From a virus: a stretch of 37,445 nt of DNA. The translations under genes were made by a program, and so were the position numbers. Below, one piece after another: positions 1-37,445 of this stretch; the first letter of the stretch is position 1, and each line of letters opens with the position of its first letter. Below the pieces are notes generated by a model that was not told the DNA's origin, ran no database searches, and saw only the letters and a list, made by a program, of their open reading frames with translations. The stretch spans positions 1 to 37,445 of IMG/VR virus record IMGVR_UViG_3300037245_000681, one strand, 5' to 3'.

Positions 1-29
1 CATCTTATCTCTCACTTATAATTAAATTA
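1..29. repeat. 29-bp direct repeat, copy 1 (copy 2 at 387-415)
   Basis: Bases 1-29 match 387-415 exactly. Read on the minus strand, each copy holds a purine-rich ribosome binding site (GTGAGAGATAAG) and the ATG of the next gene. Copy 2 also encodes the end of the 59-residue protein, and copy 1 contains the stop of the 27-389 gene. The two copies bracket the 27-389 gene, so that gene sits between homologous translation-start cassettes. Confidence 0.85.
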
Positions 30-127
30 TTTGTTAAAACCGCCCCAGCGTATCAATTCGAATTTTAATATATTTAGTATCTCCTTTGCATCTTCACCTT
101 TTAGATTTATATATTCAGGAACCCAAA
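1..127. repeat. Terminal overlap identical to 37319-37445
   Basis: The first 127 bases are identical to the last 127. This is what a de Bruijn assembler with k=127 leaves when it closes a circular contig, so the true unit is most likely 37,318 bp and circular (or circularly permuted). A real 127-bp terminal redundancy is the less likely alternative, because the length matches a standard k-mer and no terminase or packaging feature lies here. Confidence 0.9.
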
Positions 128-389
128 ATCCATTATGATTACCTTTGAATACTTTCACAAAATCACTACCGTATGCAAACTCAAAGTACATACTTCTACC
201 CATGCAATAATTAGGATTTTCATCCCAAATAATAGCGGTGCAACCACAATAACCATTATCTCCCTTAAATTCATAATGATCACTATCTCGAGATTTCATA
301 AACTCAACAAACGCACTTATAAACTCTTTTTCATTTGATGGTTTATGGCAATCTAGCTTGTCCCATTTTTCTATGTAACCCTTTAGCAT
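27..389 (-). CDS. Hypothetical early protein, 120 aa
   Basis: I do not recognise this protein. It is soluble and acidic, rich in aromatic residues and Gly, with no membrane segment. A GTG lies four codons upstream at 401, but the ATG at 389 is preferred: GAGAG sits at correct spacing before it, and it begins one base after the TAA of the upstream 59-residue gene, which suggests translational coupling. It belongs to the leftward early operon and is followed, across the contig join, by the 56-residue gene at 37151-37321, which has the same ribosome-binding sequence. Confidence 0.6.
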   Translation of the reverse strand: MLKGYIEKWDKLDCHKPSNEKEFISAFVEFMKSRDSDHYEFKGDNGYCGCTAIIWDENPNYCMGRSMYFEFAYGSDFVKVFKGNHNGFWVPEYINLKGEDAKEILNILKFELIRWGGFNK

Positions 390-390
390 C

Positions 391-570
391 TTATCTCTCA
401 CTTATAATTAAATTAATCATTAAATACCATTTTACCAAATTTACACAACTCTCACACACAACCGCGCTACCACTTTTGTTTAACGTCCAATATGCAGCTC
501 CTATAAATATATCATTATCGCAATATCTACATGAGCGTGAAGTGTGCTTGGTTGCTATGTGAAAAGTCAT
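391..570 (-). CDS. Small zinc-ribbon-like protein, 59 aa
   Basis: The gene starts MTFHIATKHTS and carries two CxxC knuckles (CRYC near residue 14, CESC near residue 39) about 22 residues apart, the arrangement of a four-cysteine zinc ribbon. No specific function can be assigned. Its last codons (ISER-stop) lie inside the 29-bp direct repeat and overlap the ribosome binding site of the next gene. It lies downstream of the SEC-C gene in the same leftward operon. Confidence 0.6.
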   Translation of the reverse strand: MTFHIATKHTSRSCRYCDNDIFIGAAYWTLNKSGSAVVCESCVNLVKWYLMINLIISER

Positions 571-578
571 GTTAATTC

Positions 579-725
579 CTATTTTTTCGCGCCTAAATGA
601 CAGTTTTTGTATTTCTTACCTGAACCACACGGACACCTATAATTGCGCGGGAATTTTTCAGTCTCTCGAACATAAGGCCGTGATACGCCAGATATAGAAT
701 CTATTGGATGCCTATGGATATACAT
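579..725 (-). CDS. SEC-C motif mini-protein, 48 aa
   Basis: The C-terminal part reads [15 protein letters not shown], a near-consensus SEC-C zinc-binding motif (C-x-C-8x-C-[HC]) as found at the tail of SecA and in many small phage and bacterial proteins. The first 30 residues are basic and unrecognised. In SecA this motif binds zinc and contacts SecB and the ribosome. What a free SEC-C module does for a phage is unknown. The ATG at 725 has a G-rich upstream stretch (GGGGTAGGG). It lies between the SSB-like gene and the zinc-ribbon gene. Confidence 0.7.
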
Positions 726-803
726 TCATAACCCTACCCCTTAATTGGTGCCAGTCCGCATCCTTGCTGATACTGGCTAAACTATTGATTAATACGCTGG
801 CTT

Positions 804-1292
804 TTACTCGTTAGCATGAACGGCATGAGGTGCAAAGCCTTGTTGCTGACTTGGCGCTTGCTGTTGCTGCGGTGCAAAGCCTACTTGTTGTGCTGGTGCC
901 TGTTGCTGCTGTAAAGGCGCTTGCTGCTGACCTTGATTAACAAAGCCACCTTGTTGTGGTGCTTGTTGTTGTGGTGCTGCTTGCCCTTGTGGAGAGTTAA
1001 CAAAACCTAGCTTAGCATCCTGGATTAACAGTTTCGGGTATTGAGCGTTACTTACATCTAAAATCAAACCAGTACCACTAACCGTTACAATTGCACCTTC
1101 AACTAATGCGCTACGATAAAATTCAATCTGAGCATCTTTAGCAAATAAAGCTGCATCATAATTAGTGTAAACATTTGCTTTTAGTTTAAAGTCATAGTTC
1201 TTTTCGCCAAGGCCAACAAAGAATGTTACCCCGTTTTGTCCTGCGTGTTCGTTAGCTGGACGGTTTAGTTTTGCTGTTACTGAATGTGACAT
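804..1292 (-). CDS. SSB-like single-stranded DNA-binding protein with Gln-rich tail, 162 aa
   Basis: Residues 1-105 look like a small beta-rich OB-fold domain (alternating hydrophobic strands, central Gly-rich turn, basic N-terminus). Residues 106-162 are a low-complexity tail of Gln, Ala, Pro and Gly with repeated QQQAP units. The plan of a globular domain plus disordered tail is that of SSB proteins, but the tail ends HAVHANE and lacks the acidic DDDIPF-type tip used by bacterial SSB to recruit partners. It lies directly downstream of a coiled-coil gene and a Rad52-like annealing gene, a usual setting for a phage SSB. The ribosome binding site is TAGGA. Confidence 0.6.
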   Translation of the reverse strand: MSHSVTAKLNRPANEHAGQNGVTFFVGLGEKNYDFKLKANVYTNYDAALFAKDAQIEFYRSALVEGAIVTVSGTGLILDVSNAQYPKLLIQDAKLGFVNSPQGQAAPQQQAPQQGGFVNQGQQQAPLQQQQAPAQQVGFAPQQQQAPSQQQGFAPHAVHANE

Positions 1293-1310
1293 TTATTTTA
1301 TTCCTATTAC

Positions 1311-2000
1311 TTAGTAGTGGATGATTGTGTTTGGTACTTTTTTATCTATTAACGCCTGTGTCACTGTTTGTGCTGAATAATGGTCAAGCCCAACGCTAAG
1401 GAACAAGCTAAATATTGAACGGTTAATTCCGCGAACATGCTCAACATTTGCTAGTCGTGCGTTTTCCTCGTTAACTCTGTCGCGCTCTTTAGCTTCCGCT
1501 AATCGGTTTTGCTGATCAATCGCTCTTGATGCTGCTTCATCTGCTATTTGTTTATCTCTAGCAGCTTGTGCATCAATAGCTTGCTGGCGGTCATATGCAA
1601 AAGTCTTATTCATCAATAAACCGATTTCATGGTCATTTTCGAATTTGGCAGCATCAAGTACCGCCTGTTTACGTGCATCTTCAGCGGCAAGTTCTTTTTT
1701 GCGTACGACATTGTAAGCGTCAAGCAAGTCAGTGTACGGCTTGTTAGCAATTACAAGCCTTGAAACGATAGCGTCATGCTCTTTATTTACCGCTGCCGTG
1801 TTAGCCTTAGTTATTGCGATGCGTGACGTTTTTAGCTCCTTGATTATATCGCCAATTTCAGCAGCACCTTTCTTTACCATTGTTCGCTCAGGTAAATTAC
1901 TCATGTCAGCAACAAGCCCTTCATTATACTTCTTGCTGTTTTCTTCTATTGAGGTTATTACGCCCTCAGTAGTTACCCCTTTAAAAATTGCTATTTCCAT
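1311..2000 (-). CDS. Coiled-coil recombination-associated protein, 229 aa
   Basis: The central part (about residues 80-190) is highly charged and Ala/Glu/Arg-rich, with heptad-like spacing typical of a long coiled coil. The C-terminal 40 residues form a small globular part ending NTIIHY. No catalytic motif is visible. The gene starts two bases after the TAG of the Rad52-like gene with a strong GGAGG site, so the two are co-translated. Phage recombination operons often have such a protein between the annealing protein and SSB. Its role is not established here. Confidence 0.6.
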   Translation of the reverse strand: MEIAIFKGVTTEGVITSIEENSKKYNEGLVADMSNLPERTMVKKGAAEIGDIIKELKTSRIAITKANTAAVNKEHDAIVSRLVIANKPYTDLLDAYNVVRKKELAAEDARKQAVLDAAKFENDHEIGLLMNKTFAYDRQQAIDAQAARDKQIADEAASRAIDQQNRLAEAKERDRVNEENARLANVEHVRGINRSIFSLFLSVGLDHYSAQTVTQALIDKKVPNTIIHY

Positions 2001-2002
2001 TA

Positions 2003-2593
2003 CTAACCCTCCGTATTAAATAAGTGATTTAAATCTTCTGTTTGATTTTGTGATAACCCTTGCCAATGCTTAGCTATCAAGCCACTCCAATTATGCTTAA
2101 CACCCGCAACATCTTTTTCAATTATCATTTTGCATATAAACTCAACATCAGGATCAATCTCCTTGAATTCATCTTGCATCATTTGCACGTATTTATGATC
2201 GTCAAATAACCCCATAAATACATCAGCGTTAAAGCCAAGCTTACTAAGCGCCTTTGTTAGTGCGTCAGTTTCAACTTTCTTTGCAAAATCTGCATCTGGC
2301 TTAGTTCGTGCGCCATCCTTGTAAGCGCTTATTGATGAAGTAATTGGAAAGCCACCTTTAGGAAAGAAGAAGTTACCGTGAAAAACAACGATACCAGTAC
2401 TCGCAAGCATCGCGTAATCAAATGTAATCTCTTTAAAACCCCAGCCTATGCCATACACGCCAAACTGTTTAGTTGCATTCTTAACTTGTCGCTGTGGAGC
2501 TATTGCGGTTATCTTGTTACCGCGAACATTTGCGCTTTTAGTATGCGCTGGATTAGTCTTTTCGACCTTATCCCACAAATCTAAATTAGACAT
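2003..2593 (-). CDS. Rad52/Sak-like single-strand annealing protein, 196 aa
   Basis: Residues 45-130 contain elements seen in phage single-strand annealing proteins of the Rad52/Sak group: a GIGWGFK strand, a basic patch, and the helix ETDALTKALSKLGFNADVF followed by a DDHKY turn. The family anneals complementary single strands during phage recombination and replication. The next genes encode a coiled-coil protein and an SSB-like protein, completing a recombination cassette. No partner exonuclease is recognisable. The start has GGAG upstream and overlaps the preceding zinc-ribbon gene by 8 bases. The subfamily is uncertain. Confidence 0.65.
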   Translation of the reverse strand: MSNLDLWDKVEKTNPAHTKSANVRGNKITAIAPQRQVKNATKQFGVYGIGWGFKEITFDYAMLASTGIVVFHGNFFFPKGGFPITSSISAYKDGARTKPDADFAKKVETDALTKALSKLGFNADVFMGLFDDHKYVQMMQDEFKEIDPDVEFICKMIIEKDVAGVKHNWSGLIAKHWQGLSQNQTEDLNHLFNTEG

Positions 2594-2747
2594 TTGGTAT
2601 CTGCTCCGTTACATGGTCAGCGTTAGCGCTCTCGATATACTGGCAGCTACCACACAAACCACACTCTATATCTTCAGGTAAAAGTGGCGTAAAACATTTG
2701 CTACATTCAACTGGCTCATTACAACTATCATCGTGGTAATTATTCAC
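2586..2747 (-). CDS. Small zinc-ribbon-like protein, 53 aa, GTG start
   Basis: The protein starts at GTG (VNNYHDDSCNEP), with AGAGGGTGG upstream. It has CSKC near residue 15 and CGLCGSC near residue 29, a compact Cys4 knuckle pair. The start overlaps the end of the 63-residue gene by 8 bases and the stop overlaps the start of the Rad52-like gene by 8 bases, a tightly packed arrangement that supports expression. No specific function can be given. Confidence 0.6.
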   Translation of the reverse strand: MNNYHDDSCNEPVECSKCFTPLLPEDIECGLCGSCQYIESANADHVTEQIPNV

Positions 2748-2931
2748 TTGCCACCCTCTCAAGGTTAATCTTCAAAATATCCTTGTACTCAGCAATAGCA
2801 ACGTTGATACCGATTGCAGTTATTATATTATTCTTAGCGATAGTCTTTTCTAACACTGTACAGGCTGCGATTTTACTTTTAAGATCGTCAGTCTTAGCGA
2901 CTTTCATTTTGCTATCCCACTCAGTATGCAT
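2740..2931 (-). CDS. First gene of leftward early operon, hypothetical, 63 aa
   Basis: This is a small, helical, Lys/Ala-rich protein with no recognised domain. A strong ribosome binding site (AAGGAGAGAG) precedes the ATG. It is the promoter-proximal gene of the leftward early operon, starting just inside the divergent control region at 2974-3067, so it is probably among the first proteins made. Confidence 0.6.
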   Translation of the reverse strand: MHTEWDSKMKVAKTDDLKSKIAACTVLEKTIAKNNIITAIGINVAIAEYKDILKINLERVASE

Positions 2932-2973
2932 AATCTCTCTCCTTATTAATTTGCTTCGTTGAACTTGTGACTA

Positions 2974-3001
2974 ACTTTAGCACGTTGATTGAATAGCGCA
3001 A
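2974..3001 (-). promoter_or_regulatory. Candidate leftward early promoter
   Basis: On the minus strand a TTGCGC -35 box (2996-3001) and a TAAAGT -10 box (2974-2979) are separated by 16 bases, upstream of the first leftward gene. The match to sigma-70 is moderate. The -35 box touches the left arm of the inverted repeat at 3000-3040. Confidence 0.45.
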
Positions 3002-3040
3002 GTATTAATTTCATATTTTTTTAATATTATATTAATACTT
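3000..3040. promoter_or_regulatory. Candidate operator: 10-bp inverted repeat between divergent promoters
   Basis: AAGTATTAAT at 3000-3009 and its perfect reverse complement ATTAATACTT at 3031-3040 are separated by 21 AT-rich bases. Each arm abuts or overlaps the -35 box of one of two divergent promoters, the geometry expected of a shared operator. A further AAGTATTA half-site lies at 8525-8532 over another promoter. The first rightward gene encodes a ribbon-helix-helix-like protein that could be the ligand. That link is inference. Confidence 0.5.
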
Positions 3041-3067
3041 TACACCCGCCTATATATAAACTAATAT
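3039..3067 (+). promoter_or_regulatory. Strong rightward sigma-70-type promoter
   Basis: TTTACA (3039-3044), a 17-base spacer and TAATAT (3062-3067) form a near-consensus promoter. The first gene starts at 3098 after an AAAGGAAG ribosome binding site. It should drive the five-gene operon 3098-4215. Confidence 0.75.
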
Positions 3068-3097
3068 TGACTCAACTTAATTAAAGGAAGTAACGAG

Positions 3098-3262
3098 ATG
3101 ACAGTAAAAAAGAAAGGCAATGCAGTAGCGGTCCGTAATGATGTGAACGTTTTACTAGATGAGCTAGTGAGTCACAGAGTTAATACTAATAGCTTGATAG
3201 CAAACAAGGTTAGCGTTGTTGCTGATTTAATTATTAAAGCACATAAGAAGGAATGTAAATAA
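3098..3262 (+). CDS. Ribbon-helix-helix-like regulator, 54 aa
   Basis: A short basic N-terminus (TVKKKGN) leads into a candidate beta strand (AVAVRND), a first helix (VNVLLDELVSHRV) and a second helix starting at a Ser-Val pair (VSVVADLIIKAHKK). This matches the size and layout of Arc/MetJ/CopG-type dimeric regulators. It is the first gene after the strong rightward promoter and faces the leftward early operon, where an autoregulator is expected. TAA overlaps the next ATG (TAATG). Confidence 0.5.
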   Translation: MTVKKKGNAVAVRNDVNVLLDELVSHRVNTNSLIANKVSVVADLIIKAHKKECK

Positions 3263-3537
3263 TGACTACCATGTTTAAATTATTTTCCGGTTCGGTAACT
3301 GAGTTTGAAGTAATTAAAACCTCAGATAAGTCGGTTTGGTTTAAAAGAAAGACAAATCAAGGGGTGATAGTTGATAATAGAGAGCTACTAAAAACAAGTT
3401 ACTATTCGTGGTTTGATAGTAGACAAGATGCTATTGACGCTCTATATAAGGGCTTATCATCAAAGGTTTCATCGGCAAAGTACGGTCTTGATTATGCAGA
3501 AAAAGAACTAGAAAAAGCCGTTAAGGAGTTTGGGTAA
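3262..3537 (+). CDS. Hypothetical protein, 91 aa
   Basis: This is an unrecognised small protein with a beta-rich, basic N-terminal half and a helical, charged C-terminal half (AEKELEKAVKEF). Its start overlaps the stop of the upstream regulator by one base and its own stop overlaps the next start, so it is translated as part of the compact rightward operon. Confidence 0.6.
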   Translation: MTTMFKLFSGSVTEFEVIKTSDKSVWFKRKTNQGVIVDNRELLKTSYYSWFDSRQDAIDALYKGLSSKVSSAKYGLDYAEKELEKAVKEFG

Positions 3538-3623
3538 TGAACGATTTAACAACATTCGAAATTATTATATGTGTAGCTTCTGTATTGGTAGCTGCTTGGT
3601 TAGTTTTTGGGAGAGAGAAATAA
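3537..3623 (+). CDS. Single-pass membrane peptide, 28 aa
   Basis: A 28-residue peptide with a continuous hydrophobic stretch (about residues 7-24: FEIIICVASVLVAAWLVF) and a basic C-terminus (GREK). TAATG overlaps at both ends support expression. Small membrane peptides in early phage operons often act on host membrane functions, but none is recognised here. Confidence 0.5.
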   Translation: MNDLTTFEIIICVASVLVAAWLVFGREK

Positions 3624-3853
3624 TGAGCATCAATCAATATCGTAACGAAGACCTAATGAATTCACGCTATATAGCATCTGAAGCCAAGAACCAAGGTGAT
3701 AACCTAACTCATGCTAACAAAGGCTTAGAATCATCACATGGAGCTGCATTTCAAGGTGTTAGTAATATCAAGTCTGATACTGAAATGGCAAAGGTTGCTA
3801 TTGATGTTGATAGCATGGCTTACTTTGATGATTTACTAAGTGGTGAACACTAA
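3623..3853 (+). CDS. Hypothetical protein, 76 aa
   Basis: The start at 3623 is chosen over an upstream GTG because GGGAGAGAG precedes it and it shares the TAATG junction with the membrane-peptide gene. The protein is polar and acidic with no recognised domain. Its stop again overlaps the following start. Confidence 0.55.
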   Translation: MSINQYRNEDLMNSRYIASEAKNQGDNLTHANKGLESSHGAAFQGVSNIKSDTEMAKVAIDVDSMAYFDDLLSGEH

Positions 3854-4215
3854 TGACTAATCTTGATAAGCAATTAGAAGAGTTAATCAAAGAGCGTAAT
3901 GATTTTGAGGCTGAGAATATAGCGTTAAAAGCACAGGTTAATTGTCTGTCTAACTTCCTAGAAAATACAGCGGTGCCAGTGTTTGTATTGGCTGTAAATG
4001 ACTACCCAGTCTCTCATGGCCCAGCTAGCAATCTAACCGACCTTAACGAGGTTATAAGTAAAACCACTAAACAATGCCTTAACAGTGTTAAAGCTTCAGC
4101 GGTGCAGGGTTTTGTTGATACTTTAGATGGTAATTCAGGAATAAAGGTTTACGAGTCAAGAATTAAAAAGGATGGTCGTGATTATGCGATTAAACTAAGG
4201 AACAATAATGGATGA
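3853..4215 (+). CDS. Hypothetical protein with N-terminal coiled coil, 120 aa
   Basis: Residues 1-35 are a short leucine-rich coiled coil (LDKQLEELIKERNDFEAENIALKAQV), followed by a mixed alpha/beta part containing KASAVQGFVDTL. Coiled-coil starts of this kind are common in small phage proteins of unknown role. It is the last gene before the terminator at 4256-4282. Confidence 0.6.
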   Translation: MTNLDKQLEELIKERNDFEAENIALKAQVNCLSNFLENTAVPVFVLAVNDYPVSHGPASNLTDLNEVISKTTKQCLNSVKASAVQGFVDTLDGNSGIKVYESRIKKDGRDYAIKLRNNNG

Positions 4216-4232
4216 GTCCCTTGAATAAATAT

Positions 4233-4282
4233 ACCGCCTATTAAAGCGGTAAATTAAAAGGCTACATTGTGTAGCCTTTTTT
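4233..4282. terminator. Bidirectional rho-independent terminator
   Basis: A 7-bp stem (GGCTACA 4260-4266, TGTAGCC 4270-4276) extends through flanking A and T runs and ends in Ts on both strands. It can end the rightward operon (3098-4215) and the single leftward gene at 4290-4433. A weaker hairpin (ACCGC 4233-4237, GCGGT 4246-4250) lies just before it. Confidence 0.8.
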
Positions 4283-4289
4283 ATTGCTG

Positions 4290-4433
4290 TTATCCGCCAG
4301 TGAATCCGCTACTAATAACATTAGGCCATTGATAAGCAATGTTACCGCCCTCTTCAATCCTTGCACTTACTTGGGATAATAATCTTTCTATCTCGTAAAC
4401 ACAGTCAAACGCTTCTTTTAGTAAATCTTGCAT
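4290..4433 (-). CDS. Single-gene unit, hypothetical, 47 aa
   Basis: The ATG at 4433 has AAGGGG nine bases upstream. Longer upstream reading would run through a terminator and promoter and is rejected. The protein is an amphipathic helix rich in Glu and Leu, then a Gly-rich tail ending SGFTGG. No family is recognised. It has its own extended -10 promoter and is flanked by terminators, so it behaves like an independently transcribed moron gene. Confidence 0.6.
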   Translation of the reverse strand: MQDLLKEAFDCVYEIERLLSQVSARIEEGGNIAYQWPNVISSGFTGG

Positions 4434-4457
4434 ATAAACCCCTTTGTTAGTCTTTAT

Positions 4458-4466
4458 TATACCATA
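4458..4466 (-). promoter_or_regulatory. Extended -10 promoter (TGGTATAAT)
   Basis: On the minus strand the sequence is TGGTATAAT, a perfect -10 with the TG extension. It lies just after the terminator hairpin at 4484-4504 and upstream of the 47-residue gene. There is no good -35 box. Confidence 0.65.
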
Positions 4467-4477
4467 ACCAAGACGTA

Positions 4478-4507
4478 AAAAAGCCACTTGATTAGAGTGG
4501 CTTTTAG
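4478..4507 (-). terminator. Terminator of leftward replication operon
   Basis: AGCCACT (4484-4490) pairs with AGTGGCT (4498-4504). On the minus strand the stem is followed by six Ts, so it terminates transcription from the 8493-4565 operon. The plus strand also has a short T run. Confidence 0.75.
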
Positions 4508-4564
4508 GCAGCGAGTGAGTATAAAACAAAGAGAGAGCGATGCGTTATAACTCAGTGTAACACG

Positions 4565-4702
4565 TTATTTAACTTGCTGCTGCATTTCCTCGTAATGTTC
4601 AATCGAGTCTCTATACTTGCCAGCCTCTTTTATCTCACCAACTTCTAACGCTGCTGACTCTTTTACTAGTAACTCTTTTATTTTATCGTTGTACCATGTC
4701 AT
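4565..4702 (-). CDS. Hypothetical helical protein, 45 aa
   Basis: A small, charged, probably all-helical protein with no recognised family. Its ATG immediately follows the TAA of the upstream gene with no gap, and GGGG lies ten bases upstream. It is the last gene before the leftward terminator at 4478-4507. Confidence 0.5.
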   Translation of the reverse strand: MTWYNDKIKELLVKESAALEVGEIKEAGKYRDSIEHYEEMQQQVK

Positions 4703-4900
4703 TTATAAATCCCCGTCCTGAGTAAACTGTAAGCGATATTCACCCTTAGTGATTATTAGCGCGTCTTTATCTTGCCCGTCTAACTTCATGCTCATAATTG
4801 CCATTGTTGCCGTTACAAGCTCATCAAAGAACTCATCGTTTGACAGTCCGTTAAGTGTTGCAAATTCTCGCCAAATATTATTATCCATTCTATATACCAT
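4703..4900 (-). CDS. Hypothetical protein, 65 aa
   Basis: A small acidic protein of unknown function with a helical core (DEFFDELVTATMAIMSM) and a C-terminal beta hairpin. There is no clear Shine-Dalgarno sequence before either possible ATG (4900 or 4888), so the start is uncertain. The stop abuts the start of the next gene. Confidence 0.5.
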   Translation of the reverse strand: MVYRMDNNIWREFATLNGLSNDEFFDELVTATMAIMSMKLDGQDKDALIITKGEYRLQFTQDGDL

Positions 4901-4910
4901 CTTAGTTTAG

Positions 4911-5078
4911 TTAAAATTTAATTTGCACGTTGTACGCATCGATATCTCCACACGCTAGGTTATGCTGACTCATTGAACCCCTGGCGCCTAATTCGAATTC
5001 TACCCACTCCGTGATGTCGCTATCTGATGGAGTTTCCTGTACGTCAACTGTAAATGTAACTTCTATTTGCTTACTCAT
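4911..5078 (-). CDS. Hypothetical protein, 55 aa
   Basis: A small beta-rich acidic protein starting MSKQIEVTFTVDV, with a good AGGAAG ribosome binding site. It is not recognised. It lies in the replication operon, between the 61-residue and 65-residue genes. Confidence 0.5.
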   Translation of the reverse strand: MSKQIEVTFTVDVQETPSDSDITEWVEFELGARGSMSQHNLACGDIDAYNVQIKF

Positions 5079-5101
5079 CTTGTTACTTCCTTTATATAGT
5101 T

Positions 5102-5287
5102 TTAGTTATTTAACTTATCAAGCGCTAGTTTTGCCTTGGTCATATCATCGCTAGCAGCACCAAGATTGTTGACGCATTTTAAAGCTAGTTGGCCATGTGC
5201 TTTATCTGCCGCTAGTAACGCAATAGCCATTAACAGATTATTTGTTATCATTTGATTTTGAATCATTAGTTTTGTTTCGTCAGTCAT
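5102..5287 (-). CDS. Hypothetical helical protein, 61 aa
   Basis: An Ala/Leu-rich, amphipathic, all-helical small protein with no recognised family. Its start codon and AAAGGG ribosome binding site lie inside a 25-bp sequence repeated exactly at 6148-6172. The gene therefore carries the same translation start region as the gene at 5911-6150. Confidence 0.5.
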   Translation of the reverse strand: MTDETKLMIQNQMITNNLLMAIALLAADKAHGQLALKCVNNLGAASDDMTKAKLALDKLNN

Positions 5288-5309
5288 TTTATAATCCCTT
5301 TGTTATTTA
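5285..5309. repeat. 25-bp direct repeat flanking the dpdA-like cassette, copy 1
   Basis: Bases 5285-5309 are identical to 6148-6172. Each copy contains a start codon (minus strand), an AAAGGG ribosome binding site and a few bases of upstream spacer. The two copies enclose exactly the two-gene cassette 5307-6150, as if it had been inserted at, or duplicated, the spacer. Confidence 0.85.
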
Positions 5310-5909
5310 ACACCAATTTAACTGGACTATTAAGTCCTTCTTTTTTAACCTGTCACTTAGTTTTTGCAACATATCCCTATGTATACTTATGCCACTACCG
5401 TCACAGGTGTGCGCGCCAATACAATGAAAATGGTAAAACCTATATATAGTGTTAACCCTTCCTATATGTACATGCATGCCGTTATCCAGCGCAGCCCTTA
5501 CTATCTGCTCAGCTTCATAGCTATCCTTAAAATGAGTACTACCACCTAAAAATATCGCATCAGCATTACTAGGCCATTCGTCAAAACCATCTTGAACGAC
5601 GAACGCTTTTTTATACCCGTCTGCCAAATGGTGGTACTCGCTCCACATCGCCAAAGTCTGCTTGTGATCTTCAACCTTGTCCGGCACAGCTGCAAACAAA
5701 CAGTTGTCTTTAAAGTCCCATTGATTTTCCAATATCTTTTTAAATCCTTTAGGCTTTGCCTCTCTAAAACCTCCGTTATCAACTCCAAAAACCTCTTCGC
5801 ATCTTCTATACCTAGTTAACGGTGTCATTAACTGACCAGCGATAAGGTTAGCATCTTGCGCTCTTTTTTCTTTTAGCCTCGCTTCGCTGCCGTCAATTAA
5901 AAACCTCAT
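5307..5909 (-). CDS. DpdA-like 7-deazaguanine DNA transglycosylase, 200 aa
   Basis: The protein follows the order of conserved segments of the tRNA-guanine transglycosylase fold as seen in phage DpdA proteins: DNGGF near residue 44, VPD near 75 (position of the first catalytic Asp), VVQDG near 105 (substrate-binding Gln), FLGGST near 119 (paired Gly), HIGRVN near 148, and TCDGSG near 169 with the candidate nucleophile Asp. At 200 residues it lacks the C-terminal zinc domain of tRNA enzymes. DpdA proteins exchange guanine in DNA for 7-deazaguanines, protecting phage DNA from restriction. No preQ0 synthesis genes are seen, so the base would come from the host queuosine pathway. GAGAGG precedes the ATG. 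Confidence 0.7.
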   Translation of the reverse strand: MRFLIDGSEARLKEKRAQDANLIAGQLMTPLTRYRRCEEVFGVDNGGFREAKPKGFKKILENQWDFKDNCLFAAVPDKVEDHKQTLAMWSEYHHLADGYKKAFVVQDGFDEWPSNADAIFLGGSTHFKDSYEAEQIVRAALDNGMHVHIGRVNTIYRFYHFHCIGAHTCDGSGISIHRDMLQKLSDRLKKKDLIVQLNWC

Positions 5910-5910
5910 T

Positions 5911-6150
5911 TTAACCTCTCGTAGTCGTAATCAATACGCCTTGATGCGTGGCTGTCATTGTATGCTTACCCTTAAACTGGCTAGATAAAATATCCGCTAT
6001 ATCTTCGTGGTGCTTTTCTTTAATCATCTTGCAGCTGGTAACGATATGCTCAACCATAATCTTTTTATCTGACTCAATAGTTAAGTTGTAAATAATTAGT
6101 TCGCCATCATTAGGGCATATCACTGGAAACTCGTAGTTGTACTTATTCAT
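5911..6150 (-). CDS. Possible tunnelling-fold (QueF/FolE-like) partner of DpdA, 79 aa
   Basis: It has CP near residue 12, a VE pair near 33, HHED near 48, and GVLITT near the end. This order (CP, VE, HED, Gly-rich strand) resembles the tunnelling-fold enzyme QueF, which acts on preQ0, but the spacing between VE and HED is about four residues shorter and the protein is small. The stop is one base before the dpdA-like start, so the two are co-translated. If the reading is right, it may tailor the deazaguanine base. It could equally be an unrelated small protein. The start lies in the 25-bp repeat. Confidence 0.35.
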   Translation of the reverse strand: MNKYNYEFPVICPNDGELIIYNLTIESDKKIMVEHIVTSCKMIKEKHHEDIADILSSQFKGKHTMTATHQGVLITTTRG

Positions 6151-6172
6151 TTTATAATCCCTTTGTTATTTA
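6148..6172. repeat. 25-bp direct repeat flanking the dpdA-like cassette, copy 2
   Basis: Identical to 5285-5309. It provides the start codon and ribosome binding site of the gene at 5911-6150. Confidence 0.85.
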
Positions 6173-6179
6173 CTGCTCT

Positions 6180-7562
6180 TTAGATTGGCATTCCGCGTTT
6201 TTGCGGTACTGGTTTTAATCTGTTTTCTTCTTCAAGTTGCATCATTCCGACTTGCGTTTCTGATAGCGGTATAAATGCTCCGTTAATCTTCTCCAAGTAA
6301 ACTGTTCCGTTGCCATCGCTATGACGGTCTTTAGCTATGATTAATTCAGTGACACCCTTGAGTAAAGTTTCAGGCTCTAACACTTCTTGACGATGCACAA
6401 ACATAATTAAATCTGCATCAGCCTCAATACAGCTTGAGTCTTTCAGGTTTGACATGTTAGGGCGCATTGGTGCTTTGTATCGGTTAGCTTGGCAACATAA
6501 AATAATAGGAACCTTAACCTCTTTCGCCAGCTCTTTTAAGTCGCGGGTAATGTTTCCGATCGCAATATCGTGACGGTCTGCTTTGCCTAATTTCATCAAG
6601 CCCAAGTAATCAATAAATATAGCTGATAGGTCAGGGTTTTTAGCTTTGTGACGTCTAACTTTAGCGCGTACTTGACCTACTGATTGTTTAGGTTGATCGG
6701 TAATATAAATTCCTGACTCTCTAAGGCTAGTTAATGCTACGTTAGTTCGTCCGAATGCCTCTGTATCAAGTCTTGCTGACCTTAAATTAGCCGCTGGTAT
6801 ATTGCCAACACCTGACACGAAACGCTCAAACAATTCAATTTCTGACATTTCCATACTAAAAAACATAACGTTCTTTTTCTGGTTAACACCGATGTTAGCC
6901 GCGAGAGTTTGACAGAATAAAGTCTTACCCATTGAAGGCGCACCAGCAACAATCACTAATGACTCTTCACCAATACCGTTAATTCTTTCGTCAAGTTGAT
7001 CGATACCAGTACACAATCCAGCGATTGCACCGCCCATTTTCATGCGTTCATCTAGTCTATCCAACCAATCACCCTCTACATCGCGGATATGGGCTAATTC
7101 TGCTCCTGACGAACTCACAGCGGCATCTTTAAGTGCATTATCTAGTTGTTCGATGATTTCCTCAGCAGGAACGTTTTGATTAACAAGATTACTAGCGTTA
7201 TTTAATATGGTTGCCAAGTTACGCAATTGAGCGCACTTTTTAACAATAGAAACGTAACCAGGTAAGTTGTAATGGCCGTTAGTTGCCTTGTTCATTTCAG
7301 CTAAATAAATGAATCCACCACAATCAGCGATAGTATTACTTTTTTCTAGTTCATCAGTAACCGTTATCAAGTCAGCGTGAATTTTATTTTCAGACATTAA
7401 TTTTATCGTTCTGAAAACTATCCTGTGAGACATACTATAAAAATCGTCATCAGATAAACTATCTAAAGTTTCACGGCAATTTGTATGCGTTGAGTCTTTC
7501 AGCAAAGCGCCAATTATTTGTTGCTCAACTTCTGTATTGTGAGCTGGTTCGTTAGTTGTCAT
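6180..7562 (-). CDS. dnaB: Replicative DNA helicase, DnaB family, 460 aa
   Basis: This is a full-length DnaB-type helicase. The N-terminal helical domain (NTEVEQQIIGALL) holds DnaG and loader contacts. The RecA-like domain has Walker A GAPSMGKT near residue 205, the MEMS motif after it, and a Walker B-like segment IFIDYLGLM near 316, followed by the ILCCQANR sensor region. It unwinds the phage fork as a hexamer. The start overlaps the upstream initiator gene by 11 bases and has GAGGGA five bases before it. No separate loader is recognised, so the upstream initiator may load it, as lambda O and P do together. Confidence 0.93.
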   Translation of the reverse strand: MTTNEPAHNTEVEQQIIGALLKDSTHTNCRETLDSLSDDDFYSMSHRIVFRTIKLMSENKIHADLITVTDELEKSNTIADCGGFIYLAEMNKATNGHYNLPGYVSIVKKCAQLRNLATILNNASNLVNQNVPAEEIIEQLDNALKDAAVSSSGAELAHIRDVEGDWLDRLDERMKMGGAIAGLCTGIDQLDERINGIGEESLVIVAGAPSMGKTLFCQTLAANIGVNQKKNVMFFSMEMSEIELFERFVSGVGNIPAANLRSARLDTEAFGRTNVALTSLRESGIYITDQPKQSVGQVRAKVRRHKAKNPDLSAIFIDYLGLMKLGKADRHDIAIGNITRDLKELAKEVKVPIILCCQANRYKAPMRPNMSNLKDSSCIEADADLIMFVHRQEVLEPETLLKGVTELIIAKDRHSDGNGTVYLEKINGAFIPLSETQVGMMQLEEENRLKPVPQKRGMPI

Positions 7563-8235
7563 AATTTCCCTCTACTACTTTTAATAAGTTATTTTTGTTT
7601 ACCAGGAAGTCAAAGGTAGCTGTAAAATCTGTTTTGCGCCCCATAAGAAAATCGATACCTGAAACATAATCAAAATATCTAACCCATGTTTCAATCTTGG
7701 TAAAGTCGTTATCTGTTTTTTCCATTTGCTTGATCGTTCCTTTAATCCAAGCTTTTCGCTTATCAGATAAAACCTTTACTTCACCTAACTCTGATAACTT
7801 CGAATTGAACTCATCAACGACAAGTTGATATAAGTCTTTATTAACATTGTTTTCATTCTTATCATTCTTGTTAGTTGCCCCTTGCTTGCCCTTGGCTTGC
7901 CCCTTGTTTGCCACTTCGCTTGCCTCGTCCTGATATAAATCATAGTTAACCATAGTAAAAACAGTATGTTGCGCCGTACTTATGCTTGCCACTTCGTTGG
8001 TCGATTTTAGACGTTTTATTGAAGTGCGAATATTTTTTATTGAGAGGTTAGTCTCGCTTGCAAGTGCCGATATTGAGGTTAATCGCTGCCCCCTTTTAAT
8101 GTCTATTCCTCGCCATTTATTGTCCTTGTGATTAGCAACGATCAACAAGTGAAGAAATACGCGAGTTGTATTTACATCGTTATACCACTCCCAATCTAAT
8201 AATTGGCGGTGGAGTTTAACCCAACCTGTACTCAT
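7552..8235 (-). CDS. Replication initiator, lambda O-like/DnaD-like, 227 aa
   Basis: The N-terminal 100 residues begin GWVKLHRQLLDWEWYND and form a winged-helix domain of the kind found in phage replisome organisers (TSISALASETNLSIKNIRTSIKRLKS is the HTH part). A hydrophilic Lys/Asn/Gly linker (about residues 103-135) follows, then a C-terminal helical domain that may contact the helicase. The linker DNA holds five 11-bp-phased repeats that may be the origin, as in lambda O. It overlaps the helicase gene by 11 bases. AAAGGA precedes the start. Confidence 0.75.
   Translation of the reverse strand: MSTGWVKLHRQLLDWEWYNDVNTTRVFLHLLIVANHKDNKWRGIDIKRGQRLTSISALASETNLSIKNIRTSIKRLKSTNEVASISTAQHTVFTMVNYDLYQDEASEVANKGQAKGKQGATNKNDKNENNVNKDLYQLVVDEFNSKLSELGEVKVLSDKRKAWIKGTIKQMEKTDNDFTKIETWVRYFDYVSGIDFLMGRKTDFTATFDFLVNKNNLLKVVEGNYDN
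7830..7924. other. Candidate replication origin with phased iterons inside the initiator gene
   Basis: The pentamer TTGCC begins at 7875, 7886, 7897, 7908 and 7920, a spacing of 11, 11, 11 and 12 bases, about one helix turn. A sixth copy with longer identity (TTGCCACTTCG, as at 7908) is at 7986. An AT-rich stretch (7830-7870) adjoins on the downstream side of the gene. The 11-base period is not a codon multiple, so it is not a by-product of a repeated peptide. Lambda has the same plan (iterons plus AT-rich region within O). Function is inferred. Confidence 0.5.
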
Positions 8236-8262
8236 GTTATAATTCCTTTGTTGCTATTAATT

Positions 8263-8287
8263 AAACGCTTTTGGACGGGCGTTTTTT
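8263..8287 (+). terminator. Hairpin with T run (plus strand)
   Basis: AAACGC (8263-8268) pairs with GCGTTT (8279-8284) and is followed by Ts on the plus strand. No rightward gene reads into it. On the minus strand the hairpin lies between the 65-residue gene and the initiator gene and could attenuate transcription or give an RNA end. Confidence 0.4.
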
Positions 8288-8295
8288 TATGCCTG

Positions 8296-8493
8296 TTATT
8301 TAGACCGAGCATCATTAATAAGAACCAAGCCAATAGCCTTATCAACATCTCTTGCAGCCATAGCATTAATTTGATTTAAACCTAAGCGCATAGCTGCCCT
8401 AGCTACCTTGCTCATATCAGAATCTACCACAGCAGCAGTATCTTTAATTTTTAACGCTTGAGTGTCGCTGAATTGTATACCTAACATTTTCAT
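8296..8493 (-). CDS. Small ribbon-helix-helix-like protein, 65 aa
   Basis: The protein starts MKMLGIQFSDTQALKIKDTA and has the helix SKVARAAMRLGLNQINAMA, whose pattern (Ser start, Ala/Arg faces, Gly before a hydrophobic pair) resembles the second helix of ribbon-helix-helix regulators. It is the first gene of the leftward replication operon, next to divergent promoters containing a palindrome. It may be a second autoregulator. TAGGA precedes the ATG. The family assignment is weak. Confidence 0.5.
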   Translation of the reverse strand: MKMLGIQFSDTQALKIKDTAAVVDSDMSKVARAAMRLGLNQINAMAARDVDKAIGLVLINDARSK

Positions 8494-8524
8494 ATTTTTA
8501 TTTCCTATTCGTAAATGACGAGTG

Positions 8525-8554
8525 AAGTATTACATATACGTATAAAACAGTAAA
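8525..8554 (-). promoter_or_regulatory. Leftward replication-operon promoter with palindromic spacer
   Basis: The minus-strand boxes are TTTACT (8549-8554) and TAATAC (8527-8532) with a 16-base spacer. The spacer contains the 10-bp palindrome TATACGTATA (8535-8544). AAGTATTA (8525-8532), the same half-site as the operator at 3000-3040, covers the -10 box. The site therefore looks repressible. Confidence 0.5.
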
Positions 8555-8588
8555 GTATTTTATATAGAAAATTATATAATCTTTTATA

Positions 8589-8617
8589 TTGACACATTAA
8601 ACAAGCCTTGCTATATT
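8589..8617 (+). promoter_or_regulatory. Consensus rightward promoter of the middle operon
   Basis: TTGACA (8589-8594), a 17-base spacer and TATATT (8612-8617) form one of the best sigma-70 matches in the window. It drives the rightward operon 8659-12535, with an untranslated leader of about 35 bases. Confidence 0.85.
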
Positions 8618-8658
8618 TGTTGCAGATAAACAAACCCCACAAACTAAAAGAGAGATGT

Positions 8659-9309
8659 ATGACTGATTCAAAAGATAACACTGGCTACCGTAACACTGGC
8701 AACTGTAACACTGGCAACCGTAACACTGGCAACTGGAACACTGGCTACCGTAACACTGGCAACCGTAACACTGGCAACTGTAACACTGGCAACTGTAACA
8801 CTGGCGACTGGAACACTGGCAACCGTAACACTGGCAACTGGAACACTGGCGACTGGAACACTGGCAACCGTAACACTGGCAACTGGAACACTGGCGACTG
8901 GAACACTGGCTATTTCAATACAGAGACACCAAATCAAGTTAACGTTTTTGATGTATTAACAAGTAGAGCTGATTGGATTGACTGCGACAAGCCAGAGTTT
9001 ATTTATTTTAATTTAACTGTTTGGGTTTCTATGTCGGATATGACACAACTGGAAAAAGACGAAAACCCAACCTACGAAATCACCAAAGGATATCTAAAAA
9101 AACTAGATTACAAAGAAGCATTTCAGGCATCTTACAATAAGGCTAACAAAGACGACCGCAAGAAGGCTTTTAATTTGCCTAACTTTAACGCTGAAAAATT
9201 CCTTGAGATTAGCGGTATTGATGTTCGCGTTGACACTGAGCAAGAATCTAAAAAGAAAGCGTTAATAGCTAAAGCTCATGAGCTACTAGAGCAAGCTAAA
9301 AACACGTAA
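8659..9309 (+). CDS. Pentapeptide (NTGxx) repeat protein with conserved phage C-terminal domain, 216 aa
   Basis: After six residues come 16 uninterrupted NTG-x-x repeats (residues 7-86). Position 4 is N, D or Y and position 5 is R, C, W or F, like the NxGxx class of pentapeptide repeats that build a beta solenoid. Residues 90-216 form a separate domain (FIYFNLTVWVSMSDM, YLKKLDYKEAF, LPNFNAEKF, ISGIDVR) that I recall from other phage proteins, where it is also of unknown function. The ATG at 8659 follows AGAGAG. It is the first gene after the consensus promoter, so it is highly expressed. Confidence 0.75.
   Translation: MTDSKDNTGYRNTGNCNTGNRNTGNWNTGYRNTGNRNTGNCNTGNCNTGDWNTGNRNTGNWNTGDWNTGNRNTGNWNTGDWNTGYFNTETPNQVNVFDVLTSRADWIDCDKPEFIYFNLTVWVSMSDMTQLEKDENPTYEITKGYLKKLDYKEAFQASYNKANKDDRKKAFNLPNFNAEKFLEISGIDVRVDTEQESKKKALIAKAHELLEQAKNT
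8677..8916 (+). repeat. Tandem array of sixteen 15-bp repeats
   Basis: Sixteen copies of a 15-bp unit with invariant AACACTGGC and a variable last six bases. Variation is confined to the first base of codon 4 (AAC, GAC, TAC) and to codon 5 (CGT, TGT, TGG, and TTC in the last unit). Units 10-15 repeat a 45-bp triplet (NR, NW, DW) twice, showing recent block duplication. Confidence 0.9.
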
Positions 9310-9343
9310 CCCTTAACGTGTATCTGTCAATAATGGCAGATAC
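9302..9343 (+). other. Two consecutive intergenic hairpins
   Basis: ACACGT (9302-9307) pairs with ACGTGT (9316-9321), and GTATCTG (9320-9326) pairs with CAGATAC (9337-9343). The arms overlap by two bases, so the two structures partly exclude each other. There is no T run, so this is not a terminator. It could set processing or stability between the abundant first gene and the rest of the operon. Confidence 0.4.
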
Positions 9344-9364
9344 TCAACTAACGAGAGAATGAAT

Positions 9365-9673
9365 ATGGAATATTGGAGTGACTGTATAGAAGAAGCTTTT
9401 TGTGATGCTGAAATAACAGCGACTAAAGAGCAAATTGCAACCGTGGTTTCGTGGGTTGATGGTGCACATGAAAATTACGGCATGGCTAGCGGTAGTGAGA
9501 ACATACCTAATCCGATGAACGCTGAAGTTGACGAACTCAAAAGAAAAATCGAAAGTCTTAAGTCTGCACATGAACGCCAGCTTAATGGAGTAGCTAAAGG
9601 TGTGTCGCAAAGACGTAATGTCAGTGCAAATGATGTTTGCATTGATGAAGACGGACTTGTTACATATAAATAA
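9365..9673 (+). CDS. Hypothetical protein, 102 aa
   Basis: The ATG at 9365 is preferred over one at 9359 because GAGAG then lies seven bases upstream rather than against the start codon. The protein is acidic, with a helical N-terminal part (SDCIEEAFCDAEI) and a likely coiled coil (AEVDELKRKIESLKSAHERQLNG). No family is recognised. Confidence 0.55.
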   Translation: MEYWSDCIEEAFCDAEITATKEQIATVVSWVDGAHENYGMASGSENIPNPMNAEVDELKRKIESLKSAHERQLNGVAKGVSQRRNVSANDVCIDEDGLVTYK

Positions 9674-9724
9674 ACCCACACGGGGCAGCTAATACCCCAC
9701 TAACAGCAGTAACGGAGAGAGAAT

Positions 9725-9895
9725 ATGAATAACCAAGGGTATTGTCCAACAGGCGCAAAGTGTAGAACATGCGTATTTAAAATGCGTGATTGCGATAGCT
9801 TGCCATTCCATAAAATGAAAGTGGTTGAGCGCTGTAAAGTGAGTTTAATTAAAATGGTTGATTGTAGCGAGTACATTGAGAAGTCAGCTAACTAA
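9725..9895 (+). CDS. Cysteine-rich small protein, 56 aa
   Basis: It has six cysteines in 56 residues (CPTGAKCRTC near the start, then three more), suggesting metal binding. Function is unknown. The GGAGAGAG ribosome binding site and ATG follow the pattern used throughout this operon. It was identified from codons and ribosome binding site alone. Confidence 0.5.
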   Translation: MNNQGYCPTGAKCRTCVFKMRDCDSLPFHKMKVVERCKVSLIKMVDCSEYIEKSAN

Positions 9896-9923
9896 CAGCG
9901 CTAAGCGCATAAGGGTAGAGAGA

Positions 9924-10133
9924 ATGAGTGAATACAAAAACGGGCTTTATACTTACTTACCTAGTAAAGATGTCGAGGAACAAATGAGTGCGATTTCTTT
10001 ACCACAAGTAATAGAAATAATCGAAGGTGAGGTTTGGTTAACAGGTGTAAGTCAGTCATTTGATGTTGATTATGTTGATGCGCTTGGCGCTATCGGTAAA
10101 ATGGTTATGAGTCAAGAAGGGGTTATATCATGA
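9924..10133 (+). CDS. Hypothetical acidic protein, 69 aa
   Basis: The start at 9924 (MSEYKNGLYTYLPS) is chosen over an upstream ATG at 9858, which lies inside the preceding gene, because GTAGAGAGA precedes it. It is a small acidic protein of unknown function. The end overlaps the next gene by four bases (ATGA). Confidence 0.55.
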   Translation: MSEYKNGLYTYLPSKDVEEQMSAISLPQVIEIIEGEVWLTGVSQSFDVDYVDALGAIGKMVMSQEGVIS

Positions 10134-10447
10134 ATATATTAGATTTAGCGGGTATTAGAGCTATTCAAGCGGATAAAATAGTATTGAAGCGCAAAAAGGT
10201 TAAGGTTGTGGCTCCTAGACGTCAAACTAGACCAGCGAAAAAGACTCTTGATGCGTTTGTATCAGCATTAAAGCAGAATGGCCCGTTATCGCGTGAGACT
10301 ATCCAGTTGATGATGTGTGTGACTAAGCCGTTTATATTTGTATGTGCTAAGTATTTAGAAGAAGACGACATTATCATGCGTAGACATCCTGATGGTAAAG
10401 GGCCAGGAAAGCCGGTTTTCTTTTCGTTAGTAGGGGATAAAGTCTAA
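10130..10447 (+). CDS. Winged-helix DNA-binding protein, 105 aa
   Basis: A very basic N-terminal stretch (KRKKVKVVAPRRQTRPAKK, residues 20-38) precedes a compact domain with the pattern LDAFVSALKQNGPLSRETIQLMMCVTKPFIFVCAKYLEEDDIIMRR and a wing (GPGKPVFFSL). This is the layout of a winged-helix domain. It may be a middle-to-late transcription regulator. It overlaps both neighbours by one to four bases. Confidence 0.55.
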   Translation: MNILDLAGIRAIQADKIVLKRKKVKVVAPRRQTRPAKKTLDAFVSALKQNGPLSRETIQLMMCVTKPFIFVCAKYLEEDDIIMRRHPDGKGPGKPVFFSLVGDKV

Positions 10448-10749
10448 TGTTTGCTTATAGGGAATTAAGATTAATTAAGCCTATCGGCTCTGTTGATGAT
10501 TGGGAGTCGGGCTTTGGATATGATGATTCGGCAGTAAAAAAAGGTAAGGTAATAAAGCAAGCTATATGGGATATATTAAACAAGCTATCCCCTTTATCTG
10601 CTGCTGACATTCATAAATACACAGGAGCAAGCAAAGGCTCCATACAAAGATACCTTAAATCTTTACATGGTGATAAGTTGATCGCACTACATAGGGTACA
10701 AGTAAATCCATCATCACGACCAACGCATTTTTATACTAAGGTGGCATAA
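10447..10749 (+). CDS. Helix-turn-helix protein, 100 aa
   Basis: The second half reads AIWDILNKLSPLSAADIHKYTGASKGSIQRYLKSLHGDKLIALHR, a classical winged-helix arrangement, followed by a short wing (RPTHFYTKV). The preceding gene has the same architecture, so the two may be old paralogues. A DNA-binding role is likely and the target is unknown. Confidence 0.6.
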   Translation: MFAYRELRLIKPIGSVDDWESGFGYDDSAVKKGKVIKQAIWDILNKLSPLSAADIHKYTGASKGSIQRYLKSLHGDKLIALHRVQVNPSSRPTHFYTKVA

Positions 10750-10913
10750 TGTTAACACTTAGACAGGCGAACGCTCACAATGAAGAGGTATCACAGTTGC
10801 GAGCTGAAATTAAACGTATAAAAAGGGAGTGCGCAAAAGAGCTAGCTAATTCACTGCGGAACTTGAACCGGTATAAAAAGAAAAACTTACTATTACAGGC
10901 GCAATTATTATGA
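10749..10913 (+). CDS. Basic coiled-coil protein, 54 aa
   Basis: A short, strongly basic helical protein (VSQLRAEIKRIKRECAKELANSLRNL, then RYKKKN) with leucine spacing of a coiled coil. Its start shares one base with the previous stop and its end overlaps the next start (ATGA), which supports expression. No function is recognised. Confidence 0.5.
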   Translation: MLTLRQANAHNEEVSQLRAEIKRIKRECAKELANSLRNLNRYKKKNLLLQAQLL

Positions 10914-11050
10914 AAGATAAATCACAAATACACGGCGAGTCTAACACACCTTTATATCTCGCTATTTCAATCATATTTAATATAGCGCTGGTTTTTATTG
11001 TTTTTGTTATGCCTGTTATTTCTAAAGGGGTAGTGTTATGGGGGAGTTAA
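10910..11050 (+). CDS. Single-pass membrane protein, 46 aa
   Basis: A polar N-terminus precedes a hydrophobic segment at about residues 16-37 (LAISIIFNIALVFIVFVMPV). It overlaps the preceding gene by four bases and the following gene by 13, so it is embedded in the operon. Function is unknown. Confidence 0.5.
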   Translation: MKDKSQIHGESNTPLYLAISIIFNIALVFIVFVMPVISKGVVLWGS

Positions 11051-11274
11051 CTATATTTGACAAATTTTACATGTGCACCAAGTCGAAAAAATCTAAAGGT
11101 TTGCATATTATAGATTGCCGTCTTGGTTTGTGGGGTGTTTCAGCGCCAACAATAGAGAAAGCGGTTGTCGAGGCTAGGCATTACTTCCTTCAGTGCTTAA
11201 GTGATGGTGAGTATAGTTCGATAATTGGCGTTAAAGGCGTAGTTGATACGTTTTTAGCTAACGAGCGTAAATAG
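11038..11274 (+). CDS. Hypothetical protein, 78 aa
   Basis: An alpha/beta small protein with the pattern GLHIIDCRLGLWGVSAPTIEKAVVEARHYF. No family is recognised. AAAGGGG precedes the ATG, and the stop codon (TAG) overlaps the GTG start of the next gene. Confidence 0.55.
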   Translation: MGELTIFDKFYMCTKSKKSKGLHIIDCRLGLWGVSAPTIEKAVVEARHYFLQCLSDGEYSSIIGVKGVVDTFLANERK

Positions 11275-11726
11275 TGATTAAGGATTTACTAGTTAAGCTA
11301 TCTACTTTGTCAGAAGGAAAGAAAGCGCTTGAGGGTTTATTTGAAGAGGACTCAGGCGCTCAGTTTTGGCTTACAGCAGTAAAGCGAGGTAATAAGCGCA
11401 GCACTACAGCTAACGCGCAACAGCATCTTTGGTACGCGCAAATAGCAAAGCATTATGGCGACCGTACAGCGTTGGAAGTTAAATCATACTGCAAGGCGCT
11501 ACTTGGCTTACCGATACTGGTTAACAGCGATGTGCACGGTGATAAGATAGATTTCTTATTAAATAAATTAGATTATTACCGTCACTCTTATGAAAATAGA
11601 CTAAAGTTAATTCACTGCTTAGAGGTGACTAGCTTATTTAGCACGGCAGAATCTAAAGAGTATATGGAAAACATGATTTTCCACTTTGCTGATTTAGGTG
11701 TAACTATAAAATTCAAGGATAAATAA
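11274..11726 (+). CDS. NinB-like recombination protein, 150 aa
   Basis: The central part, NAQQHLWYAQIAKHYGD followed by a helical stretch, resembles the region of NinB-related proteins where a helix with an NxxxW-like face is followed by CK-containing helices. The C-terminal STAESKEYMENMIFHFADLGVTI fits their closing motif (Ser/Thr then a helix ending in GI/GV). NinB acts with single-stranded DNA in phage recombination. The company of DUF1364-like and RusA genes, as in lambdoid nin regions, supports this. It starts at GTG. Confidence 0.5.
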   Translation: MIKDLLVKLSTLSEGKKALEGLFEEDSGAQFWLTAVKRGNKRSTTANAQQHLWYAQIAKHYGDRTALEVKSYCKALLGLPILVNSDVHGDKIDFLLNKLDYYRHSYENRLKLIHCLEVTSLFSTAESKEYMENMIFHFADLGVTIKFKDK

Positions 11727-11728
11727 TT

Positions 11729-11842
11729 ATGATTAAATCATTCCCGATACATCTGCATATAAACTATTGGTGTTTAGCTTGCTGGGGTGTAGGTGCTGCG
11801 ATTGCGGCTAGTAATTGGTATTCGATAGTATGGTTTTATTGA
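11729..11842 (+). CDS. Single-pass membrane peptide, 37 aa
   Basis: The 37-residue peptide has a hydrophobic, Trp/Ala-rich segment (YWCLACWGVGAAIAA) that could cross the membrane. It lies in the two-gene gap without its own strong ribosome binding site, so expression is less certain than for its neighbours. Confidence 0.35.
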   Translation: MIKSFPIHLHINYWCLACWGVGAAIAASNWYSIVWFY

Positions 11843-11843
11843 T

Positions 11844-12134
11844 ATGGCTAAAAGTAAAATAAGACAGTCAGCAAGGGATGAAGATTGTTCATTGCGACTT
11901 GGTATGTGTTCAGGTAATGAAACTGTGATACTCGCTCACATTGGCAGGAATCGCGGCATGGGTATTAAGTGTGGTGATAATATGGCGGTATATGCTTGCT
12001 CAAATTGTCATGACTTAATTGACGGGAGGGTTGATAATCCGCATCTTGATCTAGATTTAGAGTACGAAAAACTTCGCGCCCTTGAAGAGACTCAGGGTAA
12101 ATTAATTAGCAAAGGTTTAATGGTGATCAAATGA
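11844..12134 (+). CDS. DUF1364-like putative nuclease, 96 aa
   Basis: The sequence follows the DUF1364 pattern: RDEDCSLRLGMCSGN, then VILAHIG, then GMGIKCGD and ACSNCHDLIDGR. Conserved His and Cys residues form an HNH-like zinc site. Members sit beside NinG/RusA genes in lambdoid phages and are thought to act in recombination. The end overlaps the RusA gene by four bases. Confidence 0.75.
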   Translation: MAKSKIRQSARDEDCSLRLGMCSGNETVILAHIGRNRGMGIKCGDNMAVYACSNCHDLIDGRVDNPHLDLDLEYEKLRALEETQGKLISKGLMVIK

Positions 12135-12535
12135 GTTATAAATTTATATTGCCTATTTACGGTGTAGCCAAACCAACAAAGGCCGCTAAAAACCCACCTA
12201 TCAACGTTGGTTGGTATAGGAATGTACATTATCGAGGTAGTAACGATGCTAAGATTAAATTTAAAAAGATGATTCAGGAGCAGCTTGACCAATTCGATAA
12301 AATAGAAACGCCGATTAAAATCAAATACACCTATTACGCGCAAATGAATAACTCGCCAGACTTAGATAATTTTGTCGGCACCGTTAAAAAGTTCTTTCAA
12401 GATGCGTTAGTAGAAAGCGGATTAATCGAAGAGGACAATATTAAATTTATAGTTGCCAGTTCAGAAAGTTATGGCGGCATAGATAAAGAAAACCCCAGAG
12501 TTGAAGCTGAGGTTATCTGTATAAGTCGAAGTTAA
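12131..12535 (+). CDS. rusA: RusA-type Holliday junction resolvase, 134 aa
   Basis: The core motif PDLDNFVGTVKKFFQDAL near residue 75 and EEDNIKFI about 20 residues later carry the acidic residues that bind magnesium in RusA. The length is typical (RusA is 120 residues). It resolves four-way junctions left by phage recombination, working with the Rad52-like annealing protein and the NinB-like protein. It is the last gene of the rightward middle operon. Confidence 0.85.
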   Translation: MSYKFILPIYGVAKPTKAAKNPPINVGWYRNVHYRGSNDAKIKFKKMIQEQLDQFDKIETPIKIKYTYYAQMNNSPDLDNFVGTVKKFFQDALVESGLIEEDNIKFIVASSESYGGIDKENPRVEAEVICISRS

Positions 12536-12540
12536 AACAA

Positions 12541-12596
12541 ATCACGGCAGGTTAACGCCGTGATCATTACAGTGAATGCAGTTGTTAAGCTGCATT
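12541..12596. terminator. Convergent terminator region, two hairpins
   Basis: ATCACGGC (12541-12548) pairs with GCCGTGAT (12557-12564). On the minus strand it is followed by TTGTTTT, so it should stop the leftward tail operon. A second stem, AATGCAG (12575-12581) with CTGCATT (12590-12596), faces the rightward operon but lacks a good T run. This is the only boundary between the converging middle and tail operons. Confidence 0.6.
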
Positions 12597-12603
12597 TGTC
12601 ATA

Positions 12604-12750
12604 TCAACCAATCTTATTTTGTAACTCACTAATCTTTTTTGTATTGGCTTCGATTATATGATCCTTTAACGGCTCAGATTCAATGTCTTGCTCTGAGACT
12701 ATTGCTATTTCATCTTGCAGCTCTTTAATTTTTTTTAATGTTTTTTCCAT
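12604..12750 (-). CDS. Small coiled-coil protein, 48 aa
   Basis: A short, Glu/Lys/Ile-rich protein of continuous helix with likely coiled-coil character. AGGGTG precedes the ATG. It is the last gene of the tail operon, downstream of the tailspike. A similar-size helical protein (58 aa, 14745-14921) lies upstream of the spike. Both could be spike-associated chaperones, but nothing in sequence proves this. Confidence 0.5.
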   Translation of the reverse strand: MEKTLKKIKELQDEIAIVSEQDIESEPLKDHIIEANTKKISELQNKIG

Positions 12751-12766
12751 AATTTCACCCTGTTAT

Positions 12767-14743
12767 TTATCTAAGTATATTAGGAGTTTCAACGTTGTTA
12801 ACGCCATCACTTATGATTTGACTAGCTCCTAATTGATTTTTGCAAAAGTTAGTGCTTATTGTGTTGTAGTCACCTGTTTTTTGTCTGATAGTTGATATAC
12901 CTACACCTGTAGACTCAAGAGTATTTAACGATATTATTGATTCGTCTAAAAACCCTAAGACACAACCACTATTTGAACCCGTGCCACCTGCAACTTTAAA
13001 GTTGTTACTTGATATGGTACACCTCGATCCATTTAACTGTAATGCGCTTCCTGCACCTTCCTTGCAAGAATTACCATCAACTGCCAGTCTAGCGCACTCA
13101 GCAGGATCAATACCTGCCGTTGAACCAATCCTGAAAACGTCAGACGTTGTTGGCAAGCCAGTAACATGAGTTGATTTTACCGATGAGTCATCAAGGGTCT
13201 GAAATAAAGCCTTTACAGCGGTCGTTATACTTGCTGATTTTATTTCAACTGTATTATCGTCAATAATAACGCCCTGTGCTTTTCCGTCAAAACCAGACCT
13301 AAATGAAACGCTAATAGGCTGTGATAAGTCTCTTTCCGCAACGACTTGACACCCTTTTAGTATGGCGCTATTTAATGCGTAACCGTTGCCTGTGTCAACA
13401 ACGCGATTTGTTATAGTTATAGTACCGCCAAACGTTTTGTTATTCGATAGGTTATTGTTATCTCCACGGGCCTTAATATCCGTATGCAACCCTATAGCTA
13501 TATTGTCCGTAACGGTGTTATTGTCACCACTTGATGCATATACACAATGGTTTCCGCAATCCCAAAATATATTATTGGTTGCTGTGCTGTTATTTGTTGA
13601 TAACCCATACAGGATGCCGTTACTAAAACCATAACCCCTGTTACCAATTGTCTTGCATTTTTCACCATCATTTGCATGGTACATAACAATATCAACGGTA
13701 TCATTTACAAGGCCTGTAACAATAGAAAAGCCTGAATTATAACAAAAATCAAAAGATGCATCTGACTTGGTTGACTTGACAAAGCAAGGGTTGTTTTCGG
13801 TTCGTCCATATTCACAAGAACTTTCATCACCCTGGAAATCAAAGACGTATTTGTTTTGTAATGCCACCTTGTTAGCTAGCACATATGCGGCATCAAGCGC
13901 CTTAGCTTTTAATTTTGTTTTTACATTGTCACCAGTAATAGCTATCAGGTCATTAGCTCCAACTGCCTGCCAATCCACCACTAAAAACTTATCAAAAATT
14001 ATATTTATATCGCTCGCTGATGTTGTGAATACGGTGTTTATATTTGATTCAACATCTACCCTTGCATTCACTCCTAACTCGAAAAGCCTTTTTAATGCTG
14101 CTGATGTATCGGTGTCTGTTGCTAACACACCTAAATGACTAGCAAAAGCCTCATTGTTTTTAATGATATAATCAATACTTTGGTTTACTGATGTACTAGC
14201 GATTATGTCGAGGTTGTTAGCCGTACCAGTGCCAGCGATAACCTCGAACTTTGCCCCTCTATCCTTTAGGTAAACAATTCTACCAACAGATAATAATGTA
14301 GGGTGGTTTTCGTACTCTGTAACAGTATCGAAAGGAATTACACCGACTAGTGCCGAAAACTCTGCCTCATCTCTTGCTAGTTCTGCTGCTACTTGAGCAG
14401 TTACACAATCAGCTAATATCGCTTGAAACTCTATTAATTCAGCGCTCGATACAGGTACAAGCGCATTTAAAAGCTCAGGTATACTAGTTGCTGGATTAGT
14501 TCCGTTAACAGTTGCAACACCTCTATTTTCGAATTGGCTCTTTCTTACGTCTTTATATTCAACAAGAACAAGTCCAAACTGCAAATCAATGTCATACATC
14601 CCATCTGGCGGAATAGTTAAAACAGATACAGCGCCTTGAATTGTTTCGCCTGTTGTGCTTTTGTGCGTAAACCGTATTTTGTCACCAACGGCAAACTCAC
14701 TGTTCGGGTCTAGTAATGTTCCTGCGAGATTAATAAAAGCCAT
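12767..14743 (-). CDS. Tailspike/receptor-binding protein with beta-helix, 658 aa
   Basis: Residues 1-75 form a beta-rich attachment domain (FAVGDKIRFTH, QGAVSVLTIPPDG). Residues 95-130 are a short helical stalk. Residues 300-650 show repeated short strands with Asn-rich turns (NNSTATNNIF, DNNTVTDNI, DNNNLSNNK) typical of right-handed parallel beta-helix tailspikes. Such proteins bind and often degrade surface polysaccharide. No catalytic residues could be assigned. It is downstream of the tail hub gene, where receptor-binding proteins usually lie. Confidence 0.7.
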   Translation of the reverse strand: MAFINLAGTLLDPNSEFAVGDKIRFTHKSTTGETIQGAVSVLTIPPDGMYDIDLQFGLVLVEYKDVRKSQFENRGVATVNGTNPATSIPELLNALVPVSSAELIEFQAILADCVTAQVAAELARDEAEFSALVGVIPFDTVTEYENHPTLLSVGRIVYLKDRGAKFEVIAGTGTANNLDIIASTSVNQSIDYIIKNNEAFASHLGVLATDTDTSAALKRLFELGVNARVDVESNINTVFTTSASDINIIFDKFLVVDWQAVGANDLIAITGDNVKTKLKAKALDAAYVLANKVALQNKYVFDFQGDESSCEYGRTENNPCFVKSTKSDASFDFCYNSGFSIVTGLVNDTVDIVMYHANDGEKCKTIGNRGYGFSNGILYGLSTNNSTATNNIFWDCGNHCVYASSGDNNTVTDNIAIGLHTDIKARGDNNNLSNNKTFGGTITITNRVVDTGNGYALNSAILKGCQVVAERDLSQPISVSFRSGFDGKAQGVIIDDNTVEIKSASITTAVKALFQTLDDSSVKSTHVTGLPTTSDVFRIGSTAGIDPAECARLAVDGNSCKEGAGSALQLNGSRCTISSNNFKVAGGTGSNSGCVLGFLDESIISLNTLESTGVGISTIRQKTGDYNTISTNFCKNQLGASQIISDGVNNVETPNILR

Positions 14744-14744
14744 T

Positions 14745-14921
14745 TTAATTCCTATACTGTTTGTTTATGTGTGTTTGGTCACAGGTTTTTTCTATCAACT
14801 CTATAAGGTATGATTCATCAATCTTTTGCGTACCTTTGTTTTTTAGTGTTGAAACTTCTAGTTTTAGCTCTTTTATTTCTTTATCGAAACGCGCCACTTT
14901 TTCGGTTAATGACTCTTGCAT
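14745..14921 (-). CDS. Small coiled-coil protein, 58 aa
   Basis: The first 30 residues (ESLTEKVARFDKEIKELKLEVSTLKNK) have clear heptad spacing. The rest is polar. AGAGG lies upstream of the ATG. It is wedged between the tail hub gene and the tailspike, ending one base before the spike start. It may be a spike trimer accessory. Function is not known. Confidence 0.5.
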   Translation of the reverse strand: MQESLTEKVARFDKEIKELKLEVSTLKNKGTQKIDESYLIELIEKTCDQTHINKQYRN

Positions 14922-14936
14922 TTTAAGCCTCTTAAT

Positions 14937-17309
14937 TTATGGGTGATCACCTGCACCGTTGATATATCTCGCTGGTGTATCACCAAATAATACCACAGTT
15001 GCACCATTGTCTATAATTCCACTACCTGAGCCACCACCTGGACCGCCTAAACCGAATGTACCAGGAAAGCCCGTACCGTCATCGCCATCGGCTCCATCCA
15101 AACCCCAATTAGCACCAGTACCACCACCGCCCGCATTACCATCACCAATACCGCCACCACCGCCACCACCAATAATGTCGCCGTTTGACCCATTGGTTGC
15201 ACTACCTAGCGCAGCACCGCCAATTCCCGGATTTCTACCTGCACCACCACCGCCGCCACCACCAGGGCGATTACCGGATTGAACAACACCACCACCGCCA
15301 CCACCGCCGCCACCAGGAGCGCGAATATAACCATCTGCTGTTGGAAATGATGCTGAGGGAGTTACCCCGCTGAAATATATGTCAATATCAATACTGGCTG
15401 ATCCTTCAAATACAACGCCACCTGACGAGCCACTTAATCCATTATCTAAACCAGCTTTACCGTCACCACCATCACCGCCCGAAGCTTGGCAATCAAAACC
15501 GTTTATCATTATTATGATTAGCTTAGAGCCAGCAGGAAAGCCGCCAGCACTAATAGCAACATCACCGAACGAGTAAGAGCCATCTAGTACAAAAGTTAAT
15601 TCAATAGGTTGCGAAGGAGCGCCAGCAAGTATGTATAAATTAGCAGAGCCAAGCGGTTCATTTAATAATATTTCACTGCCACTATTGAATGCTGCTTCAT
15701 AGGTTAATACCTTTACATCGTAAGTTCTCCCGCCTTTATACTTAGGTGTAATTCTGGTTACTTGACCTCTAATATTACCAGACGGTAAGCCGTAAATACC
15801 TTGATCAACAGTGGTATTTAAATCAACAACATCACCAACATTAAAGGTTAAATACCTTTCATCTGCTATAAACGGTCGTTCAAATGGCGTAAATTTAAAC
15901 CGACTAACATAGCGTTGGGTTAATAAATCAGCCGAATCTTTGCTGAGTAAAAAGTTATTATCAAATAATTTATCTTTGTGTTTAGTGTAAAGCTCAGGGC
16001 CTATCAATGTATCGTCTGAAAACTGCGAGCCTTTACTAAAGCTTGTTGTATCATCAGAACTGGCTAAGTTGTTTTTATCATAGATTATTAGCGCCCTAGT
16101 AGCGCGTAGAGACTCTTTAGCGATTCGTTTGATAGAGTGTGCGTTTATCTCTTTACCCTCAGTAAGCGCGGCTGTTGACTCTTTCCAAACACTAATAGCT
16201 GATAGTCTCGCCTTGTTCTCTGTCACAGAAAACCATAAATCCATTAAGAAACCAGTTAGTATGCGATTAATAACATCGTTTACGCTTTCTGATTCGCTAT
16301 GCAATGTATTTATTTTATCGTTTGCGTGCCATTCTGCGACCTCTGCTGCCCACTCTGCCGCAGGTATTAGTCCTACAGGGAAGTCAGACTCAACAAGTAC
16401 TCGAGTTAACAACGAGTCGATAGTTTCATCATCCGACACATCACAAATAAATACTTCATCACCCGCGCTATGATCGTCAGCTTCAGTTATCGTTAATACT
16501 TCCGTTGATACTGGTGCTATTATTGACGACCCGCGAGGCTGCACATTAAGCTCGGCCGTGTTAGTTAGGTTGTTTGATACACTGTTAACCTGTAGGAATT
16601 CATCACCTATTCGAACGGCGAACACTGAAGAGTAATCAACAAACTCATCAACAGGTATGGCAGATACAGCGTTATCAATGTCTTGCCTTAAAAACCCACC
16701 CTGAGTAATCGGCCAAGACTTTTCGCCAAGGTTGACCAATGATAAAACGTCTTTACACGCAACGTTCCAAGTGTAATCTTTGTTAAGTGACAATGTATCA
16801 GTTAAGTAGCATCGAGTTTGCGCACCATTAGCAAGATCCACACTGCCATCAGGCTGTATTCGATAGAGCTTTAATCGTACGGCTTTGTTTTCAAATATCT
16901 GCCTTGCTGATAGCTTTCCTAAAAATGTGCCTTGATTTATTACTGTATCGGTAACGCCGGGAGCGCCAATATTCGGATCTTGTTTTCTAAAATCCTTCAG
17001 TACCAATGATAAAGATGATCGGCTTGATAAACCATTACCAGGCTTTAATTCTGTTGCAGTTTCCTTTATTGATATGATACTTCTATAAATAGGCTCGCCA
17101 TTAATCGACGGTAAGACTACCGGGCAATCAATATTAGTGAAGTAATAAGTTTTATACTCACTAGTCCAGGGTTGGTCACACGTTAAAGGCGTGCCCGTAC
17201 CCTGACTGCCACCAATAGTGCAAGCACCAGTAATTACAGGTAAGTCAATTTCAAGAACTTCAAAGTGCTCTTGATTTCTCATATCCTGTGTAGCTTCAAA
17301 AGTTGCCAT
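14937..17309 (-). CDS. Tail hub/baseplate protein with glycine-rich tip domain, 790 aa
   Basis: Residues 1-540 are a beta-rich tail protein with features of siphovirus tail-tip hubs: many short strands, Cys pairs (ACTIGG, LTCDQ), a FNVGDVVDLNT domain and a closing RTYDVKVLTYEAAF segment. Residues about 600-790 are glycine-rich, with runs of up to nine Gly separated by short loops. This is the pattern of polyglycine-II sandwich domains in phage adhesins such as gp38 of T-even-like phages. Family knowledge suggests the Gly domain binds host receptors. The gene starts one base from the upstream tail gene. Confidence 0.65.
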   Translation of the reverse strand: MATFEATQDMRNQEHFEVLEIDLPVITGACTIGGSQGTGTPLTCDQPWTSEYKTYYFTNIDCPVVLPSINGEPIYRSIISIKETATELKPGNGLSSRSSLSLVLKDFRKQDPNIGAPGVTDTVINQGTFLGKLSARQIFENKAVRLKLYRIQPDGSVDLANGAQTRCYLTDTLSLNKDYTWNVACKDVLSLVNLGEKSWPITQGGFLRQDIDNAVSAIPVDEFVDYSSVFAVRIGDEFLQVNSVSNNLTNTAELNVQPRGSSIIAPVSTEVLTITEADDHSAGDEVFICDVSDDETIDSLLTRVLVESDFPVGLIPAAEWAAEVAEWHANDKINTLHSESESVNDVINRILTGFLMDLWFSVTENKARLSAISVWKESTAALTEGKEINAHSIKRIAKESLRATRALIIYDKNNLASSDDTTSFSKGSQFSDDTLIGPELYTKHKDKLFDNNFLLSKDSADLLTQRYVSRFKFTPFERPFIADERYLTFNVGDVVDLNTTVDQGIYGLPSGNIRGQVTRITPKYKGGRTYDVKVLTYEAAFNSGSEILLNEPLGSANLYILAGAPSQPIELTFVLDGSYSFGDVAISAGGFPAGSKLIIIMINGFDCQASGGDGGDGKAGLDNGLSGSSGGVVFEGSASIDIDIYFSGVTPSASFPTADGYIRAPGGGGGGGGGVVQSGNRPGGGGGGGAGRNPGIGGAALGSATNGSNGDIIGGGGGGGIGDGNAGGGGTGANWGLDGADGDDGTGFPGTFGLGGPGGGSGSGIIDNGATVVLFGDTPARYINGAGDHP

Positions 17310-17310
17310 T

Positions 17311-18054
17311 CTATAACCCGTTAAATACTGTGAATTTCAATTTTATCATATCTAGCTTTCTTGTTTGAGCATGAGCATTAGCATCAAATGCAGGGTCAAA
17401 ACAAATATAACTAGACTCTGGCTTATCGGTAACTTCTTTAATGAAGAATGGTTCGTCAAATGCAAAATCGATAAAGTCCTGCCATTCATCCTGAACAAAA
17501 GAAATAGCTTCGTTAGGCAATGACAAAGTACCTTTTAATGATTTCTTTTTAGTTAACGATGATACTGGACCAACTTGAAAGTTAGTAGTAGTGCGCTGAA
17601 CGGTTGGGCGGTTTAACCAATTACGCTTATATCCTGCTTGCTCGCCAGTTGCTATCGTAAGGTGTTGACCAGCAGCTATAAAGCTAACAGTCATTTGAAA
17701 GTTGTTAGGTACAGTAATAAACTTAACAATCAAATTAGTGAAAGACATACTTGAAAAGGTAAACATTACATTGTTGTTTCTTTTTAATGCAACGCTATCG
17801 ATTAACATAGCTCCATCATATAACTCAATAGATGCTGGTGCAGGAGTTGCCGCCGTATGCCCTGATATGCCAACGTAACTAATATTAGTTTGCGCGCCAT
17901 AGTCAACTTGAAAGTCTCCTACAGCAGTTCCGCAAGTATAGGTTAATGAATGGTCTGAGCTAGATATATTCGATGCAACTTCATTAGTACCAGGGTCGGT
18001 TACTACTGGAGTTTGCCCCGTTAATACATTAGTTGCTGATATTGATAATGCCAT
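17311..18054 (-). CDS. Minor tail protein, 247 aa
   Basis: Two beta-rich halves: residues 1-120 resemble a jelly-roll-like domain with many Ser/Thr strands (FTFSSMSFTNLIVKF), and residues 140-247 have LTKKKSLKGTLSLPNEAISFVQDEWQDFIDFAF, a pattern of distal tail proteins. It lies between the tape measure and the tail hub, where distal tail or adaptor proteins occur in siphoviruses. AGAAGGG precedes the start, which overlaps the tape measure stop. Confidence 0.6.
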   Translation of the reverse strand: MALSISATNVLTGQTPVVTDPGTNEVASNISSSDHSLTYTCGTAVGDFQVDYGAQTNISYVGISGHTAATPAPASIELYDGAMLIDSVALKRNNNVMFTFSSMSFTNLIVKFITVPNNFQMTVSFIAAGQHLTIATGEQAGYKRNWLNRPTVQRTTTNFQVGPVSSLTKKKSLKGTLSLPNEAISFVQDEWQDFIDFAFDEPFFIKEVTDKPESSYICFDPAFDANAHAQTRKLDMIKLKFTVFNGL

Positions 18055-19850
18055 TATGCGCGCCCTTCTGTTTGTGCTTTGTTAAATGCTGCCGCGATAG
18101 CATCAATTAAATCATCACCTGAATCAGTGCCAAAGTTAATAGTGACAGCCTGTGAGCCACTGGCGCTTGAATCAGAAATATCAAGGCTAGATGTGTCTTG
18201 CTCGAAATCTGACTGACTTGTTGGTGTTGGTGCTGATGCAATTGATGGTACACTGCCGCCACCCTTTGAAGCGCCAAGTATCGCCGCAATCTGAGCAGCA
18301 CCCATGACGCCAGTTAATGCGGCACCAGCGTAATCCTGTGATGCTAAAGCCTTTGTAACACCTGTTGCGGTGTTTACTAATGCAATACCAGCGCTCACAG
18401 CCTTATTGTCTTCAAATACGAAGCTTGCAAGTGCTATTGAATCATTTGCAAATTGCTGCTCCCTTGCTGCGTTCTGCTTTGCAATCTTACCATCAAGCTT
18501 ATCTTGCTTTAATTTATCCTTATCAAGTTTTCTTTGCTTTTTCTCTCTTTCTTTTTCAGCCTTTTGTATGGCGTCCTGTTCTTTTTCCATCGCAGTTAGC
18601 TTTATGGCTAACTGAGCATCTTCGAACTCTTGCAATAACTCAAGCTTTAGTTCATTACGCTCAGCGATGTTTTCAATTTCAACATCAAGCAATGCATTTT
18701 CTTCATCAAACTTCTTTTGCAATAATTCTTGCTCGGTCTTAAAGCGATCCTTTATTGCTTCAACCTCACGATTAATCTTCTTTATCGTTGGGCTTTCTTC
18801 GTCATCACCACCTGTACCACCCGCGCTATCTTCTTCGGCTATAGTGGGTACGACTAAGTCTTTACCTATTCTTTCGGCGCCTTCTTTAACGTCAGTAACT
18901 AGCTTTTCAATAACCTCGCTGGTTAATTTTGCACGTTCTTGTAATACACCTGTTAACGTATCCGTACCGTTAACCATGTCAGTAACAGCGGCTTGAGATA
19001 TTTCAAGGATATTGCCCCAACCAGTGGCGATTAAGCTAAACACATTACCGGTAGTTACTAGGAATTCAGTAGTGACCTTTATTGCTCTTGATATTTCTTC
19101 CGCATAATCAGCAACAGCTTGTCTTGATTCGCCGCTCAACTTGGTTGTCATCTTGTCGAATTCAATACCAACAGCGGTTATTTTATTTATATCTTCTTGA
19201 GTTAGTGCGACATTCATAGCATCAAAATCATCTGTTAATGCTTTTAATGCTGAAGAGCCGTCTTTAAGTAAAGGGATTAAATCAGTGGTATCGGATGCCA
19301 TACCCTCAAGAGCAAATGACATTTGACCAGCAGATATGCCGCCTTCATCCATTCGTTTAACCATTTCCTGGAGTACATCTGTACCGCTCATTTCTTCGAA
19401 TTCGTTAGCTAATGATTTGGCTTCGGTAGCAGTAAGCCCCATAACGTCAGCGAAGTCTTGAAACCCGCCGCCGCCCGTGGAAATAAACTCTGAGATTTTC
19501 TCGTTGGTATCTTTGCCAATATCACCAAGCTTTTCAAGTGACACGCCGACAGTGTTAGCAGCAAAAGCCAATGCCTGCATCTTCTCGATGTTTTCGCCGT
19601 TTCGCTTGGTTGCTATTTGTAATTCTTTAGCGTATTGGACTGTTTCAGTTATTAGTGCTGCGGCAGCTACAGCGGCAGCAGTTAATGCAACAGCTGCTCC
19701 CTTGGCTACACTGGTGAATTTCTGTAGCTTAGCGTCAGACTTAGAGGTTGTGCCGCCCAACTTGTCCAGCTTGTTATCTGTTTCAGTTAACGCTGAATCT
19801 AGTTGCGCAGTATCTGCACTTAACTTAACTATTAATTTTTCGCTAGCCAT
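18054..19850 (-). CDS. Tape measure protein, 598 aa
   Basis: This is a long, mostly helical protein with an Ala-rich hydrophobic segment (AAAVALTAAAVAAAALITETV, residues 51-71) and a Glu/Lys-rich coiled coil (residues 365-465), the composition of phage tape measures. Its N-terminus (LSADTAQLDSALTETDNKLDKLG) is a common tape-measure opening. It sets tail length. At about 0.15 nm per residue, 598 residues suggest a tail near 90 nm. The start overlaps the end of the frameshifted chaperone. Confidence 0.85.
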   Translation of the reverse strand: MASEKLIVKLSADTAQLDSALTETDNKLDKLGGTTSKSDAKLQKFTSVAKGAAVALTAAAVAAAALITETVQYAKELQIATKRNGENIEKMQALAFAANTVGVSLEKLGDIGKDTNEKISEFISTGGGGFQDFADVMGLTATEAKSLANEFEEMSGTDVLQEMVKRMDEGGISAGQMSFALEGMASDTTDLIPLLKDGSSALKALTDDFDAMNVALTQEDINKITAVGIEFDKMTTKLSGESRQAVADYAEEISRAIKVTTEFLVTTGNVFSLIATGWGNILEISQAAVTDMVNGTDTLTGVLQERAKLTSEVIEKLVTDVKEGAERIGKDLVVPTIAEEDSAGGTGGDDEESPTIKKINREVEAIKDRFKTEQELLQKKFDEENALLDVEIENIAERNELKLELLQEFEDAQLAIKLTAMEKEQDAIQKAEKEREKKQRKLDKDKLKQDKLDGKIAKQNAAREQQFANDSIALASFVFEDNKAVSAGIALVNTATGVTKALASQDYAGAALTGVMGAAQIAAILGASKGGGSVPSIASAPTPTSQSDFEQDTSSLDISDSSASGSQAVTINFGTDSGDDLIDAIAAAFNKAQTEGRA

Positions 19851-20068
19851 TCTCTAGAAGCTCCGTTTAGTTTTCTTTCAAAATTAAGCATTATAGATAG
19901 GTCTGTAGTGCTACTAGTTTCTTGGTTAGTCAAGTGCATCAACTCAACAAAGTCTAACTTCCACGCCTCGGACGGCTGTATTTTTAATTCATTTACTGCA
20001 TGCTTGAACCAATGCCAATAATCAAATTTAAATTCGTTATGCTTACCAGGTATTAGTCCAAGATATCC
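19832..20068 (-). CDS. Frameshift extension of tail assembly chaperone (gpT-like), 78 aa
   Basis: This frame has no start codon of its own but is open from the nine-A slippery run to a TAA inside the tape measure gene. It encodes 78 residues (GYLGLIPGKHNEFKFDY, WHWFKHAV, PSEAWKLDFVELMHL) after a -1 shift. The shift would give a fused product of about 208 residues. Its position between the chaperone and the tape measure matches lambda gpG-gpGT, in which the fusion recruits tail tube subunits to the tape measure. Confidence 0.8.
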   Translation of the reverse strand, partial: GYLGLIPGKHNEFKFDYWHWFKHAVNELKIQPSEAWKLDFVELMHLTNQETSSTTDLSIMLNFERKLNGASREWLAKN

Positions 20069-20457
20069 TTTTTTTTTACGTGTATATTTTCGTTTATATA
20101 TCGATTTACTTCCATAGCAATTCCGACAATAACAAGCGGGTAAGGCTCACTTAAATCATCATCACGACTTGATTGCACCCACGACACGCGAAAGGTGGCA
20201 TCTTGAAACTCTTCAAGAGTTGCGTGACTTTCCTTATCTGTAATCGACATAAATAAATGGCAAGCAACCTCTCTAGAATACAACTTACTTAATTGAGTAA
20301 GTCGGTCTAGTATAGAGGCATCTTTTAACTCTGTGAACTTATGTATATATCCCATAAGTACAGGATGAAGATCAAGCCCTGTCGCATCGGTAAACCGCTT
20401 GCAAGAAGCAAGCGACATACCATACGAGTAAGACTTATAAGCAAGCTTAAATTCCAT
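20053..20457 (-). CDS. Tail assembly chaperone (gpG-like), 134 aa
   Basis: An acidic helical protein between the tail tube gene and the tape measure gene, the standard place for gpG. The open frame ends NIHVKKKDILD shortly after a run of nine As, where a -1 shift extends it (19832-20068). It keeps tape measure protein soluble and brings in tube subunits. The start shares one base with the stop of the major tail gene. Confidence 0.8.
   Translation of the reverse strand: MEFKLAYKSYSYGMSLASCKRFTDATGLDLHPVLMGYIHKFTELKDASILDRLTQLSKLYSREVACHLFMSITDKESHATLEEFQDATFRVSWVQSSRDDDLSEPYPLVIVGIAMEVNRYINENIHVKKKDILD
20068..20079 (-). promoter_or_regulatory. Programmed -1 frameshift slippery site
   Basis: On the minus strand the frame-zero codons are GTA AAA AAA AAG, which contain both A-AAA-AAA and A-AAA-AAG heptamers. 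The latter is among the strongest bacterial slippery sequences. A -1 shift here joins 20068-20457 to 19832-20068. No obvious downstream pseudoknot is seen. Confidence 0.8.
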
Positions 20458-20879
20458 TATGTTACCGCTGGAGTATGAACTACAGGACCAGATGAATTAA
20501 ATGAAATTGTTGAAGTTACAGCAGCACCCATACCAAGAGTATCACTTAACCCGGTAGGGAAAAACATACCTTCAAATTTTTCATCTGTCGCAGAATCTGA
20601 AACATAAGTTAAGGTATAAGTGTCAGGGGTGCCGCTTAAAATATCACCTCTAACCTTTCTAAACTGAGTGTCATCATTGTAAATGAAGTCACCAGAGAAG
20701 ATGTGTTGTTTTGTTGCGTTTTCACCAGCCAAATATGTAACAGCATCACCGTTTGATTTATTTGATGTTTCAATTAGTGTGCCGCCGTAGGTATGGGTTA
20801 ATGAACCCTGTCCTACGATTTCACCCGTTGAGTCTTGAACTATACACGCCGTGCCGTTAATTTCGCCTGAACTAGCCAT
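20457..20879 (-). CDS. Major tail tube protein, 140 aa
   Basis: A beta-rich protein with TGEIVGQGSLTHTYGG, IFSGDFIYNDDTQFRKVRG and repeated Gly/Thr strands, the style of TP901-1-like tail tube subunits. The location just before the chaperone pair and tape measure is diagnostic. The subunit stacks into hexameric rings to build the tube. The 5-base gap from the preceding gene contains the ribosome binding site. Confidence 0.75.
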   Translation of the reverse strand: MASSGEINGTACIVQDSTGEIVGQGSLTHTYGGTLIETSNKSNGDAVTYLAGENATKQHIFSGDFIYNDDTQFRKVRGDILSGTPDTYTLTYVSDSATDEKFEGMFFPTGLSDTLGMGAAVTSTISFNSSGPVVHTPAVT

Positions 20880-20883
20880 GGTA

Positions 20884-21309
20884 TTACCTCGTTGAGAATG
20901 TTAAATAATTAATTGATATGTCACGCTGATACCATGCCTCACTTTCAGAGCCAGTGTTAACAGTGCTTTCTAATGCCTGAACCGTCTGTGTAGTATACAC
21001 CATTTGCGTGTTGTATTTAAATACTGATATTAATTCGTCAATTGCCAGTAATTGAGCCTCATCAAACTTATTACTGTTTAGTGCGACAAATACGCTAACC
21101 TGAAAGATTCCACGCTGTTCATCACCAGAACCTGACGTCTTGCCCATAGATACAGTTGTGGCAGGTATAAAGTAAGCCGCAAGCCATAATGATTTATTGG
21201 CAGGGTCGAATTTATAGTTCTCAAAAGCTACGTCATCACCAGTTAATCCAGTTGGTAAATTATTAAGCAAGTGAGTTGTCATAGCTCTTTTAGTTTGAAA
21301 ATAACTCAT
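20884..21309 (-). CDS. Tail terminator protein, 141 aa
   Basis: Starts MSYFQTKRAMTTHLLNN and contains RGIFQVSVFVALN and QRDISINYLTFS strands, consistent with the small alpha/beta tail terminators (gpU type, DUF4128-like) that cap the finished tube. It lies between the tail completion protein and the tube protein, as expected. It overlaps the upstream gene by four bases. Confidence 0.65.
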   Translation of the reverse strand: MSYFQTKRAMTTHLLNNLPTGLTGDDVAFENYKFDPANKSLWLAAYFIPATTVSMGKTSGSGDEQRGIFQVSVFVALNSNKFDEAQLLAIDELISVFKYNTQMVYTTQTVQALESTVNTGSESEAWYQRDISINYLTFSTR

Positions 21310-21764
21310 AGTGACCTTATTTTATTTTGCATTTGGATTACTGTCTTTCTGACCCATCCGTTAGGGGCTTGTTTGCTAAACCCATTAATTGATAATATCT
21401 CAAAGCTTTTTGAGCGCTTAATATATGATCCTTTTTCAACTGGTGAAGGAAAGCCACCATATTCAAGTACGCCTATATAAGGCAGATTGTTAGTAAAGAA
21501 TATAGTATTGTTCAATACATCTTTAGGCATCTTACTCGCTTGACTTAATGAACCGACACCACCAACACTTGAACTCGTTGTAATCTTATTTGATGGTGCA
21601 CCCACTGATAAAAACCAGTTATTTCTTGCCCTGCCTGAATCAGCTGGAGTATCCTGGACAATATTCTTTAGTCCTGCCAAATAAACACCGCGAACATCAT
21701 CATTAGCAACATCAACTAAATCGTCTATAGCTAAATCTAAATTAACGCGACCTATAAGCGGCAT
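21306..21764 (-). CDS. HK97 gp10-like neck/tail completion protein, 152 aa
   Basis: It contains the characteristic TPADSGRARNNW segment (residues 39-50) and a later LPYIGVLEYGG, motifs of gp10-like head-tail joining proteins. It probably helps seat the tail on the connector. AAGGG precedes the start, and both ends overlap neighbours by one to four bases. Confidence 0.75.
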   Translation of the reverse strand: MPLIGRVNLDLAIDDLVDVANDDVRGVYLAGLKNIVQDTPADSGRARNNWFLSVGAPSNKITTSSSVGGVGSLSQASKMPKDVLNNTIFFTNNLPYIGVLEYGGFPSPVEKGSYIKRSKSFEILSINGFSKQAPNGWVRKTVIQMQNKIRSL

Positions 21765-22138
21765 TATTTAACCCTTACCTGTGGCATGTAAACAAGTACA
21801 TCACTAGTTGGTGCTGCTTGCCCTAAATCAATTACAGTGTATCTAGTGCTACCTTGCTCGATAGTATTACCGACTTCTATTACAACAGTATTATCACAGA
21901 CTAACTGTCTATCACCTGCAATGATATTGCCGCCGATTAAGCTTTGATTATACTCTTTGAATATAGCGTTAACTAATTCAACAGGGCTCTCAGTAACGAC
22001 AGGCGGGTTAATTGGAGTATTGCCGCCCGTGTTGATCATCTGAATTAAAAATACTTTCTCGCTAGATGCTGAGCCAGTTTTATTAATCGCCTTGGCTAAA
22101 CCCTTTCTGATTTTAGCTTGTATGTTAGCGCTACCCAT
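21764..22138 (-). CDS. Head closure (stopper) protein, 124 aa
   Basis: A beta-rich small protein (QLVCDNTVVIEVGNTIEQGSTRYTVIDLG) in the slot between the adaptor and the gp10-like gene, where head closure proteins of HK97/SPP1-like siphoviruses sit. The QxGD-like turn before a strand pair fits the stopper fold. Assignment rests mainly on gene order. Confidence 0.5.
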   Translation of the reverse strand: MGSANIQAKIRKGLAKAINKTGSASSEKVFLIQMINTGGNTPINPPVVTESPVELVNAIFKEYNQSLIGGNIIAGDRQLVCDNTVVIEVGNTIEQGSTRYTVIDLGQAAPTSDVLVYMPQVRVK

Positions 22139-22323
22139 TATTTTTCTCTGTACTCTATTGCAGGTAATATCATAGTAACTGTTGCTGTTGCCACCTCGTT
22201 ATGGTGAGCGGTCAGAAGTAAATCAATCTCACCACCAACACGTACACCGTCAACTTCGATAAACATATTCTTACCGTTTATTGCTTCGCCTGGCTTTCCT
22301 ATTATTACTATTTTAGTAGTCAT
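22138..22323 (-). CDS. Hypothetical connector-region protein, 61 aa
   Basis: The ATG at 22323 is chosen over a TTG three codons earlier. The protein is a small beta-rich unit (KIVIIGKPGEAINGKNMFIEVDGVRVGGEIDLLLTA) with repeated Gly turns. No family is recognised. It is embedded among head-tail joining genes and overlaps both neighbours, so a structural or assembly role is plausible. Confidence 0.55.
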   Translation of the reverse strand: MTTKIVIIGKPGEAINGKNMFIEVDGVRVGGEIDLLLTAHHNEVATATVTMILPAIEYREK

Positions 22324-22474
22324 TAGATTCAACCTTGTTATTTAATTCTGCCCATACAATTAACTTAGTACGCAAAGGCTCTTCTATGCAATCACTATCA
22401 TCATCAAGCATGTTTAAAAGCTCACTAACTGGCTTTGTATCTGTAACCCTAATATCCAAGGTTAGCTTTGCCAT
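22313..22474 (-). CDS. Hypothetical connector-region protein, 53 aa
   Basis: Starts MAKLTLDIRVTDTKPVSELL at the ATG that overlaps the upstream TAA (TAATG). It is a small acidic protein. Function is not recognised. It is conserved in position between the adaptor and the 61-residue gene. Confidence 0.5.
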   Translation of the reverse strand: MAKLTLDIRVTDTKPVSELLNMLDDDSDCIEEPLRTKLIVWAELNNKVESNDY

Positions 22475-23013
22475 TAGCCTAAGTAACCCATGTTGTCGCG
22501 CGATAAACCGCCACCAGTGCCACACGGTGAAGCTTGAAACCCTGCTTTAGTTAGCGGGTAAAGTGAATTGTAAACACCTTGTATTGACGGGTTGGTTGAT
22601 TGGCGCGAACCGTCTTGATAAGTTTCAGAGTAAACACCGGTAACATTGAAACCTGATAACCGCTCACCAGTATTGACGTTATTAGTTTCCGCACCTGAAT
22701 TGATAGCGTCACTAGCGTATAGCTGAGCTAGCTTAACTTCATTGGGGATTACATCAGAATCAACGGGGAAGCAGTTATTAAGCACGTTAGAACGCGGATA
22801 AATACCCGTTTGCACTGCGCTAATGCGTGAGCCTTGTAATGTGCGTTCGCGTTGTAATAAGTTTAAATACCCTTGGCGTAATACTACTTCTGCCTCGGTA
22901 TCATCAGTTGGTAATGTTAGGCCATAGTTAACAGCTAATGCCCTTGCATCGATTAATGATGTAAAACTATCTGCGTCTGGTATGACTGCGCCTGTCTCTA
23001 CGATTAAAGTCAT
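22474..23013 (-). CDS. Head-tail adaptor (DnaT-like/gp6-like), 179 aa
   Basis: The first 60 residues (TGAVIPDADSFTSLIDARALAVNYG, TEAEVVLRQGYLNLLQ) follow the pattern of phage proteins often annotated as DnaT-like ssDNA-binding, which are in fact head-tail connector adaptors like HK97 gp6. The Gly-rich C-terminus is variable. It is the first gene of the leftward connector-tail operon, after the promoter at 23043. AGGACG precedes the start. Confidence 0.65.
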   Translation of the reverse strand: MTLIVETGAVIPDADSFTSLIDARALAVNYGLTLPTDDTEAEVVLRQGYLNLLQRERTLQGSRISAVQTGIYPRSNVLNNCFPVDSDVIPNEVKLAQLYASDAINSGAETNNVNTGERLSGFNVTGVYSETYQDGSRQSTNPSIQGVYNSLYPLTKAGFQASPCGTGGGLSRDNMGYLG

Positions 23014-23042
23014 TTGATTACGTCCTATTGTTTAATAGTTAC

Positions 23043-23051
23043 ATTATAGCA
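23043..23051 (-). promoter_or_regulatory. Leftward late promoter (TGCTATAATG)
   Basis: The minus strand reads TGCTATAATG, an extended -10 element shared with promoters at 27044 and 31588. It lies 30 bases before the adaptor gene and should transcribe the whole connector-tail operon to 12604. Confidence 0.7.
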
Positions 23052-23086
23052 TTATTGATTGGATTATTAAATTAAGACAATAAGTG

Positions 23087-23114
23087 TTGACTTGAAACGG
23101 ATATGCGTTACACT
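23087..23114 (+). promoter_or_regulatory. Rightward promoter of island A
   Basis: TTGACT (23087-23092), a 16-base spacer and TACACT (23109-23114) lie upstream of the first rightward gene of the island, followed by GAGAGGG as its ribosome binding site. The boxes are divergent from the leftward late promoter 40 bases away. Confidence 0.65.
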
Positions 23115-23142
23115 TGAGTTAACTTAATGAGAGGGTTTAATA

Positions 23143-23550
23143 ATGAATAACAAGAAAGCAAAGCAGCTTATAGAAAACGTAACGCCTAACCCAGATAAGG
23201 GCTCATACTTACCATTTAACATATTCCCGTGGGATGTTGACTTTATGTGCCCGTGGGATGTTTGTGATATTAACAAAGCAAAAAGAACAATGTTAAAGCT
23301 CACCAAGAGATTTAGCGCTGATTTTGTTGTCGAGGTTAAAGGTACACTTAACGACTGTGAGGCGGACATGATTTTGGGCTTCACTAGATGTAAAGTTGGT
23401 TCTAACGAGTCAGATGTCGATGATGATGATATCGGGTGTTATTTCATAGATGAACAGGAAAATGGCGGGTATGGCGGTGATTCATATTCAGGGATTGGCT
23501 ATATTAAGGTAAGCAAAAAAGATTACCTTAAATTCTCATACTCAATGTAG
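23143..23550 (+). CDS. Hypothetical island A protein, 135 aa
   Basis: It has paired PWDV segments (FPWDVDFMCPWDVCD near residue 28), a Lys-rich helix, and an acidic part (SDVDDDDIG) before a Gly-rich segment (GGYGGDSYSGIGY). No known domain is recognised. It is the first gene of the rightward island within the leftward structural block. Confidence 0.55.
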   Translation: MNNKKAKQLIENVTPNPDKGSYLPFNIFPWDVDFMCPWDVCDINKAKRTMLKLTKRFSADFVVEVKGTLNDCEADMILGFTRCKVGSNESDVDDDDIGCYFIDEQENGGYGGDSYSGIGYIKVSKKDYLKFSYSM

Positions 23551-23567
23551 TGCGGAGCAAGAATTGA

Positions 23568-23744
23568 ATGACTAAATTAATAGACTGCCCAGTATGCGGC
23601 AAAGAAGATCAACCTGTGCGCGAGGATGCAAAAGTATGCTGTTCATCGTGTCGGGTTAAACAATGGCGCATTAATCAGCGTAAAGCACAATACTACATGA
23701 TGGTAGCGGGTTTAGATAACAAGGGGAGCAATGATGAATCATAA
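23568..23744 (+). CDS. Zinc-ribbon-like protein, 58 aa
   Basis: CPVCG (residues 7-11) and CCSSC (24-28) form a Cys4 zinc-ribbon knuckle pair, followed by a basic Gln-rich helix. The gene overlaps the next by about 14 bases. It is a small predicted metal-binding protein of unknown role. Confidence 0.55.
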   Translation: MTKLIDCPVCGKEDQPVREDAKVCCSSCRVKQWRINQRKAQYYMMVAGLDNKGSNDES

Positions 23745-24030
23745 TTACAAAGTGTCGCCTGTAGCAATCAAGTTAATAGAAGAGGTGTCTAGGTGGTGCC
23801 TACTCAATAGTAGCGCTACATTTAGTTGTTTTTATGAGTATAGTGCGCATGTTGGAAGTTTTGAGGTTGCGATATACCCTTATGGCTGGAAGGCAGACAA
23901 AGGCAATATATTTAATTTTGAGTTTGATGTCGCTGGACGTAACTATGACGAGCAAAGACTAAAGGATGATATTGAAGAGTTCATGTCCGACTGTAACAAG
24001 ATAAAAAAGGAATCGAACAATGAAACATAA
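23731..24030 (+). CDS. Hypothetical island A protein, 99 aa
   Basis: An alpha/beta protein with several aromatic strands (FSCFYEYSAHVGSFEVAIYPYGW) and an acidic helical end. No family is recognised. AAGGGGAGC precedes the ATG. The end overlaps the next gene by 11 bases. Confidence 0.55.
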   Translation: MMNHNYKVSPVAIKLIEEVSRWCLLNSSATFSCFYEYSAHVGSFEVAIYPYGWKADKGNIFNFEFDVAGRNYDEQRLKDDIEEFMSDCNKIKKESNNET

Positions 24031-24397
24031 AATAAAAATACCGCTATACGGATGCACTATATCCTTTTTTACATCTAAAGAAGAGTTAGAGAAAGCGACA
24101 AAGATAGAAACGGATTATCAATTCATTTGCATTGATAAAATAGAGGAAGGGAATATATTTATATTAGCTTCTGATTTATGGGGAAGCAATACAGAGGTAA
24201 GCTTTCTAAGATGCATTAGTCATGAGTGCAATCATGCAGCGATGTGCATACTTGGCCATGTAGGAATAACATTCGACTTTGACAATCAAGAGGCGCTTTG
24301 TTACCTACAAGACTTTATATTTTCTGAAATAATTAGTGCGCTTTGGAAAGAAACAAGAAAGACAAGAGAACAAGTTAAATCAAAAGGAGAAGAGTGA
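24020..24397 (+). CDS. Putative HExxH zinc metallopeptidase-like protein, 125 aa
   Basis: SHECNHAAM near residue 71 contains HExxH, the catalytic zinc motif, followed about 20 residues on by NQEALCYLQDFIF with a candidate third ligand Glu. Small phage proteins of this plan are known as putative metallopeptidases. The short length (125 aa) and lack of a substrate domain make function uncertain. It lies in the rightward island, a place for accessory functions. Confidence 0.55.
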   Translation: MKHKIKIPLYGCTISFFTSKEELEKATKIETDYQFICIDKIEEGNIFILASDLWGSNTEVSFLRCISHECNHAAMCILGHVGITFDFDNQEALCYLQDFIFSEIISALWKETRKTREQVKSKGEE

Positions 24398-24591
24398 TGG
24401 CTAGATGGGAATTGCTACATTCGTTTAAGTGTTGCGATGTATCAGGCGGTGAGCTTGATGTTTACGATAACCAAGGAGTTATAAGTTTTGAATCTGAAAG
24501 CTGTAGCGATGAAACAGTAAGTATTTACTTATCAGCTAAAGACGAAGTCATTCTACTAGGATTATTAAACAAGCGAAACAAGGAACAATGA
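24397..24591 (+). CDS. Hypothetical island A protein, 64 aa
   Basis: Starts at the ATG at 24397, which overlaps the stop of the HExxH gene, with GGAG seven bases before. Acidic with a CCDVSGGELDVYD turn. Not recognised. It ends four bases into the next small gene. Confidence 0.5.
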   Translation: MARWELLHSFKCCDVSGGELDVYDNQGVISFESESCSDETVSIYLSAKDEVILLGLLNKRNKEQ

Positions 24592-24656
24592 ACAAGTACA
24601 ATAAAGTCAGCATATGCGCGTTAGTTTATATAGCTGTATTGATTGCAACATTTTAA
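24588..24656 (+). CDS. Membrane micro-peptide, 22 aa
   Basis: A 22-residue peptide, mostly hydrophobic after a polar N-terminus (VSICALVYIAVLIATF). The ATGA overlap with the upstream gene and AAGGA give a plausible start. Peptides this small are hard to support without homologues. Confidence 0.3.
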   Translation: MNKYNKVSICALVYIAVLIATF

Positions 24657-24671
24657 TAATTGGAGAGAGTA

Positions 24672-25343
24672 ATGAAAGATTTAAACGTACATGTATTGAT
24701 GGCGCAAGGCTGGATACTTAATCCTGAGAAGTACACTCAGAAACAGCTAAAAAAGAGCGTAAAGGATGCTTTTGATGCTGCTTGTGCTGATAATGATCAC
24801 GCTTCTACTGTAGCTTATAATGCAGTTTATGCTGCTTTTTCTGCTGCTTTTTCTGCTAAAGCAGGTATGGGTGCTGTGTTTTTTCATACTGAATACTGGA
24901 TAGAAGAGTACTTCAATTGTACAGATTCAAACAAGCAAGATTATATTGACGCTTTAAGTGGTGATGTAAAAACTACAATGGACGCTGTGAAGTTTCTTCG
25001 TCCTTGTAAGGTCGAGAACACTAGTGAAGGCATTTACATTGGCTCATTCCCGCCAGTTTACACGCAAGAAATGGCTGATAATGGAGTACTGCCTAGTGTT
25101 GGTATGATGGCTGTAGACAAAAGAAACAATTGTGAGTATGAAATATTACTACCTGCTGACATTAACGGTTATTACGTTCTTACTGGTGGTGATGGAGGCT
25201 ATCACTGTGCGCCTTTAAAATACCTAGCACCTATCGATCAACGCACCGATAAAGAAAAGGCTATTGATGATTTGCATTCTAAGTACCCTTATAAAACAGG
25301 AGGGCAGCTACTATCGCTAGCATACGATAAGTGGGTGAAATAA
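24672..25343 (+). CDS. Hypothetical island A protein, 223 aa
   Basis: The largest gene of the island, starting at the ATG at 24672 (GGAGAGAG upstream), not at the TTG at 24660. Residues 30-65 are Ala-rich (DAFDAACADNDHASTVAYN, YAAFSAAFSAKAG). The second half is more globular and contains a SVGMMAVDKRNNCEYEILL strand region. I do not recognise it. The last codons overlap the 38-residue gene. Confidence 0.55.
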   Translation: MKDLNVHVLMAQGWILNPEKYTQKQLKKSVKDAFDAACADNDHASTVAYNAVYAAFSAAFSAKAGMGAVFFHTEYWIEEYFNCTDSNKQDYIDALSGDVKTTMDAVKFLRPCKVENTSEGIYIGSFPPVYTQEMADNGVLPSVGMMAVDKRNNCEYEILLPADINGYYVLTGGDGGYHCAPLKYLAPIDQRTDKEKAIDDLHSKYPYKTGGQLLSLAYDKWVK

Positions 25344-25459
25344 TGATACCTAAAAAACTAGAAGCAGAATTTGGAGGCAAGTTATTGATGATTAAGATAT
25401 TGATACTTCAAATGCTTGCGTTGGCGCTTGGTACACGGAGAAGAAATGATGGATGGTAG
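25343..25459 (+). CDS. Small hydrophobic peptide, 38 aa
   Basis: A 38-residue peptide with one hydrophobic stretch (LLMIKILILQMLALALG), overlapping the gene before and the gene after. Candidate small membrane protein, with low support. Confidence 0.3.
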   Translation: MIPKKLEAEFGGKLLMIKILILQMLALALGTRRRNDGW

Positions 25460-25730
25460 ATTGCCAGTGCTTAGCACACTGAACGGTACGCCTGTTGAGG
25501 TTGATTCTCGCTTGCCACTATCTAAAGTTGCGGCTTCTTGCCTTCAAAAAGATAAGCACGTTGTTAACCGTGAGTTTTTTGTCGGTGTTGACAATATGGT
25601 TTGGGGTTACTTTGTCGATATAGGGTATTTTAGTCGTAAGATTTACCTATCTGAAAAGGCATTTAACAAAGTAAAGGCGACTAACGCTAATAAAATCTCC
25701 ATCATGAAGAAAGAAGCCTTTCGAGGTTAA
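25446..25730 (+). CDS. Hypothetical island A protein, 94 aa
   Basis: The ATG at 25446 follows CGGAGAAGAA. A longer form from 25416 would begin at a non-ATG codon and lacks a ribosome binding site. A small mixed alpha/beta protein, last gene of the rightward island, 20 bases before a strong terminator. Not recognised. Confidence 0.5.
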   Translation: MMDGRLPVLSTLNGTPVEVDSRLPLSKVAASCLQKDKHVVNREFFVGVDNMVWGYFVDIGYFSRKIYLSEKAFNKVKATNANKISIMKKEAFRG

Positions 25731-25749
25731 ACTGACACCACCCGAAACT

Positions 25750-25774
25750 AGCCAGCCTAACCGCTGGCTTTTTT
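25750..25774 (+). terminator. Rightward terminator of island A
   Basis: AGCCAGC (25750-25756) pairs with GCTGGCT (25763-25769), followed by a run of Ts. It ends the island transcript just before the convergent leftward terminator. Confidence 0.85.
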
Positions 25775-25785
25775 ATAGGTTCTAG

Positions 25786-25817
25786 GAAAATAGCCGCCAA
25801 TCTCACGAAAGGCGGCT
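25786..25817 (-). terminator. Leftward terminator after head-fibre genes
   Basis: AGCCGCC (25792-25798) pairs with GGCGGCT (25811-25817), followed on the minus strand by ATTTT. It stops transcription of 26936-25839 and protects the island from antisense transcription. Confidence 0.7.
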
Positions 25818-25838
25818 TAACTTATGTACTAATTATTG

Positions 25839-26216
25839 TTATCCCCACACACTGAGCCAAGCAAAGGCTAATGCTGCACCCGTTGACCCTGTTATAGTTA
25901 CTGCTACATTATTATCTTTAGCGCCCAAATATCCGCTTATAGGTGCTGTGTTAATCACAACAGTATCACCCGCAGCTACAATAATATCCTTGCCTAATGA
26001 TACATCGATAGTTCCATAACCCTTACATTCGATACTAGTTTGACCGTCTCCTAGTAAATTAATAGTTAATGCGCCTACCTCGTTATTCTCAATAGTTAAC
26101 GTCTGCTTTAATGTTACAAATGCAAAGAAGTGTGGCCCCGCGTTTAAGTCTAAAATGTTCGGGGTTAAATCTGTTACCTCTGCTAATAGAGGTTTGTTTG
26201 CTGTAAATGTTGCCAT
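25839..26216 (-). CDS. Head decoration or fibre-like protein, 125 aa
   Basis: A beta-sandwich-type composition (alternating Thr/Val/Ile strands with Gly turns, GALTINLLGDGQTSIECKG, NVAVTITGSTG) with no catalytic motif. It follows the 190-residue jelly-roll-like gene in a transcription unit of its own between promoter 27044 and terminator 25817. A surface role on the head is suggested by position only. Confidence 0.45.
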   Translation of the reverse strand: MATFTANKPLLAEVTDLTPNILDLNAGPHFFAFVTLKQTLTIENNEVGALTINLLGDGQTSIECKGYGTIDVSLGKDIIVAAGDTVVINTAPISGYLGAKDNNVAVTITGSTGAALAFAWLSVWG

Positions 26217-26225
26217 ATTAGTTCC

Positions 26226-26798
26226 TTATGGTGTTGGTATTAATCTTTCAACTCGCATTACTGCACAAGGAACATTACTCCATGTACCAGCGCCTTCATT
26301 TGTTGGGATAGTTTGAAATAACCCGCCGCTATTGTTCCCTGAGTTATCCCTCATTACCTGGGTGTTAAGTGTGGTGCCTTGAGGAACGTTAAACCAGTTA
26401 TCAATATCTATGTATCGTAAATCATCAGAATTACCAAGCTTAACACCAACCGTCCTACCAAGCTGCACACCATTAATAAGGAATCTAAATAATACTTCTG
26501 ACGTGCCACTAGCTCCGGTTCGTCCGAATTGGAATACAACTTTTATACGGTACAGACCACCAGTGTTAAAGGTTAGCATTCCGTTTACGTCCATTTGAAC
26601 GGGATCGCCACCAGTACCGATGGCCGCGCCAAATTCAACATTTATAGCATTTGCTATACCTAACCCAGCTGGCTGTTGGTCTGCTGATAAGCTAATACCC
26701 TCGATAAGCCTTTCTATTGCGATGTCTGTTGTTGGGTTAAACGAGCCGCCAGTAGTCGCGGTTAATATATTTTCTAGTAATTCATTTCTAATGCTCAT
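26226..26798 (-). CDS. C1q/TNF-like beta-sandwich head fibre protein, 190 aa
   Basis: The first 35 residues (MSIRNELLENILTATTGGSFNP) form a short phage attachment motif also seen in the 36-residue gene upstream. Residues 60-190 have a jelly-roll pattern (MLTFNTGGLYRIKVVFQFGR, SEVLFRFLINGVQLGR) like complement C1q and TNF-type domains used for phage surface fibres. Probably a decoration or receptor-contact protein. No cleavage motif is visible. Confidence 0.5.
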   Translation of the reverse strand: MSIRNELLENILTATTGGSFNPTTDIAIERLIEGISLSADQQPAGLGIANAINVEFGAAIGTGGDPVQMDVNGMLTFNTGGLYRIKVVFQFGRTGASGTSEVLFRFLINGVQLGRTVGVKLGNSDDLRYIDIDNWFNVPQGTTLNTQVMRDNSGNNSGGLFQTIPTNEGAGTWSNVPCAVMRVERLIPTP

Positions 26799-26825
26799 TT
26801 GTCATTTCTCCAATGAGTAGACGAG

Positions 26826-26936
26826 TTAAAGCGCTAATAGCCAATCGGCTAAAAGTTGATTTCTATTGTGTGGGTTGGTTACTGTGCCGCCTACAGCTAA
26901 AACTATATCGGCGAGTATTTCATTCATTGGGCGCAT
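26826..26936 (-). CDS. Short attachment-motif peptide, 36 aa
   Basis: Only 36 residues (NEILADIVLAVGGTVTNPHN near the start). Its spacing of NE, L, I, A, GG and NP matches residues 5-22 of the downstream 190-residue protein, so it looks like a freestanding copy of that N-terminal module. AGGGATAGC precedes the ATG. Confidence 0.45.
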   Translation of the reverse strand: MRPMNEILADIVLAVGGTVTNPHNRNQLLADWLLAL

Positions 26937-26954
26937 AGCTATCCCTCTAATCCA

Positions 26955-26996
26955 TGTGAGGGAGGCTATAAATACGAGGGAGTATTGTGAGGGAGG
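26955..26996. repeat. GAGGGAG repeat in the leader of the fibre operon
   Basis: TGTGAGGGAGG occurs at 26955-26965 and 26986-26996, with a third GAGGGAG at 26976-26982. In the transcript (minus strand) they are CTCCCTC boxes, and GAGGGA at both ends of the leader can pair with them. This could allow alternative RNA structures. Confidence 0.5.
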
Positions 26997-27043
26997 TTGT
27001 ATTGGGTGGCTAGCTAGCCTATCAGTCCCTCAACTGATAACTC

Positions 27044-27057
27044 ATTATAGCATTATA
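27044..27057 (-). promoter_or_regulatory. Leftward late promoter with tandem TATAAT boxes
   Basis: The minus strand reads TATAATGCTATAATGA, so two -10 boxes are in tandem and the second has the TGC extension found at 23043 and 31588. It follows the capsid operon terminator and drives the head-fibre genes 26936-25839. Confidence 0.7.
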
Positions 27058-27065
27058 TGACAGGC

Positions 27066-27095
27066 ATAAAAAACCCCAACTTAATGGGGTTTTAT
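27066..27095. terminator. Terminator after capsid operon
   Basis: AAAACCCCA (27070-27078) pairs with TGGGGTTTT (27085-27093) with a six-base loop, and T runs exist on both strands. It ends the capsid operon just before the next leftward promoter. Confidence 0.85.
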
Positions 27096-27233
27096 TTAGT
27101 CTTCTGACTTCTTCTTTTTAGGCTTTGGCTTTTCGTAAGGCTTAAATCTAATATCTAAGATTTTATCACCTTTAGCCATATGCTTAGCCTTTTCTTCTGC
27201 ACTAACAGGGTGCTTTAAATAGACTGTAGACAT
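27096..27233 (-). CDS. Small basic head-region protein, 45 aa
   Basis: A short Lys-rich protein ending KPKPKKKKSED, downstream of the major capsid gene by a few bases. Small basic proteins in this slot are common in siphovirus head modules, with roles in head assembly or DNA contact not settled. AGGTG precedes the ATG. Confidence 0.55.
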   Translation of the reverse strand: MSTVYLKHPVSAEEKAKHMAKGDKILDIRFKPYEKPKPKKKKSED

Positions 27234-27240
27234 AAATCAC

Positions 27241-28209
27241 CTATAGGTCAGCGTCAGCTACCGTTAACGTACCAAGTGAGTGCTTATTACTTGTCACTGC
27301 GATATCCCAGTTGGTGCCTGTGAATAACTCAGCATCAGTAGGGCTTGAACCGCCGTTAGCAATATCCCAAGCGAAACCTTTAAGTTGTAAACCAAAGGTA
27401 TAATCAGCTTGCCAAGTAGTTTCGATGCGCTTGTTGCCGTTGTTAGTATCCATGTTAGTGATGATGTCACTTGAGTTACTAACGACAATACCACCAGCAG
27501 TAACAGATAAAACCTTAGTCTTGTTCGGAGTACCAGCAACGTATAGCGCTGGAATATCTGAAACAACAAGGATTTTGCCAAGGATTGAAACAACAGTTAC
27601 ATTAGACGAAACAAATAATTGCTCACCGTTAGCAAGAGCTTTATCAATCAATGACTCTGAACCGCTAGAATGCATAATGTCAGCAGTAAGCATACCTTGC
27701 ATATCACCAAACTTGAAGTGACCAGCGTTAAGTGCTTGCTGAGATAAGCCAGCGGTAGCAGATACATCGTTAACCAATGCAGCAATATTCTCTACAGCAG
27801 CAACAGCAGCACCGACAGAAGTGTTCAATTGGTCAGCGAGTAACGCATCTGAGAAACCTTCAGAGATTGCCATGATAGCAGACTCAGGATTTTCATTAAG
27901 GTAAGTAATTTGACCGGGTTCGAAGATAACTGGACCAAAACCACCAGCAACTTTAACGCCTACAAATTCACCTTGGGAAAGGGTAGTTGCAGATTGTGAG
28001 CTGTTAGCGATGCCACGGTCAACTCGACGTTGTGCGCCAGAGATTGATTGGAAGAAGGATTCTTTCGTGTAATTACCTGCCCAAGCGTTAGTGTTTAATA
28101 CGATAGTACCACCAGAGGCAGCGTTAAAAGCATCTAGTTTCTGACCTAAAAGCTCGATAGTAGTTGTGTAGATCTCTGTGTCATACACTTGCATGTTTGA
28201 TAAAGCCAT
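27241..28209 (-). CDS. Major capsid protein, 322 aa
   Basis: Starts MALSNMQVYDTEIYTTTIEL. The middle carries long alpha/beta regions (ALVNDVSATAGLSQQALNAGHFKFGD, LVVSDIPALYVAG, KTKVLSVTAGGIVV) characteristic of HK97-fold capsid subunits of this group. It is preceded by a separate scaffold gene, so the capsid is assembled on scaffold rather than with a fused delta domain. AAGGA precedes the ATG. Confidence 0.85.
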   Translation of the reverse strand: MALSNMQVYDTEIYTTTIELLGQKLDAFNAASGGTIVLNTNAWAGNYTKESFFQSISGAQRRVDRGIANSSQSATTLSQGEFVGVKVAGGFGPVIFEPGQITYLNENPESAIMAISEGFSDALLADQLNTSVGAAVAAVENIAALVNDVSATAGLSQQALNAGHFKFGDMQGMLTADIMHSSGSESLIDKALANGEQLFVSSNVTVVSILGKILVVSDIPALYVAGTPNKTKVLSVTAGGIVVSNSSDIITNMDTNNGNKRIETTWQADYTFGLQLKGFAWDIANGGSSPTDAELFTGTNWDIAVTSNKHSLGTLTVADADL

Positions 28210-28230
28210 GTTGATTCCTTAAAGTTTTAA

Positions 28231-28893
28231 TTAAAGCCCAGCTTGTTTTAAGCGTTGGGATAGTTTTGATTGAACTGTGTTACCGTCATTAGAAGCACTA
28301 CTTCTTGACTGGGTTGTGTTAGCCCCACTGGAATCAACACCGTTTAAAATCTTTTTAAATTGAGGTTGTTCGCTAGCCCAGCTTTTGAACTCCTCAACGT
28401 TATTAGCAACCACTTCACCATTACTTTTGAAAGTGGTTACTGGTTGTTGTTGGTCATTATAACCAATTTCTAGCATGTTTGACAACTGAGCCTCTGCAAG
28501 CCCTTTATAGTCATCATGGATTAAACCTAACACTTGACTTAATACCGCACCTTTATCGCGTGATAATAAAGCGTCTTGAGCAGTCTTAGCCAAACCGTTA
28601 GCATTAGCTGTAGCCTCTGCAAGCTGTGTTTCGTAGTGAGACTTTAAGCCTTCAACGTCACCAGCTAATTTTAATCTGTCTTCTTCAGCCTGTGTTGCAA
28701 CTTGTCGCGCTTGCATTAAAGCAACATCAGCATCACTTACACTTTGCATGGCTGTTTTCTTTTCGCCAAGCAATTCGTTATTCTTGTTCACTAGGCCAGT
28801 AGTAGCCGCATCAATACCCGTTTGATGTTGCTTCATAATTGCCGATACTTGTTCTGGTGTAAATGTAATGCCTTCGATTGTAGTTAAATCCAT
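28231..28893 (-). CDS. Scaffold protein, 220 aa
   Basis: A helical protein with heptad patterns (residues 35-110) and a basic C-terminal tail (SKLSQRLKQAGL) that may bind the capsid, the typical scaffold plan. It lies directly upstream of the major capsid gene. The Ser/Asn-rich stretch before the tail is disordered. GAGG lies seven bases before the ATG. Confidence 0.8.
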   Translation of the reverse strand: MDLTTIEGITFTPEQVSAIMKQHQTGIDAATTGLVNKNNELLGEKKTAMQSVSDADVALMQARQVATQAEEDRLKLAGDVEGLKSHYETQLAEATANANGLAKTAQDALLSRDKGAVLSQVLGLIHDDYKGLAEAQLSNMLEIGYNDQQQPVTTFKSNGEVVANNVEEFKSWASEQPQFKKILNGVDSSGANTTQSRSSASNDGNTVQSKLSQRLKQAGL

Positions 28894-28926
28894 GATGAAC
28901 CTCTAGTCCAGTAATTAAAGCAGCCA

Positions 28927-30048
28927 CTAGCCGCCAGTTTGTTTGCGCAATATAGCGCCTAATTCATTATCTTTCTTTTTCATATCAGCTATCGAAATGG
29001 GGTTGCCAAGTGAATCAATTGTTGCATTTGCGAACTCACTCGGGTTATTCATCTTTCTAAAAGCCTTGCCCATAGTTGGCCCAAGTATATTATCTTGGTC
29101 AGCAGCTTTGAGAGACTTCATTTTATCATAGTATATGCCCTCACTACTAACTGGTTTAGGGTCGCGCTTTCCATCAACTTCAAATGATGACGCTCGCTTA
29201 GTATCTGCATCATTCAAACTAAACCTTTCATCAACTTCATACACTAATGCTGTTCGGCAATTAATATGCAAAGGAGGCGTGAAGCTTGATAGTTTAGGCG
29301 AATCTTTAGGGATAAACTTTTGGTCTAAACTTCTGCATTTCTGTGATGTGCGCGAATCAACCACCGATATTAAGCGATAGCCTTTTAATACATCATCGTT
29401 TTGATCAACAAACTCTATCCTGGCTGTATTTGCATAGTGGTTAACCCCGGTAATAGCCACTGACTTAGCTGAACGATGAGCGCGGTTTAATAGGTTTTTA
29501 CTAACTGTGCTTTTCTCTAATCGCATTTGCTTGAATACATTGGCCGCTATCTCGTCAATATTTTGACCTGTAACAAATCCGTTTTGCACTAAAGCATCAA
29601 TCTCATCAGTCCATTTACGCCAATAGTTTGACATCATGGTGTTGTAAGTTGTGTATGCTGATTCACTTAATTGAATAGGTGTAGCAATGGCGATAGCATT
29701 AACCTGAGCCGCACTAGGTACGATAGATTCAAAGTCATCACGTATTACTATCTTGTTAAGAGCACTAGCAGCAAACTCAGCCTCGTTGGTTCCTATCTCA
29801 CGATTAGACTTCTTAAGTCCGGTAATATAATCCTGTAAATGACCGCGCGATGCTTCATCAATAGCCTTTGTAATAGCCGCTTGATTAGCTGCTGTCTTTG
29901 GTCTATCACGATACACGTTAAATATACGCTGCACATCTTCCTCGATTAAACGCAAGAAGGGTATTACATCGTTGCCTTGAGTAGCACCAACACGCTGTAA
30001 AAATACTGTGTGCTGGCTATAGACCGTTGTTAGTATCTCGTTAGGCAT
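28927..30048 (-). CDS. MuF-like minor head protein, 373 aa
   Basis: Near residue 230 there is VVDSRTSQKCRSLDQKFIP, and 25 residues later PPLHINCRTALV: the two Cys-containing segments that mark SPP1 gp7/Mu gpF-type head morphogenesis proteins. It lies between the portal and the scaffold, as in related phages, and probably travels with the portal into the procapsid. The ATG overlaps the portal stop. Confidence 0.85.
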   Translation of the reverse strand: MPNEILTTVYSQHTVFLQRVGATQGNDVIPFLRLIEEDVQRIFNVYRDRPKTAANQAAITKAIDEASRGHLQDYITGLKKSNREIGTNEAEFAASALNKIVIRDDFESIVPSAAQVNAIAIATPIQLSESAYTTYNTMMSNYWRKWTDEIDALVQNGFVTGQNIDEIAANVFKQMRLEKSTVSKNLLNRAHRSAKSVAITGVNHYANTARIEFVDQNDDVLKGYRLISVVDSRTSQKCRSLDQKFIPKDSPKLSSFTPPLHINCRTALVYEVDERFSLNDADTKRASSFEVDGKRDPKPVSSEGIYYDKMKSLKAADQDNILGPTMGKAFRKMNNPSEFANATIDSLGNPISIADMKKKDNELGAILRKQTGG

Positions 30049-31559
30049 TATTCAGTCTCGTTGATTGATGATGCTTCCTGTGCTGCCAGAGCCTTTGCCT
30101 CGTCTTCTGCGACACCTTTAATCTCTGCGCTATCCTTTTCAGCTTCAGCCTTTAACGTTTTATCATCTAACTTGGTAAAGCCAACCTTGCGAGCTGTTTC
30201 CCATAATGTAGCTTTAGGTAATACGCCGCCTTGAACCATTTCCATCTGCTTAGTAATCATTTCAGGTGTCATATCATCCGTAATGAAATCAGTGTTAATC
30301 TTATACGTTGACTCTTTAGTCTCACCAAGGAATTGAGCCGCCCATTCTAAGCACTGCTCGATACCTTCAGTTACATTAAATGATATCCGCTTAAGTACAG
30401 ACGTTGAAGCATTCGAGTCTATACGTTTAGCTGTTGCTGTTTCGTTTGATGTGTTATCGGTAACTAATTGAGCGCCTAACATAACCATTCTTTGTTGGTC
30501 ACGCTCCATTTCAGCAGGGATTGCACCTGTAGCCTCTAATTGTAATAGCTCGACCTTATCATTAGCATTAAATAAGTTACGGCCTTTTGCGCCTACATCT
30601 AAACCATTAGGGTTCAACTCTTGAAACTCTTTAGGGTTCATATCAGTAAACACGTTAGTCATGCCCTGCCCATGATAGTGTAAGTTGTCGCGGTTATCAC
30701 AATCTAAAACAAAGTGGCCTAGGTTAGCATTAGCTAAATCATACAGTGGTACTTTTGAGTATTCAGGGGAGTTGCTATCAGCACCGAAGAATTGAAAAGG
30801 TATTTCAGTTAGCGCTTTACCGTTAGCAAAAGGAATTACACTCTCGCCGACCATTTCTTTTTTATCATTGAATAGCTGGTTATTATATTTACCGTCAATC
30901 ATAATTAAGCGGCGAATATACTTAACCTCTTCATAGTTCCATTCATCTTTTTTCTCGCTGCGAACCTCTAACAATCTAATTTCATCAACTGAATTAGAAG
31001 TACCAGAAACACGGAAGTATATAATTTGCTCAGCATTGTATTGAATGAATCTCGGGGCATTGGCTGGCATCTGCATTTGTGCCTGTGTTAAGCGCTGCTC
31101 ATTAGATGGCATATCAACCAAGATACCGTAGCGACCTACAGAATCGACCTCATCAACAACAGCTTGTGCGACTTCACGCAACCCACTACCAGCACCATCA
31201 GCATTCTTTTCTAAGTAATCAAGCTTAGGAGCCAATTCAACTTCTGGCTCTTTACTCCACACCATGCCGCCTAATGATTCATGTGTGCGGCCTGTAGCGT
31301 TAAAGAATCGACCTCTTGACCAGTATGATTTAACACGTAAAGCATTAGCCTTATTACAAGCGTGTGCTTGCTGTATCTGCGCATCAGTGCCGAATATTGG
31401 GTATTGCTTATATTGTGGCCCGGGTAAGCAGGTGACTATTTGTAATACTTTATACTTGCCAGCAATCGCGGCTCTAACTTCCTGCCATAGATTAAACTGT
31501 TCTTGATAATTAGTATCACCACTAAGAAAGTTATCCGTGGTCTGTGTGTTGTGCGCCAT
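30048..31559 (-). CDS. Portal protein, DUF4055 type, 503 aa
   Basis: Starts at the ATG at 31559 (AAGG upstream). An ATG at 31589 lies inside the promoter -10 box and cannot be in the mRNA. Segments such as ANALRVKSYWSRGRFFNATGRTHESLGGMVW (residues 58-88) and EVDSVGRYGILVDMP match the DUF4055 portal pattern. It forms the dodecameric ring that docks the terminase and connector. Confidence 0.8.
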   Translation of the reverse strand: MAHNTQTTDNFLSGDTNYQEQFNLWQEVRAAIAGKYKVLQIVTCLPGPQYKQYPIFGTDAQIQQAHACNKANALRVKSYWSRGRFFNATGRTHESLGGMVWSKEPEVELAPKLDYLEKNADGAGSGLREVAQAVVDEVDSVGRYGILVDMPSNEQRLTQAQMQMPANAPRFIQYNAEQIIYFRVSGTSNSVDEIRLLEVRSEKKDEWNYEEVKYIRRLIMIDGKYNNQLFNDKKEMVGESVIPFANGKALTEIPFQFFGADSNSPEYSKVPLYDLANANLGHFVLDCDNRDNLHYHGQGMTNVFTDMNPKEFQELNPNGLDVGAKGRNLFNANDKVELLQLEATGAIPAEMERDQQRMVMLGAQLVTDNTSNETATAKRIDSNASTSVLKRISFNVTEGIEQCLEWAAQFLGETKESTYKINTDFITDDMTPEMITKQMEMVQGGVLPKATLWETARKVGFTKLDDKTLKAEAEKDSAEIKGVAEDEAKALAAQEASSINETE

Positions 31560-31587
31560 TATGAAAGCCTTATATGTTAGTTGGTTC

Positions 31588-31596
31588 ATTATAGCA
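31588..31596 (-). promoter_or_regulatory. Leftward late promoter (TGCTATAATG)
   Basis: The extended -10 TGCTATAATG drives the portal-to-capsid operon. The predicted transcript starts near 31581, 22 bases before the portal start. Confidence 0.7.
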
Positions 31597-31627
31597 TGAG
31601 GTAAATTAATTTAATAATTAGGTTGTA

Positions 31628-31659
31628 TTGTACAAGTTATTTAGCTATTGTTGTACAAG
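31628..31659. promoter_or_regulatory. Two palindromic TTGTACAAG boxes, candidate YefM-type operator
   Basis: TTGTACAAG occurs at 31628-31636 and 31651-31659, 23 bp apart. The core TTGTACAA is a perfect palindrome containing TGTACA, the recognition core of YefM-type antitoxins. The boxes lie just upstream of the rightward island that encodes a YefM/Phd-like antitoxin, so autoregulation is likely. A clear -10 box for the island was not assigned. Confidence 0.6.
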
Positions 31660-31685
31660 ATGATTAACAACGAGAGTAAATTAAT

Positions 31686-31856
31686 ATGCAGAATATGAAG
31701 CTTCAATATACCTTTGCGCTACCTGAGGGCAATAACGGAGTTATTACGGAAATGTTCGCGCAAGGATTTAATTACCACACCTACAATAAAGATGGTGATG
31801 TAGTTAAGGGTCAGCAATACATGCTTAAATCAGATTTTTACAAGGATAATAAATAA
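31686..31856 (+). CDS. Hypothetical island B protein, 56 aa
   Basis: A small polar protein (YTFALPEGNNGVITEMFAQGFNYHTYNKDG) with no recognised family. AACGAGAGTAA lies upstream. It is the first gene of the rightward antitoxin island and starts 27 bases after the second TGTACA box. Confidence 0.5.
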   Translation: MQNMKLQYTFALPEGNNGVITEMFAQGFNYHTYNKDGDVVKGQQYMLKSDFYKDNK

Positions 31857-31857
31857 C

Positions 31858-32160
31858 ATGAGTGAAGCAAATAGATTATTAATGATGTTTGTCAAAGATA
31901 GTTACAATTCAGCGAATGGAAAGCCAACCAAGAAAACAGCAATAGCATTAATGAAGTTTGTTGCTAATAGCCCATCACTACAGTGTTTAGTTAATAACGG
32001 TAATCATGCTGCTATACTAAATTACAAGCCCGAAACGACACCTGAAGGGATGCAACTTGTGAGCGAGGAGGCTATTGCTTACTTATATGATCAGTGGCCG
32101 TCAGCATACAAAGAGTTTTACGCAAGACTTGAAAGTAAGGATCAACATGAAAACAATTAA
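31858..32160 (+). CDS. Hypothetical island B protein, 100 aa
   Basis: A helical protein (LMMFVKDSYNSANGKPTKKTAIALMKFVANSP) of unknown function. The start is one base after the preceding stop and the end overlaps the antitoxin gene by 14 bases, so it is co-translated with it. It is not a recognisable toxin: I see no RelE/YoeB pattern. Confidence 0.55.
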   Translation: MSEANRLLMMFVKDSYNSANGKPTKKTAIALMKFVANSPSLQCLVNNGNHAAILNYKPETTPEGMQLVSEEAIAYLYDQWPSAYKEFYARLESKDQHENN

Positions 32161-32383
32161 ATACTCTAACGCCCGCCAAACACTACGAAAGGTTATTGAC
32201 GATTGCGTTAACAATAACGAGCCTGTGATTATTGAGTCTAAGGCTAATGATGTGGTTATCATCAGTAAAGCTCAATACGATAAAGATAAGCGCGAGCTAT
32301 ACGAACTCAAAGCGACATTATTTAATAAAACTCACAACGATAACACTGTGCTACATGAAAGCTTAAATTACCTTAACAAATAA
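32147..32383 (+). CDS. Phd/YefM-family antitoxin, orphan, 78 aa
   Basis: MKTIKYSNARQTLRKVIDDC matches the start of YefM-family antitoxins (YefM begins MRTISYSEARQNL). A VIIESKANDVVIISKAQYDK segment fits the beta part and helix start of the DNA-binding domain. The C-terminal 30 residues would be the toxin-binding arm. No RelE/YoeB toxin is found beside it. AAGGATC precedes the ATG. Phage-borne lone antitoxins can neutralise host toxins that abort infection. That role is inference. Confidence 0.8.
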   Translation: MKTIKYSNARQTLRKVIDDCVNNNEPVIIESKANDVVIISKAQYDKDKRELYELKATLFNKTHNDNTVLHESLNYLNK

Positions 32384-32401
32384 AATCAATGGAGATAAAT
32401 C

Positions 32402-32632
32402 ATGAACAACGGACAATTACCAGCAGCACCATTACATAACGACGAGTTAGTAAAAGCATTTATGGAGGTTGAGCAAGTGGCACCCAATGGCTTAACCAAG
32501 CGTGAACACTTCGCGGGCATGGCAATGCAGGCGGTAATTTCATCACCTCAGTCAGACTTGAGAGATAGCGATGTAATTGCAAAAATAGCATTGAGAATGG
32601 CAGGCGCACTACTAAAGGAGCTAGCTAAATGA
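32402..32632 (+). CDS. Conserved small phage protein, 76 aa
   Basis: The segment GLTKREHFAGMAMQAVISSP is a motif I recall from many small phage and prophage proteins of unknown function (typically LTKREYFAAMAMQG). Helical. GGAGATAAATC precedes the start. The end overlaps a small peptide gene by four bases. Confidence 0.6.
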   Translation: MNNGQLPAAPLHNDELVKAFMEVEQVAPNGLTKREHFAGMAMQAVISSPQSDLRDSDVIAKIALRMAGALLKELAK

Positions 32633-32706
32633 ACATCTCAATAGAAAACATGCGAACAATCTTTATAGTGCTACTAGTAATACCAGGCTATAAATTTAAA
32701 CGTTAG
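32629..32706 (+). CDS. Hydrophobic micro-peptide, 25 aa
   Basis: The ATGA overlap and a strong AAAGGAG ribosome binding site support this 25-residue peptide with a hydrophobic centre (TIFIVLLVIPG). Function is unknown. Confidence 0.35.
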   Translation: MNISIENMRTIFIVLLVIPGYKFKR

Positions 32707-32716
32707 GAGATAGATT

Positions 32717-32911
32717 ATGAGTATGCCATACATTTGTACAGAGCCAGAAGTAAACCCTAATGAAAAGCATAACGTTGAGTTTAAAGTAGTCGAATCTTAT
32801 GATCGAAACGACCACGGAATGCCTAGGTATTTTATTGAGAAGCCGGCTTGCTCAATCTGTGGAGCAACAAAAGAAACAACCATTTGTAACAGGACTATTT
32901 ATCAACCATAA
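32717..32911 (+). CDS. Zinc-knuckle-like small protein, 64 aa
   Basis: A CSIC pair and a further Cys (CNRT) at the C-terminal end suggest metal binding. The last 10 bases overlap the end of the terminase gene on the other strand, so the two genes converge. TTAGGAG precedes the ATG. No known family. Confidence 0.5.
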   Translation: MSMPYICTEPEVNPNEKHNVEFKVVESYDRNDHGMPRYFIEKPACSICGATKETTICNRTIYQP

Positions 32912-34284
32912 ATGTTTAACGCGCCTCGCTTACCTTTAACTAGATGAGGACATGCACCCATGATGAAGCTATCAGCTAAATCATGGGACTTTTCTAACCT
33001 CTTCTTAACTTCCTTTTTAGCCTCAACAATATCTAACCCACGCTTAGAATAATCTGCTCTAGGTGCGCATAGCTCACTCTTTAACTCTTCCAATCCTTTA
33101 ATGTCACCACTAATACTAATCAACTCACTAAGCTCGTATTCCATACCCTTAGTTACAGCGTTAAAAGTGTTACGCATCCTATCAGCAACATCGCGCCATG
33201 CTTGAGCTTTTAAGTTCTCAAACTTAGCTTTGTTAGTTATCTTAGGAGAGTATTCTTTCTTAGGGTTGAACACTTCAGCGGCAGCATTGAACTTAGAGTA
33301 ATTATTATAGCCTTTACCCTTGAGTATTGAGCCAACACCAGCACCAACACCGATAGAGTCATATGATAACAATCCGCCATCAGCTAATTTATAGGCTCTT
33401 AATGATGAGCGCTCTAATTCATCCTCACCCGCTTTCCATGCGTCCATTGTCATAGCAACAGCGCCATTAAATACAGTTACACAGTTTCTATCAGCACCAC
33501 TATCAGCAACATCGTATCCAGCACAAGTAGCACCGAATAAATCCAACTCTAAATTAATATGAGCATCAATACAGGCGTTAACCCATGAGCGTTTAATAAT
33601 TGATTGATCATCATCAGCGTAAGGTATGCCATTATAAACATGGTTGGCCAATTCCCAATCCTCGTCAAACTCTTCTGCAATGTCACGTAAGGCTGACTCA
33701 CCTAGAAATCCATTTTCATCATAATTAATTTTACGAACCAATGCACCTTTAGGTGGTGACTCTACTAAACGCTGCCAAGAGTAATCACTAATAAGCTGAC
33801 CGTTCAACGTAAACCACATCTCAGCGCCATCGTTACGCATGATAGTTGGTCGAATAGTGGTAAACATCTTCTTTGTTAGGTTTTGGCTTTCTTCATTCCA
33901 CCACACAGTCGCACCCTCGAATGATTTAATCTCATCTATGTTCCTGGCTATACCGTAGAATTTAAACATTGAGCCGTTAGTCTTATGCTCTATTGAATTA
34001 GCGAGTATTCGAAAGTTATCCTGAAGACCGAAGTATGCAATCTTATCCTTAAGCAGCGTATAAACAGAATCTTCAATCTTGTTCTGATACATACGAGTAC
34101 ATAAGAATATTTCTTTATGATGGTTAGCTCTAGCTATTGCCATACCAGCAGCATCATGTGACTTTGAGGACATACGACCGCCGTGAAGAGTTCGCATAGT
34201 TACAGGTGTTCCGTCGGGTAATACGCGAGTCATCCAGAAGTCTTTTAGATTTGGATTGAGTGAAGGGTTACCCATAGAAATCAT
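32902..34284 (-). CDS. terL: Terminase large subunit, 460 aa
   Basis: The ATPase domain has a Walker A-like GGRMSSKSHDAA near residue 35 and Walker B GATVWWNEES near 125. The nuclease domain begins CAGYDVADSGADRN near 255, with acidic residues that bind metal, and DYSKRGLDIVEAKKEV near the end. It packages DNA through the portal and cuts it. The start overlaps the small subunit gene by 17 bases, and M1 or M4 could be the start. Its separation from the portal by a rightward island is unusual. Confidence 0.9.
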   Translation of the reverse strand: MISMGNPSLNPNLKDFWMTRVLPDGTPVTMRTLHGGRMSSKSHDAAGMAIARANHHKEIFLCTRMYQNKIEDSVYTLLKDKIAYFGLQDNFRILANSIEHKTNGSMFKFYGIARNIDEIKSFEGATVWWNEESQNLTKKMFTTIRPTIMRNDGAEMWFTLNGQLISDYSWQRLVESPPKGALVRKINYDENGFLGESALRDIAEEFDEDWELANHVYNGIPYADDDQSIIKRSWVNACIDAHINLELDLFGATCAGYDVADSGADRNCVTVFNGAVAMTMDAWKAGEDELERSSLRAYKLADGGLLSYDSIGVGAGVGSILKGKGYNNYSKFNAAAEVFNPKKEYSPKITNKAKFENLKAQAWRDVADRMRNTFNAVTKGMEYELSELISISGDIKGLEELKSELCAPRADYSKRGLDIVEAKKEVKKRLEKSHDLADSFIMGACPHLVKGKRGALNIYG

Positions 34285-34663
34285 CTAGGGTTGTTCTGAC
34301 ATTCACATTAACAGTAGCTTCGGTGTGCTTATCAAGGCCAACTAACTTAGCTTTATTCATAGTAGCTGATATAGCTGATGAGGTTTGAGGGGTTTCGGTG
34401 GTCATTGCTAAAGCGCGTGCTTCGTCAAGCTCTTTTAGTAGGCTTGCAATCGTTACGCCGTGCCCTTTTAACGCCTGCTCTTTTAGTTGCTCAAACCTCC
34501 CCAAAATCTCACCCTCTTTAGAGAGTGCGCTAGCCTTGGTGTGAACAGTTTTATCTTTCCATTTTTTAGATGCTTGGTGTGATACTCGATAGGCTTCTGA
34601 TTTGTTTCCTGTCTCGTGCCATACCTGACAGAATTTCTCATGTTTCGTGTTTTCTAGCATCAT
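34268..34663 (-). CDS. terS: Terminase small subunit, 131 aa
   Basis: An N-terminal helix-turn-helix (HEKFCQVWHETGNKSEAYRVS, residues 8-28) is followed by a helical oligomerisation region and ends in LDDFYG. These are standard for TerS, which recognises the packaging site and loads the large subunit. AGGG precedes the ATG pair. Gene order TerS-TerL is normal. Confidence 0.85.
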   Translation of the reverse strand: MMLENTKHEKFCQVWHETGNKSEAYRVSHQASKKWKDKTVHTKASALSKEGEILGRFEQLKEQALKGHGVTIASLLKELDEARALAMTTETPQTSSAISATMNKAKLVGLDKHTEATVNVNVRTTLDDFYG

Positions 34664-34685
34664 TAGCCCTGCCTTTGATGTTAAC

Positions 34686-34703
34686 CCCGCAAGGGTTATT
34701 ATA
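34686..34703 (-). promoter_or_regulatory. Candidate promoter before terminase genes
   Basis: A TATAAT box (34698-34703, minus strand) lies between the 136-residue gene and TerS. A small hairpin (AACCC/GGGTT) follows at the start of the leader. The -35 is weak (TTAGTT at 18 bases). Confidence 0.4.
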
Positions 34704-34735
34704 TGTACTGTGAGGGATGTTAACTAAGTTATTGA

Positions 34736-35146
34736 TTAACTTGGTTTATTTTCTAGCACTGTTATTAGCGCATCTAGCTTCTTATTTGTTTCGCTTGGCT
34801 CTTTTGTGAATGAGTTTGTCCCTATTGCAACCATAAACATAACAAATACACCAATCATTGAGCGAGTAAACATCTTCTTAAGCTCTTGAGTCTCCAATAC
34901 TAGGACTTTATTTATTTCTGATGTGGTTTTTAGGCTTGCGTATGAGTCATTGAGCTTGTCGTACTTAGAGAATAACACGCCTTGTTGTCTCGATAGCTCA
35001 TTAATCTCTGTTTGCTGCACTTCAGCCTTAGAGGCTGTATCTGTCATTTTTTCTATGGCTTTAGATACGATGGTATTAATGTCTTTTTGAGACTCCATGA
35101 ACATATCAAGCTTATCATCTATGCTTCTTAGTGTCGGATCGCTCAT
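34736..35146 (-). CDS. Coiled-coil single-pass membrane protein, 136 aa
   Basis: Residues 1-90 are a long coiled coil (DDKLDMFMESQKDINTIV, LKTTSEINKVLVLETQELKK), followed by one hydrophobic segment (MIGVFVMFMVAIG) near residue 96 and a short polar C-terminus. It sits in the lysis cassette next to holin-like genes, so a lysis accessory such as a spanin-like or holin-associated protein is possible. No lipobox is seen. Confidence 0.5.
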   Translation of the reverse strand: MSDPTLRSIDDKLDMFMESQKDINTIVSKAIEKMTDTASKAEVQQTEINELSRQQGVLFSKYDKLNDSYASLKTTSEINKVLVLETQELKKMFTRSMIGVFVMFMVAIGTNSFTKEPSETNKKLDALITVLENKPS

Positions 35147-35148
35147 TT

Positions 35149-35613
35149 CTATTGGCCTTTAATATCACTTTGATCAATGTTGTTAACACACTCACTGAGG
35201 TAAAAATAATGTAGACAGAAATTAGAAGTAGTAAAAATTCCATTACCTATAACCATTGTCATTATTAGTATCTCTATTGCTAAGTATATATTCTTCCATG
35301 ACATGCCATCGCCTGATTTATATTCATTAAGGGTGTAAAACATAGTTACATCAACCATAACAATATTAAACAATGCAGTTATTAGCATACAAAGACATAA
35401 AATACTGATTAATGTTGCGCTACAGTTTCGCTGGCTGTCAACCTCTTTAACTGCAAGTTTAACACAATACGATGCGAATGATAAATATATGACTGATATC
35501 GTTAATTTGTACCACAAATAACTATAGTTATAAATCACAACCTGAACAACATCGGAATCAGATAGTAGCTGACTAAATAAGCCAGCTACTAGTGTTATAA
35601 AAACGTTTATCAT
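35149..35613 (-). CDS. Multi-pass membrane protein, about 4 TM, 154 aa
   Basis: Hydrophobic segments lie near residues 1-18, 35-52, 66-90 and 110-128, with short loops. The protein has no known motif. It lies downstream of a promoter and strong 5' hairpin in the lysis region. A holin or antiholin role is a guess from position and topology. Confidence 0.5.
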   Translation of the reverse strand: MINVFITLVAGLFSQLLSDSDVVQVVIYNYSYLWYKLTISVIYLSFASYCVKLAVKEVDSQRNCSATLISILCLCMLITALFNIVMVDVTMFYTLNEYKSGDGMSWKNIYLAIEILIMTMVIGNGIFTTSNFCLHYFYLSECVNNIDQSDIKGQ

Positions 35614-35654
35614 TTTTTCTTTGGTGGTGGTTTATCTTCGTTATCGCCGCGCAT
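35610..35654 (-). CDS. 14-residue leader peptide (MRGDNEDKPPPKKK)
   Basis: A complete 14-codon frame with GGAG upstream ends in TGA overlapping the ATG of the 154-residue membrane protein gene. It has three prolines and three lysines in a row, a sequence that slows ribosomes. It may couple or limit translation of the membrane protein rather than act as a peptide. Confidence 0.35.
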   Translation of the reverse strand: MRGDNEDKPPPKKK

Positions 35655-35691
35655 ACATTTTACTCCGGATTTAATTAAAAGAACATGTCAC

Positions 35692-35717
35692 CGACATTAC
35701 AAGATTTTGTAATGTCG
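35692..35717 (-). other. 11-bp perfect hairpin at the transcript start
   Basis: CGACATTACAA (35692-35702) pairs with TTGTAATGTCG (35707-35717) with a four-base loop GATT. It lies just downstream of the -10 box at 35723-35728, so the RNA would start at or next to the stem. There is no T run. It could stabilise the 5' end or serve as an operator. Confidence 0.5.
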
Positions 35718-35722
35718 CCGTA

Positions 35723-35731
35723 ATTATATCA
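35723..35731 (-). promoter_or_regulatory. Leftward extended -10 promoter (TGATATAAT)
   Basis: The minus strand reads TGATATAAT, an extended -10, overlapping the stop codon of the holin-like gene. The -35 is weak. It drives the membrane-protein genes 35654-34736, and possibly the terminase genes. Confidence 0.55.
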
Positions 35732-36037
35732 CAGCTTACCTTTGTTTTTAAAGGCTGCGTATATTCCACCTGGGGCAACTGCTGCCATTGCCGCCATCGG
35801 GTCATAACCTTGTTGAACCATATAAAATGCTAAGCCGTACCCTATATAACCAGTAAGCTGTCTACCCATTTTATGCAACGCATCAACCCATGGTACTGTT
35901 TTAGTTTGAAGCTCTAACGTGTATCGCTCCTGCTTTAGTTTTTCTATATTCCCTTTTATTTCGTTTAATTTATCAGGGTCTTCAATTGCCTCTGATACCA
36001 AATCAACTGTTTTATCAAATAATCCGAACCAACTCAT
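35729..36037 (-). CDS. Holin-like membrane protein, 102 aa
   Basis: It starts MSWFGLFDKTVDLVSEAIEDPDKLNEIKG, has a charged middle, then two hydrophobic stretches (LTGYIGYGLAFYMVQ and MAAMAAVAPGGIYAAF) and a basic tail (KNKGKL), the size and topology of small phage holins. It directly follows the endolysin gene. AAGGGG precedes the ATG. Holin identity rests on position and topology. Confidence 0.55.
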   Translation of the reverse strand: MSWFGLFDKTVDLVSEAIEDPDKLNEIKGNIEKLKQERYTLELQTKTVPWVDALHKMGRQLTGYIGYGLAFYMVQQGYDPMAAMAAVAPGGIYAAFKNKGKL

Positions 36038-36047
36038 AACTTACCCC

Positions 36048-36533
36048 TTATAATTCAACATCCATAATATGATTGTTAGCTAGTGCAGACGTAAACTTCT
36101 CGAAAGTACTCGCCCCTAGTTGCGTGTTGTAAATACGCTTGTAGTAATTATACACTGCCCCGATGTCGTTATGGTCTGGTAGTGGCTTAGGGTCCATTGA
36201 ATACTTTAAACGAGCCATCGCACAAGCGTAAGTGGGCGATGTTATTAAATCAATATCAGAGTCTGCGTAAATTTTGACTATTAAATCATCAATACGATCT
36301 TTAAAGCTATTGTGATAAGCGTCACAATTTTTGTGTATATCATGCTCTGTTGCTGGCTCCATTTGCCAAATACCCAATGCAGGACCGCCCACTTGCTTTA
36401 TGTAATATCCGCAATTACTTTCTATAGCTGCTGTACATAGCGATAAAAAGTTAGCGTCTTTGCTTTCGTAGTTGCCACCCATATATAAATGAGTTGGTTT
36501 GATTATGTGATCGTAAAGCTGTTGTGCATTCAT
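36048..36533 (-). CDS. Lysozyme-like endolysin (transglycosylase fold), 161 aa
   Basis: The start at 36533 is preferred over an ATG at 36650 because the upstream stretch is unrelated and overlaps the previous gene. LCTAAIESNCGYYIKQ near residue 33 holds the candidate catalytic Glu, followed by GGPALGIWQMEPATEHDIH, the layout of SLT/lysozyme-like phage endolysins. It would cleave peptidoglycan to release phage. No signal peptide is present, so it would need a holin. Confidence 0.7.
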   Translation of the reverse strand: MNAQQLYDHIIKPTHLYMGGNYESKDANFLSLCTAAIESNCGYYIKQVGGPALGIWQMEPATEHDIHKNCDAYHNSFKDRIDDLIVKIYADSDIDLITSPTYACAMARLKYSMDPKPLPDHNDIGAVYNYYKRIYNTQLGASTFEKFTSALANNHIMDVEL

Positions 36534-36563
36534 ACCTAGATTCGCCTTTAAATGATTTAAGTT

Positions 36564-36589
36564 GGGTATCACCAGTAATGGCAATACCC
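36564..36589 (-). other. Leader hairpin before the endolysin start
   Basis: GGGTAT (36564-36569) pairs with ATACCC (36584-36589). An inner CCA/TGG stem is separated by two-base mismatches, giving an extended imperfect hairpin 31 bases upstream of the endolysin start. It might delay endolysin translation. It lacks a T run. Confidence 0.4.
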
Positions 36590-36606
36590 CGTTTATAGTT
36601 TTAAGT

Positions 36607-36801
36607 TTACTCGCCAACTTTACTATCTGCCAGCATAAAGCCAACGCCATCTAAGGCTAACACCTTCTTTACGCACTCACGAAAGTTACCCATATTTTCC
36701 TTTATCAATTCGACTGTTTGGTTTTCAGCGTCGTGCTCGACCGCACCTAGCGCTTCATAAAGTGATATCAACGCACTAACTCTATCTTGCTTTTTACTCA
36801 T
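36607..36801 (-). CDS. Hypothetical protein, 64 aa
   Basis: A helical, charged small protein (RVSALISLYEALGAVEHDAENQTVELIKENMG) without known motif. GGAGAGGG precedes its ATG, inside a sequence nearly repeated upstream of the 96-residue gene. It lies between the 96-residue gene and the endolysin gene. Confidence 0.5.
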   Translation of the reverse strand: MSKKQDRVSALISLYEALGAVEHDAENQTVELIKENMGNFRECVKKVLALDGVGFMLADSKVGE

Positions 36802-36834
36802 TTACCCTCTCCTTGTTTATCTATAAGCGTTTAA
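36801..36834. repeat. Near-identical intergenic repeat, copy 1 (copy 2 at 37121-37155)
   Basis: The two spacers of about 34 bases differ at about two positions. Each holds a stop codon, AACAAGGAGA ribosome binding site and ATG. They enclose the 96-residue gene, so that gene sits between duplicated start cassettes, as at 1-29/387-415. Confidence 0.8.
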
Positions 36835-37121
36835 ACTTTATCGTATGTCAATTCGAATATATCAGGCTTGCACGGGTAGAATACACCCTTAACACCTTTA
36901 ATAATAAAATCACCAATGCTTACTTTCATGTCACCTTCTAATGTTTCGATTATCAAAAATCCTTGAGTATATATTAGGTCTTCATACTCATCCCATCGCT
37001 GACCAGCCATACTTGAACTAATAACAGGCTTGTTACCATCAATAAATTCCACAACTCCGAATAGATTTTCTTTCGTTAATTGTATCGCTTCAATTTCTAC
37101 AGGTTTTTTAGTGTATTTCAT
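36831..37121 (-). CDS. Conserved phage protein (PGD/FYPCKPDIF type), 96 aa
   Basis: The start KYTKKPVEIEAIQLT and the end IGDFIIKGVKGVFYPCKPDIFELTY match a small family found throughout phages and prophages of Gram-negative and Gram-positive hosts. Its function is unknown. It is flanked by the 34-base repeats. Confidence 0.75.
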   Translation of the reverse strand: MKYTKKPVEIEAIQLTKENLFGVVEFIDGNKPVISSSMAGQRWDEYEDLIYTQGFLIIETLEGDMKVSIGDFIIKGVKGVFYPCKPDIFELTYDKV

Positions 37122-37150
37122 TTACCTTCTCCTTGTTTATCTATAAGTGT

Positions 37151-37321
37151 TTAAATATATGTTCTTGTAATGCCTATTTTAGCCCATTCCGCTTTGATTG
37201 CTGCGTAGTCATCATCATCAATACCTAAATCCTCTAAGAATTCAGCAAAGCTATATCTAGCTGCACCTTTGACTAAAAAGTACATTAATCTATTCATTTT
37301 TTCTATTCGGATATCATCCAT
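37151..37321 (-). CDS. Hypothetical protein across the contig join, 56 aa
   Basis: A small acidic helical protein (AEFLEDLGIDDDDYAAIKAEW). Its ATG lies at the circular joint (37321 is base 3 of the window) with GTGAGAGATAAG as ribosome binding site, the same sequence as before the 27-389 gene. In the circular genome it directly follows that gene in the leftward operon. Confidence 0.6.
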   Translation of the reverse strand: MDDIRIEKMNRLMYFLVKGAARYSFAEFLEDLGIDDDDYAAIKAEWAKIGITRTYI

Positions 37322-37445
37322 CTTATCTCTCACTTATAATTAAATTATTTGTTAAAACCGCCCCAGCGTATCAATTCGAATTTTAATATATTTAGTATCT
37401 CCTTTGCATCTTCACCTTTTAGATTTATATATTCAGGAACCCAAA
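37319..37445. repeat. Terminal overlap identical to 1-127
   Basis: The second copy of the 127-bp overlap. Genes at 27-389 and 37151-37321 should each be counted once. The codons at 37345-37445 repeat the end of the 27-389 gene. Confidence 0.9.

Follow-up and report, generated by a model that had tools for sequence, protein, structure and literature searches.

A short DpdA-like transglycosylase and a 79-residue tunnelling-fold partner as a candidate two-gene unit for 7-deazaguanine modification of phage DNA

The stretch of DNA analysed here, referred to as the window, is 37,445 nucleotides long and corresponds to a linear IMG/VR virus record (IMGVR_UViG_3300037245_000681). Its large terminase shares 71% identity with the terminases of Vibrio phages 1.144.O and V039C; the host is therefore likely to be Vibrio-like and, judged from the sequence, the source is probably a Vibrio phage. 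On the minus strand, the genes for a DnaD-like loader (7552-8235) and a DnaB helicase (6180-7562) are followed directly downstream by two small genes, first P2 (5911..6150, 79 aa, PHROG 37496) and then P1 (5307..5909, 200 aa, PHROG 15826, no Pfam family), with a single base between the stop of P2 and the start of P1. Both open reading frames lie where the original prediction had placed them. P1 is a predicted TGT/DpdA-like transglycosylase, and it is found within a replication gene cluster in the window, in phages phiG7 and R29Z and in the IMG/VR contig L075. P2 is a protein of the QueF-Like tunnelling-fold type that lies beyond the reach of the Pfam QueF family.

The P2-P1 unit is flanked exactly by two copies of a perfect 26-nt direct repeat, of which none is expected by chance, as estimated from shuffled sequences. 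The first copy (6147..6172) comprises a ribosome-binding leader and the P2 start codon; in the second (5284..5309), these two elements belong to the next gene and come after the P1 stop codon. This arrangement is compatible with P2-P1 being an inserted or exchangeable cassette, a reading weakened by the presence nearby of a further leader similar to the repeat. The repeat could be the mark of a unit of insertion or excision, or merely a shared leader. Promoter scans gave results at chance level only.

The AlphaFold model of P1 has a mean pLDDT of 94.5. When compared with the PDB using Foldseek, its best matches were TGT structures (2pot, E 6.4e-5, probability 1.00), with a TMq of 0.58 that represents a moderate similarity, and non-TGT barrels scored lower TM-scores than TGT. 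The predicted model therefore identifies P1 as a TGT-fold protein, and the original prediction, which hinged on such a fold, stands after this comparison. An alignment of 72 members contains 15 invariant positions (D44, C70, F72, P76, D77, Q106, F120, G122, G123, H148, G150, R151, N153, D170 and G171), by which the landmark motifs of the TGT fold, noticed originally in the single sequence, are conserved and not due to chance. Asp44, in the DNGGF motif (codon at 5778..5780, minus strand), and Asp170, in the TCDGSG motif (codon at 5400..5402, minus strand), are each invariant in 72/72 members, and we take them to be the likely equivalents of TGT Asp102 and of the TGT nucleophile Asp280, respectively. 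D44, D77, Q106, G122-G123 and D170 follow the same order as the catalytic and base-binding residues of TGT, an equivalence that we infer from what is established for TGT.

Single-sequence searches of Pfam, NCBIfam and the PDB gave nothing usable for either P1 or P2, and profiles and predicted folds were required. Viral contigs scanned with single sequences gave one relative each, so that alignments took their place; with a small P1 alignment, 182 relatives were retrieved from these contigs, 80 of which were kept. Relatives of P1 occur in 22 phage records, several of them annotated as DpdA-like tRNA-guanine transglycosylase, and a tblastn search of Vibrio phage nt-1 with P1 gave no match. For some relatives an EAL-domain identity was considered (best Pfam E-value 0.0086), a weak match that was taken as generic barrel similarity.

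At the profile level, P1 aligns by hhalign with HYH, our label for the family of Pseudomonas phage Epa33 gp11 (probability 96, E 1.7e-9), and with the Seuratvirus-type DpdA1 (probability 82, E 1.1e-5), while HYH and DpdA1 align with each other with a probability of 98.6. As found by tblastn, the HYH family takes in the DpdA of Pantoea phage MED16 (39%) and gp032 of Salmonella phage 7-11 (33%), which identifies it, by sequence relationship, with the singleton DpdA proteins described by Hutinet et al. (PMC6884629). Comparison of P1 with a small Pseudomonas TGT profile gave a probability of 0.3 and an E-value of 0.2, with no match to cellular TGT; the Pfam TGT family did not match P1, and a sequence-profile match between the DpdA set and TGT, sought directly, was not obtained. 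P1 also has only around half as many residues as a TGT; both the zinc site (CxCxxC...H) and the C-terminal region of the cellular enzyme are missing, C70 being the only invariant cysteine. Since no direct profile match to cellular TGT was obtained with this small profile, P1 is considered DpdA-like, as originally proposed, and not a canonical TGT. These features bear on the possibility that P1 and P2 modify tRNA or another RNA, inserting for example a preQ0-derived base into tRNA of the host or the phage in the course of infection. Among solved structures, the one nearest to P1 in fold is indeed a tRNA-guanine transglycosylase, and QueF-Like works on preQ0-tRNA (PMC5485725); however, the alignment with phage DpdA families, the reduced length lacking the cysteine cluster and C-terminal domain, the location of P1 in replication gene clusters and the lack of tRNA genes in the window make an RNA target quite unlikely. 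As a separate observation on the HYH family, a 1,719-base record labelled Staphylococcus phage (OR850331.1) contains a DpdA-like gene 45.9% identical to Epa33 gp11, the same value as that of Salmonella phages, and this record is possibly mislabelled or contaminated.

The AlphaFold model of P2 (mean pLDDT 96.9) is built of two strands, two helices and two further strands, in this order. The top 13 Foldseek matches in the PDB all correspond to the QueF-Like archaeosine synthase (5k0p/5jyx), followed by GTP cyclohydrolase I and QueF, and when the P2 profile was compared with the whole PDB the best sequence match was again QueF-Like (5jyx, E 0.012). P2 is, according to its model, a tunnelling-fold protein. 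A 44-member alignment shows no variation at five residues, C12, P13, Y21, E49 and H69, and C12 and E49 are kept even in members only 16-31% identical to the P2 of the window. Cys12 (codon at 6115..6117, minus strand) aligns with the thioimide-forming Cys21 of QueF-Like, and Glu49 (codon at 6004..6006, minus strand) with the substrate-binding Glu of the His-Glu pair of QueF and QueF-Like. A bacterial QueF was considered and rejected, as both profile and Foldseek comparisons favour QueF-Like and Pfam QueF (PF14489) has no match in the window; by eye, the ESK-type NADPH motif of QueF is also absent from the P2 alignment. Of the original proposal of a QueF-type partner, the tunnelling fold is thus retained, whereas the protein is nearer to archaeal QueF-Like than to QueF and lacks an active-site Asp.

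The position of this residue, seven after the Cys, is presumably that of the catalytic Asp, as judged from the alignment and from Bacillus subtilis QueF. It is occupied by Ile in the P2 of the window and in 57/57 HYH-paired relatives tested, while an Asp is present in four of the five P2 proteins that have other P1 genes as partners, and is shifted by one position in the fifth. An Asp acting as acid/base residue is common to QueF and QueF-Like (PMC5485725). Because it is missing, P2 may be unable to carry out the QueF-Like chemistry, its product could be an amidine, an amide or another group, and the P2 of the window is not classified as an archaeosine synthase.

Across 64 viral contigs and the phage records, 68 of the 69 P2 genes detected adjoin a TGT/DpdA-like gene, usually with a 4-nt overlap, and the only one that does not is found at a contig end. 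The partners belong to two TGT/DpdA-like subfamilies and are found in either gene order in unrelated phages. In the commonest arrangement P2 precedes HYH, and the cases with a known host are Pseudomonas prophages. Pseudomonas phage Epa33 also combines P2 with an HYH-type DpdA, and both Pseudomonas and Rhizobium members of this singleton DpdA family carry a P2 partner. The TGT-like gene comes first in Microcystis phage Mae-JY30, and P1 precedes P2 in five contigs (L097, L103, L106, L110 and L114), the reverse of the order in the window. Mapped on the P1 tree, the association with P2 requires five changes, and well-supported branches force four or more of them. In the P2 tree, the P2 of the window groups with HYH-paired proteins (100/100), from a short alignment whose bootstrap is not settled. 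As it groups with the P2 proteins of the other TGT subfamily, the pair appears to have been re-formed with a different partner, and the simplest reading of the trees is that P2 switched transglycosylase partners. The several gene orders and the two TGT subfamilies led us to reject the idea that P2 is just an adjacent gene passed down in a single lineage of phages. P1 and P2, which the original prediction had seen side by side in one genome, are, on this comparative evidence, a real gene pair that has formed repeatedly. The pairing is not universal: the closest relative of P1 (75% identity, contig L009) has no P2 anywhere across its 33.8-kb contig, so P2 is not required by every P1.

Such close association would also be expected if P2 had no catalytic function and served the transglycosylase as a structural or targeting subunit, which would bind the base or the DNA and set the specificity. 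Overlapping or adjacent genes are typical of the subunits of a complex, P2 is very small, and its clade in the window lacks the catalytic Asp. The invariant Cys12 and Glu49, however, match the nucleophile and the substrate ligand of QueF-Like, and the Asp is kept in the relatives paired with other P1 genes; a purely non-enzymatic role for P2 is for these reasons considered unlikely.

The surroundings of P1 genes link them to 7-deazaguanine metabolism. Among 85 immediate neighbours, 26 belong to families of this type: nine YhhQ-type transporters, seven PTPS/QueD, four radical-SAM proteins, three QueC, two QueF and one QueT. The same families were absent among the best 25 of the 41 families found for 85 control genes of these loci that lie 2 kb or more from P1. 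In contig L097, a transglycosylase, a mini-QueF-Like protein and a preQ0 transporter are encoded by an overlapping three-gene P1-P2-YhhQ operon (3935-5258), and in Rhizobium phage X2_30 a YhhQ gene is located two genes from P2. In contigs L120 and L122, a QueT-type transporter replaces YhhQ just downstream of P1. The window itself contains no match to QueC, PTPS/QueD, QueF, FolE, QueE-type radical-SAM or YhhQ families among its open reading frames, in agreement with the original observation that FolE, QueD, QueE and QueC genes are missing. QueC was likewise not found in 20 P1/P2-related records, the window included, and PTPS not in seven of such records. The preQ0 pathway is likely absent from the whole phage, of which the window, a contig of unstated completeness, is perhaps a part.

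P1 is also found alongside a full-length DpdA1, in R29Z (L005), phiG7 (L006), Arthrobacter phage Sonali (L185) and contig L075, and preQ0 synthesis genes accompany both in the annotated genomes (R29Z, phiG7 and Sonali). Given this coexistence, P1 may serve a purpose other than the main base insertion, with its own site or base preference. The presence of P1 beside a complete DpdA1 pathway could also suit a counter-defence role against nucleobase-protein conjugation, in which a TGT-like hydrolase and a deazaguanine-handling partner would strip or trap the base, in the manner of the Cap9/Cap10 chemistry of type IV CBASS; the TGT-family Cap10 acts in protein deazaguanylation during anti-phage defence (PMC11996544). 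The preQ0 transport and synthesis genes next to P1, together with its profile similarity to DpdA, point instead to base insertion, and such a counter-defence role is highly improbable. Homologues of P1 occur in the Seuratvirus phages phiG7 (L006, 12001-12593) and SHIN8, both infecting Escherichia coli. In both, the gene is broken up into two frames that overlap, close to a short run of G, for which a disabled gene, a sequencing error and a programmed frameshift are candidate explanations.

The explanation that we favour, with a probability of about 0.6, is that the P2-P1 cassette encodes two enzymes that jointly modify phage DNA with a 7-deazaguanine, fed by host preQ0, with P2 tailoring the base and the modification protecting against nucleases. 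P1, as a short DpdA-type transglycosylase, would replace guanine by a 7-deazaguanine, in the simplest case preQ0 supplied by the queuosine pathway of the host. Cys12 of P2 would attack the preQ0 nitrile to form a thioimide, which P2 would convert to a different group at position 7, an amidine (G+-like) or an amide being the likeliest. The conversion could take place on the free base or after the base has entered DNA; the latter has a precedent in QueF-Like, which acts on preQ0 already within nucleic acid (PMC5485725). The modified phage DNA would then resist host nucleases. What we infer here is that DNA is the substrate and preQ0 comes from the host, as well as the chemistry through a thioimide, its product and the protection of the DNA. 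Amidine formation would be only one of the options for a P2 lacking the Asp. A more specific version is put forward tentatively: P2 might represent a class of minimal, Asp-less tunnelling-fold enzymes, common in Pseudomonas prophages, which with a DpdA-like partner would form a two-gene unit making an undescribed 7-substituted base, in or for DNA, from host or imported preQ0.

The favoured explanation is of a known kind, the modification of phage DNA with 7-deazaguanines by DpdA and a tailoring enzyme. The nearest parallel is offered by the singleton DpdA phages 7-11 and MED16 (PMC6884629, PMC8306585), which also encode a short TGT-like protein without preQ0 synthesis genes and are presumed to use host preQ0. 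Virion DNA of both phages carries dADG although neither has preQ0 genes (PMC8306585, PMC6884629). P1 differs in belonging to a separate, divergent subfamily, and MED16 is reported with dpdA only, the search for P2 not having reached MED16 or 7-11. Amide formation by P2 would fit the unexplained dADG of the singleton DpdA phages, a proposal that is speculation because MED16 is reported with dpdA alone. Phage Orion, which has DpdA alone, shows no modification (PMC6884629), and this counts against the favoured explanation. Seuratvirus-type phages such as CAjan combine DpdA1 with FolE, QueD, QueE and QueC (PMC6884629); DpdA1 is a TGT-like family related to P1, but it has around 300 residues and a full preQ0 pathway, compared with the 200 residues of P1 and the lack of this pathway in the window.

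Regarding P2, the QueF-Like archaeosine synthase of Pyrobaculum (5jyx/5k0p; PMC5485725) shares with it the tunnelling fold, the nucleophilic Cys in a CP motif and the substrate-binding Glu. Unlike this enzyme, of about 109 residues, P2 has only 79 and lacks in the clade of the window the Asp at Cys+7; it is moreover viral, and its partner is DpdA-like instead of an archaeal tRNA transglycosylase. The logic of a transglycosylase with a tunnelling-fold tailoring enzyme is found in Streptococcus phage Dp-1, which has DpdA, QueF/QueF-L and preQ0 genes, and HVTV-1 has QueF-L and preQ0 genes; dPreQ1 or dG+ is present in the DNA of such phages (PMC6884629). Dp-1- and HVTV-1-type phages differ in that they encode preQ0 synthesis in full and that published searches can detect their QueF homologue, whereas P2 escapes the Pfam QueF model and the window lacks such a pathway.

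Among the published groups of phage DpdA proteins, the largest has no known base source, and the measured cases give little or puzzling modification, such as dADG, for which no amide-forming step is known. Located beside many singleton-type DpdA proteins, P2 is a testable candidate for the missing tailoring step. If the favoured explanation is true, P2-P1 would be smaller than any 7-deazaguanine DNA modification unit known so far, and would provide a compact means of labelling DNA at specific sites. P1 extends the DpdA-like enzymes to a 200-residue subfamily linked to preQ0 transporters. In the literature searched, which excluded most subscription journals, no description was found of a 79-residue tunnelling-fold partner, of its near-obligate pairing with two DpdA-like subfamilies or of its Asp-less active site.

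Finally, other tunnelling-fold proteins, unannotated and with an HLCPF...SHE pattern, are encoded in actinophages beside P1, as gp39 of phage Aoka (L007, 5601-5930) and upstream of P1 in contigs L134, L139 and L149. They keep the Cys, Asp and Glu of QueF-Like, and in two cases reach the Pfam QueF family.
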